Positions 1 through 64,000 of a stretch of 64,000 nucleotides of DNA are shown piece by piece. Both the position numbers and the translations under genes were made by a program. Source of the DNA: Salinibacter grassmerensis. Its GTDB lineage: Bacteria; Bacteroidota; Rhodothermia; Rhodothermales; Salinibacteraceae. The stretch spans positions 532,818-596,817 of the forward strand of contig NZ_CAMTTF010000001.1 of NCBI RefSeq assembly GCF_947077765.1, written 5' to 3'. The notes beneath the pieces were generated by a model. That model ran no database searches, had not been told where the DNA came from, and saw nothing but the letters and a program-made list of their open reading frames with translations. Within the stretch, counting starts at the first letter, position 1. Every line of letters begins with the position of its first letter.

Positions 1-522
1 CGCGTCCAGCGGTTCCTGCGAACGGAGGTGCGAGAGGCGTATCGTGTGGTTGGGGTCCGGGGGGACGACTACCGGCGGACGCGAGCGGTGGAGCGGGCTG
101 GGCGGGGCTGGGTGGGGCCCCCCGATGCCACACGACGCGCCATGCGTCAGGCACAGGCGGACGCGAGGGGGGCGGCGCGGTGGTGGACATTTGCGGACCT
201 ACGCCGGGCGACGACGGAAACGGCTCACACCGACCTCATCGACGACCTAGTGGGGCTCGATCATCTCTTCATCGAGGGCGTCGCCATCGCGGACACGGAC
301 GACGCTTTTCGCCTCCTCCGCGTTGTCGATGCACTGTACCTCCACGAGGACGCCCCCACGCTCCACTTTGCCGCCGTGCGGCCGCCGGACGATTGGTTCG
401 ACCCCGACCGGCACGCCGGCCTTGCACGGGCCGTGGCCGAAAAGTTCGACCGCACCGTCTCACGCCTCCACGCCCTGTGTCAGATTCGCGCCGTCGGGCA
501 GGAAGAGGCAGAACGGCCCTGA
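1..522 (+). CDS. zapE: C-terminal part of a ZapE/AFG1-like P-loop ATPase (5' end outside window)
   Basis: The frame is already open at base 1 and ends at TGA 520-522, so this is the 3' end of a gene. The P-loop part would lie outside the window. What remains matches the C-terminal half of AFG1/ZapE ATPases: a DDYRR motif near the start (family: HDYR), then WWTFADLRRAT (family: F..LC), then LLRVVDALYLHED followed by a strand, like the family's RRFI.LVD..Y....KL..SA, and a final EKFDRTVSRLHAL like its FQRCLSRL. In proteobacteria ZapE acts at the division ring; AFG1 acts in mitochondrial protein quality control. Its role here is inferred. A GTG at base 28 lies inside the frame and is probably not the start. 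The gene runs convergently into trpB with an 18-base gap and no clear terminator. Confidence 0.6.
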   Translation, partial: RVQRFLRTEVREAYRVVGVRGDDYRRTRAVERAGRGWVGPPDATRRAMRQAQADARGAARWWTFADLRRATTETAHTDLIDDLVGLDHLFIEGVAIADTDDAFRLLRVVDALYLHEDAPTLHFAAVRPPDDWFDPDRHAGLARAVAEKFDRTVSRLHALCQIRAVGQEEAERP

Positions 523-540
523 TCCCAACGCGCCGACACG

Positions 541-1923
541 CTACTCCACGTTCGGCACCGCCGCCAGGCTCTGATCGATCTCCTCATCCGGGAGCTCGAA
601 GTCGGCCAGCTCACCGTTCCGGAAGTCCTCGTACGCGCTGAGGTCGAAGTGGCCGTGGCCGCAAAGGTTAAAGACGATTGTTCTCTCCTCACCGGCCTCC
701 TTGGCCTTGAGGGCCTCGTTGCGGGCGCCCCAGACGGCATGCCCGGCCTCCGGCGCGGGCAGGATGCCCTCGCACCGCACAAACTCCTCACAGCTCTCGA
801 ACATGGGAATCTGCGGCGTGCTCGTGGCCTCGATGACGCCGGCGTCCAGGAGCGCGCTAATCTGCGGGCTCATGCCGTGGTAGCGCAGGCCGCCGGAGTG
901 GATGGGGGGCGGCACGAAGTCGTGACCCAGCGTGTGCATCTTCATCATCGGCGTCATCTGGGCCGTGTCGCCGAAGTCGTACCCGAAGTGGCCCTTCGTG
1001 AGCGTGGGCGTGGCGGTCGGCTCCACGGCCACGATGCGCGGCAGCGGCGCGTCGCCGTCCACGTGTCGTTCGAGGAACGGGTAGAAGAACCCGGCAAAGT
1101 TGCTTCCGCCGCCGGTGCAGCCCACGAGCACGTCCGGCTGCCCCGCGCCGGCCTGCGCGAGTTGCTTCTCGACCTCCTGCCCGATCACGGTTTGGTGCAG
1201 CAGTACGTGGTTCAGCACGCTCCCGAGCGAGTACTTGGCCGTCTCGTCCTGTACGGCCCGCTCGACGGCCTCGCTGATGGCGATGCCGAGGCTGCCGCTT
1301 GTGTCCGGGTCGTCGGCCAGCACATCGCGTCCGGCCTGTGTCTTGTCGCTCGGGCTGGGCGTGACGGTCGCGCCCCACGTCTCCATCATGACGCGGCGGT
1401 AGGGCTTCTGCTCATAGCTGATGCGCACCATGTACACCTCGCAGTCGAGGTCGTACATCTGTGTGGCGAAGCTGAGGGCGCTGCCCCACTGCCCGGCGCC
1501 GGTTTCGGTGGTGAGGCGTGTGGTGCCCGCTTCGGCGTTGAAGTAGGCCTGGGGGACAGACGTATTGGGCTTGTGGCTGCCGGTGGGGCTCACGCCCTCG
1601 TACTTGTAGAAGATCTTGGCCGGCGTGCCCAGCTTCTCCTCCCAACGACGAGCCCGGTACATCGGCGTCGGGCGCCAGAGGCGGTACACGTCGCGCACCG
1701 GCTCAGGGATGGGAACGTGCCGCTCGGTGCCCATCTCCTGGTGCACGAGCGGCTCGGGAAAGATGTCCGCAAAGTCGGCCGGCCCGGCGGGCTCGTGCGT
1801 CTCGGGGTTGAGCACCGGGGCCATGTCGACATCAAGCGCCTCCAGGTCGGCGTTCAGGTTGTACCAGTGGGTGGGGAGCTCCGCTTCGGAGAGAAGGTAC
1901 TTGGTCTGCTTATCGTCGGGCAT
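541..1923 (-). CDS. trpB: TrpB2-type tryptophan synthase beta chain
   Basis: PLP-dependent beta subunit that joins indole and L-serine to give tryptophan, 460 aa. The protein has the long N-terminal extension and the [13 protein letters not shown] and GSHKPN motifs of the TrpB2 (trpB_rel) branch; the Schiff-base lysine is about residue 118. The phosphate-binding glycine run is GCTGGGSN. The ATG at 1923 gives the normal TrpB2 length; the frame stays open for another 768 bases upstream, but that part has low complexity and no homology I recognise. No trpA or other trp gene is nearby. This fits TrpB2 proteins, which often stand alone and may work as serine deaminases or indole-salvage enzymes. 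The exact reaction in vivo is inferred. Confidence 0.9.
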
Positions 1924-2454
1924 CGGATAAGAAGATCGAATAAGGGGCTGGAAGCGGTTCGCAAAATGGTTCTCCAGGCCCGGACGGTCAACAGGGCGGT
2001 GCCCACAGATTGGAAGATGACGTAAGGGACGACGCCGGACGAGGCGCAGACGCCCGCCCTCTCGCACGACCGCCTCGAGGACACCGACGGGGCGCTCTGC
2101 TGCCTGTCGGAGCTTTCTATCTCTTCGTTCGCTGGCTCTGTCGTTCGCCGGCGGGCGCGTGACAGGGCCGGAACGGGACTCGACTGTGCGAAGCGGAAGG
2201 CCGAAGGACTTGTGGAGCAGGTGCAGCGGGGCGCCCGCACGTCTAGAGACATCCCGGCGGGCGTGGAGATGGACCCGCCGCCTACGAAGTCTACGGCAAT
2301 TTGGCCGTGAAGCCTCGCCCGGGCACCCTGTACGACGAACGTCTGTCCAATGCGTGGGTACTACACATCTATCTTTCAAACCCATTTTGTGCGGGAGCAC
2401 CTTTACGATTCGGCGCAGTGCCCCGCAGGTCCATCCCAACCGTTGCCCCCTGCC
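1924..2454. other. Intergenic region between divergent trpB and typA
   Basis: These 531 bases separate two divergently transcribed genes and must hold both promoters. I see no convincing ORF, RNA gene, strong hairpin or clean promoter. Long open frames cross it in both directions, as is usual for GC-rich DNA. Confidence 0.5.
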
Positions 2455-4281
2455 ATGAAGCAGAATGACCTTCGCGACATCGCCATTGTTGCCCACGTTG
2501 ACCACGGCAAGACCACGCTCGTGGACTCGATGCTGTGGCAGAGCGGCACCTTTCGAGACAACGAGGAGGTGCAGGACCGCGTGATGGACACGATGGACCT
2601 GGAGCGGGAAAAGGGCATCACCATCATGGCCAACAACACGGCCGTCCGCTACGAGGGCACGAAGATCAACATCGTCGATACGCCGGGCCACGCCGACTTT
2701 GGGGGCGAGGTGGAGCGCACGCTCCGCATGGTCGACGGCATCATGCTTCTGGTGGACGCGGCGGAGGGGCCGCTCCCGCAGACCCGCTTCGTGGTGCAGA
2801 AGGCGCTGGAGTTAGACCTCCCGCCCATCGTTGTCCTCAACAAGATTGACCGCAAGGACGCCCGGCCCGAGGAATCGCTCGATGAGATCTACGACCTCTT
2901 TATTGACCTCGGGGCGGACATGGAGCAGCTGGAGTTTCCGGTGCTTTACACCGTCGCCACGGAGGGGCGCTGTACAACAGATCTCGAGAACGAGGAGTGG
3001 ACGACCCTCCGCCCCCTCTTCGAGACCATGATCGACGAGATCCCGCCGCCCACCGGCGACCCCGACGGCACGCTCCAGGTGCTCGTCACCAGCGTGCAGC
3101 GCGATGACTACCTAGGCCCGGTGGCCATCGGGCGCGTGGAGCAGGGCGTCCTACAGGACCGGCAGAACGTGACCCTCTGCCATCGCGATGGCAGCACAGA
3201 GCGGGCAGAGGTGAAGGCGCTCTTCAAATATGAAGGGCTTCAGCGCGAGGAGACCGACTCGGCAGGGCCCGGCCAGATTGTTGCCATTGCCGGGGTTGAG
3301 GGCATCGGGCTGGGCGAAAGCATTTCGCACGCGGAGCACCCCGAGCCGATGACGCCCCTCGACGTGGATCCGCCAACCATGTCGATGGAGTTTCGGATCA
3401 ACGACGGGCCCTTCAGCGGCCAGGAGGGCGAGTTCGTGACCTCGCGCCAGCTCCAAGACCGCCTCTTCGACGAGGCCCGCAACAACCTGGCCATCCGGGT
3501 GGAGGAGACTGACTCGGCCAACGTCATGCGCGTGTACGGGCGCGGTGAGCTACAGATGGCCATCCTCATCGAGCAGATGCGGCGCGAGGGCTACGAGTTT
3601 TGCGTGGGGATGCCGCAGGTGATTACGAAGGAGGTAGACGGCGAGGTGACCGAGCCCTACGAGACCGCCGAGATCGACATTCCGGAGGAGTATATGGGCG
3701 TGGTGATGGAGCGCCTTGGGGAGCGCAAGGGGCAGATGGAGCACATGGTGCACCAGGACAGCGGGCGCGTGCGGCTCACGTTCCGGGTGCCGAGCCGTGG
3801 CCTCATTGGCTACCGGTCCAAGTTCCTCACGGACACGAAGGGGACGGGACTCCTCACGCACCGCTTCGAGGAGTTTGGGGCGTGGGCGGGCGAGATTCCG
3901 CACCGCACCTCCGGTGCCCTCGTGGCCGACCGGGAGGGCGAAACCACGCCCTACGGCCTTATGGAGCTTCAAGACCGGGGCGACTTCTTCGTAGCGCCCG
4001 GCGACGCCGTCTACAAGGGCATGATCGTGGGGGAGAACAACAAGCCCCAGGACCTCGACCTCAACGTGACGAAGGAGAAGCAGCTTACCAACATGCGCGC
4101 CGCGGCAGGGAATGAGTTGGAGCACGTCCCGCCCCCCCGCGAAATGTCGCTGGAAGACGCGATCGAGTTCATCCGCGAGGACGAGCTCGTGGAGGTCACG
4201 CCCGAAGCCTACCGGCTGCGCAAGCGCCACCGCAAGCCGAAGGCCCGCCGCCGCGCACAGGAGGAGCGCGCCGCGGGATAG
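2455..4281 (+). CDS. typA: Ribosome-associated translational GTPase TypA/BipA
   Basis: EF-G-like GTPase that binds the 70S ribosome and helps ribosome assembly and stress adaptation, 608 aa. G1 is AHVDHGKTT at about residues 13-21, G3 is [14 protein letters not shown] and G4 is NKID. The C-terminal half has the family block [17 protein letters not shown] and ends in a basic tail ([12 protein letters not shown]) that may contact rRNA. The ATG at 2455 directly precedes [17 protein letters not shown], the usual TypA N-terminus; an in-frame ATG 105 bases upstream would add an unconserved leader. It is divergent from trpB and convergent with the AP2-domain gene. Confidence 0.96.
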
Positions 4282-4329
4282 GTCGGAGTGTAGTGGGGAC
4301 GGAGGTCGGCCCCCGCCCCGCACGCCACG

Positions 4330-4905
4330 CTACGCGGTGGCCTCCATGACTTCCTCGTCCTCCTCCGGCAACCCCTCGCCGTCCGGGCCGTCCTCGTACT
4401 GCTCTCGGATGTTCGGGAAGGCCGTCTGAAACATGTCGTTCACCTCTTCGGCCTCGCCGTCGTGCTCCGCACGGGCCTCGTGCAGACGAGCACAAGCCTT
4501 CCATACCGCGCGACGCAGGTTCCACTTGCGGACGGAGTAGGCCGCACTGCGGCGCGTATCGTCGTCTTCGAGCCAGCTGAGCTGCACGTACGGCTTGGGC
4601 GTGCCGCTGCCATCGTCTTTCCAGCAGAAGTTGAGGCCAATCACGCCGGTCGTCGAGCGGGCCTCCGCCGAGCGCTGGACCGGGTCCATCGGCTCGGGCA
4701 GTTCATCGAGCAGTTCGTCCCGGTACTCGACGGCCTTCTCGAGGGCCTCCTCGCGGCCGCCGTGTCGCTTGTCGGAGAAGTACTTTGTGTATTGCTCTTT
4801 CTGACGCTTAATGCGCACCTGCCAGCCGTGGGTGGGATGCCGGTCGGGGTTCTCTTCGGTGGGCTCGATGTCGATGCGAAAAACGTTCTTCGGCTTATCG
4901 GTCAT
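4330..4905 (-). CDS. Stand-alone AP2/ERF-like DNA-binding protein
   Basis: 191 aa. Residues about 26-68 (GWQVRIKRQKEQYTKYFSDK, then HGGREEALEKAVEYRDELL) match the AP2 fold: three beta strands and an amphipathic helix with the bacterial Gg.eEAl..A...RDel pattern. A second, weaker copy starts near residue 88 (TTGVIGLNFCWKDD) and ends in a helix, WNLRRAVWKACARLHEAR. The C-terminal tail is very acidic. Bacterial AP2 domains occur mostly in phage homing endonucleases; no HNH nuclease is attached here. A DNA-binding or regulatory role is inferred, with no clear target. The gene has a leader of about 430 bases containing a perfect 9-bp hairpin. Confidence 0.75.
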   Translation of the reverse strand: MTDKPKNVFRIDIEPTEENPDRHPTHGWQVRIKRQKEQYTKYFSDKRHGGREEALEKAVEYRDELLDELPEPMDPVQRSAEARSTTGVIGLNFCWKDDGSGTPKPYVQLSWLEDDDTRRSAAYSVRKWNLRRAVWKACARLHEARAEHDGEAEEVNDMFQTAFPNIREQYEDGPDGEGLPEEDEEVMEATA

Positions 4906-5336
4906 GGGTGATAGAAGTCAGGGCGATCATCTTGTGGTGGTGGGATGGGCCTAGACCGGGCCCGAGATCGCCGCAGTGCGGACGAAGAAAGAGACTCCGA
5001 CGCCGAAAGCCATCACTTAGAGAAAGGACTCCCTGCCGGGGTGAAACCCGAGAGAAGGGGCGACGGGAATCCAGATAGCAAAAGGCCATAGAAGCGAGCA
5101 TTCGCCGGGCCGGGAGAGAGGCTCAGTGCCCAAGTGAAGAGAGGCACTGAGATGGGGTCCGCAGGGCGGACTCTTGAAACGAAGGTCCCCGGGTGGCGTC
5201 GAAGGCGGTTCCGTCTGATGCGGGCATTGCGGCATTCAAATATGCAAAACAGCATCGGAGAAGTGCAACCGATACCGTCGCTGCGGTCTGCAGGTGGATC
5301 TGCCCTGCTTCAGAGCGGAGAAACGAAGAGCGGGGG
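4906..5336. other. Intergenic region with a perfect 9-bp inverted repeat
   Basis: 431 bases between the J-protein gene and the AP2 gene, both on the minus strand. No coding region is credible. The clearest element is CTCAGTGCC at 5122-5130 paired with GGCACTGAG at 5143-5151, with a 12-base loop. No T-run follows on either strand, so it does not look like an intrinsic terminator. It could be a leader hairpin of the AP2 transcript or a protein-binding dyad. Confidence 0.45.
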
Positions 5337-6293
5337 TCACATCAAATCTGCGTCCTCGGCCGCCTCGCGGAGGGCAGCGCGCTGCTTTCGAGAAAGGTTT
5401 TCGGGAATGTCCACGTCGATCTCAACGTACAGGTCGCCGGCTCCGTCGTCGGTCTTCACGCCCTGACCCTTCAGGCGCAGTTTCTCGCCCGGCTGCGTGC
5501 CGGCGGGCACGGAGAGCTTGAGGCTTTGTCCGTAGGGGGTGGGAACGCGAATCTCCGTCCCGAAGACGGCCTCGAACATATCGATGGTCTCGGTCCGGTG
5601 AACGTCGTCGCCCCTGCGGTCGAAGTGAGGGTGGTCTCCCACCTCGAACGTCACGTACAGGTCGCCACGCTGTCCCGTAGGACCGGGCCGGCCCCGCCCC
5701 TTCAGGCGAATCTTGAAACCGTCCCGTACCCCCTTCGGGATCTTGAGGCGGATGGACTCGCCGGAGGGAAGCTCTACCTGCTTTCGGCCGCCCTCCAGGG
5801 CTTCGCGGAAGGAAAGTCGGAGGGTCGTCTCGATGTCCTGCCCGCCCTGGCGCCCCCGCTGCCGTTGCTGTCGCTGCTGCTGACGGCCGCCCTCGAAGGG
5901 ATTTTGGCGCTGGGTGCGGGCGCCCCCGCCAAAGAAATTCTCGAAAATGTCGCCGAGGCCTCCGCCCCCGCGGCCGCCAAAGGCCTCGTCGAAGCCCCCC
6001 TGTTCGAACCGAACCTCGGGCCCGCCGCCGGCAGATCGGCCCCATGCCCCGCGGCCCCCTCCGCCCCCGCCGCGGAAGCGGCGCTGGGCGTCGTATTGCT
6101 CGCGCTTCTCCTCGTCCGAGAGGACGGAGTACGCCTTCTGGATTTCCTTGAACTTCTCTTCGGCATTCGGGTCATCCGGATTGCGGTCCGGATGGTGCTT
6201 GCGCGCGAGTGTGCGGTACGTTTTCTTGATCTCCTCCTGGCTTGCGTCTTCATCGACGCCGAGCACGTCGTAGAGATCTTCGGTCTGCGGCAT
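5337..6293 (-). CDS. cbpA: CbpA-type J-domain co-chaperone
   Basis: Hsp40 partner of DnaK, 318 aa. The J domain fills residues 5-70 with HPD at 34-36. A Gly/Phe/Arg-rich linker follows at about 80-165 ([11 protein letters not shown], then [17 protein letters not shown]). The C-terminal substrate-binding part contains [18 protein letters not shown] and a later [19 protein letters not shown]. The CxxCxGxG zinc repeats of true DnaJ are missing, which makes it a type II (CbpA/DjlA-like) protein. The ATG at 6293 begins [13 protein letters not shown], the expected start of the J domain. It is divergent from the biotin carboxylase gene, with 125 bases between the starts. Confidence 0.92.
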
Positions 6294-6418
6294 AACGGCG
6301 GTTGGGGCGCTGTGAAACCAGTCGGCGAGCCGGGGCCTGCACCTAAGAACAGGTGGAGAGGCTCCGGTGGGCGGAATCCTCATAACAGAATTCATGCCAT
6401 TACGTTCAGCAAGACGAA

Positions 6419-7942
6419 ATGACGGATCCGACCGTGACATCCCGTCCCTTCAATAAAGTCCTAGTCGCCAACCGCGGCGAGATTGCCGTTCGGGTCCTGC
6501 GCACCTGTCACGAGCAGGGCCTCGACACGGTCGCCGTCTACAGCACGCCGGACCGTTCCGCGCCCCACGTGCGGCGGGCGGATGAGGCGTATTACATTGG
6601 CCCGGCGGAGGCCGCAGAGTCGTACCTCGATCAGGACGCGATCCTGGCGGTGGCGCGCCGCAGCGGGGCCGATGCCATCCATCCCGGCTACGGGTTCCTC
6701 TCCGAAAACGCGGACTTCGCGGAGGCCTGCGCCGATGCCGGCGTCCACTTTGTGGGGCCACCGGCGGCGGCGATCCGCGCGATGGGGGACAAGACGGCCG
6801 CCCGTCAGCTCATGAAGGACGCCGGCGTGCCGATGGCGCCCGGGACCACCGACGCTGTGGCGAGCACAGAAGAAGGGGAAGAGATTGCCGAAGACATTGG
6901 CTATCCGGTGCTCATCAAGGCCGCGGCGGGGGGCGGCGGCAAAGGCATGCGCATCGTTCATGAGCCGGAGAACTTTGCGGGGGCCATGGACCGGGCGCAG
7001 GGGGAGGCCGAGTCCTCGTTTGGCGATGGGCGCGTCTTCGTCGAGAAGTACATTGAGGGGCCCCGCCACATCGAGTTTCAGATCCTGGCCGACCACCACG
7101 GAAATACGGTCCATCTCTTCGAGCGGGAGTGCTCCATCCAGCGCCGCCACCAGAAGGTGATCGAGGAGGCGCCCTCATCGGTGCTCACCCCGGAGGTGCG
7201 CCGCGAGATGGGTGAGGCCGCCGTGGCCGCGGCCGAGTCGTGCGGCTACCGGAACGCCGGGACGGTGGAGTTTCTGGTGGACACGGACCTGAACTACTAC
7301 TTTATGGAGATGAACACGCGCCTCCAGGTGGAGCATCCGGTGACGGAGTGGGTGACGGGCGTCGATCTAGTGGCCGAGCAACTGCGCGTGGCGCAGGGCG
7401 AGGAACTGGGCTACACCACCGACGACCTGTCGATCAACGGGCACGCCATGGAGAGCCGCGTCTACGCGGAGGACCCGGCCTCGAACTTCCTGCCCGATCC
7501 CGGCCCGCTCAAGCGCCACTCCGCGCCCTCGGGCTTCGGGGTACGGGTCGACGCCGGGGTGGAGGAGGGCGGCGAGGTGCTCATCCATTACGACCCGATG
7601 ATCTCGAAGCTCACCACCTGGGGCCGTGACCGCACCGCGGCCATCGACCGCATGATCCGCGCGCTCGACGAGTACGAAGTGGCGAGCATGGCCACCACCA
7701 TCCCCTTCTGCCGCTTCGCGATGGAGCACGAAGGGTTCCGGAACGGCGAGTTTACCACCCACTTCGTGGACGAAGAGTTCGATCCGTCGGCCCTCGAACT
7801 CGAAGACCCGGGGCGCGACGAGCTGGCGGCCCTGGCGGCGACGCTCTACTACCGTCAGGCGCAGGAGGAGGAAGCGCCTACGATCGCGTCGGGTGACGGG
7901 TCGGTCGGTTCGAGCCCGTGGCGACGCCGGCGGCGTCGCTGA
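6419..7942 (+). CDS. accC: Biotin carboxylase subunit of acetyl-/propionyl-CoA carboxylase
   Basis: ATP-grasp enzyme that carboxylates protein-bound biotin with bicarbonate and ATP, 507 aa. It shows the N-terminal [15 protein letters not shown], the glycine loop [30 protein letters not shown], the catalytic [14 protein letters not shown] and the C-terminal [13 protein letters not shown]. The chain ends after the biotin carboxylase C-terminal domain: no MKM biotinyl motif is present, so the carrier must be a separate protein, and none is in the window. The tail is odd: an acidic linker and then [10 protein letters not shown]. It could serve ACC or propionyl-CoA carboxylase. It converges on a kinase gene with only 14 bases between the stop codons. 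Confidence 0.92.
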
Positions 7943-7956
7943 CGCTGGAGACGAAT

Positions 7957-10614
7957 TTACTCAGCCAAGGACAGTTTTTGCGACGAAGGGTGCGGAGACG
8001 CGCTCGGCCGTGGGAGCCGGACGATGAACCGGCTCCCCATCCCTTTCTCCGTCTTTACCTCGATCGAGCCGTCCATCTGCTCGACAGCTTTCTTGGTGAC
8101 GGCCAATCCAATGCCGGTGCCCTCGTACTGTCGAGCAAAGCCTTCCGAGGCCTGGCGGAATGGTTCGAACAGCTTCTCGGCAACCTCGGGCTCCATCCCG
8201 ATGCCGGTGTCCTCGACCTCCAGTACTGCGTGTCCCGCGCCGCGGCGAACCCGAACCCAGACCTTCCCGTCGTCGCCGGTGTACTTGATTGCATTGGAAA
8301 GGAGGTTGCGTACGACGATCTCCACCCCTCCGCGGTCTGCCTCGGACCAGACGGGCGCCCCCTCGGCGTGCACCTGGAGGCCGACGTGTTCCTCTGAGGC
8401 ACGCGACCGAAGCTCATCGGCGACTTCCTTCGTCTTTTCGGACAGGTCAATCTCCGTTGAAGAGAAGCCCATCTGGCCGGCCTCCAATCGGGACAGGTTG
8501 AGGATGCCCTCCAGGGTCTTCATCAGCCGCTGTCCTCCCGTCTCGATAAGATGAGCATGCTTCGCCAGAGAACAGGAGTCGGGGAGATTTAGCGCACTGG
8601 CCTTTGCCTCGATGGCCTCGGCGAAACCGATGATGGTGGTGAGGGGCGTCCGGACCTCGTGGCTCATGTTTGCGAGCAACGCCGACTTCATTTGGTTGGC
8701 CTTCTCGGCTTCGGCCTGGGCAGTCTCTGCCGCCTCCTTCGCGGCCCGGAGGCGCTCCTCCGACTGGACACGGCTGGTGATGTCGAGGCCGCAGCCGACA
8801 ACACTTCGAACGTCCCCCTCGGCGCCTCTCACGGGTTTGTAGAAGCGCACGTAATGCTGTGGACCGTCGTCCGCCTCCACCGTCTCTTCGATGCGGACCG
8901 TCCTCCGTTCACGGACCGCCGTCCGGATGGCCTCGTCGCGGCGACGGCCGAGTTCAGGGGCCAAGTCGTAGTGGTCACAATACTGATCGTAGGTCTTTCC
9001 CCGAACCCAGTCTCGCCGTTCGGGGTCGCTAATGCCTTCCGGGTTGATGTATCTGCACTGGGCGTCCGTGTCGAAGATTCCCAACTTGATCGGGAGTTGG
9101 TCGAGAACCTCTCGGTAGAAGTTCTTCGTCTCCTGGAGGCGCGTCCCGACCTTCTTGCGGTGGAGGGCATTGGTAACCGCGTCGCTGAACACCCGAAGGA
9201 CCGTGATGGTCTCCGGGTCCCACTCGTCCCCGGACGTCACCGCGTCGAAGCCCACGAAGCCGATTAAGCGCTGGTCCTGCGTCATGGGCAGGGCGACGAG
9301 GGACTGGACGTCCTGCGCCTCCAGGGTCTCCTGCACCGCGGCCGCCTCCTTCGGCAGGTTGGCGACCGACGGGACAATGACTGGTTCCCCCCCGCACATC
9401 TGTTCGGTCCACCACGGAAGCTCCGAACAGGGAGTCTTCTGCAGGCTCTCCTTCTCCGACCGGACGCCCCGTGCACACCACTCGTGGGTGTTGGTGGTTG
9501 TGACTTCACTCAGGGGGGCGTTCTCCGGGTCGCCGTCGTATAGAAATACATAACTCCGGTCCGCCTCGACGAAGGATCCGATTTTCCCCAGTGCGTTCTC
9601 GATGCTCTCGTCGAGGTTCTCCAGGGGCGTGTCGATGAACCCAGTGGAGATTTCGACAATCAGGCGCTCGAGTTCGGCCCGTCTCTGGAGTTGGTTCTGG
9701 GCCGTCCGTTGGTCCGTGATGTCGTGAACAATGGTCAGCGCCGCGTCTTCTCCGTGGCGCTGCACCGGTACGGACTGGGACTGGACAATGCGCTCCTTCC
9801 CGTCGAGCCCCGAGGTGCGATGCTCAAAGGGCTCCGACGAGGTGAAGCCGTCGATTGCGTCGAGCGATTGGGGGGACTCCTCTTCTTCCTCCGCCACGAG
9901 GGCGGACACCGAGTAGTCCTGGAGGGCGTCTGTCGTCGATGCGCCAAATAGATCCGCGGCCCGCGCATTGGCGTACTCGACCTCGCGGTCCTTTGAGATG
10001 ACGACCGCCTCCTGAAGGTTGTCGAGAAGGCTTTGCCACTGCTCATTCTTCTCGTGGAGCCGGCCACGCATCGAAAGGTGTGCGATGGCCGCGACCCCCT
10101 CCATGAGCATGATCGTCACGATGCCGATTCCCAACGTGAGGGCCTCGGCGGGCGGAATTGGGCCCAGTGCGAGGCTTCCGATGCTTACCACTGCCCCGAT
10201 GCTCAGAAAGCGGAGGATCGGACCGGCGGACTTTGCACCGATGGCCGCAACCATTGGGAGAATGGCGCACACGACCAGCAGCCCGGTGTCCCGTGCCCCC
10301 CCGAGTCCGTTCTGGACGACCTGCAGGGCGTACCAGCCCATCAGAAGATACAGGACCCCCTTTATCCAGGTCGAATGGGTGTGCCGAACGAACCGCCACG
10401 TGAAGGAGCCGACGACCAGTCCCACAAGCCCGCCGGCAATCACGAATCGTCCCCAGTAGAGCGCCGTGGCCTCAGGATGGATTTGGGTCGAAAGAAGCCC
10501 GGTCAAGAACACCAGCACGGCGCCCAAGAGGCAAAAGACGCGTTGCGTCTGCACCACGGCCTTCTCCCGTGAGGAGAGCGCGTCGTCGTCCGGGCGGAGC
10601 AGAGAGAATGGCAT
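7957..10614 (-). CDS. Membrane sensor histidine kinase with PAS-GAF-PAS sensor region
   Basis: 885 aa from the ATG at 10614; a TTG 45 bases upstream is also possible. Six hydrophobic segments lie at about 25-180, suggesting an integral-membrane N-terminal sensor. Then come a PAS domain (about 195-310), a GAF domain (about 320-480), a second PAS (about 495-615), HisKA with His652 in NMSHEVRTPL, and a HATPase_c domain with NLLSNAIKYT (N box), DTGIGM and GTGIGLA. There is no receiver domain and no response regulator beside it, so it is an orphan kinase. The last 250 residues resemble the neighbouring 2114-aa kinase, including the end GSRFIVRLPRP, which points to duplication of the kinase core. 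Ligand and output are unknown. Confidence 0.9.
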   Translation of the reverse strand: MPFSLLRPDDDALSSREKAVVQTQRVFCLLGAVLVFLTGLLSTQIHPEATALYWGRFVIAGGLVGLVVGSFTWRFVRHTHSTWIKGVLYLLMGWYALQVVQNGLGGARDTGLLVVCAILPMVAAIGAKSAGPILRFLSIGAVVSIGSLALGPIPPAEALTLGIGIVTIMLMEGVAAIAHLSMRGRLHEKNEQWQSLLDNLQEAVVISKDREVEYANARAADLFGASTTDALQDYSVSALVAEEEEESPQSLDAIDGFTSSEPFEHRTSGLDGKERIVQSQSVPVQRHGEDAALTIVHDITDQRTAQNQLQRRAELERLIVEISTGFIDTPLENLDESIENALGKIGSFVEADRSYVFLYDGDPENAPLSEVTTTNTHEWCARGVRSEKESLQKTPCSELPWWTEQMCGGEPVIVPSVANLPKEAAAVQETLEAQDVQSLVALPMTQDQRLIGFVGFDAVTSGDEWDPETITVLRVFSDAVTNALHRKKVGTRLQETKNFYREVLDQLPIKLGIFDTDAQCRYINPEGISDPERRDWVRGKTYDQYCDHYDLAPELGRRRDEAIRTAVRERRTVRIEETVEADDGPQHYVRFYKPVRGAEGDVRSVVGCGLDITSRVQSEERLRAAKEAAETAQAEAEKANQMKSALLANMSHEVRTPLTTIIGFAEAIEAKASALNLPDSCSLAKHAHLIETGGQRLMKTLEGILNLSRLEAGQMGFSSTEIDLSEKTKEVADELRSRASEEHVGLQVHAEGAPVWSEADRGGVEIVVRNLLSNAIKYTGDDGKVWVRVRRGAGHAVLEVEDTGIGMEPEVAEKLFEPFRQASEGFARQYEGTGIGLAVTKKAVEQMDGSIEVKTEKGMGSRFIVRLPRPSASPHPSSQKLSLAE

Positions 10615-11514
10615 GGGGGATGTGGGCGCCACGGCAGCGTAGGGGTTATCTGGGGGCAAAATGCACGACGACCATCTTCGATTCTTAAAACAACTGGTTC
10701 AAAGGCGAAGCCCGTCGTCCCATCCCCGGAACTAAGAATCTCTCGGCCTGCTGGCCGCGTCCCCGAGTCCTACGGTGTTCGCGCCTCGGTTCTGTGTGTG
10801 AGAAGACGCAGGGCGGCCCGGTTTAAGAAACAGCCTGGTTGCCCTGGTCGGGCCCTGCGTGTCTGGCAGCCACCAGCAGTGAAGCGGGGACGACGGCCTT
10901 TGGTGCCGGTTGTCCAAGCGTACGTCCTGCGCATGCGGCATCCCTTCACGGCAATTTCCTTCACGGCAATTTCCCCGCCCCCGCCGTCGGTGGTTGCGGC
11001 CCCGGCCACGTGGCGACGGGGCCGCGATCATGGTCGCTGACCGGCAGCGGGCGTTGGCGCAGGAAATGCCGGCAACGAAGGGCGCCGTGTCCAGGAGAGT
11101 CGGGGGATGCAGGTGTGCCGGCTGGGAGCCTGAGGGGCAATGGCGTCTAGCGAAGCAGCTGTCCACTGCAGGTGCAGAACGATGCAGGACGCACGTGTGC
11201 TTATCGAGCTTGTAGTATATATCGTCCCTAGAGGACATCCCTTTAAGGACCCGCCCTCCAAAGAGTCCACCTTCTGTGCGATTGTAACAAAGCAATCGGT
11301 AGGGTTGCGGACATAGGTGGTCTTCGAAGAGCAAGTTTCCTGCTCATACTGAGCAGAGGACGGTTCCGGACGGGCCAAATACAGGGCGCGGGTACAGGAC
11401 AATATACCCGATCCGAATGACGGAGGCCCGTGATGACGCCGGCGTCGTCCCTGACGCTGGAGGCATCGTCCTGCGGGCCAATTTTCCCGACCCGGTCCGG
11501 TGCTGGAGAGAGAG
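10615..11514. other. 900-bp gap between two kinase genes
   Basis: No credible gene is seen; ORFs here are short, overlap on all frames and have biased low-complexity translations. The region holds a perfect 15-bp tandem duplication (10944-10973) and a short AT-rich stretch near 11213-11223 that could be promoter DNA for the 885-aa kinase gene. Just past the end of the big kinase, 11434-11463 (GACGCCGGCGTC, then CTGACGCTGGAG) resembles the sequence just past the 885-aa kinase gene at 7922-7951, as if the duplication that copied the kinase cores included downstream DNA. Confidence 0.4.
10944..10973. repeat. Two perfect tandem copies of a 15-bp unit
   Basis: CTTCACGGCAATTTC occurs at 10944-10958 and again at 10959-10973 without a mismatch. 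It lies in non-coding DNA. The 15-bp unit would keep any reading frame, but no real gene is recognised there. A recent slippage duplication is the simplest view. Confidence 0.85.
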
Positions 11515-14500
11515 CTACGCGGCCAGGGACTGTCCTTGAGATGAAGATTGAGGAGACGTGGTCGGCCGTGGAAGCCGGACGATGAACCGGCTCCCTACTC
11601 CCTTCTCCGTCTCCACCTCGATCGAGCCGTTCATCCGCTCGACGGCCCTCTTCGTGACCGTCAAGCCCAACCCCACGCCCTCGTACTCGCGCCCCATTCC
11701 CTCGGATTCTTGCCGAAACGCTTCGAAGAGGCTGGGCACCACCTCAGGGTCCATCCCGATGCCGGTGTCCTCGACCTCTAGAAGAGCGTGTTCGTCCTCC
11801 CGACGAGCACGGATGGAGACACTCCCGTCGTCGGTGTACTTAATCGCGTTGGAGACCAGGTTGCGGAGCACAATCTGCACACCGTCGGCGTTGGCCCGGG
11901 CTCGGATCGGCTCCTCGCCGGTCTCGATCTCCAGCCCGATCCCTTTCTCTTCGGCCTGGGGCCGGAGCTCCTCGGCGGCCGCCCGGGCCTGCTCGGACAA
12001 GTCGGTCTCCTCGGCGGGCAGGTCCATGTCTCCGGCCTTCAGTCGGGAGAGATTCAACACATCGGTAAAGGTGTCCATGAGCCGCTGGCCGCTGTGCTGG
12101 ATCAGGCCCGCAAATTCCTCGAGGGACGAGAGGAGGGGCGCCTCCACCGGAGACGTCAGGTCCTGGGTTTCCTCCTCAATCGCCTCCGCGAAGCCGAGAA
12201 TCGAGGTCAGGGGCGTGCGAATCTCGTGGCTCATGTTTGCCAGCAGGGTCGATTTCATTTGATTGGCCTCCTCGGCGGCCTCCTTGGCGTTAAAAAGCTC
12301 GCGCTCGCGACGGACCTCCTCGGTCACATCCTGGGCCAGCAGGAGGCCTCTTGCCTCCGCCTCGCCCTGTAGGGGCACGATCTGAACACGGAGCGTGCGC
12401 CCCCCGACCCCGACCCGCCGGTCCGTCCGCTCCCCATCCAGGGCGGCCTCAAAGCGGTCTACGATGGGGTGTCGTCCCCCTTCGATGCCAATGAGAACGG
12501 TGCCGACCTGCGCGCCGATGAGGTCGGACTCCTCCAGCTCATACGTGCCGATTAGCTCCCCGACTGCCAGCGTGTAGGTGAGGTCGTCGTCGAAGAGGAA
12601 GACCGCCCCGTTGGGGATGTTCTCGGCGAGGGTGCGGTAGCGGCGCTCCCGCGCGACCAGATCACGCTTTTTGCCAAGCCCGTTGAGCGCGTCCCGAAGG
12701 GTCCGGGCCACGATCTCCAGAAGGCGCACCTCCCCCTCGCCGAGCCGGTTCTGGGCCTTTGTGCCCACCACGAGAGCGCCGTGCTCTCCCACCGGAACGT
12801 ACGCACAGGCCTTCAGGCTCGACCGGTCGATGCCATCGTCGATCGTATCGGGATCAGGGTACACCTGGGGCTCTCCGGTCTCGAAAGCGGTCCAGAGCGG
12901 GGAGTGTCCCTTCTCAACCTGAGGCACCGCTCCGACCTCGCCGCCGTTGGCCGCGCCGCTTTTCTTGAGCAGGTCGCCGTCTCGGAGATACACGGCCGCC
13001 TCCTGGAGCCCAAGGGTGCCGCTGAGAGCGTCGACCACGATGGACGCGGCGCCCGCCCTCGTGGTCACGTCCAGAAGATCCCGTGTGGTGCGGTGGAGCA
13101 CCCGGAGGCGCTGCTCCCGAGTTTTGCGCTTGGTCACGTCGGTCGCCACACCGGCAAGCCGCTGGAGCGGATCGTCACTGTCAATGACGTCCAGCCGTAC
13201 CGAGAGCCACCGGCGGCCGCGGGTGGGGTGCAGCACCCGGAACTCCTGATGCTGCGGCCAGCGTGCTTCGTCCGTGGACTGCGCCTCCATGGCCGCCCGG
13301 AGGGCAGAGAGGTCCTGAGGGTGCACGTGGCGGGTCCAGGCACTGGGGTGCTCGTGGAGGGTGTCCCGGTTCACGCCGTATAGCTTTTCGACCGCGCCGT
13401 TGGCGTAGTAAAGCTCTGAGTACTCGAGAGAGACGATGAAGAGTGCATTCGGCACGGTCTCCGCGAACTGCTCGAACCGCTGGTTGGCGTGCCGAAGGGC
13501 CTGGCGCCGGTCTTCTCGTTCGGTAATGTCACGCCCGATTCCGCACAACACCCGGCCCCGTTCCGGGTCCTGGAAGACATCTCCCGTAAACTCGTGGCGC
13601 ACCTTTCGTCCGTCCTTCGTTGTCATCGATGCCTCAACCCGGACGGAATCATCCGTGTCGGCTGCCTCGATGGCGTCGTGGACGCGGGTCGCGTCGTCTC
13701 CGAAGAAGTCAAGGGCGGTCATGGTCTCGAGCTCCGCATCCGTGTAGCCAGTGACCGCGCTCAGGCTATCGTTCCAGAGAACGAGGTCGCCGTCCTCGTC
13801 GAGCAGGTAGAACACGTCGTCGATCGTGTCAAGGATCTGCTCCAGAAACGCCTTCTGGTCGGCTAGGTCCTGTTGGTGGGTCTCACGTTCGGTCACGTCG
13901 TGGATCACCGAGAAGAGGAGCGTCCCGCCCCGGTCCAGGTCCGGAACCGGTGCGGAGAGGACCCGCACCGTCCGGACCTCCCCGGAGGCAAGTTCGTGTT
14001 CGAACAGGAACTCCTCGCCCTCGGCCGCCGCCCTGCGTCGCTCCTGGGACACCTCCTCCGCGGGGAGCTGGTTGATGTCCTGAATCGACATGGACGTCAG
14101 TGTAGCCGGGTCGTGGCCGTAGAACTCGACGGCCGCCGCGTTGGCCCTCTCGATTGCCCCCGTGTCCTCGTCGATCAGCAGCATCGGAGCGCTGTGGTGT
14201 TCGAACATCATTCGGAACCGGCGCTCTCGGCGGGTCAGGTGTTCCTGCATGGTCCTCCGATCGGAGATGTCCCGAAAAACACCATACACCACGCGGCCGT
14301 CGGGGAGATCTACGGTGGTGGCGTTGATCTCAACGGGGACGGTCGTGCCGTCGTCGGTCACGACCTCTATCTGTGTCCCGTCGGGGGTGGTCCGCATCGG
14401 ACTGTTCCCTTCGAGACTCTCGAACAAAGAGGCATATGCCTCGGACTGCCCCGACGGATGAAGATCGGTCTGGTGGATTCCCACAATTTCCTCAAGGGGA

Positions 14501-17500
14501 CGCCCAAGTAGATCCGCGGCCGCTGCGTTCGCCTCTACAATCCGGCCTGTGTCTGCGTCGGCCAGGAAGACGGGGTCGGGGGTTGCCTGAAGAAGTTCCT
14601 CGTAGCGCTTGCGGCTGGCCGCCAGGGCCCGATCGCGTTTGTGCTGCGTCGTGACGTCGGTCGCGATGCCCAGGGCACGGATCGCCTCCCCATCCTCGTA
14701 GATTGGCGTCGCTCGAAGCTTCATCCGGGCAATTGCCTCATCGGGGTGGAAAACCCAAAACTCCCCGCTCCACGGCGTGCCGGTATCGATCATCTCCTCC
14801 AGGGCCGCTTCCACGCGAGAACGATCATTGGGGTGAACGAGATCGGTGAAGGCGTCGAAGGTTGTTGGAGCATGCCCAAATCGGTCCTGGAGGGTCTCGT
14901 CCCACCGCACTTCCCCGGTCTGAAAGTCCCATTCCAGAAGCCCACTGCTGGTTTCTGCCAGCGCCAGGTCGAGCTTCCGCTGACGCTCCCTGAGCATCTC
15001 GGTCTGACGGCGCTGCTCGGTGATGTCCTGGCGGATGCCCACGTAGTTCTGGAGTGTGTCCTCCTCGCTGTACACCGGGGCAAGGGAGAGCCGGCTCCAG
15101 TACGGCGTGCCATCGTCCCGATAGGTTTTGACCTCGACGGTGGCCTGCTCCTCGGCGTCGATAGCCGATCGGATTGTCTCGATCGTGCCAGGATCGGTGT
15201 CCGGGCCCTGGAGAAGCTGGTGGCCCCGGCCCAAGACATCGTCTCGGTGGTAGCCGGTCTGCTCCTCGAAGCCTTCGTTTACGTAGACCAGTGGGTGTTC
15301 GGGCTGAGTGGGGTCGATAATCTGAATGCCCACGTTGGCCTCGTTCATCGCCCGCTCCTTGATCCGGAGCTCGCGCTCGTGTCGCTTTCGCTCCGTGGCG
15401 TCCGTCCCCGCCATGAGCAGGCGTGCCACCTCCCCGTCGTCGAAGATGGGAACCACCAGGGCCTCGACCCAGCGGGTGCGCCCGTCCCCGTCCTCAATTT
15501 GGAACTCGCCGTTCCAGGAAGACGCGCTTTCGGCAACGGACTCGAACCGTTCCCGCACCCATGGACGGTCGTCCGGGGGGACCAGTGCGAAAAACTCCTC
15601 GGTACTCGTAGGCGCGTGTCCGAAGGAATCGCGGAGCATGCCGTCCCACCGAACCTGGCCGGTGCGGAGGTCCCACTCGGCAATGCCGGTCTCGCTCGCA
15701 GTGAGCAGGAGTTGGCGCCTCCGGCTTCGCTCCTGGCGCCCAGTCATGTCCCGCACGGTGCACACGAGCCGCCCTGCCTCTGTGAGCGTAAGGGACAGTG
15801 CCGCCGGAAAGGTGCTACCGTCCGGCTGCTGTCCGGTCACGAGCCCCTGCCAGTGGCCCTCTTCCTCGAGAACCGGAAACACCGTATCCTCTAAGCGCTC
15901 GACCTCCTCGTCCCCATAAAGCATCCGCCAGGTGTTGCCGAGAAGCTGCTCTTTGTCGTCGAAGCCGTACAGTTCGGCGTGGGTCTGGTCGACGTACACA
16001 TACTCGTCCCCGGCCAACACCGCCATGCCGTCGGCGGCGTCCTCGACGGCCTGATGAAGCACCTCCAGTTCCCGCCGCTGGTCTTCCCGGGCTGTCACGT
16101 CGCGGCCCGAGGCGATGAGGGCGGTGACCGCACCGTCCTCGTCCGTGACAGGACGGATGCTACCCCGGATCGTATACTCGAGCCCATCGGTGTCCACGTG
16201 CTGGGACTGGTAGGCCACGTACTCCCCACCGGCCGCCCGCTGAATCCATTCCTGAAGGTCCGCCTGAAGCGCGGCGTCGTGGTCCCACCAGGGGGTCTCC
16301 CAGAAGGGCTGGCCCAGCACGTCGTCCCGGGCCTCCTGGATAAAAGACAGGGCCGTGTCGTTGACCCCCCGGAGTGTCCCTTCCAGGTCGAGGAGGCCGA
16401 CAAACATGTTCGGGTCCTGAAAGACCGCCTCGAACTGCCGCTCGCTGCGACGTAGCTGCCGGGTCCGTTTCCACCGCTCAGTCACGTCCTGATAGATTCC
16501 AATCAGCCGCTCTGGCTCTCCCTTCTCGTCCCGAAGAATCTTCGCTCGGGCATGGACGCGCCGGGTGTCTCCGTCGGCGTGTTGGACGCGGTAGCGGAAC
16601 TGGCAGGTTTCCCGGTCGGGGTCGCCCAGTGCGCGAGCCATCACGTCCTGGAGACGTCCCCGATCATCCGGGTGGACGTGCTCGATGAGCTCGCCGGTTG
16701 TGCGGGGGGCTGCGTCGAGACCGAAGAGCTGCCGGGCCCGCTCATCCCACGTGCGCCGGTCTTCCGGAACGGACCACTCGAACACCCCGGCATCGGCGGC
16801 CCCGAGAGCCACGCGGAGACGTGCTTTCTCCTCGGAGAGCGCCGTGCTCTTTTCTCGAAGAGACGCTTCCGCCTGATGGCGGCGGTGGACACTCCGGGTG
16901 ACGCCGGCCAGCTTGACGGGGGACGTCAGCGTCTCGTCTTCCCCTGGTGAAGACGAGGTGCGCCCAACAACCTGCACAGAGGTTTCCACCCACTGAGGGG
17001 ATCCGTCCGGCTGGAGAATTCGGTACTCCCCGCGCCAACTGCCGCGTTCGAGCAGGGCGTCGACACCGGGAAGGTCCGGCTGGTCCCGTGGATGGGCCGC
17101 CGACAGCGCAAGCATCGGGTCCTGGACGAGCGCATCGGTCGGTCGGCCGAAGATGTTCTCTTCCGAACTGTTGGTGTAAAGCAGCTCTTTGCGGCGAGAG
17201 CCCGTGGCGGCCGAGCTTTCGGGGTAAACCTGGACCTCCCAGACCACATCGTCGAGTGAGGCAAGCAGCTCGTTCAGCCGCGTTTCGTCCAACTCAGCGC
17301 CACTAGTCTGCCCGGCTGCACGGATTTTCTGGCGCCGCCGCCGTTCCAGCTGGTCGACCGCCATTTGTGCCAGTTCATCGAGCCCCGCGAGCTGCTTTTC
17401 CGAGGGCGAGTGAGGTTCGGTGCCGAGTACGCAGACGGTGCCCAGCACGTGGCCGTCCGGTGTCGTCATCGGGGAGCCGGCGTAAAAGCGGATGTGGCGG

Positions 17501-17859
17501 TCGCCCGTCACGAGGGGGTTTCCCTCAAACCGCTCGTCGTCTGTGGCGTCCTCCACGACCAGCCGCTGGCCATCCTCGAGAGTGTGGACGCAAAAAGAGG
17601 AGTCCAGGTCAAGCTCCGGGGCGTCGAAGCCCACGCAGGCCTTGTGCCACTGCCGGTCGTCTTCGACAAACGTGATGAGTCCTACGGGCACGTCGAACAG
17701 GGCCGCCGCGAGGTCCGAGATGCGGTCGAACGTTTCCTCCGGTGGGCTGTCGAGGATCTCGTAGCGGCGCAGGGCCTGGAGTCGGCTGGGGTCCAGGCTC
17801 ACATACTTCTTCTTGTCATTGCTCGGAGACGGCGTCGATGAGCTAGAGGAACTGGCCAT
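11515..17859 (-). CDS. Giant soluble histidine kinase: GAF, eleven PAS, GAF, PAS, HisKA, HATPase
   Basis: 2114 aa with no transmembrane segment, so probably cytoplasmic. A serine-rich start leads into a GAF domain (about 25-175). Eleven PAS domains follow to about residue 1575, most ending in a D[IV]T.R-like hinge. Then come a second GAF (about 1580-1725), a twelfth PAS (about 1730-1850), HisKA with His1878 in [10 protein letters not shown], and HATPase_c with NLVSNAIKYT, DTGIGM and GVGLGLT. The sixth PAS (about 832-955) is LOV-like, with NEGFEEQTGY and LQGPDTDPGTI, but has His880 where LOV photoreceptors have the flavin-adduct cysteine. No receiver or response regulator is linked. PAS-repeat kinases of this style are common in haloarchaea. 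Inputs may be redox, heme or flavin ligands; none can be named from sequence. Confidence 0.9.
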   Translation of the reverse strand: MASSSSSSTPSPSNDKKKYVSLDPSRLQALRRYEILDSPPEETFDRISDLAAALFDVPVGLITFVEDDRQWHKACVGFDAPELDLDSSFCVHTLEDGQRLVVEDATDDERFEGNPLVTGDRHIRFYAGSPMTTPDGHVLGTVCVLGTEPHSPSEKQLAGLDELAQMAVDQLERRRRQKIRAAGQTSGAELDETRLNELLASLDDVVWEVQVYPESSAATGSRRKELLYTNSSEENIFGRPTDALVQDPMLALSAAHPRDQPDLPGVDALLERGSWRGEYRILQPDGSPQWVETSVQVVGRTSSSPGEDETLTSPVKLAGVTRSVHRRHQAEASLREKSTALSEEKARLRVALGAADAGVFEWSVPEDRRTWDERARQLFGLDAAPRTTGELIEHVHPDDRGRLQDVMARALGDPDRETCQFRYRVQHADGDTRRVHARAKILRDEKGEPERLIGIYQDVTERWKRTRQLRRSERQFEAVFQDPNMFVGLLDLEGTLRGVNDTALSFIQEARDDVLGQPFWETPWWDHDAALQADLQEWIQRAAGGEYVAYQSQHVDTDGLEYTIRGSIRPVTDEDGAVTALIASGRDVTAREDQRRELEVLHQAVEDAADGMAVLAGDEYVYVDQTHAELYGFDDKEQLLGNTWRMLYGDEEVERLEDTVFPVLEEEGHWQGLVTGQQPDGSTFPAALSLTLTEAGRLVCTVRDMTGRQERSRRRQLLLTASETGIAEWDLRTGQVRWDGMLRDSFGHAPTSTEEFFALVPPDDRPWVRERFESVAESASSWNGEFQIEDGDGRTRWVEALVVPIFDDGEVARLLMAGTDATERKRHERELRIKERAMNEANVGIQIIDPTQPEHPLVYVNEGFEEQTGYHRDDVLGRGHQLLQGPDTDPGTIETIRSAIDAEEQATVEVKTYRDDGTPYWSRLSLAPVYSEEDTLQNYVGIRQDITEQRRQTEMLRERQRKLDLALAETSSGLLEWDFQTGEVRWDETLQDRFGHAPTTFDAFTDLVHPNDRSRVEAALEEMIDTGTPWSGEFWVFHPDEAIARMKLRATPIYEDGEAIRALGIATDVTTQHKRDRALAASRKRYEELLQATPDPVFLADADTGRIVEANAAAADLLGRPLEEIVGIHQTDLHPSGQSEAYASLFESLEGNSPMRTTPDGTQIEVVTDDGTTVPVEINATTVDLPDGRVVYGVFRDISDRRTMQEHLTRRERRFRMMFEHHSAPMLLIDEDTGAIERANAAAVEFYGHDPATLTSMSIQDINQLPAEEVSQERRRAAAEGEEFLFEHELASGEVRTVRVLSAPVPDLDRGGTLLFSVIHDVTERETHQQDLADQKAFLEQILDTIDDVFYLLDEDGDLVLWNDSLSAVTGYTDAELETMTALDFFGDDATRVHDAIEAADTDDSVRVEASMTTKDGRKVRHEFTGDVFQDPERGRVLCGIGRDITEREDRRQALRHANQRFEQFAETVPNALFIVSLEYSELYYANGAVEKLYGVNRDTLHEHPSAWTRHVHPQDLSALRAAMEAQSTDEARWPQHQEFRVLHPTRGRRWLSVRLDVIDSDDPLQRLAGVATDVTKRKTREQRLRVLHRTTRDLLDVTTRAGAASIVVDALSGTLGLQEAAVYLRDGDLLKKSGAANGGEVGAVPQVEKGHSPLWTAFETGEPQVYPDPDTIDDGIDRSSLKACAYVPVGEHGALVVGTKAQNRLGEGEVRLLEIVARTLRDALNGLGKKRDLVARERRYRTLAENIPNGAVFLFDDDLTYTLAVGELIGTYELEESDLIGAQVGTVLIGIEGGRHPIVDRFEAALDGERTDRRVGVGGRTLRVQIVPLQGEAEARGLLLAQDVTEEVRRERELFNAKEAAEEANQMKSTLLANMSHEIRTPLTSILGFAEAIEEETQDLTSPVEAPLLSSLEEFAGLIQHSGQRLMDTFTDVLNLSRLKAGDMDLPAEETDLSEQARAAAEELRPQAEEKGIGLEIETGEEPIRARANADGVQIVLRNLVSNAIKYTDDGSVSIRARREDEHALLEVEDTGIGMDPEVVPSLFEAFRQESEGMGREYEGVGLGLTVTKRAVERMNGSIEVETEKGVGSRFIVRLPRPTTSPQSSSQGQSLAA

Positions 17860-17973
17860 TATGAGAAAAGTGCTGGGGGATCGAGAAAAAGACAGGATGA
17901 CCAGGCGGCGCGCCCTCGCTGATAGTGCTTCTGACCTAAAAACAGCCTCTGGTCTGCACGGGCAAGGTGTTTT

Positions 17974-18198
17974 CTAGTCGTCGCCCTGGCTGTAGTGGGC
18001 GAGGTAATTGCGAAAGGCCGACCGGTCGGGACCGGACAGTTGGGTGTACCGGATAATGCCAATGCCTTCTAGGTCAGCTACTGCCGCCGCGTCGGAACGA
18101 GTTGCCGAGAAGCTCAGCACGACGCTTCCGTCGGCAAGTGTGCACTGCCCCTCGGTCGTCGCGGGGGCCCGGTCCACCACGCAGAACCAGTCTGTCAC
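17974..18198 (-). CDS. Small ORF with a PilZ-like C-terminal tail (possibly truncated)
   Basis: 74 aa from a GTG at 18198. The end, IGIIRYTQLSGPDRSAFRNYL, resembles the last strand and helix of PilZ domains (G.G..F..L...DR..L..YL), but the N-terminal RxxxR c-di-GMP motif is not visible. The same frame stays open upstream to a TAG at 18340-18342, and the added residues (RIHLTVSLRQTEEF) look protein-like, yet no ATG, GTG or TTG starts that part. So this is either a short real gene, one starting at an ATT, or the remnant of a longer one. It lies between two kinase genes on the same strand. Function is not established. Confidence 0.4.
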   Translation of the reverse strand: MTDWFCVVDRAPATTEGQCTLADGSVVLSFSATRSDAAAVADLEGIGIIRYTQLSGPDRSAFRNYLAHYSQGDD

Positions 18199-18330
18199 CG
18201 GGGGAAGAGACGGATCGGGGAACTCCTCGGTCTGCCGGAGTGAGACGGTCAGGTGAATGCGAACGAGCCTATGGGATGGTGCGGGAGGACGCGGGCCAGA
18301 CGCTCCGTATCGGAACTCTGGAAAAGGCTT

Positions 18331-18440
18331 TATAATCTTCTAGATTACCTTTTGCAAAAAACATGCCGACTTGCGCAAAAATATAGATTTGCTTGTTGCT
18401 CACTGGAGAGACGAAGAGGAATAGAGAAATGAAGAGACTG
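18331..18440. promoter_or_regulatory. AT-rich upstream region of the small ORF
   Basis: This stretch is far more AT-rich than its surroundings. On the minus strand it contains TATTTTTG, matching the Bacteroidota -7 pattern TAnnTTTG, but no TTG element is properly spaced upstream. There is also an inverted repeat TAATC/GATTA around the XbaI-like CTAGA near 18334-18348. A promoter for the small minus-strand gene, and perhaps the big kinase, is plausible but unproven. Confidence 0.3.
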
Positions 18441-18504
18441 GGCCCAGAATTGGTCATGTGCAGGGGGCCCGGAGGCGCTCCCGCCTTCTGCGGGATCGGG
18501 AGAG

Positions 18505-20712
18505 CTACGAAATGATCTTTACCCCGGTAAATTCGAACCGGGCGCCCCCGTTGTCCGCGTCCGTGAGGCGGACGGTCCAGCCGTGTGCCTCGGCGATGCG
18601 CTTCACGATTGAGAGACCAAAGCCGGTCCCCTCTTCCCGCGACGTTTCCCCGGGCTCGAATGCTTTCTCGCGGCGTTCAGGCGACACCCCAGGCCCGTCG
18701 TCCTCCACGTACAGGGTGGAGTCGTCGGCACGCCCCACCCGCACCGTCACATCGCCCTCGCTGTGCTCCACGGCGTTCCGGAAGAGATTTTCGAAGACGT
18801 GTCGGAGGCGGTCCGGATCGGCCTCGATCGTGCGCTCGTCGTTGACATCCAGGGACGCCCCGTCGGTCTCGACCATGTCCCAGCACTGCTCCGCGATCTC
18901 CATTACCGAAACGGGCTCGAGGGATTCAGCCTCGTTGCCCCGCCGGGCGAGGACCAGTGTGTCGGAGATGATATCCTCCATCCGGTCGAGGGCCTGGTGT
19001 ACTTTCTCGCGGTGGAGCTCCTCGTAGGCAGGATCCTCGACGGAAAGCGTGGTGCGCATCTGCGCGACGTTGAGCGGGTTGCGGAGGTCGTGGGCCACGA
19101 TGCCCGCAAACTCGTCCAGTCGTTCGTTCTTGCGGCGAAGTTCCTCTTCGCGGTGAACCTGATCAGTGACGTCGCGGGCAATCCCGACGATGCGGGTAAC
19201 CGCGTCGTCAACGATGACGGGCGCGAGCTTGGTCTGCCAGATCTGCGTCCCCGCGGGCATGTCGAGCTCCTCCTGGTAGGAAATGGGCTCCCCGGCCTCT
19301 ACGCAGCGGTGGTAGTTCGCCTCGAGTTCGGCGCCGAGGTTCGGGCCGAGAACCTCCCGGGGGGTTTTTCCCCGGACGGATTCCGAGTCGAGTCCCGTCG
19401 CGGCCTCGTGGTACGGGTTGAGGCGCTCGAAGCGAAATTCCATGCCCGCCTCCTCCTCCTCCACGTCGACGAAGAAAATGGCGTCCTCGGCGTTCTCGAG
19501 AAGTGCGTGGTATTCTTCGCTGAGCGCCTTGAGGGTTTGTTCTCTTTGGAGCTGCTCCGTCACGTCTCGGGTGAGGGCGATGAAACGCTTCTCGCCGCCG
19601 ATTTCCGTCTTGTCCACCCACACCTCGATTGGGAACGAGGAGCCATCCTTACGGCGGTGGCGGCCGCTTTTCTTCGCGCGGTCGCCGACCTCCATGGTTG
19701 TCCAGGTCTCCCGCAGCTCCTCCTGGGACAGGCCGACCTCGAAGTCCGCCACGTTCATGGACAGCAGCTCCCGGTACGTGTAGCCGAGCTCGTCGACCGT
19801 TTGCTCGTTGACGTCTAAGATGTTTCCCTCCGCGTCGTGGACCACGACAGAGTCGGGAAGATCCTCGAACAGCGACTTCAGGCGCTGGCGACTGCCCTCG
19901 AGGGTCTTCTCACGCCGCTTCCGCTCGGTGATCTCTCGGCTGATGCCGACGATGCCCACGATGGTGCCGTCCTCGTCGCGGTGCGGGTACCTATTTTCCA
20001 GAAAGACGTGTTTCTCACCGTCGATGAACCGGGTGGCCTCGTAGGATTCTGCGTTCCCGTCCGCGAGGATCTGCTCGTCGACCCTACGAATTTCGGCGGC
20101 ACTCTCGGCGTCGAACAGGTCTTCGGCGCGCTTCCCGACGGCCTCCTCGGGGGTGAGCCCGACAAGATCGGCGGCCGCCTCGTTCACGAACTGGTAGCGC
20201 CCCGCACGATCCTTGAGGTACACGGCCTGTGCGGTGTTCTCGACGAGCGCGCTAAGCTGACGGTTTTTCTGCGCGAGCTCCTGTTCCGAGGTTTTCCGGT
20301 CCGTGATGTCGGTGAAGTAGAGCGACAGTCCGCTCTTGTCGGGATAGACGCGTACTTCGAACCACTGGTCTAGGCCCGGGTCGAATCGCTCAAAGGATTG
20401 CCGTTCCTGAGTTGCCATCGCCGCGTCGAGGGCATTCTCCGCGGCGGTTCCCCGCGACTCCGGGAAGGCGTCCCACACGTGCTGGCCGATCAATTGCGTC
20501 CGGTCGGCATCCAGGATCTGCTCGGCCCGGTCGTTGACGTAGGTATACCGGAGATCCGTATCGAGGGCCACGATGCCCTCGCTCACGCGCTCAAGGACGG
20601 TGCTTCGTTTTAGTGCTTCGTCGTCGTCGAGGTGCTGCACGGTGGAGGAGATCATGCGCTCGAAGAACCGGGTGGGGCGGAGCGGAAACGTACTCGATTC
20701 TACCAAAGACAT
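18505..20712 (-). CDS. Haloarchaeal-type PAS histidine kinase
   Basis: 736 aa from the ATG at 20712; an ATG at 20655 is an alternative. Four PAS domains lie at about 30-145, 150-265, 270-390 and 395-515, followed by a dimerisation domain with His541 in GIVAHDLRNPLNVA and an ATPase domain. The core is not the usual bacterial SHE(I/L)RTPL type. It has HDLRNPL, HVFENLFRNAVEHS, EEGTGFGLSIVKRIAEAHGW and a last strand GGARFEFTGV, the pattern typical of haloarchaeal kinases. No transmembrane segment, receiver or partner regulator is seen. Acquisition from or exchange with haloarchaea is my inference. It is separated by 185 bases from the end of the RND gene. Confidence 0.88.
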   Translation of the reverse strand: MSLVESSTFPLRPTRFFERMISSTVQHLDDDEALKRSTVLERVSEGIVALDTDLRYTYVNDRAEQILDADRTQLIGQHVWDAFPESRGTAAENALDAAMATQERQSFERFDPGLDQWFEVRVYPDKSGLSLYFTDITDRKTSEQELAQKNRQLSALVENTAQAVYLKDRAGRYQFVNEAAADLVGLTPEEAVGKRAEDLFDAESAAEIRRVDEQILADGNAESYEATRFIDGEKHVFLENRYPHRDEDGTIVGIVGISREITERKRREKTLEGSRQRLKSLFEDLPDSVVVHDAEGNILDVNEQTVDELGYTYRELLSMNVADFEVGLSQEELRETWTTMEVGDRAKKSGRHRRKDGSSFPIEVWVDKTEIGGEKRFIALTRDVTEQLQREQTLKALSEEYHALLENAEDAIFFVDVEEEEAGMEFRFERLNPYHEAATGLDSESVRGKTPREVLGPNLGAELEANYHRCVEAGEPISYQEELDMPAGTQIWQTKLAPVIVDDAVTRIVGIARDVTDQVHREEELRRKNERLDEFAGIVAHDLRNPLNVAQMRTTLSVEDPAYEELHREKVHQALDRMEDIISDTLVLARRGNEAESLEPVSVMEIAEQCWDMVETDGASLDVNDERTIEADPDRLRHVFENLFRNAVEHSEGDVTVRVGRADDSTLYVEDDGPGVSPERREKAFEPGETSREEGTGFGLSIVKRIAEAHGWTVRLTDADNGGARFEFTGVKIIS

Positions 20713-20897
20713 CTCCGCAATGACCGTACCATCTCCAGGTCCTCCCTGGCTGGGCCAGGGGCACGTCCTCAGACATCGGGCCAGCACTCACTAAGACACT
20801 CATAGGATAATCCGAGGGCCGGCCGGTACCTGCGCAGTCCAGTCCGGAAGTGGGAACCGAGAGACGGAAACATTTGCCGCTCCCTGTTCCCGGAGAG

Positions 20898-24104
<3,207 letters not shown>

Positions 24105-24177
24105 CGGTTGAGAATCGGGAAATTCCAGGTGTGCAGATTGAGAGAGGTCGGCCCCACGTTTTCGATCCACAAATGGA

Positions 24178-25428
24178 CTACTGGGCCAGGCGAACCGTCA
24201 TGCTGTCGGTCTGCACGCGGAGGTCGGTCGTGATCACACGGGTGTCCGGGTCGAGCGTCGGGGCGAGGTAGGTCTTCTCCTCTACCGTCTGGATCGGCTC
24301 GACGGTGCGCTCGGCCAACATCGAGTCCCCGACCGCCGTCCAGACCACCGGGGGCTGGTCGGCCTCGCGGGTGTGGACTGCCCGGCGGGGCACCACGTGG
24401 TAGGTGCCGTTCTGACGGCCTTCGATATTGACCGTCGTGTAGGTGCCGATGGCCAGAGGGGGACGCGTCCGGCCCCGCGGCTCCGTCGGCTCTTCGGGGC
24501 GACGGGATTGTACGGTCGGGGCCTGGGCGTACGGATCTGGCACGCGCACCACCACGTCGACCGTGCGGGTCTGCTCGTCGATGGCGCCCTCGACCCGGTG
24601 GACGCGCCCCTCCCACGCGTATCTTTGCCCGCCGTACGTGCTGGTCACGGTGGCCGGAAGCCCGGCGTCGCGGGACTGCCCGCCCGTCGCCCACAGATTG
24701 TCGATCAGGGCCGCCTTTTGGGACGGGAGCGAGACGACGATTTCGGCCTCTTCCGTGCCGTAGACCGTGGCGACGGGCGTGCCAGGGGCCACGTACGCGC
24801 CCAGGTCGGCCTGCTTCTGGCGCACCATGCCGGCGAAGGGCACCTGGAGGCGGGTGCGCTCGAGGTTGGTGCGCGCGTTCTGGAGGGCGGCCCGGGCACT
24901 CTCGAGGGCGGACTGTGCCTGTGCCACCTGGGGCTCGTTAAAGACGAGCCGCCCGAGTTCGGTGCTGTCGGGGGCGGGCGTCTCCCCGGTGCGGCCCTGG
25001 AGGCGCTCGTAGTCCTCCCGGGCCGCGCCCGCCTCCTCCTCAGCCTGTAGGAGCTGCACCCGGGCCTGTGTCACCTGCGCCTCGGCCTGTTGCACGGCGC
25101 TCTGGTAGTCGGCGGGGTCGATGCGGGCCAGGGTCGTCCCGGCGTTGAACCGGCCGCCACTCACGAGCGCGTCGGAGACGTCGACGAGGCGCCCTCCGAC
25201 CTCGGCGGTCAGCTCAATCTCGCGGACGGGCCGCACGGTCCCGGTGCCCCGCACGAGCAGGCTGCCGGCACGCACCTCCACAGGGGCCGTCGACACCAGC
25301 GGGGACTGCGGCGGTGGGTCGCTCGTCTCCGGCTCCGGGGCAAATACGGTAAGGAGAGCCACAACGGCGGCGGTTCCGAGAAGGAGGCCGCCCCCAATGA
25401 GGGGCCACTTGAGGGTGCTGATGTCCAT
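24178..25428 (-). CDS. Periplasmic adaptor (membrane fusion protein) of RND pump
   Basis: HlyD/AcrA-type adaptor, 416 aa, linking the inner-membrane pump to the outer-membrane channel. One N-terminal hydrophobic anchor lies at about 8-30 and there is no lipobox, so it is membrane-anchored. A lipoyl-like half (GTGTVRPVREIELTAEVGGR) is followed by a coiled coil at about 105-200, the second lipoyl half (RTRLQVPFAGMVRQKQADLG) and beta-barrel plus membrane-proximal domains. It lies 56 bases after the outer-membrane gene and 73 before the transporter gene, and should be co-transcribed with them. Confidence 0.92.
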   Translation of the reverse strand: MDISTLKWPLIGGGLLLGTAAVVALLTVFAPEPETSDPPPQSPLVSTAPVEVRAGSLLVRGTGTVRPVREIELTAEVGGRLVDVSDALVSGGRFNAGTTLARIDPADYQSAVQQAEAQVTQARVQLLQAEEEAGAAREDYERLQGRTGETPAPDSTELGRLVFNEPQVAQAQSALESARAALQNARTNLERTRLQVPFAGMVRQKQADLGAYVAPGTPVATVYGTEEAEIVVSLPSQKAALIDNLWATGGQSRDAGLPATVTSTYGGQRYAWEGRVHRVEGAIDEQTRTVDVVVRVPDPYAQAPTVQSRRPEEPTEPRGRTRPPLAIGTYTTVNIEGRQNGTYHVVPRRAVHTREADQPPVVWTAVGDSMLAERTVEPIQTVEEKTYLAPTLDPDTRVITTDLRVQTDSMTVRLAQ

Positions 25429-25484
25429 AGGTCGAGGAAGTCAGTCAGAAAGAGCCGGACGATGACGAATCTGGAATGCCCAGG

Positions 25485-26975
25485 CTACTGGAAGAGGCGC
25501 GGATCGTCGGGCGACTCCGCATCTGTCCATGGCCCGCCGAGGGCGCGGTGGAGCGCGAGGCGCGCGTTCACGACGGCCAGCCCGACCCCGGCGAGCCGCG
25601 TTCGCGCCTGTACGACGGTGCGCTCCGCGTCGATCAGGGCGAGTGCGTTGCCGACGCCGCGCTCGTAGCGGCCGCGTTGGGTCTGGAAGGCATTTCGTGC
25701 AGTCTCGACCTGCCGCTCCACCTCGCGGTACCGCCGCCGCTGCTTCTCGTAGGCCACCAAGGACGCCTTCACCTCCTGGAAGGCGGTGAGGACCGTCTGC
25801 TCGTAGCCAGCGGCCTGTTGCTTGTAACGCGCTTCGGCGACGTTCAGGTTGGCGCGGAGCCGGCCGCCCTGAAACAGGGGCGCCGTCAGCTGGGCGGCGA
25901 AGCTGGCAAACACCTGGCCGGGGTCCGCCAGGTCGGCCAGCTCGGTGCTCTGTGTCCCGCCCTGCCCGGTCAGCGACAGGCTCGGTAGCATCTCGGCCCG
26001 CGCCACGCCGATCTCCTGGCGGGCCGCCTCCAGACGGAGCGCCGCCCCGCGCACGTCGGGCCGCTGCATGAGCAGGTCCGAGGGCAGGCCCGCGGGCACG
26101 GGTTCAGGGGCAAGGGGAACGGTCATCGAGTCCGGAAGGAGCGCGCGCTGCTCCCCGGCAAAGCGGCCGAGAAGCGTCGCAAAGCGACTCTGGGCCTCGT
26201 AGAGCTGGCGTTCCAGATCCGGCTGTTCAGCCTGGGCGGCCTGCAGGTTCTGACGGACGGTGTAAAGCTGAAACGATGGCACGAGGCCCCGTGCATACCG
26301 GTCCTCGGTCACCGTTACCCGCTCCTCCAGGAGATCGACAGTGCGCTCCCCGAGACGCACCTGCCGCCGGAGAGACGCGATCTGGGCGTACGTCGAGATC
26401 GTCTGACCGATGACCGAGAGGCGGGCGGTCTGCAGGTCCGCGGCCGTGGCGAAGTATTGGCTGAGGGCCGCCTTGCGCTGGCTCCGCACGCGCCCCCAGA
26501 AGTCGAGCTCGTAGGAGAGGCCGAGCGTGGCCTGGTAGTCGGTAAACTCGAAGCGGTCCGGGCCCTGGCCCCCGCCGATGGCGCCCCCGATTCCGGTGTT
26601 GGCGGGCTGGTTCTGGTAGTTGCCCTGCCCGTTGGCCGTGACGCTCGGAAACAATGGAGCCCGTGCAATCCGGAATTGTGCTGCCAGCTCCTCGACACGG
26701 GCCTGGGCAGACTCGAGGTCGAGGTTGGCGGCGAGAGCCGTGTCGACGAGGGCCGTGAGGGAGGAGTCCTCGTACGCGGTCCACCACCGTGTGGCGTCGT
26801 ACGCGGTCGTGTCGGCGGCCGCGGCGGGCAGGGTGGTGTCGCTGGGGGGCGCCTCGAACCGGTCCGGGAGCTCCTGTTCGGCGTCCGGAGTAGACATCTC
26901 CGGGGTCATCGAGCAGCCCGCAATTGCGAGTACGGCCGTCAGGAGCGCGGCCGCGGTGCGGCGAGAAGTCTTCAT
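25485..26975 (-). CDS. TolC/OprM (NodT)-type outer-membrane efflux lipoprotein
   Basis: 496 aa. The signal peptide ends in the lipobox IAGC, with Cys21 as the lipidation site, typical of the NodT/OprM group. Two repeats of the outer-membrane efflux family are present. The first contains ALAANLDLESAQARVEE and the second ends with a NALALIDAERTVVQARTRL block. The trimeric channel it should form is the exit duct for the RND pump encoded downstream. It follows tetR by 69 bases and is probably in the same transcript. Confidence 0.92.
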   Translation of the reverse strand: MKTSRRTAAALLTAVLAIAGCSMTPEMSTPDAEQELPDRFEAPPSDTTLPAAAADTTAYDATRWWTAYEDSSLTALVDTALAANLDLESAQARVEELAAQFRIARAPLFPSVTANGQGNYQNQPANTGIGGAIGGGQGPDRFEFTDYQATLGLSYELDFWGRVRSQRKAALSQYFATAADLQTARLSVIGQTISTYAQIASLRRQVRLGERTVDLLEERVTVTEDRYARGLVPSFQLYTVRQNLQAAQAEQPDLERQLYEAQSRFATLLGRFAGEQRALLPDSMTVPLAPEPVPAGLPSDLLMQRPDVRGAALRLEAARQEIGVARAEMLPSLSLTGQGGTQSTELADLADPGQVFASFAAQLTAPLFQGGRLRANLNVAEARYKQQAAGYEQTVLTAFQEVKASLVAYEKQRRRYREVERQVETARNAFQTQRGRYERGVGNALALIDAERTVVQARTRLAGVGLAVVNARLALHRALGGPWTDAESPDDPRLFQ

Positions 26976-27044
26976 CTGAGAACGCTTGGCGTTAAACTGG
27001 AACGTCGGACGATTATTCGTGGAGCGTGCTCCGAGACCATCGCC

Positions 27045-27725
27045 TCATTCCGGCTGGGGCGAAGCCTGAGAATCGTTGTCTCCCTCCGAACGAGGCGCGA
27101 GGCCGTGGTAAATCAGGTCGAACACATGCTCCTTCCGGGACTCGACGAACGCGTCCCAATCATCCGCTGCCGGGGGATGCATGATTTGTACGGTGGGCTG
27201 CGCCACGAAGGCGTAGAGGCAGGTCGATATTACCGAGAGGACCGCCTGGTCGGGGTCCACGGGACGAATTTCGCCGGTCCGGGCAGCGGACGCGATGGTC
27301 TCCACCAAAATCTTCGGGGGGGCTTCTCCGGAGGTGGCGGCCTCGCGAATGTGCTCACCCAGCAGGGTGCCACCAGCGAGATTTTCCTGCACCATCAGCC
27401 GCATGCACGCCTCGTTGGAGCGGACGAAGTCGATGTACCCGTCGATGAACGCACGGAGGGTTTCCGCAAACGTCGGGGCCTGCTTCAGGGACTCGTCGAA
27501 CGACGCCATGAACTGTCGCGTCGTGTAGGCGAAGACCTCCTCGTAGAGGGTGTCTTTGTTGCGGAAGTAGTAGTGCAGCATCGCCTTGTTGATGTCGGCG
27601 GCGTCGGCGATGGCCTGCATCCGGGCGCCCCGCCGCCCCTCTTGGGCGAATACCCGAAGGGCTGCGTCGAAGATCTCCCGCTCTGTCTCGGAATACTCGG
27701 AAAGGGAGGTGGAGACGTCGGCCAT
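27045..27725 (-). CDS. TetR-family repressor heading the efflux operon
   Basis: 226 aa. The N-terminal helix-turn-helix lies at about 15-60: REIFDAALRVFAQEG, then IADAADINKAMLHYYFRNK, the classic TetR recognition helix with YYFRNK. The C-terminal domain is of the TetR_C type and should bind an effector. The ATG at 27725 gives a normal length; the frame is open much further upstream but crosses the divergent cyclophilin gene. A double dyad 45-70 bases upstream is a good candidate operator, so autoregulation together with control of the pump is likely. Confidence 0.92.
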   Translation of the reverse strand: MADVSTSLSEYSETEREIFDAALRVFAQEGRRGARMQAIADAADINKAMLHYYFRNKDTLYEEVFAYTTRQFMASFDESLKQAPTFAETLRAFIDGYIDFVRSNEACMRLMVQENLAGGTLLGEHIREAATSGEAPPKILVETIASAARTGEIRPVDPDQAVLSVISTCLYAFVAQPTVQIMHPPAADDWDAFVESRKEHVFDLIYHGLAPRSEGDNDSQASPQPE

Positions 27726-27769
27726 GAGGGAGGCATCTGGTGCAAGAACGCCCACTGCAACCGCGGGGC

Positions 27770-27794
27770 AACCGCCTGGTTCAACCAAATGGTT
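27770..27794. promoter_or_regulatory. Double dyad, candidate TetR operator
   Basis: Two copies of AACC-N4-GGTT stand head to tail: 27770-27781 (spacer GCCT) and 27783-27794 (spacer AAAT), one base apart, a 13-bp period. Each copy is a perfect 4-bp dyad, and GGTT-C-AACC in the middle makes a third one. The position, 45-70 bases upstream of tetR, fits an operator bound by one or two repressor dimers. Binding by this TetR protein is inferred from position and symmetry. Confidence 0.6.
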
Positions 27795-27998
27795 AACTGT
27801 TGTGTAATGAGGAACGTCGCCTGGGGGGGCAGCTGAGGGGGATTTGCGGTGTAGCCGGAGGGGGAGAGACTGCCCAGTCGTCCTCCAGCGCGGCAATTGG
27901 CTTTCCGGAAAGACGACGTCGGCCCCGAAACACCACCCTGTGCCTGCCGTCGGACAGGAGCAATTGCGTGCGCCTTTTTGCTGATTTCCTCTTTTGTC

Positions 27999-28487
27999 AT
28001 GGCCGATCATCAACAGTGGGACTCTCCTCCCGAACTCCAAATCGACACCGATGCCGTCTACGAGGCGACCTTCGAGACCAGTGAGGGCACGATCCACGCT
28101 GAGCTCTACCCCGAGCATGCCCCGCACACGGTCAACAACTTTGCCTTCCTCGCCGATGAGGGCTTCTACGACGGGATTGCGTTTCACCGCGTCATCGAGG
28201 GCTTCATGGTGCAGGGCGGCGACCCTACTGGGACGGGCCGCGGCGGACCCGGCTACGAGTTCGACGACGAGATCGACGACAATCCGCTCACACACGAGAC
28301 GGGCGTCCTTTCGATGGCGAATGCGGGCCCCAACACGAACGGCAGTCAGTTCTTCATCACGCGGGCGCCGCAGTCGCACCTTGACGGCAAGCACACCGTG
28401 TTCGGCGATGTGACCGACGGCCAGGACGTGGTCGATGCAATTGAGGAGAGCGACATGCTGAAGAGTGTCACTGTTGAAAAGCAGTAG
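27999..28487 (+). CDS. Cyclophilin-type peptidyl-prolyl cis-trans isomerase
   Basis: 162 aa, catalysing cis-trans isomerisation of X-Pro bonds. Core motifs are [19 protein letters not shown] (catalytic Arg in FHRVI), [20 protein letters not shown] and [13 protein letters not shown]. No signal peptide is present from the ATG at 27999, so it should be cytoplasmic; the frame continues upstream without a better start. It is divergent from tetR, with 273 bases between the starts. Confidence 0.93.
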
Positions 28488-28499
28488 CGCAAAAAGCAG

Positions 28500-28518
28500 C
28501 ACTACAAAAGCAGTAGTG
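28500..28518. other. Short hairpin after the cyclophilin gene
   Basis: CACTAC (28500-28505) and GTAGTG (28513-28518) form a perfect 6-bp stem with a 7-base loop. Read on the minus strand it is followed, after CTGC, by TTTTT; on the plus strand there is no T-run. A terminator role for the plus-strand gene is therefore weak. The stop region also carries two direct copies of AAAAGCAGTAG at 28477-28487 and 28506-28516. Confidence 0.3.
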
Positions 28519-28635
28519 GGGGCGACGCATCGGAAACCGGCCTGTCGGCTTCTTCACAATCGAGCGTTGACATCGCCGGAGACAGCGCGTACCGTTTATA
28601 CTGCTACGATATACCACTGGTAGCACTACATTCAT

Positions 28636-28763
28636 CCAGAAGGGTGGAGGGAGCAGGCCCTCTGAAGCCCTGGCAACCGCCATCGGCCCCTCCGACGGAA
28701 AGGTGCCCCATCCTGCCTCGACCGCTGTCGAGGAAAGATGAGTGGGACCCGCGACCCTTCTGG
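28636..28763 (+). ncRNA. SAM-I (S-box) riboswitch
   Basis: The 5' P1 strand CCAGAAGGGT (28636-28645) is perfectly complementary to ACCCTTCTGG at 28754-28763. Between them are the SAM-I core elements in order: GGAGGGAGCAGGCCC, CTGAAGCCCTGGCAACCGCC, AAGGTGCCCCATCCTGCC and GGAAAGATGAG. They correspond to the conserved GAAgCCcnGGCAACC, AGGTGCCAatTCC and GAnAAGAtGAG blocks of the S-box class. S-adenosylmethionine binding should favour the downstream terminator. It precedes metY by about 150 bases and is expected to control the four-gene operon metY-metX-aspartate kinase-homoserine dehydrogenase. Confidence 0.93.
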
Positions 28764-28769
28764 TTGCTG

Positions 28770-28808
28770 ATCCCCATCTGCTTTCCTGGCGGCTGGGGAT
28801 TTTCTTTT
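28770..28808 (+). terminator. Riboswitch-controlled intrinsic terminator
   Basis: ATCCCCA (28770-28776) pairs with TGGGGAT (28794-28800), followed directly by TTTCTTTT (28801-28808). It begins six bases after the riboswitch P1 helix. The layout is that of an OFF-switch: SAM-bound aptamer, then terminator, then metY. The competing antiterminator pairing was not resolved by eye. Confidence 0.85.
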
Positions 28809-28832
28809 GTCCTCGGTCGTGTTGGCGCATAA

Positions 28833-30278
<1,446 letters not shown>

Positions 30279-30284
30279 TCCTGT

Positions 30285-30356
30285 GTAGTGCGTACTCCGC
30301 GTTGCGCATCCGTCCCTGGGGAAGTTCTCCAGGTGCCCCGACGCGGCACGCACTAC
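30285..30356. repeat. Inverted heptad-repeat element between metY and metX
   Basis: The left arm at 30285-30302 (GTAGTGCGT, ACT, CCGCGT) pairs with the right arm at 30341-30356 (ACGCGG, C, ACGCACTAC), giving 9+6 base pairs with a small internal bulge. An inner hairpin CTGGGGAA/TTCTCCAG lies inside, near 30316-30332. The arms are built of 7-bp units like TAGTGCG, which recur in other gaps of this window. No T-run follows, and downstream genes are needed, so it is more likely an mRNA-processing or stabilising, REP-like structure than a full terminator. Confidence 0.7.
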
Positions 30357-30407
30357 GCGCCCTGTGTAGGTCCTCGTGTGCTCCGCCGAGTCCATCCGTC
30401 TGCTCCG

Positions 30408-31466
30408 ATGTCAAAGACCCTTACCCTTCCTGCGTTCACCCTCGACGATGGCACGACGCTGCGGAATGTGCCCGTGGCGTACCGGACGTGGGGCGCCCTC
30501 AACGCAACCGGCACCAACGCCGTCCTGGTGTGCCACGCCCTCACCGGCGATACGGATGTGGCCGACTGGTGGGACGGGCTTTTCGGGCCCGGCCGCGCCC
30601 TTGATCCTATGGAAGACTTCGTGGTGTGTCTGAACGTCCCGGGGTCTCCCTACGGCTCGGTGGCGCCGGTAACGGCGAATCCGGAGACCGGCGACCGCTA
30701 CGGGGCCGACTTCCCGTCGTTTACGATCCGCGACACGGTTCGCCTCCACCGGCGCGCGCTGGAGAGCCTTGGCGTGCAGCAGGTGGCGTGCGCCATGGGC
30801 GGGTCGATGGGCGGCATGCACGTGCTGGAGTGGGCCTTCGAGACGACCGATGGCGGAGCCCCGTTCGTGCGGTCGCTCGTTCCCATTGCCGTGGGGGGGC
30901 GCCATACGGCCTGGCAGATCGGGTGGGGCGAGGCGCAGCGGCAGGCCATCTTCGCCGACCCGAAGTGGCGAGACGGAGGATACCCGCCGGACGACCCCCC
31001 GAAGGACGGCCTTGCCACGGCCCGCATGATGGCGATGGTGTCGTATCGTTCGCAGCCGTCCCTTGAGGGGCGGTTCGGCCGCGATGCAATGCCGGAGAAG
31101 GACGGCACGCCCTACGCCGTGGAGAGCTATCTGCACCACCACGGCGACAAGCTCGTCGATCGCTTCGATGCAAACTGCTACGTCACCCTGACCCGGCAGA
31201 TGGACACCCACGACGTGGCCCGTGGTCGTGGCGACTACGCAGAGGTGCTAGGGGGCATCGAGCAGCCGAGCCTGGTCGTGGGCATTGACTCGGACGTGCT
31301 GTATCCGCTGTCCGAGCAGGAGGAGCTCGTAGAGCACCTGCCCAGCGCCACCCTGGAGGTGTTATCGGCGCCGCACGGACACGACACGTTCCTCATTGAG
31401 CTCGATGCCCTCAATGACCTCGTGACGACGTGGCGGGCCAACATCTGTTCGTCCGTCGCGGCCTGA
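30408..31466 (+). CDS. metX: Homoserine O-acetyltransferase
   Basis: Alpha/beta hydrolase that transfers acetyl from acetyl-CoA to L-homoserine, 352 aa. Family blocks are NAVLVCHALTGDTDVADWW, the nucleophile elbow AMGGSMGGMHVLEWA, VPIAVGGRHTAWQIGW, an Asp in VVGIDSDVLYPL and the His in APHGHDTFL. The ATG at 30408 gives the standard N-terminus (TLTLPAFTLDDGTTL). The product feeds metY directly. Discrimination from serine or succinyl variants is not certain by eye, but pairing with metY supports acetyl transfer to homoserine. Confidence 0.93.
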   Translation: MSKTLTLPAFTLDDGTTLRNVPVAYRTWGALNATGTNAVLVCHALTGDTDVADWWDGLFGPGRALDPMEDFVVCLNVPGSPYGSVAPVTANPETGDRYGADFPSFTIRDTVRLHRRALESLGVQQVACAMGGSMGGMHVLEWAFETTDGGAPFVRSLVPIAVGGRHTAWQIGWGEAQRQAIFADPKWRDGGYPPDDPPKDGLATARMMAMVSYRSQPSLEGRFGRDAMPEKDGTPYAVESYLHHHGDKLVDRFDANCYVTLTRQMDTHDVARGRGDYAEVLGGIEQPSLVVGIDSDVLYPLSEQEELVEHLPSATLEVLSAPHGHDTFLIELDALNDLVTTWRANICSSVAA

Positions 31467-31608
31467 GCCGAATTCCGAACGCGGACACTGAGAGGCAGCC
31501 CCTCGCCGCCGGGCCGACAGACCACACGGAAATGCCCCCGCGGTGTAGCATGCCGCCGTATCCCTCCCTCCTCACGCACCATTCACCACGACAGGGCACT
31601 GACTTGTC

Positions 31609-32562
31609 ATGCCGGACTCCCCCATTTCGTCGACGGAATGCACGTCGCTCCCCGTTCGTGTCCTCAAATTCGGCGGCACGTCGGTCGGCTCCGCCGAGGG
31701 CATAAAGAACGCGGTCCGCCTTGTGCGCGCCGCCACCGAGACCTGCCGGCCGGTCGTCGTGGTGTCCGCCGCGGCAGGGGCCACGGACGACCTCGCACAG
31801 GCCGCCGCGGAAGCCCAGTCCGATTGCGTCCCTGTCGAGGCCTGGACACGGCGCGTAGGGCGGCGCTACCGCACCCTCGCCGCGGACACCCTCGGCGACG
31901 AGGCGCTGCGGGCCCGCTACGCCACCGCCCTGCAGGCAGAGCTCTCGGAGCTACGCCGTGCACTGCAGAGGATGTCGGGGCCGAATGCCGCCGCGGCCCG
32001 CGACGTCGTGCTGGCCGCTGGCGAACGGCTGATGGTGCCGCTGGTGGCCGCCGCGCTCGACGCCTGCGGGTGTGCATCACGGGCCGTCGATGCGGCGAGA
32101 CTCATCCGCACCGACGCCGCCCACGGCAACGCGACGGTGCAGTGGGACGCCACCCGGCGACAGGTGCGGGACTGGCATCGGGGGCGGGCCGCCGGCCTGC
32201 CGGTCGCTACGGGCTTCGTCGGGGGGACGGCCGACGGCGAGACCACCACGCTCGGCCGAGGGGGGAGCGACCTATCCGCCGCCGTTCTTGCCTGGGCACT
32301 GGGGGCGGACCGAATGGAACGCTGGACCGACGTGGATGGCCTGTACACCCGTGACCCGGATGAGCACAGCGACGCGCAGCACCTTCAACGCATCGACTTC
32401 GAGCAGGCACGCGCCTGGACAAAAGCCGGACGGCTCGGCATGCATCCGTCCACGCTCGATCCCCTGATCGACGCCGGCATTCCGCTCCGTGTCCGGTGCA
32501 CGCACCGCCCCGAGGCCCCGGGAACCCGAATCGCTCCAGCCCCGACTCTCGCTCAGGGGTGA
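31609..32562 (+). CDS. Aspartate kinase, catalytic domain only (no ACT domains)
   Basis: Phosphorylates L-aspartate, the entry to the Met/Thr/Lys pathway, 317 aa. Motifs are VLKFGGTSVGSAEGI at the N-terminus, VVVSAAAGATDDL, and the block TGFVGGTADGETTTLGRGGSDLSAAVLA with ERWTDVDGLYTRDPD. Typical LysC proteins are 400-460 aa with two C-terminal ACT domains. Here the chain stops shortly after the kinase fold (HPSTLDPLIDAGIPLRVRCTHRPEAPGT), so no lysine- or threonine-binding regulatory part is visible. It lies 143 bases after metX and 23 before homoserine dehydrogenase. A methionine-dedicated, feedback-free isozyme is likely. Confidence 0.9.
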   Translation: MPDSPISSTECTSLPVRVLKFGGTSVGSAEGIKNAVRLVRAATETCRPVVVVSAAAGATDDLAQAAAEAQSDCVPVEAWTRRVGRRYRTLAADTLGDEALRARYATALQAELSELRRALQRMSGPNAAAARDVVLAAGERLMVPLVAAALDACGCASRAVDAARLIRTDAAHGNATVQWDATRRQVRDWHRGRAAGLPVATGFVGGTADGETTTLGRGGSDLSAAVLAWALGADRMERWTDVDGLYTRDPDEHSDAQHLQRIDFEQARAWTKAGRLGMHPSTLDPLIDAGIPLRVRCTHRPEAPGTRIAPAPTLAQG

Positions 32563-32585
32563 CCCTTCACTGATCCGCCGACACG

Positions 32586-33704
32586 ATGACCTCTCATTCG
32601 TTCTCGACCTCCCGCTCCGCCGCCCCGTCGACATCCTCCCCCCCGATCCGCGTGTATGTAGCGGGCGTGGGGGACGTTGGGGCCGCCCTACTACGACAGA
32701 TCGATGCTCGGGAGGAGAATGGGCAGGATCTCCGCCTCATTGGGGCCTGCACGTCGCGTCGGGCCGCATGGGTCGCTCCCGATCGTGGCCCGGAGGCCCT
32801 GCTCACCGGCCTGGAAGAGGCCGCGCCGCCCGACTGGCCGGCCATCGTGGATCGCCTCACGCAGGAGACACCGCGCCCGCTCGTCTTCGTGGACGCCACC
32901 GGCAGCCCCGACGTAGCGGCCCATTACGAGGTTCTCCTCCGGGGCGGAGTTCACGTCGTCACCCCGAGCAAGCTCGCCAATACCCGCTCGCAGTCCACGT
33001 TCGACCAGCTGCAGGCCGCGGCGGCGGAGGCGGGCGTGCAGTACCGCTACGAGACGACCGTCGGGGCGGGGCTGCCCGTGGTCCAGACCGTGCGGGACCT
33101 CGTCGCCACCGGCGACCGCGTTCACTCGATCCGTGGGGGCGTCTCCGGGACGCTTACCTTTCTGTTCAGCGCGCTGCGAGACGGGGCCTCCTTCAGCGAG
33201 GCCGTGCGGGCCGCCGTCGACCGGGGGTACGCCGAGCCCGATGTGCGCGACGACCTCTCCGGGACGGACGTGGCGCGGAAGTTTCTGATCCTGGCACGCA
33301 CTGCCAGCTACGCCGTCGAACCCTCGGACGTGCAGGTCGAGTCGCTGGTGCCGGACCCACTGGCCGATCACTCTTACGACGCCTTTCTTGATCGTCTCTC
33401 TACGGTTGACCCGCACTGGCGGGAGCGGTCGACGGCCGCGGCGGTCGAGGACGCGGTCCTCCAGTACGTGGGCCACTTTTCGCCGGAGGGGATTGAGGTA
33501 GGGGTTGAGTCCGTGCCGGGCGATACGGCCTTCGGGCAACTGGGGGCGCAAGAGAATCTGTTCGAAATCACGACGGACCGGTACGCCGATGTCCCTCTCG
33601 TCGTGCGCGGACCGGGTGCGGGCCCATCCGTGACGGCCGCGGGGGTGCTAGCCGACGTGCTCACGGTGGCGCGGGAGGCCGGATCGTCGTTGCCCCCGAC
33701 GTAG
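32586..33704 (+). CDS. hom: Homoserine dehydrogenase without ACT domain
   Basis: Reduces aspartate semialdehyde to homoserine with NAD(P)H, 372 aa. It shows a Rossmann motif VYVAGVGDVGAALLRQI, then FVDATGSPDVAAHYE, GGVHVVTPSKLANT, YETTVGAGLPVVQTVRDL, GGVSGTLTFLFSAL and the catalytic DLSGTDVARKFLILAR. It ends after the catalytic domain, with no ACT domain. The order kinase then dehydrogenase mirrors the fused ThrA protein, but here they are separate genes and the regulatory linker is gone. It is the last gene of the SAM-controlled operon; no clear terminator was found in the 173 bases after it. Confidence 0.93.
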   Translation: MTSHSFSTSRSAAPSTSSPPIRVYVAGVGDVGAALLRQIDAREENGQDLRLIGACTSRRAAWVAPDRGPEALLTGLEEAAPPDWPAIVDRLTQETPRPLVFVDATGSPDVAAHYEVLLRGGVHVVTPSKLANTRSQSTFDQLQAAAAEAGVQYRYETTVGAGLPVVQTVRDLVATGDRVHSIRGGVSGTLTFLFSALRDGASFSEAVRAAVDRGYAEPDVRDDLSGTDVARKFLILARTASYAVEPSDVQVESLVPDPLADHSYDAFLDRLSTVDPHWRERSTAAAVEDAVLQYVGHFSPEGIEVGVESVPGDTAFGQLGAQENLFEITTDRYADVPLVVRGPGAGPSVTAAGVLADVLTVAREAGSSLPPT

Positions 33705-33877
33705 ACGGGCCTCTGTGCAGGGAGCAGGCCGCAATCGGTTCGGATCCGCTGACCCTGATCGGCCCGCCGTGCGCCCTCGTTCTCCCACCGTCCGGCGATG
33801 CGCTACTTTTCGAGTTGGGACCCGAGTCGCGTGCACGTTCTCGTGGACCGGACCGACCGCTCACCTTCCCACGGCGA

Positions 33878-37864
<3,987 letters not shown>

Positions 37865-38331
37865 TCGCACAAAGAACGTTTTTCGGTGCACGGCGAAGAG
37901 ACATTCGCCGAAGATATTCTGGTGTGTTCTGCGTCCAAAATATGTATTGTCAACAAATACGAGACCAGACTGACTTCTTCGACGACGTCATTCGAAGATA
38001 TTTCTGGAAAGAAAAATTTCAACCGTAAAACGCAGCAGGCCTGGGCTCCACCTCGACTGTAGGCGAAACAGAGCTGGATGCGAAACCGCGCAAGGTGACG
38101 CGGCAGATGTATGTACATGTGCACCATTCTTACCTGCACGTGGCAGATTTTGCGTCCCCAGAGGCCCGATTGTCATAGCGATAAGTTCCCGGGGCGCGCC
38201 CGTGGAAATCGATACGGTCCCTCCGGCGGTTGCCCTCGGCGAGACTCGTACCGGTGGTTGCATGAGACGCCGGGGGCCAAACAGCCAAGCCGGATCATAG
38301 ATGCATACACAGGCCGAGGGGATGCTGGCGC
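37865..38331. other. Gap between the two hybrid kinase genes
   Basis: 467 bases. The part near 37930-38030 is AT-rich and probably holds the promoter of the propeller kinase gene. It includes an imperfect palindrome at 37944-37960 (GTATTGT, CA, ACAAATAC), which could be a regulator site. No gene or RNA element is recognised. Confidence 0.4.
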
Positions 38332-41300
38332 CTACGACGACCCGTTGGGGACCGACCGAAGCACGCCCGACAGGTCGTCCTGCTGGATGGGCTTGCTGAG
38401 AAACGCATCCATCCCCGCTTCCTGACAGCGCTCACGATCCTGCTCCAGTACCGCCGCGGTCAGGGCCACCACGTACGGTTGCTCGTCCGCCGGCCAATCC
38501 GCACGGATGCGACGCGTGGCCTCCAGCCCGCCCATCTCCGGCATCTGCACGTCCATCAACACCACTTCGTAGCAGTGTTCGCGGAGGGCCGAGAGGGCCT
38601 CCTCTCCATTTTCGGCCGTTTCCACCTCATGGTTCATCGTTTTGAGGAGCTGTGTGGCCATCTTCCGATTTACCGTGTCATCCTCCACGAGAAGGATGTC
38701 CCGACGAGGGGCCTCGGTTTCCTCCCCAGATGAGGAGGCAGTGTCCCGGCCGAGGGCATCGAAAAGGGCGTTCTGCAGGCTTGACTGTTTGATTGGCTTG
38801 TGCATCCAGGCGACGCCCGCGTCCATTTGTCGTTGTGGGCGGTGTACCGAGCTGAGGACAACCACCGGAAGTGCGCCGAGCGCATCGCGAAGGTGCTCCG
38901 TGAGGGTGAGGCCGTCCATCTCCGGCATCTGCATGTCTAGGAGGGCTAGGTCGTACGAGGGGGCTGCCTCCTTCAGGTGCGCAAGCGCGTCCGGGCCGGA
39001 GGCAAAGGCCTCTGCGTCCAGCCCCCACCGGCGGGACAGTTGGAGCAGCAGGTCCCGGTTCGTCGCGGTGTCGTCCACGATCAGGGCACGTGTCCCTTCC
39101 AGCGATGGATAATCGTCCCGGACATCCGGGGCCGCCTCGGCAGGCCCCTCCGCGGCGTTCACCTCGATGGCGAACGCGAACGTTGATCCCTCGCCGACCT
39201 TGCTGTCCACCCAGATGTTTCCGTCCATCGCGTCGACGATTTGTTGGCAAATGGACAACCCCAGCCCCGTGCCGCCGTGCTCTCGGGTGGTGGAGGCGTC
39301 GGCCTGCGTGAACGAGTCGAACAGCTCCTCCTGCTCGTCTTGCGGAATGCCCATTCCGGTGTCCGACACCCGAAACTGCAATGCGTGTGCGATGCCGGAA
39401 TCGGGGACAGTGGCCGGGGTGACCCGGACGGTGACCTCGCCCTCTTCGGTGAATTTTACGGCGTTGGAGAGTAGGTTGAGCAGGACCTGCCGGAGGCGGG
39501 TCTCATCGGTTTCAACCACGGGGGGCACCGCCTCATCGATCAGGTAGGTCATCTCCAGCCCCTTCTCCGCCGCCTTCGTGGACAGGGTGTCGAGCGCTTC
39601 CTCAATTACCGACCGGAGCCGGACGGGGCGCGCCTCGAGGTCGATCTCCCCGGCCTCCAGCTTCGAAAAGTCCAGGATGTCGTTGATGAGCGAGAGCAGG
39701 GCGGTGCCGCTGTTCTGAATGGCAGCAACGAATTCCTCCTGCTCGGCCGACAGGTCCGTACCGGCCAGCAGGTCGGCAAACCCGATGACCCCGTTCATCG
39801 GCGTGCGGATTTCGTGGCTCATGTTGGCCAGAAACCGGCTCTTGGCCCGTGCGGCGGAGAGGGCCTCCTGCCGAGCCGCACGCAGTTCTCTTTCCATCTC
39901 CTTGCGCTCTGTGATGTCGTAGGTGATGCCCACAATGCGGTGGACGTCGCCGTGGTCGCCCACGAGGGGCACCTTTGTGGTCAGAGCGACCCGCTCTTCC
40001 CCGGACGGGGGAACGATGGTCTCTTCCTGATCGATAATCGGTCTGCCCGTCTCGACGACCTCCTGCTCGTCGGCGTAGTACTCCGGGGCGTACTCATCAG
40101 GGTAGAAGTCAAAGTCGGTCCTGCCGGTCAGGTTGGACGGGGCATCGGCCCCCACCAGCTGTGCGGTGTACGCGTTCGCCACCACGAAGCGGCCGTCCGC
40201 GTCCTTCACGTAAATGGCCTGCGGGAGGTGGTCGATGAGGGTGCGCAGAATCTCCTCCCGTTCACGCAGGGCCTCGGTGCGGGCGCGCACCTTCTGGCGA
40301 AGCGTGACGCCCCAGGCCGTGGCGCCGAGCCCCAGCAGCACCAATACCGCAATGAGGCCGACGGTGTGCTCCCAGTTCCACCACGAGGCCGCCTGCACCA
40401 CGGCCACGTCCGAGGCATCGCGGAGTGTCAACGAGAAAGACAGGGGCAAAATGGCTCCCCCCTTCTCGTCGAGCTCTACGTCGTAAATGCCGGAGATCCG
40501 AAGCTGGCTCCCGGGACGAATCGCGTCCAGGGAGGCGGGCATCGTGTTTCGACGGAGGATGGCATCAAACACATGGCGGCCTGCTCGCAGGGTGAGGATC
40601 TGGCGGTTTCCCAGAGAGGTGCGGTCCACCAACTCGGCCGTCAGCTGCACAAGGTGCTCGTCGTACGCGGCGTCGAGTGCATCCTCGGTGGACAACAACA
40701 GCGGGGCAGGGGGCGTCGTGGCCTCCCCTTTCTGGTACAGCGCATCCTCCAGGATGGGATGGTACGGCCCGGAGGTCGCGAACCCGGCGACGGATACCCG
40801 GTCGCCCACCTTGACAGCCGCACTGTCCTGCGTCCTCACGAGAACGGCGCCGGTCTCGTCTTGAAGGTGTAGCGTGCCATCGTCAGTACGGTGGGTGACG
40901 ATGCCGTCAACCCGGGTTATTGATCGGGGTCTTCCGCCGGGGAGGAAGCGGAGAAGGGCCTCGATCGGGACCGCCGAGATGGAAAAGGGGTCGGGCGGAC
41001 CGGGTGTGCGGACGTCGATGAATGACCAGCCGGGCACAAACATTTTCGTGCCCGCGAATTGGCCGCGGTCATTGAAGACCGTGCTCCACACTCCTTGGAG
41101 TTCCACCCGGGCCCCCACGATCTGATCTGGAAGGGAATCCTGGGCGAGATGAGGGGGGATTTGTGCCTCGAACTGATCGGGGCCCAGGTCCACTTTGACG
41201 AACATGCGCCCCCGGGTGCTTTTCCGGACGGCCCGGACCAGCCCCTGTACCTGCTGCCACTGGGCTTCTTCTTGGCCGGAGAGCAATCGCTGAAGGGGGG

Positions 41301-42564
41301 TAGAAGGAGCGTCCGGAAGTGCTCCCTCTCCGAGGAGGCGAATGTTTTCCGCCTCCACGATGGGGGCAAAGGCGCCTGCGCCACTCGTGCCGTCCAGGGC
41401 CACGCGCTGACCGGCCTTGAGGCGGCCCCACGCCACCGAATCCGTCTTTACAAAGATACCGGCCGTCTCGTCCTGTATGAATAAAAGTTTCCATGACGGA
41501 TCGGCGTACGTGACGACGCCCTCGAGACGAACGGGGGCATCCTGGCGGGCCTCCTCACGCGGCAGCTCAAGAATGGAAGATGCCCGGGTGAGAAGAGGGG
41601 GCGTCCCAGCTGCTGTGTCCGCGGGCTGGGAGGCACCATCGAGGGAATGGACCACGGCGTTGCGGAGATATGCGGCGTCCGAACTCTCGGCACGAATCCC
41701 GATCACTTCGACCGAGTCGCCCACCCCGACCGACGGGGGCGCTCGCGGCTGGACCTGAATCTGCCCCGTCGAGTCCCGCAGCTGTAAGACCGCCCCGGCG
41801 GTCTTAGCGGCAATGACGCCCCGCGTCCGTACCATAGGACCGGATGGGGGCTGGATAGTCTGTGCGGCGCGAACCGACGTCAAGGGCTTGGTTCGCGGGC
41901 TCCGCTTCACCTCAACGTAGTCCAGGGAGGAGAGCTGGAGCTGGACCCCGCGGACTTGTTCGGCCGCCGGATCCCACTCGGCCCCGACGGCGCCACGCAC
42001 TCGAATGCGGGCCCCAAGGAGAGACGCAAAGCTGGAATCCACGGACGAGAGTACCTGTGCGGGGATCCGATCAGTCTCGTCTTCTAGCGTGAGCGCAAGC
42101 CGACCGGACTGCCGTTCTATCGACCGAACGACTCCTTCCGTCGAAATCCAGTCCCCGCTGTGCTGGGCCAGTGTGATGGTGCTGAGAGAGCGGGGGGCAG
42201 GAGAGGGCAGCGAGTCCGGACTTGTAGCCTCAATGTGGAGGGAGTCGATGCTGGAGCCCGGAGTCCCCACCACGCCCGTGAGTTGAACCCGGTGGCCCAC
42301 GGGGGGCACCGCCTGCCGCGGATTAAGTGCAAGCCCTCCCGTCTCGTCCTGCACGAAGAGGCGTCCCCGAGACGAGTCCGAATACGTGACAATTCCGTCC
42401 AGTGTGACCGGCTCTCCGTAGAGCGTCTCGTCTTCCGCCGCGGTCTCGACCGCACTTGCCGAGGTAAGAGTGCGAGGGGGCGAGTCGGACTGACACCCTA
42501 GGGCAACGAAACCTGTGACGAGCAGGCCGACCCAGCCATATGTGGAAAATGCTTGAGCAAGCAC
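38332..42564 (-). CDS. Hybrid kinase with a tandem OB-fold-like sensor array, PAS and two receivers
   Basis: 1410 aa from a GTG at 42564; an in-frame stop lies 27 bases upstream and no ATG is near. The N-terminus has a signal sequence ending in a lipobox-like VALGC. Residues about 50-720 contain roughly seven repeats with the shape V.G.V......G.LF.QDE.G...V followed by GD.V...G, clearest in GIVTYSDSSRGRLFVQDET, GVVTYADPSWKLLFIQDET and GIVTHRTDDGTLHLQDET. These look like OB folds. Then come a transmembrane helix near 733-755, a PAS domain, HisKA with His917, HATPase_c and two complete receivers. The kinase-receiver half is clearly related to the next gene downstream. The sensor ligand is unknown. 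Confidence 0.88.
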   Translation of the reverse strand: MLAQAFSTYGWVGLLVTGFVALGCQSDSPPRTLTSASAVETAAEDETLYGEPVTLDGIVTYSDSSRGRLFVQDETGGLALNPRQAVPPVGHRVQLTGVVGTPGSSIDSLHIEATSPDSLPSPAPRSLSTITLAQHSGDWISTEGVVRSIERQSGRLALTLEDETDRIPAQVLSSVDSSFASLLGARIRVRGAVGAEWDPAAEQVRGVQLQLSSLDYVEVKRSPRTKPLTSVRAAQTIQPPSGPMVRTRGVIAAKTAGAVLQLRDSTGQIQVQPRAPPSVGVGDSVEVIGIRAESSDAAYLRNAVVHSLDGASQPADTAAGTPPLLTRASSILELPREEARQDAPVRLEGVVTYADPSWKLLFIQDETAGIFVKTDSVAWGRLKAGQRVALDGTSGAGAFAPIVEAENIRLLGEGALPDAPSTPLQRLLSGQEEAQWQQVQGLVRAVRKSTRGRMFVKVDLGPDQFEAQIPPHLAQDSLPDQIVGARVELQGVWSTVFNDRGQFAGTKMFVPGWSFIDVRTPGPPDPFSISAVPIEALLRFLPGGRPRSITRVDGIVTHRTDDGTLHLQDETGAVLVRTQDSAAVKVGDRVSVAGFATSGPYHPILEDALYQKGEATTPPAPLLLSTEDALDAAYDEHLVQLTAELVDRTSLGNRQILTLRAGRHVFDAILRRNTMPASLDAIRPGSQLRISGIYDVELDEKGGAILPLSFSLTLRDASDVAVVQAASWWNWEHTVGLIAVLVLLGLGATAWGVTLRQKVRARTEALREREEILRTLIDHLPQAIYVKDADGRFVVANAYTAQLVGADAPSNLTGRTDFDFYPDEYAPEYYADEQEVVETGRPIIDQEETIVPPSGEERVALTTKVPLVGDHGDVHRIVGITYDITERKEMERELRAARQEALSAARAKSRFLANMSHEIRTPMNGVIGFADLLAGTDLSAEQEEFVAAIQNSGTALLSLINDILDFSKLEAGEIDLEARPVRLRSVIEEALDTLSTKAAEKGLEMTYLIDEAVPPVVETDETRLRQVLLNLLSNAVKFTEEGEVTVRVTPATVPDSGIAHALQFRVSDTGMGIPQDEQEELFDSFTQADASTTREHGGTGLGLSICQQIVDAMDGNIWVDSKVGEGSTFAFAIEVNAAEGPAEAAPDVRDDYPSLEGTRALIVDDTATNRDLLLQLSRRWGLDAEAFASGPDALAHLKEAAPSYDLALLDMQMPEMDGLTLTEHLRDALGALPVVVLSSVHRPQRQMDAGVAWMHKPIKQSSLQNALFDALGRDTASSSGEETEAPRRDILLVEDDTVNRKMATQLLKTMNHEVETAENGEEALSALREHCYEVVLMDVQMPEMGGLEATRRIRADWPADEQPYVVALTAAVLEQDRERCQEAGMDAFLSKPIQQDDLSGVLRSVPNGSS

Positions 42565-42894
42565 GACGGCACGAGAGTTGGAAGGGTGTTATTGGCGGTG
42601 CCGACCAGACCGGCAGACAGCATACAAAAGTGTCCCAGATGCGAAGGGCCACGACACAATGGCGCGATGTCCCCTGGGGGGCCCGAGACACTACCAGACA
42701 AGTGTGGAACTATGAAAAATCAGATACAAAAATCGTGCGAGAACCGTCTAAAGGTGCGGCCTGGCCCGCGACTTCTACAAAAAGAAAAGATCGACCGAAA
42801 CGAGGCACTCCGTCCTCGGAGCCATTTCCGGGGACCCGAGCGTGCCCTCCGGTCGTCCCTGGGTGGGAGCGGCGGTGCAGAGAAGCAGGGACAC
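42565..42894. other. Gap upstream of the OB-fold kinase gene
   Basis: About 330 bases between the start of the OB-fold hybrid kinase gene and the sdhB terminator, both on the minus strand. It is somewhat AT-richer near 42700-42800, consistent with promoter DNA. No ORF or structure is convincing. Confidence 0.4.
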
Positions 42895-42929
42895 GAAAAA
42901 AGCCCCCTGCTCGGGAGGGAGCAGGGGGC
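42895..42929 (-). terminator. Intrinsic terminator after sdhB
   Basis: On the minus strand GCCCCCTGCTC and GAGCAGGGGGC (plus-strand 42919-42929 and 42902-42912) form a perfect 11-bp stem with a 6-base loop, followed by TTTTTT (42896-42901). It lies 63 bases past the sdhB stop. It should end the gltA-sdhCDAB transcript. Confidence 0.93.
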
Positions 42930-42991
42930 GTCGAAGGAGACAAGAAACCGGCACGGCCTTGAGAACGACCAGGCCACTCAGCCAAGAGCGA

Positions 42992-43723
42992 TCACGCCTT
43001 CGTGGATGCCTGAGACGTGGCGGCGCGGCGCTTCAGGGCCGAGAGCCAGCGTGTAATGTCGATGTCCTTGGGGCAGGCCTCGTTGCAGTTGAAGATGGTG
43101 TAGCACTTCCAAAGGCCGTCAGGAGAGTCGACCACGTCGAGGCGCTCCTCCGCCCCGTCGTCGCGACTGTCGAAGGTGTAGCGGTATGCCTTCAACATCG
43201 CCGCGGGACCAAGATAGTCGGGGTCGGCCCAGGTGGAGGGGCAGGCGTGCGTACAGGCCCCGCACATGATGCACTTCGTGGCGTCCTCGATCATGGCGTG
43301 CTCCTCCGGGCTCTGCTCCCGCTCGCGTTCCGGGGCCGGTCCGTCGGTGATGAGCCAGGGCTTGACCTCCCGGTACTTTTCAAAGAAGCGGCTCTGGTCG
43401 ATGATGAGGTCCTTGACCACCGGGGCGGAGGGAAGCGGGGCGTACGTGATCGTGTCGCCGTCCTCCTCCACCAAGTCCTGCACCAGCACCGAGCAGGCGA
43501 GCTTGTTCTCCCCATTGATCTGCATGGCGTCGGACCCGCAGATGCCGTGCGCGCAGCTCTTGCGCAGCGAGAGGGTGCCGTCGATGTGCCACTTTACGTG
43601 GAGCAGGAGCGACAGGGCACTGTCGAGCGGATCGGCCGGCACCTCGTACGCCTCCCAGTGCGGCTCGTCGTCCTCTTCGGGGTTGTATCGCTTAATTTCA
43701 AGATTGAGCTGCATCTCAGCCAT
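42992..43723 (-). CDS. sdhB: Succinate dehydrogenase iron-sulfur subunit
   Basis: 243 aa. The [2Fe-2S] site is SCAHGICGSDAMQINGEN with LAC after it; the aspartate in GSD is normal in many SdhB proteins. The [4Fe-4S] and [3Fe-4S] cysteines are in CIMCGACTHACP and CYTIFNCNEACPKDI. It passes electrons from SdhA's FAD to the quinone site in the membrane subunits. It lies 90 bases after sdhA and is the last gene before the strong terminator. Confidence 0.96.
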   Translation of the reverse strand: MAEMQLNLEIKRYNPEEDDEPHWEAYEVPADPLDSALSLLLHVKWHIDGTLSLRKSCAHGICGSDAMQINGENKLACSVLVQDLVEEDGDTITYAPLPSAPVVKDLIIDQSRFFEKYREVKPWLITDGPAPEREREQSPEEHAMIEDATKCIMCGACTHACPSTWADPDYLGPAAMLKAYRYTFDSRDDGAEERLDVVDSPDGLWKCYTIFNCNEACPKDIDITRWLSALKRRAATSQASTKA

Positions 43724-43813
43724 AAGTCCAAAAAACGCTGTGCGTGTGTGGAGACATCTGCGGAGACAGGGTGCGGGGCCGGATCGGCCGGGCCCGCCTT
43801 TGAGTCAGGCGCC

Positions 43814-45556
43814 CTAGTAACTGCGCTCCTTCGGCTCAAACCGGGTGATGACGACGTCTTTGTCGTCGAACTCGTAGTTGCCGTTGCCGTCGCTATGGAA
43901 GAGCGTGTGCTTGAGCCAGTCTTCGTCGTTGCGCTCCTCGTAGTCCTCGCGGGAATGGGCCCCTCGGCTCTCCGTGCGGTGACGGGAGCCGGCGGCGATG
44001 GCCTCGGCGTAATCGACCATGAAGCCGACCTCCACCGCGTCCATCAGGTCGGTGTTGAACCGCTTGCTCTTGTCGTCCACGACGACGTTCTTCGCCCGCT
44101 TCCGAAGGCCCTGCAGGTCGTTGAGGGCCGTAGAGAGCGTATCGTCGTTGCGGAAGACGGACACGTTCTCCATCATCGTCTCCTGCAGTTCGCTCCGCAC
44201 GTTGACGATGGGTTCGCCTTCGTCGCGGGTGTTAGAGAGCAGGTCGTCGAGCATGTTGCGCGTGTCCTCCTCTGGCTTATCGGGCAGCGGAGCGTAGTCC
44301 TTGCCCTGACGCACCTGCTTGGCCATCTCAATGCCGGTGCGCCGCCCCATCACCACAAGCTCCAAGAGGGCGTTGGTGCCGAGGCGGTTGGCGCCGTGGA
44401 TGCTTACGCAGGCACACTCGCCCACTGCGTAGAGGCCCGGCACGTACTCGCCCCGCTCGCCTACCTCCACATGCCCGTCCTCGTTGGCCGGGATCCCGCC
44501 CATCGCGTAGTGGCAGGTGGGCACCACCGGAATGGGCTCCTCCTTCGGGTCTACGCCCATGTAAGTGCGCGAGAACTCCGTGACCTCCGGCAGCTTGTTG
44601 TCGAGGATTGCGTTGTCGAGGTGGGTAAGGTCGAGGTGCACGTAGTTCTCTCCCTGCACGCCCCGCCCTTCCCGGATCTCCTGATAGATGCACTGGCTCA
44701 CAAGGTCGCGGGGCGCGAGGTCCTTCACCGTCGGGGCGTAGCGCTCCATGAAGCGCTCCCCTTCGCTGTTGCGCAGGATGCCGCCCTCTCCGCGCGCGCC
44801 CTCCGTAATGAGAATCCCAAGGCGGTAGAGACCGGTCGGATGGAACTGCACAAACTCCATGTCCTCCAGCGGGATGCCGTTGCGCAGCATGATCCCCATG
44901 CCGTCGCCTGTGCCGGCATGTGCGTTGGAGGTGGTCTCGAAGGCACGGCCGTAGCCGCCGGTCGCGAAGCACACCTGCTTGGCGTGGAAGGTGTGGATTT
45001 CGCCGGTGAGGATCTCGTATGCCACCACGCCGGCGCACTCTCCGTCCTCCGTCATGATGAGGTCCAGCACCTGGAACTCATCGTAGAACCGGACGCCCTG
45101 CTTCGTGCACTGGTCGTAGAGCGTGTGCAGGATCGTGTGGCCGGTGCGGTCGGCGGCGTGGCAGGAGCGCTTGACGGGCGCCTCGCCGAAGTTGCGGGTG
45201 TGGCCCCCGAACCGCCGTTGCGAGATCTTGCCCTTCTCGTTGCGGCTGAAGGGCACCCCGTAGTGCTCGAGCTCCACGATCGTGCGGGGGGCGTCCTTGC
45301 AGAGCGCCTCGATGGCGTCCTGGTCCCCCACGTAGTCGCTGCCCTTCACCGTGTCGAAGGCATGCCACAGCCAGTGGTCCTCCTCCTCGTTGCCGAGGGC
45401 CGCGGCGATGCCGCCCTGCGCCGCCCCGGTGTGGGAGCGGAGGGGGTGCAGCTTCGAGACAACCCCCACGTCGGCCCCGCCCTCGCGGGCATAGAGAGCC
45501 GCCATCAGGCCAGATCCGCCCGCTCCAACAACGACGACGTCGTGCTCAAAATTCAT
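43814..45556 (-). CDS. sdhA: Succinate dehydrogenase flavoprotein subunit
   Basis: 580 aa. It oxidises succinate to fumarate, joining the TCA cycle to the quinone pool. Motifs are the FAD-binding [15 protein letters not shown], the covalent-flavin histidine region [32 protein letters not shown] and [13 protein letters not shown], with the C-terminal [18 protein letters not shown]. The ATG at 45556 starts the dinucleotide fold directly; the longer frame upstream covers a heptad-repeat region and is not conserved in appearance. Confidence 0.96.
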
Positions 45557-45620
45557 GGTTCGTGGTGTGTGATGCGTAATGCATGATGAATGACACGTAG
45601 GACGTAGGAAGAATCCCGCT
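45557..45620. repeat. 7-bp-periodic degenerate repeat upstream of sdhA
   Basis: From about 45567 the sequence can be cut into sevens: TGATGCG, TAATGCA, TGATGAA, TGACACG, TAGGACG, TAGGAAG. Each unit starts with T and has a purine-rich frame. The element lies in the 158-base gap between sdhD and sdhA. It resembles the arms of the metY-metX repeat and similar stretches near 52370-52415 and 54818-54836. Confidence 0.5.
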
Positions 45621-45714
45621 ACAGGCTGTCGCCCTTGCGTCTCACGATGGACGTGTCGTGTCTGGTGGGGCAAATCAGCCTCATTCCACCCCATTCTCGT
45701 CTCTTGGTGGCGCG

Positions 45715-46167
45715 TCACCACCCGGCGGTGAGCACCGAGTAGGTTCCAATGATGAGCAGCCCCAGGGCCACCGTCCATGACAGAGACTTGGCAATCAGTC
45801 GCCCCATGGGGTCACGGATGTAGTCGGTCATCACGTTGTTCAGGCCGTAGAAGCCGTGGTGGAGGGCCACAACCAGAAAGAGGATGTTGAACCCCTTCCA
45901 CAGCACCGCGTAGACCGGATCGGCCAGCCGCTGCATCACCACCTGGTACGGAGTGGCCTCGGCGTCCGGGCCGAAGCGGGCCTCCACGCCCTCCTTCGCC
46001 TCCTCCGGGTAGTCCGGCATCTCATTCTTCTCCGTCACGACCTCGTGGGTCACCGAAGCGGCCTGGTGATCGTAGTGCTGCACCCAGAAGTGGGTGATCA
46101 GCATGAAGATGAGGAAGGTGCCGGTGATGCGGTGCAGGAACCAGTTTAGGGCGTTGGTCTGAGCCAT
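45715..46167 (-). CDS. sdhD: Succinate dehydrogenase membrane anchor subunit
   Basis: 150 aa with three hydrophobic segments. The first contains [21 protein letters not shown], the second the likely heme-region [19 protein letters not shown], and the third [16 protein letters not shown]. An acidic insertion between helices 1 and 2 (about 40-75) is longer than in E. coli and fits a halophile. It anchors the complex and shapes the quinone site with sdhC. It is 54 bases after sdhC. Confidence 0.88.
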
Positions 46168-46221
46168 GGCAAACGGGGGCCTGAGGGTGAGCCGGTGGGA
46201 TGAGAAGGCGGGCCGGGGACG

Positions 46222-46683
46222 CTAGAGGAACAGCGTCGGCATCGATCCGGGCCCGAGGAGCCACTCGCCGAGTGCGTAAATCGACGGCCAGCCGCCCACG
46301 GCAATGATGACGGCCGTGACGGCCCCCAGCGTCCAGAACAGTTTCTTTTGCTTCGGGCTCCACCCCAGGAAGTCGATGAGCACAAGGCGAAGGCCATTCA
46401 TCGCGTGGTAGGCCACCGCCACCAGGAGGGCAAACTCACCCACCTTGAAGATGGGGCTGTGGTACTTCGCAATGAGCGCGTTGAAGGTCTCCGGGTCCGT
46501 CAGCGCGGTCAGGCCCCAGATGTGGACGATGAGGTACACGACCAGTCCCACGCCGGTCAGGCGGTGCATCATCCAGGCAAACATGCCGGTCCGGATGCGA
46601 TAGGACTGGAACCGACTTTCCTGCTCGGCGGTCGCGTCCGTCTCCTGGGTCGCCGAGGGGCGTTCTTTGGTGTCAACGGCCAT
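46222..46683 (-). CDS. sdhC: Succinate dehydrogenase cytochrome b subunit
   Basis: 153 aa. After a hydrophilic, acidic N-terminus come three membrane helices. The first carries the family signature MFAWMMHRLTGVGLVVYLIV with HIWG, and the second has AVAYHAMNGLRLVLIDFLGW, the histidine-containing SdhC block near heme b. The ATG at 46683 is chosen because it starts just after a short gap from gltA. Same strand and close spacing put it in the gltA-sdhCDAB unit. Confidence 0.92.
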   Translation of the reverse strand: MAVDTKERPSATQETDATAEQESRFQSYRIRTGMFAWMMHRLTGVGLVVYLIVHIWGLTALTDPETFNALIAKYHSPIFKVGEFALLVAVAYHAMNGLRLVLIDFLGWSPKQKKLFWTLGAVTAVIIAVGGWPSIYALGEWLLGPGSMPTLFL

Positions 46684-46847
46684 GGGCCTGATGGGGATTG
46701 TGACGTGGCAAAACAGCCGGGGTGAACGGGTGCCCGTGGCGGGTCTCGTACGTCCCCCGCATGGAAGCACCCGTGGTAAGAGTCAGAATGGAGGGGGAGA
46801 GGCAGAGGTTTCGGAAACCGAAGATTTCCCCCGTCCCCGAACAGTCC

Positions 46848-48014
46848 CTACCGCTCCTCGATGGGCGCCACAGTCCGGTCGCGGGCCCCCACGTACTGGG
46901 CGCGTGGACGGATCAGGCGGTTGTCAGCCCACTGCTCCAGAAGGTGGGCGGTCCAGCCGGCCGTGCGGCTCAGCGCAAAGATGGTCGTGAAGAGGTCGGG
47001 ATCGAGCCCGAGCTGGTAGTAGGTGGGGCCACTGAAGAAGTCGACGTTGGGGTCGATGCCCGTCTCCTCCTCCATCGTTTCGTGGATCTTCGTGGTGTAC
47101 TCGTACCACTTCATGTCGCCGGCCTCTTCGCTGAGTTCCTTCACCATGGTGCGAAGAATGGCGGCGCGAGGGTCCATGGTGTTGTACACGCGGTGGCCAA
47201 AGCCCATGACGCGCTCGTCGGCCTCGAGGCGGTCTCGAACGTACGGCGCCGGGTCCGCGCCCTTCTCGTCGATGTCGAGGAGCATGCGCATGACCTCCTG
47301 GTTGGCCCCGCCGTGCAGCCGCCCCTTGAGGGCGCCGATCGACCCGGAAACCGCGGAATACATGTCCGAGAGGGTCGACCCGATGACGCGGCTGGTAAAG
47401 GTGGAGGCGTTCAGGCCGTGGTCGGCGTGTAGCACGAGGCACACGTCAAAGGTTTCTTCGGCGGCCGTACCGGGCTTCTCGCCGTTCAGCATGTAAAGGA
47501 AATTGTGCGCCATCGACCCGTGGTCGAGCGGGGCGACCGGCTCCTCTCCCTTCCGAAGGCGGTCGAACGCCGCGATGATCGTCGGAATCTGGGCGAGGAT
47601 GCGGTCGGCCTTGCGGTGGTTGGCGGCCTCCCCCATCGTGTCGGCCTCCTCGTCGTAGAGGGCGAGGGCAGACACCGCTGTGCGGAGGACCGCCATGGGG
47701 TGGGCGTCCGCGGGCGTCTCGCGCAGGAGGTTCAGGATGGGCGCGGGGAGGGCCCGCTCGCTGCGCAGGTGAGACGAGAAGTCGTCGAGTTCGGTCTGGG
47801 TCGGAAGTTCGCCGTGGCGGAGCAAGTACACGACCTCCTCGAACGAGGCATGCTCGGCGAGGTCGTGGATGTCGTAGCCGCGATAGATGAGTTGGCCCTT
47901 GTCCCCATCAATTGAGGACAGCTCCGATTCGAGAGCGATGACGCCTTCGAGCCCCCGAGCCTTGATGGGAGCCTCGTCAGTTGTCAACTCCGTTACAGAT
48001 TCTTGGTCAGCCAT
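46848..48014 (-). CDS. gltA: Citrate synthase
   Basis: 388 aa, condensing acetyl-CoA and oxaloacetate. It has the N-terminal KARGLEGVIALESELSSIDG and LIYRGYDI, the first catalytic His in LHADHGLNASTFTSRV, LHGGANQEVMRML, VMGFGHRVYNTMDPRA with the second His, and PNVDFFSGPTYYQLG with the catalytic Asp. This is the short (about 380 aa) type, as in Gram-positive bacteria and archaea. The ATG at 48014 gives the usual N-terminus. It is first in the order gltA-sdhC-sdhD-sdhA-sdhB. Confidence 0.95.
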   Translation of the reverse strand: MADQESVTELTTDEAPIKARGLEGVIALESELSSIDGDKGQLIYRGYDIHDLAEHASFEEVVYLLRHGELPTQTELDDFSSHLRSERALPAPILNLLRETPADAHPMAVLRTAVSALALYDEEADTMGEAANHRKADRILAQIPTIIAAFDRLRKGEEPVAPLDHGSMAHNFLYMLNGEKPGTAAEETFDVCLVLHADHGLNASTFTSRVIGSTLSDMYSAVSGSIGALKGRLHGGANQEVMRMLLDIDEKGADPAPYVRDRLEADERVMGFGHRVYNTMDPRAAILRTMVKELSEEAGDMKWYEYTTKIHETMEEETGIDPNVDFFSGPTYYQLGLDPDLFTTIFALSRTAGWTAHLLEQWADNRLIRPRAQYVGARDRTVAPIEER

Positions 48015-48847
48015 ATCGAGTGTCGTATGTGTTGAGAGCCGAAGTGGAAGGGAGACAGCGTGGCCGTTACGGCCGGAGGGACGTGGACGCAGACGGGCAA
48101 GGGCGCTGGGAAGCAGGACGCAGGAGAGCGGGGCGGAAGTACCCCGCCTCGCGATCTCTCGTGGGGGCGCTTCTGCAAAAAGCCCCAAAGGTGCCGTCGG
48201 CGCAGGGTTCTTCCCACTGCAGAGCAACGTTTGGAGTTGTCCCATTATACAAACGACGGCGCGATGGCCCCACGAATTTTGATTTAAGGGAGGTCCTGGG
48301 GCTCCATCAGTTGCCTCATGCCCTCCTGGGGATCATTCGAGCCGGAAAGACAATACTCTTAGGTGACATTCGGCATTCACGGGAAGCGTTCCCGGGGGTG
48401 TCAAGGGATGCATCCATGCACGCGAGCAGTCGGAAACACACAACAGAAAACGGCATGGCTCGCGGGGCGAGCCGAGGTACGATGACGCGCGGGCCGGACG
48501 CTCTGCACAGCAGAGTCGCGGTCTACGCCCCGTCGCGGCCTCCGTTCGGCTCCGCCTGCTGGCCCGCATCCCATTCCATTTGGCTGTGTCCTGACGCCGG
48601 GAGACAGCCCCGTTCGAACCCATTGCTCACGAGTCAATCCGTGCCCGAGCACTCGGTGCCGGTTCAGGGTTTGTTGGGCGCCGCACGGCGGTGCCCCGCA
48701 GCCAGTCGTGGCATCACGCCTGGACGACCCTGGTGGCAGTTCCGCTTGGTCCCTTCGCCGTTGTTCCGTTTGTACTGATGTTGCGAAGTTCCCGTTGGGC
48801 CCACACCCGCCAGCCGGCACAGGGGCAGGCACACCCCGACCCCACAT
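48015..48847. other. 833-bp gap between divergent gltA and rng
   Basis: No gene is supported. The segment holds several short inverted repeats: CGCGAGC (48421-48427) with GCTCGCG (48458-48464), CTCTGC/GCAGAG around 48500-48514, and the perfect palindrome GGATGCATCC at 48406-48415. It must contain the gltA promoter and a long leader or promoter region for rng. RNase E/G genes often regulate themselves through their 5' leader, so this gap deserves attention. Confidence 0.4.
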
Positions 48848-50641
48848 ATGTCCAAAGAAATTGTCTTCAACGTCGGCAAGGAGCAGACGCGCATCGCCAT
48901 CGTCGAAGATGGCAAGCCCGTCGAGCTCTACATTGAAAATGCCGAGCACAAGCGTACGATCGGCAACCTGTACCTGGGGCAGATCCGAAAGGTGATGCCC
49001 AGCATTCAGGCGGCCTTCGTCGACATCGGACAGGAACAGGACGCCTTCCTCCACTTCTCGGACCTGTCCGACAACCTGCCGTATCTGCTCGACTTCCTCG
49101 GGCTCGAAAAGCCGAAGGTGGAGGCGATCGACGTGCCTACGGGCAAAAAAGACTGGGACAAGCGCCCGTCCGACATCCTCAATCGCAGGCAGACGATCCT
49201 CGTCCAGGTCACCAAGGAGCCCATCTCGAACAAGGGCAGCCGCATCTCCACGGACATCTCGCTTGCGGGGCGCTTCCTGGTGCTAGTGCCCCTCCAGAAC
49301 TACGTTGCCGTCTCGCGCAAGATTACCGACGACGAAGAGCGCCGCCGTCTTGAGTCCCTGGCCAGCAGCCTCGTCCCCGACGGCGTGGGAGTCATCGTGC
49401 GCACCGTTGCCCAGGACCGCGACGCCAAGTCGCTGGACAAGGACATGAAGCTGCTGATGGAACGGTGGCGCCGCGTGGAGAAGCGGCTCAAAGACAAGCC
49501 GAGCCCCCCGGAGCTTGTGCACGAAGACGTGGACATGGCCTCCTCCATTGTGCGGGACGAGTTCTCGGAGGAGTACGATCGCATCCTGGTGGACCACGAG
49601 GGACTGCACAGCAGCATCCAGAGCTACGTGCGGGCTGTGGGGCCGCAGTTGGTCGACCGTGTGGAGCTGTACAAAGGCAACCAGCCGGTCTTCGAGTCGG
49701 TGGGCATCCAGCACGGGGCCGATCGCGCGTTCAAGGACCGCGTGGAGCTGCCCTCCGGGGGCTACCTCTTTATCGAGAAGACCGAGGCGATGCATGTGGT
49801 CGACGTCAACTCGGGGCGCTCCGGGAAGGGCAAATCGCAGGCCGAAAACTCGCTCAACGTCAACCTGGAGGCCGCCCGCGTGATTGCGCGGCAGATTCGG
49901 CTCCGCGACCTGGGGGGCATTATCGTCGTCGACTTTATCGACCTGCGCGGCGAGAAGGACAAGAAAAAAGTCTACGACGAGGTCAAGAAGGGCTTCGAAG
50001 AAGACCGGGCGGTGACGAAGGTGCTGCCGATGAGCGACTTCGGCCTCGTCGAGATCACCCGCCAGCGGCTCCGCCCCAGTATCACGACGACCTTCTCGTC
50101 GGCCAACGGGACGCCGTCCGACGATGGCGGCGGTGACGGGGCCGACCCCAAAGAGCTTCGCCAGGCCGAGCGTAAAATTCAAAGCCTGGAGAAGGAGGTG
50201 AAGAAGCGCGAGCGTGAGGTGAAGCGCCTGAAGGAAGAGGACGATACGCCGGACGAAGAGGTGACGGCCCTGCGGCAGAAAATTCAGGCGCTCGAAGACA
50301 AGCTTGAAGCGGCCCGGGCCCAGCAGGTGGCGGAGAGCGCAGAGTCTCGTCCGTCCCCCGCGGAGGAATCCACCGCGTCGGCAGGGGACGACGCTGTCCC
50401 CGAGGACCTTGTCGAAGACATCGAGCAGTGGCTCGTGGCACACAGCGATGCCCACCGTGCCGTGACGCTCCAGGTGCATCCATTCGTCGCGGCGTTCCTG
50501 CGGCGCCCCGTGCCCACGTACACGACCCGCTGGTTCATGGACCACCTGGTGCGGGTCCACGTCGAGGAGGACGCAGAGGTCCCGCCGCACACCTTCCGGG
50601 CGACGGACAAGTCCGGCGACCCCCTGCCGGAATCGCCATAG
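48848..50641 (+). CDS. rng: Ribonuclease E/G family endoribonuclease lacking the Zn-link
   Basis: 597 aa. Single-strand-specific endoribonuclease for rRNA maturation and mRNA decay. The S1 domain contains YLGQIRKVMPSIQAAFVDIG; the catalytic aspartates are in HVVDVNSGRSGKG and IIVVDFIDLRGEKD. After FGLVEITRQRLRP the family has a CPxC Zn-link, but this protein has a Ser/Gly/Asp linker and then a predicted coiled coil (about 435-510). No cysteine is seen anywhere in the chain. The C-terminal small domain is retained (VTLQVHPFVAAFLRR). Dimer or tetramer formation may rely on the coiled coil, which is inference. Confidence 0.93.
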   Translation: MSKEIVFNVGKEQTRIAIVEDGKPVELYIENAEHKRTIGNLYLGQIRKVMPSIQAAFVDIGQEQDAFLHFSDLSDNLPYLLDFLGLEKPKVEAIDVPTGKKDWDKRPSDILNRRQTILVQVTKEPISNKGSRISTDISLAGRFLVLVPLQNYVAVSRKITDDEERRRLESLASSLVPDGVGVIVRTVAQDRDAKSLDKDMKLLMERWRRVEKRLKDKPSPPELVHEDVDMASSIVRDEFSEEYDRILVDHEGLHSSIQSYVRAVGPQLVDRVELYKGNQPVFESVGIQHGADRAFKDRVELPSGGYLFIEKTEAMHVVDVNSGRSGKGKSQAENSLNVNLEAARVIARQIRLRDLGGIIVVDFIDLRGEKDKKKVYDEVKKGFEEDRAVTKVLPMSDFGLVEITRQRLRPSITTTFSSANGTPSDDGGGDGADPKELRQAERKIQSLEKEVKKREREVKRLKEEDDTPDEEVTALRQKIQALEDKLEAARAQQVAESAESRPSPAEESTASAGDDAVPEDLVEDIEQWLVAHSDAHRAVTLQVHPFVAAFLRRPVPTYTTRWFMDHLVRVHVEEDAEVPPHTFRATDKSGDPLPESP

Positions 50642-50723
50642 CGGAGGCTGGCAATGGCGAAACAACTGGGGGGCGGCCTGGGATGAAGTGGCGTGCGTTT
50701 TTGTTGGAGTGTGACTGTGCGGT

Positions 50724-51008
50724 ATGGACACTGCTACGATCATCGACGAGTTGGAAGGGGTTGCGGGCCGGCTGGGGATCGAGGTGCGGGCCGAGCCCGG
50801 CAACTTCCGCGGGGGGCGCTGTGTCGTGGAGGGGGAGGAAGTGATTATGCTCAACACGAACGACTTGCCCGAGACGCAACTGGTGGTGTTGGCCGAGGCC
50901 CTGCGGGACGCCCCGCTCGATACCATCTACTTAAAGCCGGCGGTGCGGCGGGCCCTCGAAGAGGCCTGGACGGAGGAGGTGTCGGCGGAGGCTCCACATG
51001 ACGACTAG
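50724..51008 (+). CDS. Small conserved protein, overlaps the hydrolase gene
   Basis: 94 aa, acidic. It has a pattern I recognise from small unnamed proteins of Chlorobi and Bacteroidota: NFRGGRCVVEGEEVIMLN, LVVLAEALRDAPLDTIYLKPAVRRAL. One beta-rich part is followed by helices, with a single cysteine in RGGRC. Function is unknown. Its stop overlaps the ATG of the following metallo-hydrolase by 11 bases, so the two are translationally coupled and may work together. Confidence 0.75.
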   Translation: MDTATIIDELEGVAGRLGIEVRAEPGNFRGGRCVVEGEEVIMLNTNDLPETQLVVLAEALRDAPLDTIYLKPAVRRALEEAWTEEVSAEAPHDD

Positions 51009-51873
51009 CCCCAGCGTGTCCACAGACGTTTCGCCGGCCGACCGCCACGCCCATACGCCTCCGGTCACTGCCACCCTGCTGGGGACAGGAACCTCCACCG
51101 GGGTGCCCGTCATCGGGTGCGATTGTGAGGTGTGCACCTCCACTGATCCCCGCGACACGCGCACCCGCTGCGCCTGCTACGTAGAGGTGGGCGACATGGG
51201 CCTCCTGATCGATACGGGCCCGGACTTCCGGGCGCAGGCGCTCCGCGAGGACATCGACCGCATCGACGCGGTCTGCTACACCCACCACCACTTCGATCAC
51301 GTCGTGGGGCTCGACGACCTGCGTCCCTTCTTCCGGGACAACCGGCGGGTGATGCCGTGCTACGCCCACACCGACACCGCCGCGGTGCTTCGGGGCAATT
51401 ACGACTACGTCTTCGGCGTGGACCCGTACCCCGGCGCCGCGAACGTGGAGTTGGAGGTCGTGGACGGCCCGTTCCGCGTGCCGAGCCGCGCCGCCGACGA
51501 CACCGCGGTCCCCGTCGATCCCATCTTGTTGAAGCACGGCGACGTGCCGGTGCATGGCTATCGCCTGGGCCGCTTTGCGTACCTGACGGACGCGAGTGCC
51601 ATCCCGGAGGCCAGCTACGGGCAGCTGCAGGGCATCGACACGCTCGTCCTGGACGGCCTTCGCCCCCGGCCGCACCCGACCCACTTCTCGTTCGACGAGG
51701 CCGTGGCCGCCGCCCGCCGCATCGGGGCGCGCCGGACGTACCTCGTCCATATGACCCACGACGTGCGCCACGCCGAGGCAGAGGCGGCCCTGCCCGACGA
51801 CATCCACCTCGCCCACGACGGGCTGACCCTAGAGGTGCCGGCCTACGATTCTGCTGGGCAAGACGAACGGTGA
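50998..51873 (+). CDS. PhnP-like metallo-beta-lactamase-fold hydrolase
   Basis: 291 aa. The metal site is THHHFDHVVGLDDLR (HxHxDH); other ligands are likely in LTDASAIPE and VHMTHD. The N-terminal LLGTGTSTGVPVIGCDCEVC, with CDCEVC and a later RTRCACY, matches the PhnP/MBL subgroup, which often binds an extra zinc. PhnP is a cyclic phosphodiesterase; the substrate here is inferred only by fold. The ATG at 50998 overlaps the end of the small gene upstream. A residue-rich start (about 22 residues) precedes the fold. Confidence 0.88.
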   Translation: MTTSPSVSTDVSPADRHAHTPPVTATLLGTGTSTGVPVIGCDCEVCTSTDPRDTRTRCACYVEVGDMGLLIDTGPDFRAQALREDIDRIDAVCYTHHHFDHVVGLDDLRPFFRDNRRVMPCYAHTDTAAVLRGNYDYVFGVDPYPGAANVELEVVDGPFRVPSRAADDTAVPVDPILLKHGDVPVHGYRLGRFAYLTDASAIPEASYGQLQGIDTLVLDGLRPRPHPTHFSFDEAVAAARRIGARRTYLVHMTHDVRHAEAEAALPDDIHLAHDGLTLEVPAYDSAGQDER

Positions 51874-51936
51874 ATCTTTCCGCCCGGTCGGCAATTGATT
51901 GGGGAGAGTTTTATCCATCACGACCTGTTGCGCTCC

Positions 51937-52365
51937 GTGCCCCTCCTCGTCCTCAACGGCCCCAACCTGAACCTGCTCGGCACCCGCGAGCCGGAGACCT
52001 ATGGCACCACGACGCTTGCCGACATTCAGTCCGATCTCACCGAGTCGTTTCCCGAGGTCACGCTCCGCTTCGCGCAGGAGAACAGCGAAGGCGCGCTCAT
52101 TGACCATCTGCACGCCGCGCACGAGGACGAAGTTGACGGTGTGGTCTTCAATCCGGGCGGGTACACCCATACGTCCGTCGCCCTGCGCGACGCGGTCGCC
52201 GCGATCGAGCCACCGGTGGTGGAGGTGCACCTTTCGAACGTCCATGCCCGAGAGGACTTCCGGCGCACGTCACGGATCGCCCCGGCCTGCGTGGGGCAGA
52301 TGAGCGGCTTTGGGGCGGACGGGTATCGGCTGGCGGTGGGGTACTTCGTGGGCCGTGAAGCGTGA
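51937..52365 (+). CDS. aroQ: Type II 3-dehydroquinate dehydratase
   Basis: Third enzyme of the shikimate pathway, 142 aa. Motifs are LLVLNGPNLNLLGTREPETYG, with the catalytic Tyr and Arg region, FAQENSEGALIDHLHAA, VFNPGGYTHTSVALRDA and EVHLSNVHAREDFR, ending with the gating Arg and GFGADGY. The GTG at 51937 gives the usual start one residue before the conserved strand; a TTG at 51895 or 51928 would lengthen it. A GGGGAG stretch near 51901 is poorly spaced for 51937, so the start is not certain. Confidence 0.93.
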   Translation: MPLLVLNGPNLNLLGTREPETYGTTTLADIQSDLTESFPEVTLRFAQENSEGALIDHLHAAHEDEVDGVVFNPGGYTHTSVALRDAVAAIEPPVVEVHLSNVHAREDFRRTSRIAPACVGQMSGFGADGYRLAVGYFVGREA

Positions 52366-52369
52366 TGTA

Positions 52370-52415
52370 TAGAGAGCGGTGCGCAGCGCGTACTCCAGAT
52401 TGTGCGGACGGAGCC
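52370..52415. repeat. Degenerate 7-bp-periodic repeat after aroQ
   Basis: The sequence reads roughly as sevens: TGATGTA, TAGAGAG, CGGTGCG, CAGCGCG, TACTCCA, GATTGTG. The part GCGTACTCC is identical to a part of the metY-metX repeat arm at 30290-30298. It lies between aroQ and the next gene and has no coding potential I can see. Confidence 0.4.
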
Positions 52416-52535
52416 AGTTTTGGTAAGAGCTTTTGCCTGAGGGGGTGAAGAAGAGAGAGGGTGTCCACTTCCGCAGGGAGCGTTTTTCCAACCGCTTCGT
52501 TCGTCGTTAGACAGTTGCATTTCGTTCCTGACCAG

Positions 52536-53012
52536 ATGGCGGGCTACAAGGGTCACATTGCGGGCGCGACGGTTTTCGGGGGCGGGTACCTGGCGGCCCT
52601 CGGGTACGCGTTTTCCGTCGACGCGGCCTACCGACAATTTACAGCGCTGGAGCAGGTGGGATACCCCCTTGCGCTCCTGGCGCTGGCGCTCCTGTTTGGC
52701 CTCTGGCCCGACGTGGACACCGACTCAAAAGGACAGGAGATCTTCTACTCGATCTTCTTCGCCGTGGACCTGTTCCTGGTGGTCACGGAGCAGTTTCGAG
52801 CGGCGGCCTACCTGGGGCTCGTGGCGGTGCTGCTGGTGCTTAGCACCCATCGGGGGTGGACGCACACCTGGTGGGCGATGGTGCTGGTGCCGTCGCCGTT
52901 GCTCATCCTGCCGTACCTGCACGTGCCGGGGCGCCCCCTCGTGGGGCTGCCGTTCTACGGGGCGGCGGTGGTGGGGTATCTGAGCCACCTCGTCGTGGAT
53001 CGGCTGTGGTAG
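52536..53012 (+). CDS. YdjM/DUF457-like inner-membrane metal-dependent hydrolase
   Basis: 158 aa with several membrane segments. Motifs of the YdjM family are seen: YKGHIAG near the start (family H.....G), LFGLWPDVDTDS (family P..D.D) and THRGWTHTWWA (family HRG.THS), plus LSHLVVD at the end. Histidines and aspartates of these motifs are thought to bind a metal. In E. coli ydjM is LexA-controlled; nothing here shows such control. The ATG at 52536 places the GH motif at the expected place. Confidence 0.8.
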   Translation: MAGYKGHIAGATVFGGGYLAALGYAFSVDAAYRQFTALEQVGYPLALLALALLFGLWPDVDTDSKGQEIFYSIFFAVDLFLVVTEQFRAAAYLGLVAVLLVLSTHRGWTHTWWAMVLVPSPLLILPYLHVPGRPLVGLPFYGAAVVGYLSHLVVDRLW

Positions 53013-53034
53013 AACAAACACACGAAGGCACGGG

Positions 53035-54729
53035 ATGAGTGACGAGTCGGAGACAGCGTCGGCGGTGGAGGAGGCGCCGGAGTCGGGCGAGGAAAGTGCG
53101 GCTGGGTCCGTGGCCGGCGGCATTTTCCTGAGCCGGATTCTCGGGCTGCTGCGGGAGCGGACGGTGGCCTATTTCTTTGGGGTCGGGGCCCACGCGGATG
53201 TCCTCCAAGTGGCCTTCAAGTCGCCCAACCTGCTGCAGAACCTGCTGGGGGAGGGCACGATCTCGGCGGCCTTCATCCCCATCTACAGCCGCCTCATCGA
53301 CGAGGAGCGGCCGGAAGCGGCAGGGCGCTTTGCCGGGGCCATCTTTGGATTGCTCCTGGCCGCGGCGGCGGGCGTAGCGCTGCTCGGCGTGGTGTTCGCG
53401 GAGCCGATCGTAACGGTGTTGGCGCCGGGCTTTCTGGACGACGCGGCGCAGGTGGCCGCGGGCACGCTGTCGCTCAACCGGTTCGACCTCGCGGTGCGGG
53501 CGGTGCGCATTATCTTTCCGATGGCCGGGGTGCTCGTGCTCTCGGCGTGGGCATTAGGAGTGCTTAACAGCCACCGGCAGTTCTTCGTCCCGTACGTGGC
53601 CCCGGCGCTGTGGAATGTGGCCATCATCGCCACCCTCTTCGGCGGCGGGTACATGCTGGCGGGCATGCCCGGCGTGCCGGGCGCCCTGTCGAGCGATGCC
53701 CTCACGCGCCTGCTGCTCGTTGCCTGTGTGGGCGCCTTCGGGGGTGGGCTTCTTCAGTTCGGGGTGCAGCTGCCGTTCGTGGTGCGACAGATGAAGGGCT
53801 TCTCGTTCTCGCTGTCGATCCGCGTGGAGGGGGTGCGCGAGGCGTTGAGCGCGTTTGGGCCGGTGGTGGCCAGCCGCGGGGTGGCGCAGCTCTCGGCGTA
53901 CCTCGATCTCTTCCTGGCGTCGTGGCTGGCGGTGGGGGCCCTCAGTGCGCTCCGCTACGCCCAGCTGCTGTATATGCTGCCGATTAGCCTCTTCGGGATG
54001 TCGGTGGCCGCCTCGGAGCTGCCGGAGCTCTCGCGCCTAACGCAGGAAAAGGCGGCGGCCTTCTCGGCGCGCCTGCGTCGCTCACTGCGGCAGATTGCGT
54101 TCCTCACGGTGCCCACGGTGGTGGGCTACCTTGTGTTCGGCGTGCTGCTGGTGGGGGCGCTCTTCCGGACCGGGCAGTTTCAGGCCGGGAGCACATGGCT
54201 CGTCGCGATCGTGCTCGGCGGATACAGCCTCGGCATCCTGGCGACCACGCTGTCGCGCCTCCTCCAAAACGCGTTCTACGCGATTGGCGACACCACGACG
54301 CCGGCCTGGATCGCCGTCCTGCGCGTCACGGTCTCCACGATCGTGGCGGTGCCGGCCATGTTTTGGCTCGACACGATTCCGCTCGCGGCCGTCGTCGGGC
54401 CGCTCCCAGGCGACGAGCTGTTCCTGGGGGCGCTCGGGCTCAGCCTAGGGGCAACAGTCGGGGCATGGGTCGAGGTGGCGGCGCTGCGGCATTGGCTCCA
54501 GGGACCGCTCCCCGACGCCCGCATTCCGTGGGGAAACGCCGGGCGCATGCTGGGCCTCGCGCTCGTGTCGCTTGGGCCGGGGGCGGCTGTGTGGGGGCTT
54601 CTCCCGAACTGGCATGTGCTCGTTGTGGCGCCGATCGTCGTGGCGGCGTACGCGGCCGTCTACCTCGGGGCGGCCTGGGGCCTCGGCGTCGGTGCAATCG
54701 AGGCCTGGACGCGGCGGTTCTTCGGGTAA
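53035..54729 (+). CDS. murJ: Lipid II flippase MurJ
   Basis: 564 aa with about 13-14 hydrophobic segments. It moves lipid II across the inner membrane during peptidoglycan synthesis. The N-terminal block has ILGLLRERTVAYFFGVGAHADV and NLLQNLLGEGTISAAFIPIYS, the MVN signature region, with the functional arginines of helix 1-2. The first 25 residues are acidic and lie before helix 1. It starts 22 bases after the YdjM-like gene and is probably co-transcribed with it. Confidence 0.94.
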   Translation: MSDESETASAVEEAPESGEESAAGSVAGGIFLSRILGLLRERTVAYFFGVGAHADVLQVAFKSPNLLQNLLGEGTISAAFIPIYSRLIDEERPEAAGRFAGAIFGLLLAAAAGVALLGVVFAEPIVTVLAPGFLDDAAQVAAGTLSLNRFDLAVRAVRIIFPMAGVLVLSAWALGVLNSHRQFFVPYVAPALWNVAIIATLFGGGYMLAGMPGVPGALSSDALTRLLLVACVGAFGGGLLQFGVQLPFVVRQMKGFSFSLSIRVEGVREALSAFGPVVASRGVAQLSAYLDLFLASWLAVGALSALRYAQLLYMLPISLFGMSVAASELPELSRLTQEKAAAFSARLRRSLRQIAFLTVPTVVGYLVFGVLLVGALFRTGQFQAGSTWLVAIVLGGYSLGILATTLSRLLQNAFYAIGDTTTPAWIAVLRVTVSTIVAVPAMFWLDTIPLAAVVGPLPGDELFLGALGLSLGATVGAWVEVAALRHWLQGPLPDARIPWGNAGRMLGLALVSLGPGAAVWGLLPNWHVLVVAPIVVAAYAAVYLGAAWGLGVGAIEAWTRRFFG

Positions 54730-54817
54730 CGTCGAGGGGAGCGGGACAGAAGGGCAAAGATGGCCGCAGATTTGCGGGGTGTGAACCACGCGCCTGGGGC
54801 ATCAGTAGCACCCTGCT

Positions 54818-54836
54818 CAGTAGCGCGTAGCGCGAT
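54818..54836. repeat. Short heptad repeat before the YqgE gene
   Basis: CAGTAGCGCGTAGCGCGATG contains two perfect copies of TAGCGCG in a row. It belongs in style to the repeats at 30285, 45567 and 52370. It lies just upstream of the chosen YqgE/AlgH start. Confidence 0.45.
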
Positions 54837-54867
54837 GTTTTCGGCCAACTTGTCTTCTTTTCGTTCG

Positions 54868-55434
54868 ATGCCTGATTCCGACGAGGTCGACCTCGGCCCC
54901 GGTACGTTGCTCATCTCGGCCCCGATGATGCAGGATCCGAACTTCCGCCGGTCCGTGGTGCTTCTCTGTGAGCACAACGATCGGGAGGGCACCTTCGGGC
55001 TCATCCTGAACCGCGAGCTCGATGTCCAGCTCGGCGACGTGCTCGACGAGTACGTCACCTACGACCCGCCGCTGTACATGGGGGGGCCCGTTCAGCGCGA
55101 AACGCTGCACTACCTGCACACACGGGAGGACATTCCGGGCGGCGTGGCGCTGCCCGGCGACATGACGTGGGGCGGCGACTTCGAGGCCGTTCAGCAGCTT
55201 GCCAAGGGCGGGGACGCCGCGCCCGAGAACCTGCGGTTTTTCCTCGGCTACGCGGGGTGGGGGCCCGGCCAGCTCGAGGGAGAGCTTGGCGAGGAGGCCT
55301 GGATTCCGGCGCCCGGCGCCGCCGAGTTCGTCTTTGACACCAATCCCGATCAGCTCTGGCGCACCATTCTGCGGCAGATGGGTGGCGAGTACGCCGTTCT
55401 CGCCAACTTTCCCGACGACCCCCGCATGAACTGA
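54868..55434 (+). CDS. YqgE/AlgH family protein
   Basis: 188 aa. It has the family N-terminus [20 protein letters not shown] with [15 protein letters not shown], and [14 protein letters not shown] and [17 protein letters not shown]. The ATG at 54868 ([12 protein letters not shown]) gives the common length; the longer frame upstream includes a heptad-repeat stretch. Biochemical role is not settled for this family; AlgH was linked to alginate control in Pseudomonas. Confidence 0.93.
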
Positions 55435-55582
55435 GGCGCGGACTGAAGGAATGAATCGGCTCTTGACGGGCCGGAGATTACGGGGTGGAATCCTTCGTGC
55501 CGCAGCACGCATACGTTATAGCAGCATGGCTGGACTGTCCACCTTGCTCTGACGCAGCACTCCCTCACGACGCAACACGCCC

Positions 55583-56302
55583 ATGCCTGGTACCCCTGAG
55601 AACACGAAGAAAGAGAACGAGCGGGACCTCAATTTCTGGGAGAGCCTCTACCTTCCGGAGCTGTTCAAGGGGCTCGGCTACTCGTTCGACCGGATGGCCA
55701 ACGAACCGACCTACACGTTCGAGTACCCGGAGGAGCAGTGGTACCCGCCGGACAGCTACCGCGGGCGGCCGGTGCTCGTGGAGGAGGACGATCGGCCGCG
55801 GTGCGTCTCCTGCAACCTGTGTGCCCGGGCCTGCCCGCCGCTCGCCATCTCCATGCAGTCGAAGGAGGTGAACAACGTGAAGGAGCGGGAGCCGGAGTGG
55901 TTTGAAATCAACATGCTCCGCTGCATCTACTGTGGCTTCTGCGAGGAGGTGTGCCCGGAGGAGGCGATCGTCATGTCGAAGGAGCACGACCTCACGTTCC
56001 AGAGCCGTGACGAGGCCGTCTTTGACCTCGAAGACCTGCTGCGGCCGAGCGAGCAGATGCAGGACCGCCTCGAGTACCTGGATCAGTACAAGAACAAGCA
56101 GTTTGGGCAGCAGTGGGACTTTAAGAAGGAGAACAACCTCCACAGCGTGAAGGACCAGCACTTCCTGGACTGGCTGGCCGAGGAGGGCATGGACGACCTG
56201 GATACCACTCACCAGCGTGAGGACCGTATGGCTACGGAGGGCGATCAAGGCTGGGGCGCCGACCGGCAGGGCCCGCCGGAGACCAAGCACGCCGCGGAGT
56301 AG
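55583..56302 (+). CDS. nuoI: NuoI-like two-[4Fe-4S] ferredoxin subunit
   Basis: 239 aa. Two [4Fe-4S] motifs, [13 protein letters not shown] and [16 protein letters not shown], are spaced as in the TYKY/NuoI subunit of complex I, followed by a NuoI-like block. The N-terminal [19 protein letters not shown] fits the peripheral helix of NuoI. The C-terminus is extended by roughly 80 polar, acidic residues. No other nuo gene is in the window, so complex I genes may be dispersed, or this may be a related ferredoxin for another enzyme. Confidence 0.8.
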
Positions 56303-56423
56303 GCGCGGGCCGGCTGGACAGGCGGCAACTGTGAAGCCGGAACGGTCGTCACGGTCGGGGTGGAACAGATGCCCTCCCCTCACCACTCCTTCCCCTTTCC
56401 ACACGGAGATCCCCCACACGCAG

Positions 56424-56975
56424 ATGGAAGAGACCATTAACATTGCTGAGGCACGGGCCGAGGATCCTGAGGCCCTGCGAGAGGCCCTGGTGGACCAGTT
56501 TCGGTACCTCGTCGACGAGATTACGGCACTCCGGACGGTGGCGGGGGGGCTGCCCGATGAGATTCTCGGCGGGCGCCCTGAGCCCGACGCCCTTACGATG
56601 AAGGAGCTGTACGGCGCCATCGCTACGCTCGACGCAGAGGTGCGTCGGACGCGGGTCGACCGGATTGTTGATGAGGAGGAGCCGGTCCTGGCGCCAGTTG
56701 ACATTGACGCGGAGGTGTACGACGCGGACTGGAATGAACGTGCCATCGACGACATTCTGCAGGAGGTAAAGGCGGCCCGGCGCGCCCTCACCGAACGGCT
56801 GGACGAGTTGCCCCTCGACGCCTGGCACCGCGCCGCCACGCTGGGGGATGAGACGCTCACCCTCTTCGGGCTGGTCCACCGCATGACGAAGGACGACTTC
56901 CAGCGGCTTCGTGACCTGGGCTACCGTCTGCACGGGGCTCATCTCTCCGAGGACGACGAGCCCCTGCCGACCTAG
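56424..56975 (+). CDS. DinB-like four-helix protein
   Basis: 183 aa, mostly helical. It has the shape of the DinB/YfiT family: an N-terminal helix LREALVDQFRYLVDEITAL, a central WNERAIDDILQEVKAARRAL and a last helix starting LFGLVHRMTKDDFQRL. The metal-binding histidine triad of active DinB proteins is not complete to my eye; only some histidines are present. The ATG at 56424 excludes a basic leader that is probably not translated. Function is unknown. Confidence 0.6.
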   Translation: MEETINIAEARAEDPEALREALVDQFRYLVDEITALRTVAGGLPDEILGGRPEPDALTMKELYGAIATLDAEVRRTRVDRIVDEEEPVLAPVDIDAEVYDADWNERAIDDILQEVKAARRALTERLDELPLDAWHRAATLGDETLTLFGLVHRMTKDDFQRLRDLGYRLHGAHLSEDDEPLPT

Positions 56976-57056
56976 CAAGCGCGACCCTCGAACGGGGCGC
57001 GCCGAGGGGAGGCGCACGAGCGTTTTCATTCGTAATCCGGCAGTCGACCCTCGCCA

Positions 57057-58100
57057 ATGGCAAAAGACACGGGCCCGTCCTACGATGATCTGGCCACGGC
57101 CTTTCGGCACCAAAACTTCGACCCCCTCTACTTCTTCTTCGGAGAGGAGACGTTCCTGATCGACGAGCTGCAGGAACTGCTCATCAGCGAGGCGCTCGCG
57201 CCGAGCCAGCACGACTTCAACCTCGACGTGGTGTACGGGTCGGAGACCGAGGCCTCGGAGGTCATCGGGCTGTGCCAGGGCTTCCCGGCGGGCGCCCCCA
57301 AGCGGGTTGTCGTTGTGCGCGAGTTCGAGAAGCTCGAGAACAACCGGCAATTTAAGAGTTACGCCACACAGCCCAATCCGCAGGCCATCGTCCTGCTCGC
57401 CTGCACCAGCAAACCGAACCTGAGCGCCCATCCGTACCGCGCGTTGAAGGAGCACGCCGAATGGTCCCAGTTTGAGTCGCCGTACGACAACGAGATGCCG
57501 GGCTGGATTCAAGACTACGTGCAGGGACAGGGGTACGAGATTAAACCCAAGGCCGTACAGATGCTCGCCGACTACGTGGGCACCGACCTGCAACGGGCGG
57601 CCAGCGAGATCGAGAAGCTCATCACGTTTGCCGGTGACACCACGCAGCTCACGGCCGACGATGTGCTCGCCGCCAGCGGCCAGACGCGCGAGTTCAACGT
57701 CTTCGAGCTACAGAGTGCTCTCGGGGAAGGGCGTCCCGCCGATGCGCAGCGCATCGTGGACCGCATTCTGCAGCAGGCGTCCAACCCGCGCAGTGAGTCC
57801 ATCATGATGGTGGCCGTGCTCAACGGCTATTTCGACAAGCTCTGGAAGTTGCAGAAGCCCGGGGCCCTGCGCGAGAACAAGTATGACCTTGCCGGTTACA
57901 TCGGGGTGAGCCCCTATTTCGTAGAGGAGTACAAGCACGCTGCCCAGCGCTACGACCGTTCGGCGATTGCCGACGCCTATTCAGCTCTCGTAGCGGCGGA
58001 CTACGAGCTCAAAGGCGGGGCGTCCCGCGAGGCTTCGCTCGTGATGACGCTCCTGTTGCGGCGGTTGCTTCCGCCAGATTCTCGTCCGGTGGCGGCGTAG
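57057..58100 (+). CDS. holA: DNA polymerase III delta subunit (clamp loader)
   Basis: 347 aa. It opens the beta clamp within the clamp-loader complex. N-terminal PLYFFFGEETFLIDELQELL is the usual HolA start, followed by RVVVVREFEKLE, IVLLACTSKPNL, a central WIQDYVQGQGYEIKPKAVQ and ADYVGTDLQRAASEIEKL, the clearest HolA block (family: G.DL..l..ElEKL). The C-terminal helices form the collar domain. The ATG at 57057 is used; it is 81 bases after the DinB-like gene. Confidence 0.93.
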   Translation: MAKDTGPSYDDLATAFRHQNFDPLYFFFGEETFLIDELQELLISEALAPSQHDFNLDVVYGSETEASEVIGLCQGFPAGAPKRVVVVREFEKLENNRQFKSYATQPNPQAIVLLACTSKPNLSAHPYRALKEHAEWSQFESPYDNEMPGWIQDYVQGQGYEIKPKAVQMLADYVGTDLQRAASEIEKLITFAGDTTQLTADDVLAASGQTREFNVFELQSALGEGRPADAQRIVDRILQQASNPRSESIMMVAVLNGYFDKLWKLQKPGALRENKYDLAGYIGVSPYFVEEYKHAAQRYDRSAIADAYSALVAADYELKGGASREASLVMTLLLRRLLPPDSRPVAA

Positions 58101-58369
58101 GGGGGCAAGAGGCCCGATCGCCGCCCCGTCGTCTCCAGGGTGCCACTCGGATCCGTCTACGCCGGTCAGGACCGGAATTCACGGAAACAAGGAGTGCGCA
58201 ACTCGAATATGTACCGACGACGGCTCGCGCTACGAACTCATGGCGCGTGCCCGCATCGCACAGGGGGATTACCTCGCCCGCCCCGAATTGCAGGACGGGG
58301 AGGTAATTCAGTGAAGAACCTTACACTGACGCACCCAACGCAAACGTACATCCGGCCGATCAGTGCCTT
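58101..58369. other. Leader region with FlgM-like short frame and hairpin
   Basis: The frame from 58207 to the TGA at 58312-58314 encodes SRYELMARARIAQGDYLARP, which resembles the C-terminal helix of FlgM-type anti-sigma factors (IR..I..G.Y). Only an ATG at 58240 could start it, giving 24 aa. The same DNA forms a hairpin: ATTACCTC (58268-58275) with GAGGTAAT (58300-58307), and CCCCG (58281-58285) with CGGGG (58296-58300). It may be a small peptide, a gene relic or a structured leader. Confidence 0.35.
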
Positions 58370-59008
58370 ATGCAGTTCCCCGAGCGACCCTTTAACGGAG
58401 AGGCGTCCGGCAATGGGGCCTCTTCCTACGAGTGGCTCGACGAGTGGCTCTGCGAGTACGTGGATGGAACGATGGATCCCTCGGTCGAGGCCGTGTTTGA
58501 GCAGTATGTGGAGGCCAACCCTGAGTTGAAAGCCCATATAGAACGCCTCCGCCAGACGCGTGAGCTGCTCTGCGGGAGCGAGGACGCAGGGGTAGCGCCG
58601 CAGACCTCCACAATGGAGGACGCTACACGAGAGGTCGAAGGGGATCTTCGCCGAGACTCCGCCCCACAACTGTTCTCGGCGGAGGAGGCCAGCCGGCCCG
58701 TCGTGGCCCTGGGGCTTGCGTCGTCCATCGCTGTTGCTCTCGTCGTGGGGTTTCTCGCCGGATCAATGCTCGTGGAGCCGTCCACACTTTCGTCTGGGCC
58801 GGCCACCGCGGTTGAGCGACAGGCCGTGCCATCGGAGGTGCGAGAAGAAGCATCGCCGCGACGAAGTGGAGTGGGCCGGAGCCGCACGTCGCGCCCCTCG
58901 TCGCTCTCGTCGGGCGACCGTCTCTTCACGCTTCCGATGGACGCCCTGGCACCGAGTGCCGACACGGGCCGCGCGGTGCCAACATTCATGACGGTTGGGG
59001 AGCGCTGA
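58370..59008 (+). CDS. Putative single-pass membrane anti-sigma-like protein
   Basis: 212 aa. The N-terminal 65 residues (LCEYVDGTMDPSVEAVFEQY, then ANPELKAHIERLRQTRELL) match the cytoplasmic helical domain of RsiW/ChrR-type anti-sigma factors (L..Y.DG.L....)-type pattern, without a zinc-binding HxxxCxxC. One transmembrane helix lies at about 110-134. The rest is low-complexity, Ser/Arg/Pro-rich and probably periplasmic. No sigma factor gene is next to it in the window, so the partner is unknown. Confidence 0.6.
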   Translation: MQFPERPFNGEASGNGASSYEWLDEWLCEYVDGTMDPSVEAVFEQYVEANPELKAHIERLRQTRELLCGSEDAGVAPQTSTMEDATREVEGDLRRDSAPQLFSAEEASRPVVALGLASSIAVALVVGFLAGSMLVEPSTLSSGPATAVERQAVPSEVREEASPRRSGVGRSRTSRPSSLSSGDRLFTLPMDALAPSADTGRAVPTFMTVGER

Positions 59009-59085
59009 GGTCGATGCGGAGGACTTTGCCCCATCTTGGTTGAACACGGCTCAACCATCTCCGTTTGGGTACCTCGATTCTACAC

Positions 59086-59159
59086 GGGCTCTTAGCTCAG
59101 CGGTTTAGAGCGCTCGCCTCACACGCGAGAGGTCCCTGGTTCAAATCCAGGAGGGCCCA
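59086..59159 (+). tRNA. tRNA-Val (anticodon CAC)
   Basis: 74 nt forming a full cloverleaf. The acceptor arms GGGCTCT and AGGGCCC pair with one G-U. The anticodon stem CTCGC/GCGAG encloses the loop CTCACAC, giving anticodon CAC, which reads GUG. The T arm is CCTGG-TTCAAAT-CCAGG. The terminal CCA is not encoded. A terminator follows closely. Confidence 0.95.
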
Positions 59160-59171
59160 CTGTTTTCTCCC

Positions 59172-59206
59172 AAGCCTCCGGACATCCGGAGGCTTGTTGT
59201 ATTTCT
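59172..59206 (+). terminator. Intrinsic terminator after tRNA-Val
   Basis: AAGCCTCCGGA (59172-59182) pairs perfectly with TCCGGAGGCTT (59185-59195), 11 bp with a 2-base loop on paper, followed by GTTGTATTT. The T-rich tail is interrupted but adequate. It starts 13 bases after the tRNA. Confidence 0.8.
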
Positions 59207-59353
59207 GATGTCCCTCGGCCCGCAGAGCCCGGGATGTGTGAAAGACGAATGGCGCGCGTGACGTCTCGTCGCCCTACCTGGCGGTCGGGATCCACGCTGT
59301 CATGAATACAGCGCACCATTCGTGGCCAACCGTTTGATGCAGTACGCTGCGCC

Positions 59354-59914
59354 GTGCTTCCCCTCCTCATCCGTCTTGACTTTGTTCTCGCCACGGCGCT
59401 TCTGGTCGTCGCGCCGCTGGGGCTCCTGCTTGCGTCGGTGCGGCAGCCCGCGGTGCGGGGACGTCTTCTGGCCTACTGGCGGGCCTCGTCGCTGCTGATG
59501 GTGACGGTGTACTTGATGGTAGACGGTCGCCCAGGGGCCTTCGTGGCGGGCAACACAGCCCTCGTTGCGATCCCGCTCGCGCTCCACGCCGGTGACGTTC
59601 TTTCCGTGCCCGGGCCGATGTCTCTGGGGGAGGGAGCCGCAGCGACTTGGTTTCGGCGGTGGCGAGCGGGGGCCACGGCTTTCTGTGGCGCGAGTCTGCT
59701 ACTCACGGTGCCCGCGCTCCGGTGCGGCTGGGATGCTGCTGAGAACCCTGTCTGTGCGGCCTGGCTGGAGCCCCCGCGGAAGCTTCATCGTGCCCTCCAT
59801 CCGTCGGTAGACCCGGCAACCCTCGGGGATGCTGCCACGATTGGACTCCTGGTCTACGGGGGATACCTCGCGGCGTCCGTGGTCCGCGTCGGGTGGGCGA
59901 TCCGGGGGGCGTAA
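59354..59914 (+). CDS. DUF3177-like membrane protein
   Basis: 186 aa from a GTG at 59354, with about four hydrophobic segments. The beginning, LDFVLATALLVVAPLGLLL, and the later LAYWRASSLLMVTVYLM, resemble DUF3177 proteins known mostly from cyanobacteria (LDY.LA...., YWR..SLL.ITVYL). A cysteine-bearing helix (AFCGASLLLTVPALRC) and a last TM follow. Function is unknown. The phosphatase gene starts 80 bases downstream, so co-transcription is possible. Confidence 0.6.
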   Translation: MLPLLIRLDFVLATALLVVAPLGLLLASVRQPAVRGRLLAYWRASSLLMVTVYLMVDGRPGAFVAGNTALVAIPLALHAGDVLSVPGPMSLGEGAAATWFRRWRAGATAFCGASLLLTVPALRCGWDAAENPVCAAWLEPPRKLHRALHPSVDPATLGDAATIGLLVYGGYLAASVVRVGWAIRGA

Positions 59915-59994
59915 GGTGCCACACGTCAGCCGCTCGCTTGTCCGCTCAACGCCGAGTCAGATCCCTGACGACCTGCTACGAGCATACAACTTCT

Positions 59995-60399
59995 ATGAGC
60001 GTACAACTTCTCTTCGTCTGCACCGGCAATACATGCCGAAGCCCCCTGGCCGAAGCCCTTTCGGAGGCCCGAGGTGTGTCGGCCGGGAGTGCAGGGGTAT
60101 CTGCGGCTGCGGGCGACGGGGCGGCGCCCAATGCGGATCGGGCCCTGCGTGAGGCACGGGGCCTGTCACTTCGTTCCCACACGCCCCGCGATGTGTCCGA
60201 GGCGGATCTGGTGGCGGCCGAGCGGGTCGTGGCCATGAGTCCAGCGGTGGCGCGCCGGCTCTGCGACGATCACGACCTGGCCTCGGATGCGGTGGTTACC
60301 TGGGCCATCCCTGATCCCTACGGTGGATCCCTTGCCGATTACCGATGGTGCCTCGAAGAGATCAGCGCAGCTCTGGACAGTCTTCTCGCGTCGGGGTAG
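59995..60399 (+). CDS. Low-molecular-weight protein-tyrosine phosphatase / arsenate reductase-like
   Basis: 134 aa. The phosphate loop CTGNTCRS (C-x5-R-S) at about residues 9-16 and the acid DPYGG near the end define the family. The end lacks the usual second tyrosine pair after the aspartate. In bacteria such enzymes act on BY-kinases in capsule export or on arginine phosphate; no kinase is near. The ATG at 59995 (MSVQLLFVCTGN) is the normal start. Confidence 0.9.
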   Translation: MSVQLLFVCTGNTCRSPLAEALSEARGVSAGSAGVSAAAGDGAAPNADRALREARGLSLRSHTPRDVSEADLVAAERVVAMSPAVARRLCDDHDLASDAVVTWAIPDPYGGSLADYRWCLEEISAALDSLLASG

Positions 60400-60484
60400 T
60401 GTCCCGCTCCCGGCGATTCCATCCACGGGACGCGGTTCACGAAGCAGGACGGTCCTCACTGTCCGAGTCGTCCGTCACAAGGCC

Positions 60485-60742
60485 CTAGTCCCACTGCTCG
60501 TAATGATCGACGATCTCGTTCAGATTGTCGTGCTCGCCCTCGACGATGCCGACGACGAAAAGGCCCGTTTCGTTTTCGAGTTGGGCGAGCGCCTCGGTGT
60601 TGGGGGGGCGCCGGCCCTGGGTCTTGATGAACGTATCCTGGATGGCCTTCTGGGCCGCCTCGGTGGGGGTATCGGCGGTCGCGACGCTCGAGAATGGATC
60701 AAAGCCGTCCTTCTCGAAGCCGATGATCGTATAGGTGGGCAT
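60485..60742 (-). CDS. Small acidic conserved hypothetical protein
   Basis: 85 aa, MPTYTIIGFEKDGFDPFSSV at the start, with DTPTEAAQKAIQDTFIK and FVVGIVEGEHDNLNEIVDHY. It looks like a compact alpha/beta fold (strand, helix, strand) with a strongly acidic surface, and resembles other small halophile proteins without a name. The frame extends upstream through a terminator hairpin; the ATG at 60742 is therefore preferred. Function is unknown. Confidence 0.65.
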   Translation of the reverse strand: MPTYTIIGFEKDGFDPFSSVATADTPTEAAQKAIQDTFIKTQGRRPPNTEALAQLENETGLFVVGIVEGEHDNLNEIVDHYEQWD

Positions 60743-60894
60743 AGGAGCGAAGGAAGAATGAGAGACACGGATATGAAGCGAACAGTCATCGACTCCCAAT
60801 GCGTGCGGATCGTCGCCGTTTCCGGTGCCCCGTCGACCAGGCCGTCGCGAGAGACGAATCGTTCGGGAAGGGAGAGCAAAAATCCCGTACCGGT

Positions 60895-60933
60895 AAAGAA
60901 AAAGCCCGGACCCCCACCAAGAGACCGGGCTTT
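60895..60933 (-). terminator. Intrinsic terminator after the rRNA methyltransferase gene
   Basis: On the minus strand AAAGCCCGG and CCGGGCTTT (plus-strand 60925-60933 and 60901-60909) form a 9-bp stem with a 15-base loop, then TTTTTCTTT (60895-60903). It lies about 110 bases past the stop of the SpoU methyltransferase gene and ahead of the small acidic gene. Confidence 0.85.
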
Positions 60934-61040
60934 GGGAGAAATGCATCCCAAAAGAAATGCGCCTAGTAGACACGCGGGTGTCCGATGATCTAACGTCGTT
61001 TCTTATTTCTTAATGTTTATCCCGTTCAGCAGGCATGAGG

Positions 61041-61829
61041 TCAGGGGCCGAGCCATTCGTACAGAAGAATGCCGCCGGCGACGGCTACATTGAGCGATTC
61101 GGCGGCGGGACGACCGGGGGCGCCGGGGAGGGAAACCGTCAGGTCGAGGCGGTCGAGGACAGCGGCGCTGAGGCCGTGGGCCTCGCTGCCCAGTACGAGC
61201 GCAGAGGGGCGGTCGGGCCCCCAAGTATCGGCGCGGGTGCCCTGGAGGTCGGCCCCGTAGAGGGCCGCACCATGGCGGCGAAGGCGGTCGAGGAGGGGGC
61301 CTGGGGAGTCCGTACGGGCCAGCTCCAAGGCCCAGTGACTGCCGGCTCCTGCGCGCATCACTTTGGGGCCGTACAGCCCTGCGGTGCCGGGCCCGGCCAC
61401 GACGGCCCGAGCGCCGAACCACGCCGCCGTCCGGAGCAGTGTGCCCACGTTGCCCGGGTCCTGCACCCCGTCCAGTATGAGGACGGTGCCGGTCTCGCCG
61501 AGGTGCTCAGGCACTGCATCGGGATCCCGAAGACGACGCTCCGCCACGGCCACGACGCCCTGAGGCGTCTCCACGTCGGTGAGGGTCGTCATCGTATCGG
61601 GGTCCGTCTCGTACACAGAGACCGACAGTTGCTCTAGAAGAACCTGCACGGTCGAGTCGCCGAGCCCCTCGGGCGTAACGACGGCCTCCACGAGGGGGGC
61701 GTCCGCGTCGAGGGCGGCCCGAAGGGCGCGGGGCCCCTCCACGAGCGTCCGGTCGTGGCGGCGGCGGCCCCGGCGGCGGGTGAGGGCGGCGATGGCCTTG
61801 CGTCGGCGGTTGGACAGGGACGTGGGCAT
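61041..61829 (-). CDS. SpoU/TrmH-family RNA 2'-O-methyltransferase
   Basis: 262 aa. The SPOUT knot motifs are visible: LILDGVQDPGNVGTLLRTA (motif 1), ALVLGSEAHGLSA (motif 2) and VSLPGAPGRPAAESLNVAVAG (motif 3). The N-terminal part has the substrate-binding subdomain (RTLVEGPRALRAAL). It uses S-adenosylmethionine to methylate a ribose in 23S rRNA or tRNA; RlmB-like proteins are closest in layout, but the target is not certain. It ends in a strong intrinsic terminator. Confidence 0.92.
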   Translation of the reverse strand: MPTSLSNRRRKAIAALTRRRGRRRHDRTLVEGPRALRAALDADAPLVEAVVTPEGLGDSTVQVLLEQLSVSVYETDPDTMTTLTDVETPQGVVAVAERRLRDPDAVPEHLGETGTVLILDGVQDPGNVGTLLRTAAWFGARAVVAGPGTAGLYGPKVMRAGAGSHWALELARTDSPGPLLDRLRRHGAALYGADLQGTRADTWGPDRPSALVLGSEAHGLSAAVLDRLDLTVSLPGAPGRPAAESLNVAVAGGILLYEWLGP

Positions 61830-62034
61830 GAAAATTGATCGACAAGAGGGAAAGAGAATGGCGGACGGCGGAGCAACTGAGGGCGTCGCAAATCGTTCGT
61901 TCTTTCCAGGGGCGACGACCGGTCGTTCGACTTTTTGGCGGAGAATCCGGATCCTTATACCCCTCCATCCCGCTTGAACCAAGGAGGCAAATGGGCCTTC
62001 TGTTCACCATCGTCGCACTTCGTCCCACAGTCCC

Positions 62035-63339
62035 ATGCCGTTCAACTTCGACGTATACGAACGATCGGCGTACCGTGAGCCGGCCCCGATCGACCACGAC
62101 AGCCCGTTCCAGTCCATGATGGAGCGGTTTGACGTGGCTGCCGAAATCCTTGAGCTCAGTCCCGGCTTCTACGATTATCTTTGCCGCCCGGCACGGATGC
62201 ACGTGACGTCGATCCCCGTGGAGATGGACTCGGGCCGCGTGAAGGTCTTTGAAGGGTACCGGGTCATCCACAACAACGTCCTGGGGCCCAGCAAGGGCGG
62301 CATCCGCTTCGCGCCGGACGTGACGCTCAACGAGGTGAAGGCGCTGGCCGGCTGGATGACGTGGAAGTGCTCGCTGGTGGACCTGCCCTTTGGCGGAGCG
62401 AAGGGAGGCGTGTCGTGCAACCCGGAGGAGATGAGCCCGGGGGAGCTGGAACGCCTCACGCGCCGTTACACCGCCGATCTCTTCGACGTGTTTGGCCCGG
62501 ACAAGGACATCCCGGCCCCCGACATGAACACGAACGAGCAAATCATGGCGTGGGTGCTGGACACGTACTCGATGCATGCCCGCCGGACCGAGAATGCCGT
62601 CGTGACGGGCAAGCCCGTCGGGCTCGGGGGGTCAAAGGGGCGTCGGCAGGCCACCGGCCGGGGCGTGATGACCGTGACGCTCGCCGCGATGGAGCAGATC
62701 GGCCTCGCGCCGGGCGACTGCACCGTGGCCGTCCAAGGCTTCGGCAACGTCGGGGCCACGGCTGCTGACCTGCTGGGCGAGCAGGGCTGCACCGTGGTGG
62801 CCGTCAGCGACATTACGGGGGGGTACTACAACAAGGACGGGCTTGATCTGAAGGCGATGCAGGCCTACACGCAGCAGAATGGGGGCACGCTGGCGGGCTA
62901 CGAGGAGGCGCAGCACATCACCAACGAAGAGCTTCTGACGCTCGACGTGGACGTCCTCGTGCCGGCGGCTAAGGAAGATCAAATTGACCGCGAGATCGCC
63001 GAGGGCCTTGGCGCCCGGATCGTAGTGGAGGGGGCGAACGGGCCCACCCATCCCGAAGCTGACGAAGTGCTGGCGGAAAAGGAGGTGCTCGTCATCCCGG
63101 ACATCCTGGCGAATGCAGGGGGCGTGACGGCGTCGTACTTCGAATGGGTGCAGAACCGACAGGGCTTCTTCTGGACCGAGGAGGAGGTGAATCGCCGCCT
63201 CGACCGGATGATGGGGGAGGCGTTCGACAAGGTCTACACGGCGGCGGACGAATACGACGTGTCCCTCCGCATCGCGGCGTACGTGGTTGGGATCCGACGG
63301 GTGGCCGAGGCGCTTCGGATGCGCGGGATCTACGCGTAG
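62035..63339 (+). CDS. gdhA: Glutamate dehydrogenase
   Basis: 434 aa, of the hexameric NAD(P)-type used by archaea and many Gram-positives. N-terminal block YRVIHNNVLGPSKGGIRFAP; catalytic lysine in LPFGGAKGGVSCNP; then PAPDMNTNEQIMAWVLDTYS and GGSKGRRQATGRGV. The Rossmann fold has VAVQGFGNVGATAADLL. It interconverts glutamate and 2-oxoglutarate plus ammonia. In salt-in halophiles glutamate is also a major counter-ion and nitrogen store. Confidence 0.95.
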   Translation: MPFNFDVYERSAYREPAPIDHDSPFQSMMERFDVAAEILELSPGFYDYLCRPARMHVTSIPVEMDSGRVKVFEGYRVIHNNVLGPSKGGIRFAPDVTLNEVKALAGWMTWKCSLVDLPFGGAKGGVSCNPEEMSPGELERLTRRYTADLFDVFGPDKDIPAPDMNTNEQIMAWVLDTYSMHARRTENAVVTGKPVGLGGSKGRRQATGRGVMTVTLAAMEQIGLAPGDCTVAVQGFGNVGATAADLLGEQGCTVVAVSDITGGYYNKDGLDLKAMQAYTQQNGGTLAGYEEAQHITNEELLTLDVDVLVPAAKEDQIDREIAEGLGARIVVEGANGPTHPEADEVLAEKEVLVIPDILANAGGVTASYFEWVQNRQGFFWTEEEVNRRLDRMMGEAFDKVYTAADEYDVSLRIAAYVVGIRRVAEALRMRGIYA

Positions 63340-63384
63340 AGGACGAACCGATCCCCCAACTGCGCAGTTCTCTGGCCTCGATTG

Positions 63385-64000
63385 ATGGGCGTGATGACGA
63401 TAGACGGACCGCCGGTGTCGAGTAGTAGCGGGTGTTGCTGGAGTGGAGACATCGGGAGGGGGCGGCTCGCCGTTGGGAGTGTCTTGGGACTGCTGGTTGG
63501 CCTTCTCGTGTCCTGTGCCAATCCGCAGGCCCCAAGTGGGGGGCCGAGAGACAGCACGCCGCCCTCGGTCGTCGAGACGCGCCCCGTGCGCGACACCGTT
63601 GACGTGTCCACGGACGCGGAGGCGCTGCGCGTCGAGTTTTCGGAGTACGTCGAGCGAAGCACCCTCTCGCAGTCGCTTTCGATCACCCCGACCTTCGAGC
63701 AACGTCCCCAGTTTAGCTGGGACGGACAGGCGGTCGAAATTCAATTTCCGTCCGCCCTTCGCGACAGCACGACGTACATCTTTACGTTCGATACGAACCT
63801 GAGCGACGCCCGCGGCGTCTCGCTCGAAACCCCGATCACGGTGGCGTTTTCGACGGGGGAGCGCATCAATCGGGGCCAGATTGAAGGACGTGTCGTAGAT
63901 GGCCGGGAGGGCACCACCCAGCAGGGCGTGGATGTGTTCGCGTACGCCCTGCCATCGGGAGCGGGGGCCGTTCGGCCGCTGCCCGATGCGCCCGGCTACC
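63385..64000 (+). CDS. N-terminal part of an Ig-like domain lipoprotein (cut by window end)
   Basis: The frame is open to the last base. The start may be ATG 63385, ATG 63394 or GTG 63415. A hydrophobic stretch VLGLLVGLLVSC is the lipoprotein signal with the lipid-bearing cysteine (about residue 45 from 63385). It is followed by ANPQAPSGGPRDSTPPSVVE and later LRVEFSEYVE and DSTTYIFTF with VAFSTGE. This is the Bacteroidota Ig-like (Big_5/SbsA-type) lipoprotein family with the GGP(K/R)DxxPP motif. A further beta domain begins at the edge (IEGRVVDGREGTTQQGVDV). It is probably on the outer membrane. Confidence 0.85.
   Translation, partial: MGVMTIDGPPVSSSSGCCWSGDIGRGRLAVGSVLGLLVGLLVSCANPQAPSGGPRDSTPPSVVETRPVRDTVDVSTDAEALRVEFSEYVERSTLSQSLSITPTFEQRPQFSWDGQAVEIQFPSALRDSTTYIFTFDTNLSDARGVSLETPITVAFSTGERINRGQIEGRVVDGREGTTQQGVDVFAYALPSGAGAVRPLPDAPGY

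Follow-up and report, generated by a model that had tools for sequence, protein, structure and literature searches.

The Host Kinase and Its Genomic Setting

The window analyzed here, a 64,000-nucleotide stretch of the Salinibacter grassmerensis genome, carries a minus-strand open reading frame (11515–17859) for a sensor histidine kinase of 2,114 amino acids. Pfam matches give the order of this protein as an N-terminal GAF domain, a long PAS array, a second GAF domain, HisKA, and HATPase_c. The TIGR00229 model recognizes 10 stretches in the kinase and gives no settled number of PAS units; partition by hand makes the domain considered below (residues 831–959; 14983–15369, minus strand) the sixth PAS domain, in agreement with the initial annotation. 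The motifs quoted in that annotation, NEGFEEQTGY, GRGHQLLQGPDTDP, and YRDDGTPYW, are all present in the translation of this interval.

Three PAS histidine kinases lie near one another on the same strand (7957–10659, 11515–17859, and 18505–20787, all minus), and genes for AcrB-type and HlyD-type transporters (20898–24170 and 24178–25428, both minus) adjoin them. A 200-amino-acid open reading frame between two of the kinases (10732–11334, minus strand) has no Pfam match at 1e-5 and may be spurious. No response regulator domain was found among the seven scanned open reading frames that neighbor the 2,114-residue kinase.

A PAS Domain of the LOV Type

Residues 831–959 constitute a LOV-type PAS domain by fold as well as by sequence, clearly above generic PAS models. 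On the isolated domain, the NCBIfam YtvA model reached 129.9 bits and the blue-light histidine kinase model 104.8 bits, against 52.9 bits with the generic sensory box. The cut-offs of these two LOV models (250 and 450 bits) are whole-protein settings that the isolated domain stays below. The best match by sequence to a solved structure, among the best 60 of 164 matches, was the LOV domain of YtvA (2pr5; E 7.5e-28). An AlphaFold2 model of the domain, built on 65 sequences, reached a mean pLDDT of 95.7 and has the same fold as YtvA LOV (Z 19.9, rmsd 1.5, 117 aligned residues). It also superimposes on the LOV structure 9vf7 (Z 22.2, rmsd 1.0, 129 aligned), the apo LOV domain of W619_1 (5luv; Z 20.1, rmsd 1.8, 129 aligned), and the PAS domain of the EAG1 channel (4hoi; Z 19.4, rmsd 1.0, 108 aligned). 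All 50 of the matches listed by Foldseek for this model were LOV or LOV-construct entries, and the 50 listed by VIA included two EAG1 channel PAS entries; Aer, NifL, and MmoS were absent from the Foldseek and VIA matches listed.

Loss of the Photoactive Cysteine and of Flavin-Pocket Residues

The adduct-forming cysteine of the NCRFLQ motif is missing from the domain, which reads GRGHQLLQ and places His880 (codon 15222–15220, minus strand) at the position of YtvA C62; the ortholog in a second genome of the genus, G012, has Ala there. The histidine had been recognized in the initial annotation, as had the change of the NYRKDG asparagine to threonine, which is Thr912 (15124–15126, minus) at the position of the YtvA flavin contact N94; the G012 ortholog keeps Asn. 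The residue losses go beyond these two positions, extending to the equivalents of N61, R63, N104, and Q123. Gly879 (15223–15225, minus) stands for the flavin contact N61, Ser922 (15094–15096, minus) for the flavin contact N104, and Arg943 (15031–15033, minus) for the signaling glutamine Q123, and the G012 ortholog has the same three residues. The flavin contact R63 is replaced by Gln881. Further changes in or beside the pocket are V28 to Gln846, T30 to Ile848, and N37 to His855 (YtvA numbering), while Gln884 and Arg897, the equivalents of the ribityl and phosphate contacts Q66 and R79, are retained. In all, two of the seven YtvA contacts N61, R63, Q66, R79, N94, N104, and Q123 are found in the window domain and three of the seven in the G012 ortholog. 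The two copies differ from each other at six pocket positions (window/G012: Q/E, I/T, H/N, H/A, Q/W, and T/N).

For a quantitative comparison, eight flavin-contact positions were defined, namely the cysteine and these seven contacts. The cysteine, N61, R63, Q66, and R79 of YtvA are named as flavin contacts in the available text of PMC3836802, and that of PMC5314338 describes in this role N85, N95, and Q116 of W619_1, which are equivalent to YtvA N94, N104, and Q123. Conserved positions were those shared by at least 80% of 30 aligned sequences that have the cysteine (90% in a variant), and retention was compared by Fisher test. At 80%, the window domain keeps 2/8 contacts versus 17/21 other conserved positions (p = 0.009; 0.006–0.057 across variants) and the G012 ortholog 3/8 versus 18/21 (p = 0.019); at 90%, the counts are 1/7 versus 11/14 (p = 0.016) and 2/7 versus 11/14 (p = 0.056), respectively. 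Because the sequences from the species collection had been retrieved via peptides of the query itself, the 80% count was repeated with restrictions. With the peptide-pattern positions dropped, retention was 1/6 versus 9/13 in the window domain (p = 0.057) and 2/6 versus 11/13 in the ortholog (p = 0.046). Only the ten cysteine sequences from genome searches gave 1/7 versus 23/34 (p = 0.014) and 2/7 versus 24/34 (p = 0.079), and both restrictions together gave 0/5 versus 16/22 (p = 0.006) and 1/5 versus 17/22 (p = 0.030). These sequence counts lend moderate support to a concentration of residue loss in the flavin pocket.

Relatives of the Domain

Matches to the domain at E 1e-20 or better occur in 20 of 27 genomes of the family, the genome of origin included. 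The only close one besides its own is that of G012 (68% identity, E 1.2e-51), the rest being 36–45% identical; this search returned 32 places, of which two without a locus are outside the set. In a sample of the phylum, 8 of 395 genomes, again including its own, match at 1e-26, and 25 named records of the species collection match as well. The alignment A1 and the trees comprise 65 rows, all non-identical and matched by tblastn at an E value of 1e-12 or below, and leave out weaker matches, such as L004, L005, L006, and L008 from the same genome and second domains in some loci. At the cysteine position, the 65 rows of the tblastn alignment have His in the window domain, Ala in G012, Cys in 30, Pro in 28, and other residues in 5; in A1 the same column has 30 Cys, 31 Pro, and 2 others besides the window/G012 pair, a difference due to the alignment.

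In the best tree, the window/G012 pair shares a side of 34 rows (support 100/99) with every one of the 30 cysteine rows, opposite a branch of 31 rows with Pro in 27. The pair stays on the cysteine side when ten motif columns are removed. An AU test with the pair forced to the Pro side did not reject this constraint (p-AU 0.138). Identity of the domain is 30–49% to the cysteine rows and up to 42% to the Pro rows. A haloarchaeal origin was considered and rejected: the pair joins two archaeal rows with support of 94/4 and is not alone with them after the motif columns are dropped. The exact NCRFLQ pattern was found in the DNA of none of 13 genus genomes, three of which are 62–83% complete. As a positive control, the pattern was recovered in 12 of 13 cysteine-LOV loci; the one missed, L037, reads NCRFMQ, and variants such as NCRFMQ or NCRLLQ would therefore escape it.

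The Pro-type LOV-like domains of the genus and family are related to the window domain and likewise lack the cysteine, but they keep the N94 equivalent in 31/31 and the Q123 equivalent in 28/31 and form a separate branch in the best tree. Family examples in which proline occupies the cysteine position (GxTPRxLQG) are L002 (G000:C3:619268–619567, in the same genome), L038, L040, L041, L045, and L054, and their proline recalls that of haloarchaeal BAT-LOV*, which binds flavin, as described in part of PMC4682037. From these residues, a role as cysteine-less flavin sensors seems more plausible for the Pro-type domains than for residues 831–959. A LOV-like domain from Methylococcaceae (L011:7931–8287) carries methionine in place of the cysteine (GRSMSILQG) and keeps the N94, N104, and Q123 equivalents.

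Orthologs and History of the Domain

The full-length kinase was found at E 1e-200 in 4 of 13 genus genomes, including its own (G000). The G012 ortholog has the whole architecture, and among the orthologs found no other carries the domain. The orthologs in G014 and G015 lack residues 827–958 (132 codons; 14986–15381, minus strand) with an in-frame junction that is identical in both; the edges of this segment are approximate, the linkers being alike. Given this in-frame absence, the domain looks dispensable. It is 68% identical between G000 and G012, and 14 other segments of the kinase are 60–86% identical. Since its divergence matches that of the other segments, it is probable that the domain is as old as the kinase gene and that the G014/G015 lineage lost it by deletion. 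A gain of the domain is a possible alternative to deletion, because the inner branch of the kinase quartet tree has support of 70.8/73 and the tree has no outgroup root. The dN/dS of the domain between G000 and G012 is 0.36, the second highest of 15 segments (range 0.12–0.39), which indicates that the domain is still constrained and is no free pseudodomain.

The history of the kinase (11515–17859; L063, L072, and L073) disagrees with that of RpoB, in which G000 lies close to G014/G015 and G012 is more distant. Kinase identity is 85.2% between G012 and G015 and 70.5–72.1% between G000 and the others, and G013, which has a zero RpoB protein branch to G012, yet has no kinase match at 1e-200. The kinase gene may have moved between lineages.

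Comparison With Known Systems and Alternative Readings

None of the papers listed by the literature searches named this very kinase, and the later searches listed nothing closer than papers found earlier. The cysteine is kept in only 57% of the LOV cluster according to the available text of PMC10468136, and its loss alone is thus common. Cysteine-less relatives of LOV domains have already been published, and residues 831–959 are a more degraded example. The initial annotation had offered two readings of the domain, a dead light sensor or a flavin-binding redox sensor, set against the possibility of a plain PAS_9 domain with no flavin-pocket residues. The last of these holds in one respect and fails in the other: the flavin-pocket residues are mostly gone, but the fold matches LOV domains best.

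That the domain never was a photoactive LOV, and owes its likeness to shared PAS letters or to the Pro-type LOV-like family of the genus, is very unlikely. Pfam PAS_9 is passed at 65.6 bits (gathering cut-off 27), and the AU result and the overlapping identities to cysteine and Pro rows are compatible with such an origin; nevertheless, generic models reach only about half the score of the LOV-specific YtvA model, and both the best tree and the structure matches favor LOV. A light sensor like LOV*, lacking the cysteine and signaling via flavin photoreduction, has the least to recommend it and is judged highly improbable. According to the available part of PMC4682037, about 70 natural LOV-like proteins carry residues such as Ala, His, or Pro in place of the cysteine, and BAT-LOV* binds flavin; the window domain resembles these LOV* proteins as a LOV relative with another residue at the cysteine position, His being among those named. 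The proteins in that set, however, were selected for keeping at least nine other conserved residues. Only 3/9 of those listed are kept here, and 4/9 in the ortholog, so the domain is no LOV* in the sense of that paper, and an arginine replaces the glutamine that passes on the signal by flipping.

The redox-sensor reading would have the LOV scaffold rebuilt into a pocket like that of Aer or MmoS, with His880 stacking on the isoalloxazine and Arg943 near N5. These residues align with His53 and Arg115 of Aer; the available text of PMC9668731 describes the former as stacked on the flavin and the latter as near N5, with equivalents in MmoS. The domain thus shares with these FAD-binding redox PAS domains a His at the cysteine position and an Arg at the glutamine position. 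Arg943 is common to the window domain and its G012 ortholog, and the retained Arg897 could hold the FMN phosphate. Against this likeness, 6/8 contacts are changed, and two residues taken as marks of FAD redox PAS domains (Aer, MmoS, and NifL), Aer Asn85 and Trp70 (in F-alpha), correspond to Thr912 and Arg897 (the LOV-type arginine), while Aer Arg57 corresponds to Gln884; Trp is given as the primary determinant of FAD binding in the text available from PMC10468136. The Asn85 equivalent is Asn in the G012 ortholog, but there the His/Arg pair reads Ala/Arg, so the His is not conserved, and the G014 and G015 orthologs lack the domain altogether. A flavin redox sensor is considered unlikely, and less likely than a retired LOV domain. 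More doubtful is the specific proposal that the Aer-type redox pocket arose a second time by convergence, in which case the His/Arg pair would have been gained on a LOV scaffold that kept its LOV-type arginine to hold the FMN phosphate. Heme binding via His880 was also considered and was rejected, as the residue is Ala in the G012 ortholog and no other observation hinted at heme. Remodeling of the pocket to bind a different small ligand likewise appears unlikely; this has been proposed for EAG1, whose PAS domain belongs to the same LOV-related cluster. Polar residues do occupy the pocket (Gln846, His855, His880, and Arg943), Gly879, Ser922, and Arg943 are common to both copies, and the structural comparison also matched the EAG1 domain (4hoi; Z 19.4), which the same part of PMC10468136 describes as derived from a flavin PAS. 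The PAS domains of KCNH channels (EAG1 and hERG) share the LOV-related fold and crystallized without flavin, as far as the available text of PMC3598652 and PMC10468136 describes, but they are eukaryotic channel domains, compared with residues 831–959 by structure. For comparison, PMC3598652 gives a pocket volume of 730 cubic angstroms in phototropin LOV1. The six pocket positions at which the window and G012 copies differ speak against a remodeled ligand pocket.

A Probable Retired LOV Domain in a PAS Array

The explanation preferred here, which is judged moderately probable, is that residues 831–959 are a retired LOV domain, most likely a flavin-free, folded relay or dimerization module that was later deleted in one lineage. 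YtvA-type bacterial LOV domains are among its closest known counterparts, from which it differs in lacking the reactive cysteine and in having N61, R63, N94, N104, and Q123 all replaced. With the photoreactive cysteine and most of the flavin-holding residues lost, the domain is probably a retired light sensor; the wording of the initial annotation, a LOV-like domain without the cysteine and a dead light sensor, is supported by the models, the best tree, and the predicted fold. Residue loss is no proof of an empty pocket, since FAD-binding Aer also lacks most of the LOV contacts. A LOV domain can, in turn, fold empty, as a LOV protein has been crystallized without flavin (described in the available part of PMC5314338).

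The proposed history begins with descent from a photoactive LOV domain. The equivalents of the cysteine, N61, N104, and Q123 were probably already lost in the ancestor of the window and G012 copies. After the split, the cysteine position would have diverged to His in the window copy and Ala in G012, and the equivalents of N94, T30, and N37 would have been lost in the window copy only. Flavin binding and light sensing are most likely gone, leaving a putative apo state, while the LOV/PAS fold and the place in the PAS chain appear to have been retained. Within the kinase, the domain may now act as a ligand-free dimerization or signal-relay element between the PAS domains on either side. Deletion is preferred over gain for the G014/G015 lineage, where the segment was probably cut out between similar linkers. 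The relay role envisaged for residues 831–959 draws on general knowledge of PAS arrays.

Taken together, the copies form a graded series that runs from LOV domains with the cysteine, through the G012 copy with 3/8 contacts and the window copy with 2/8, to the G014 and G015 kinases, which are without the domain. The significance of this series is otherwise modest, but it helps in judging which LOV-like annotations represent real light sensors.
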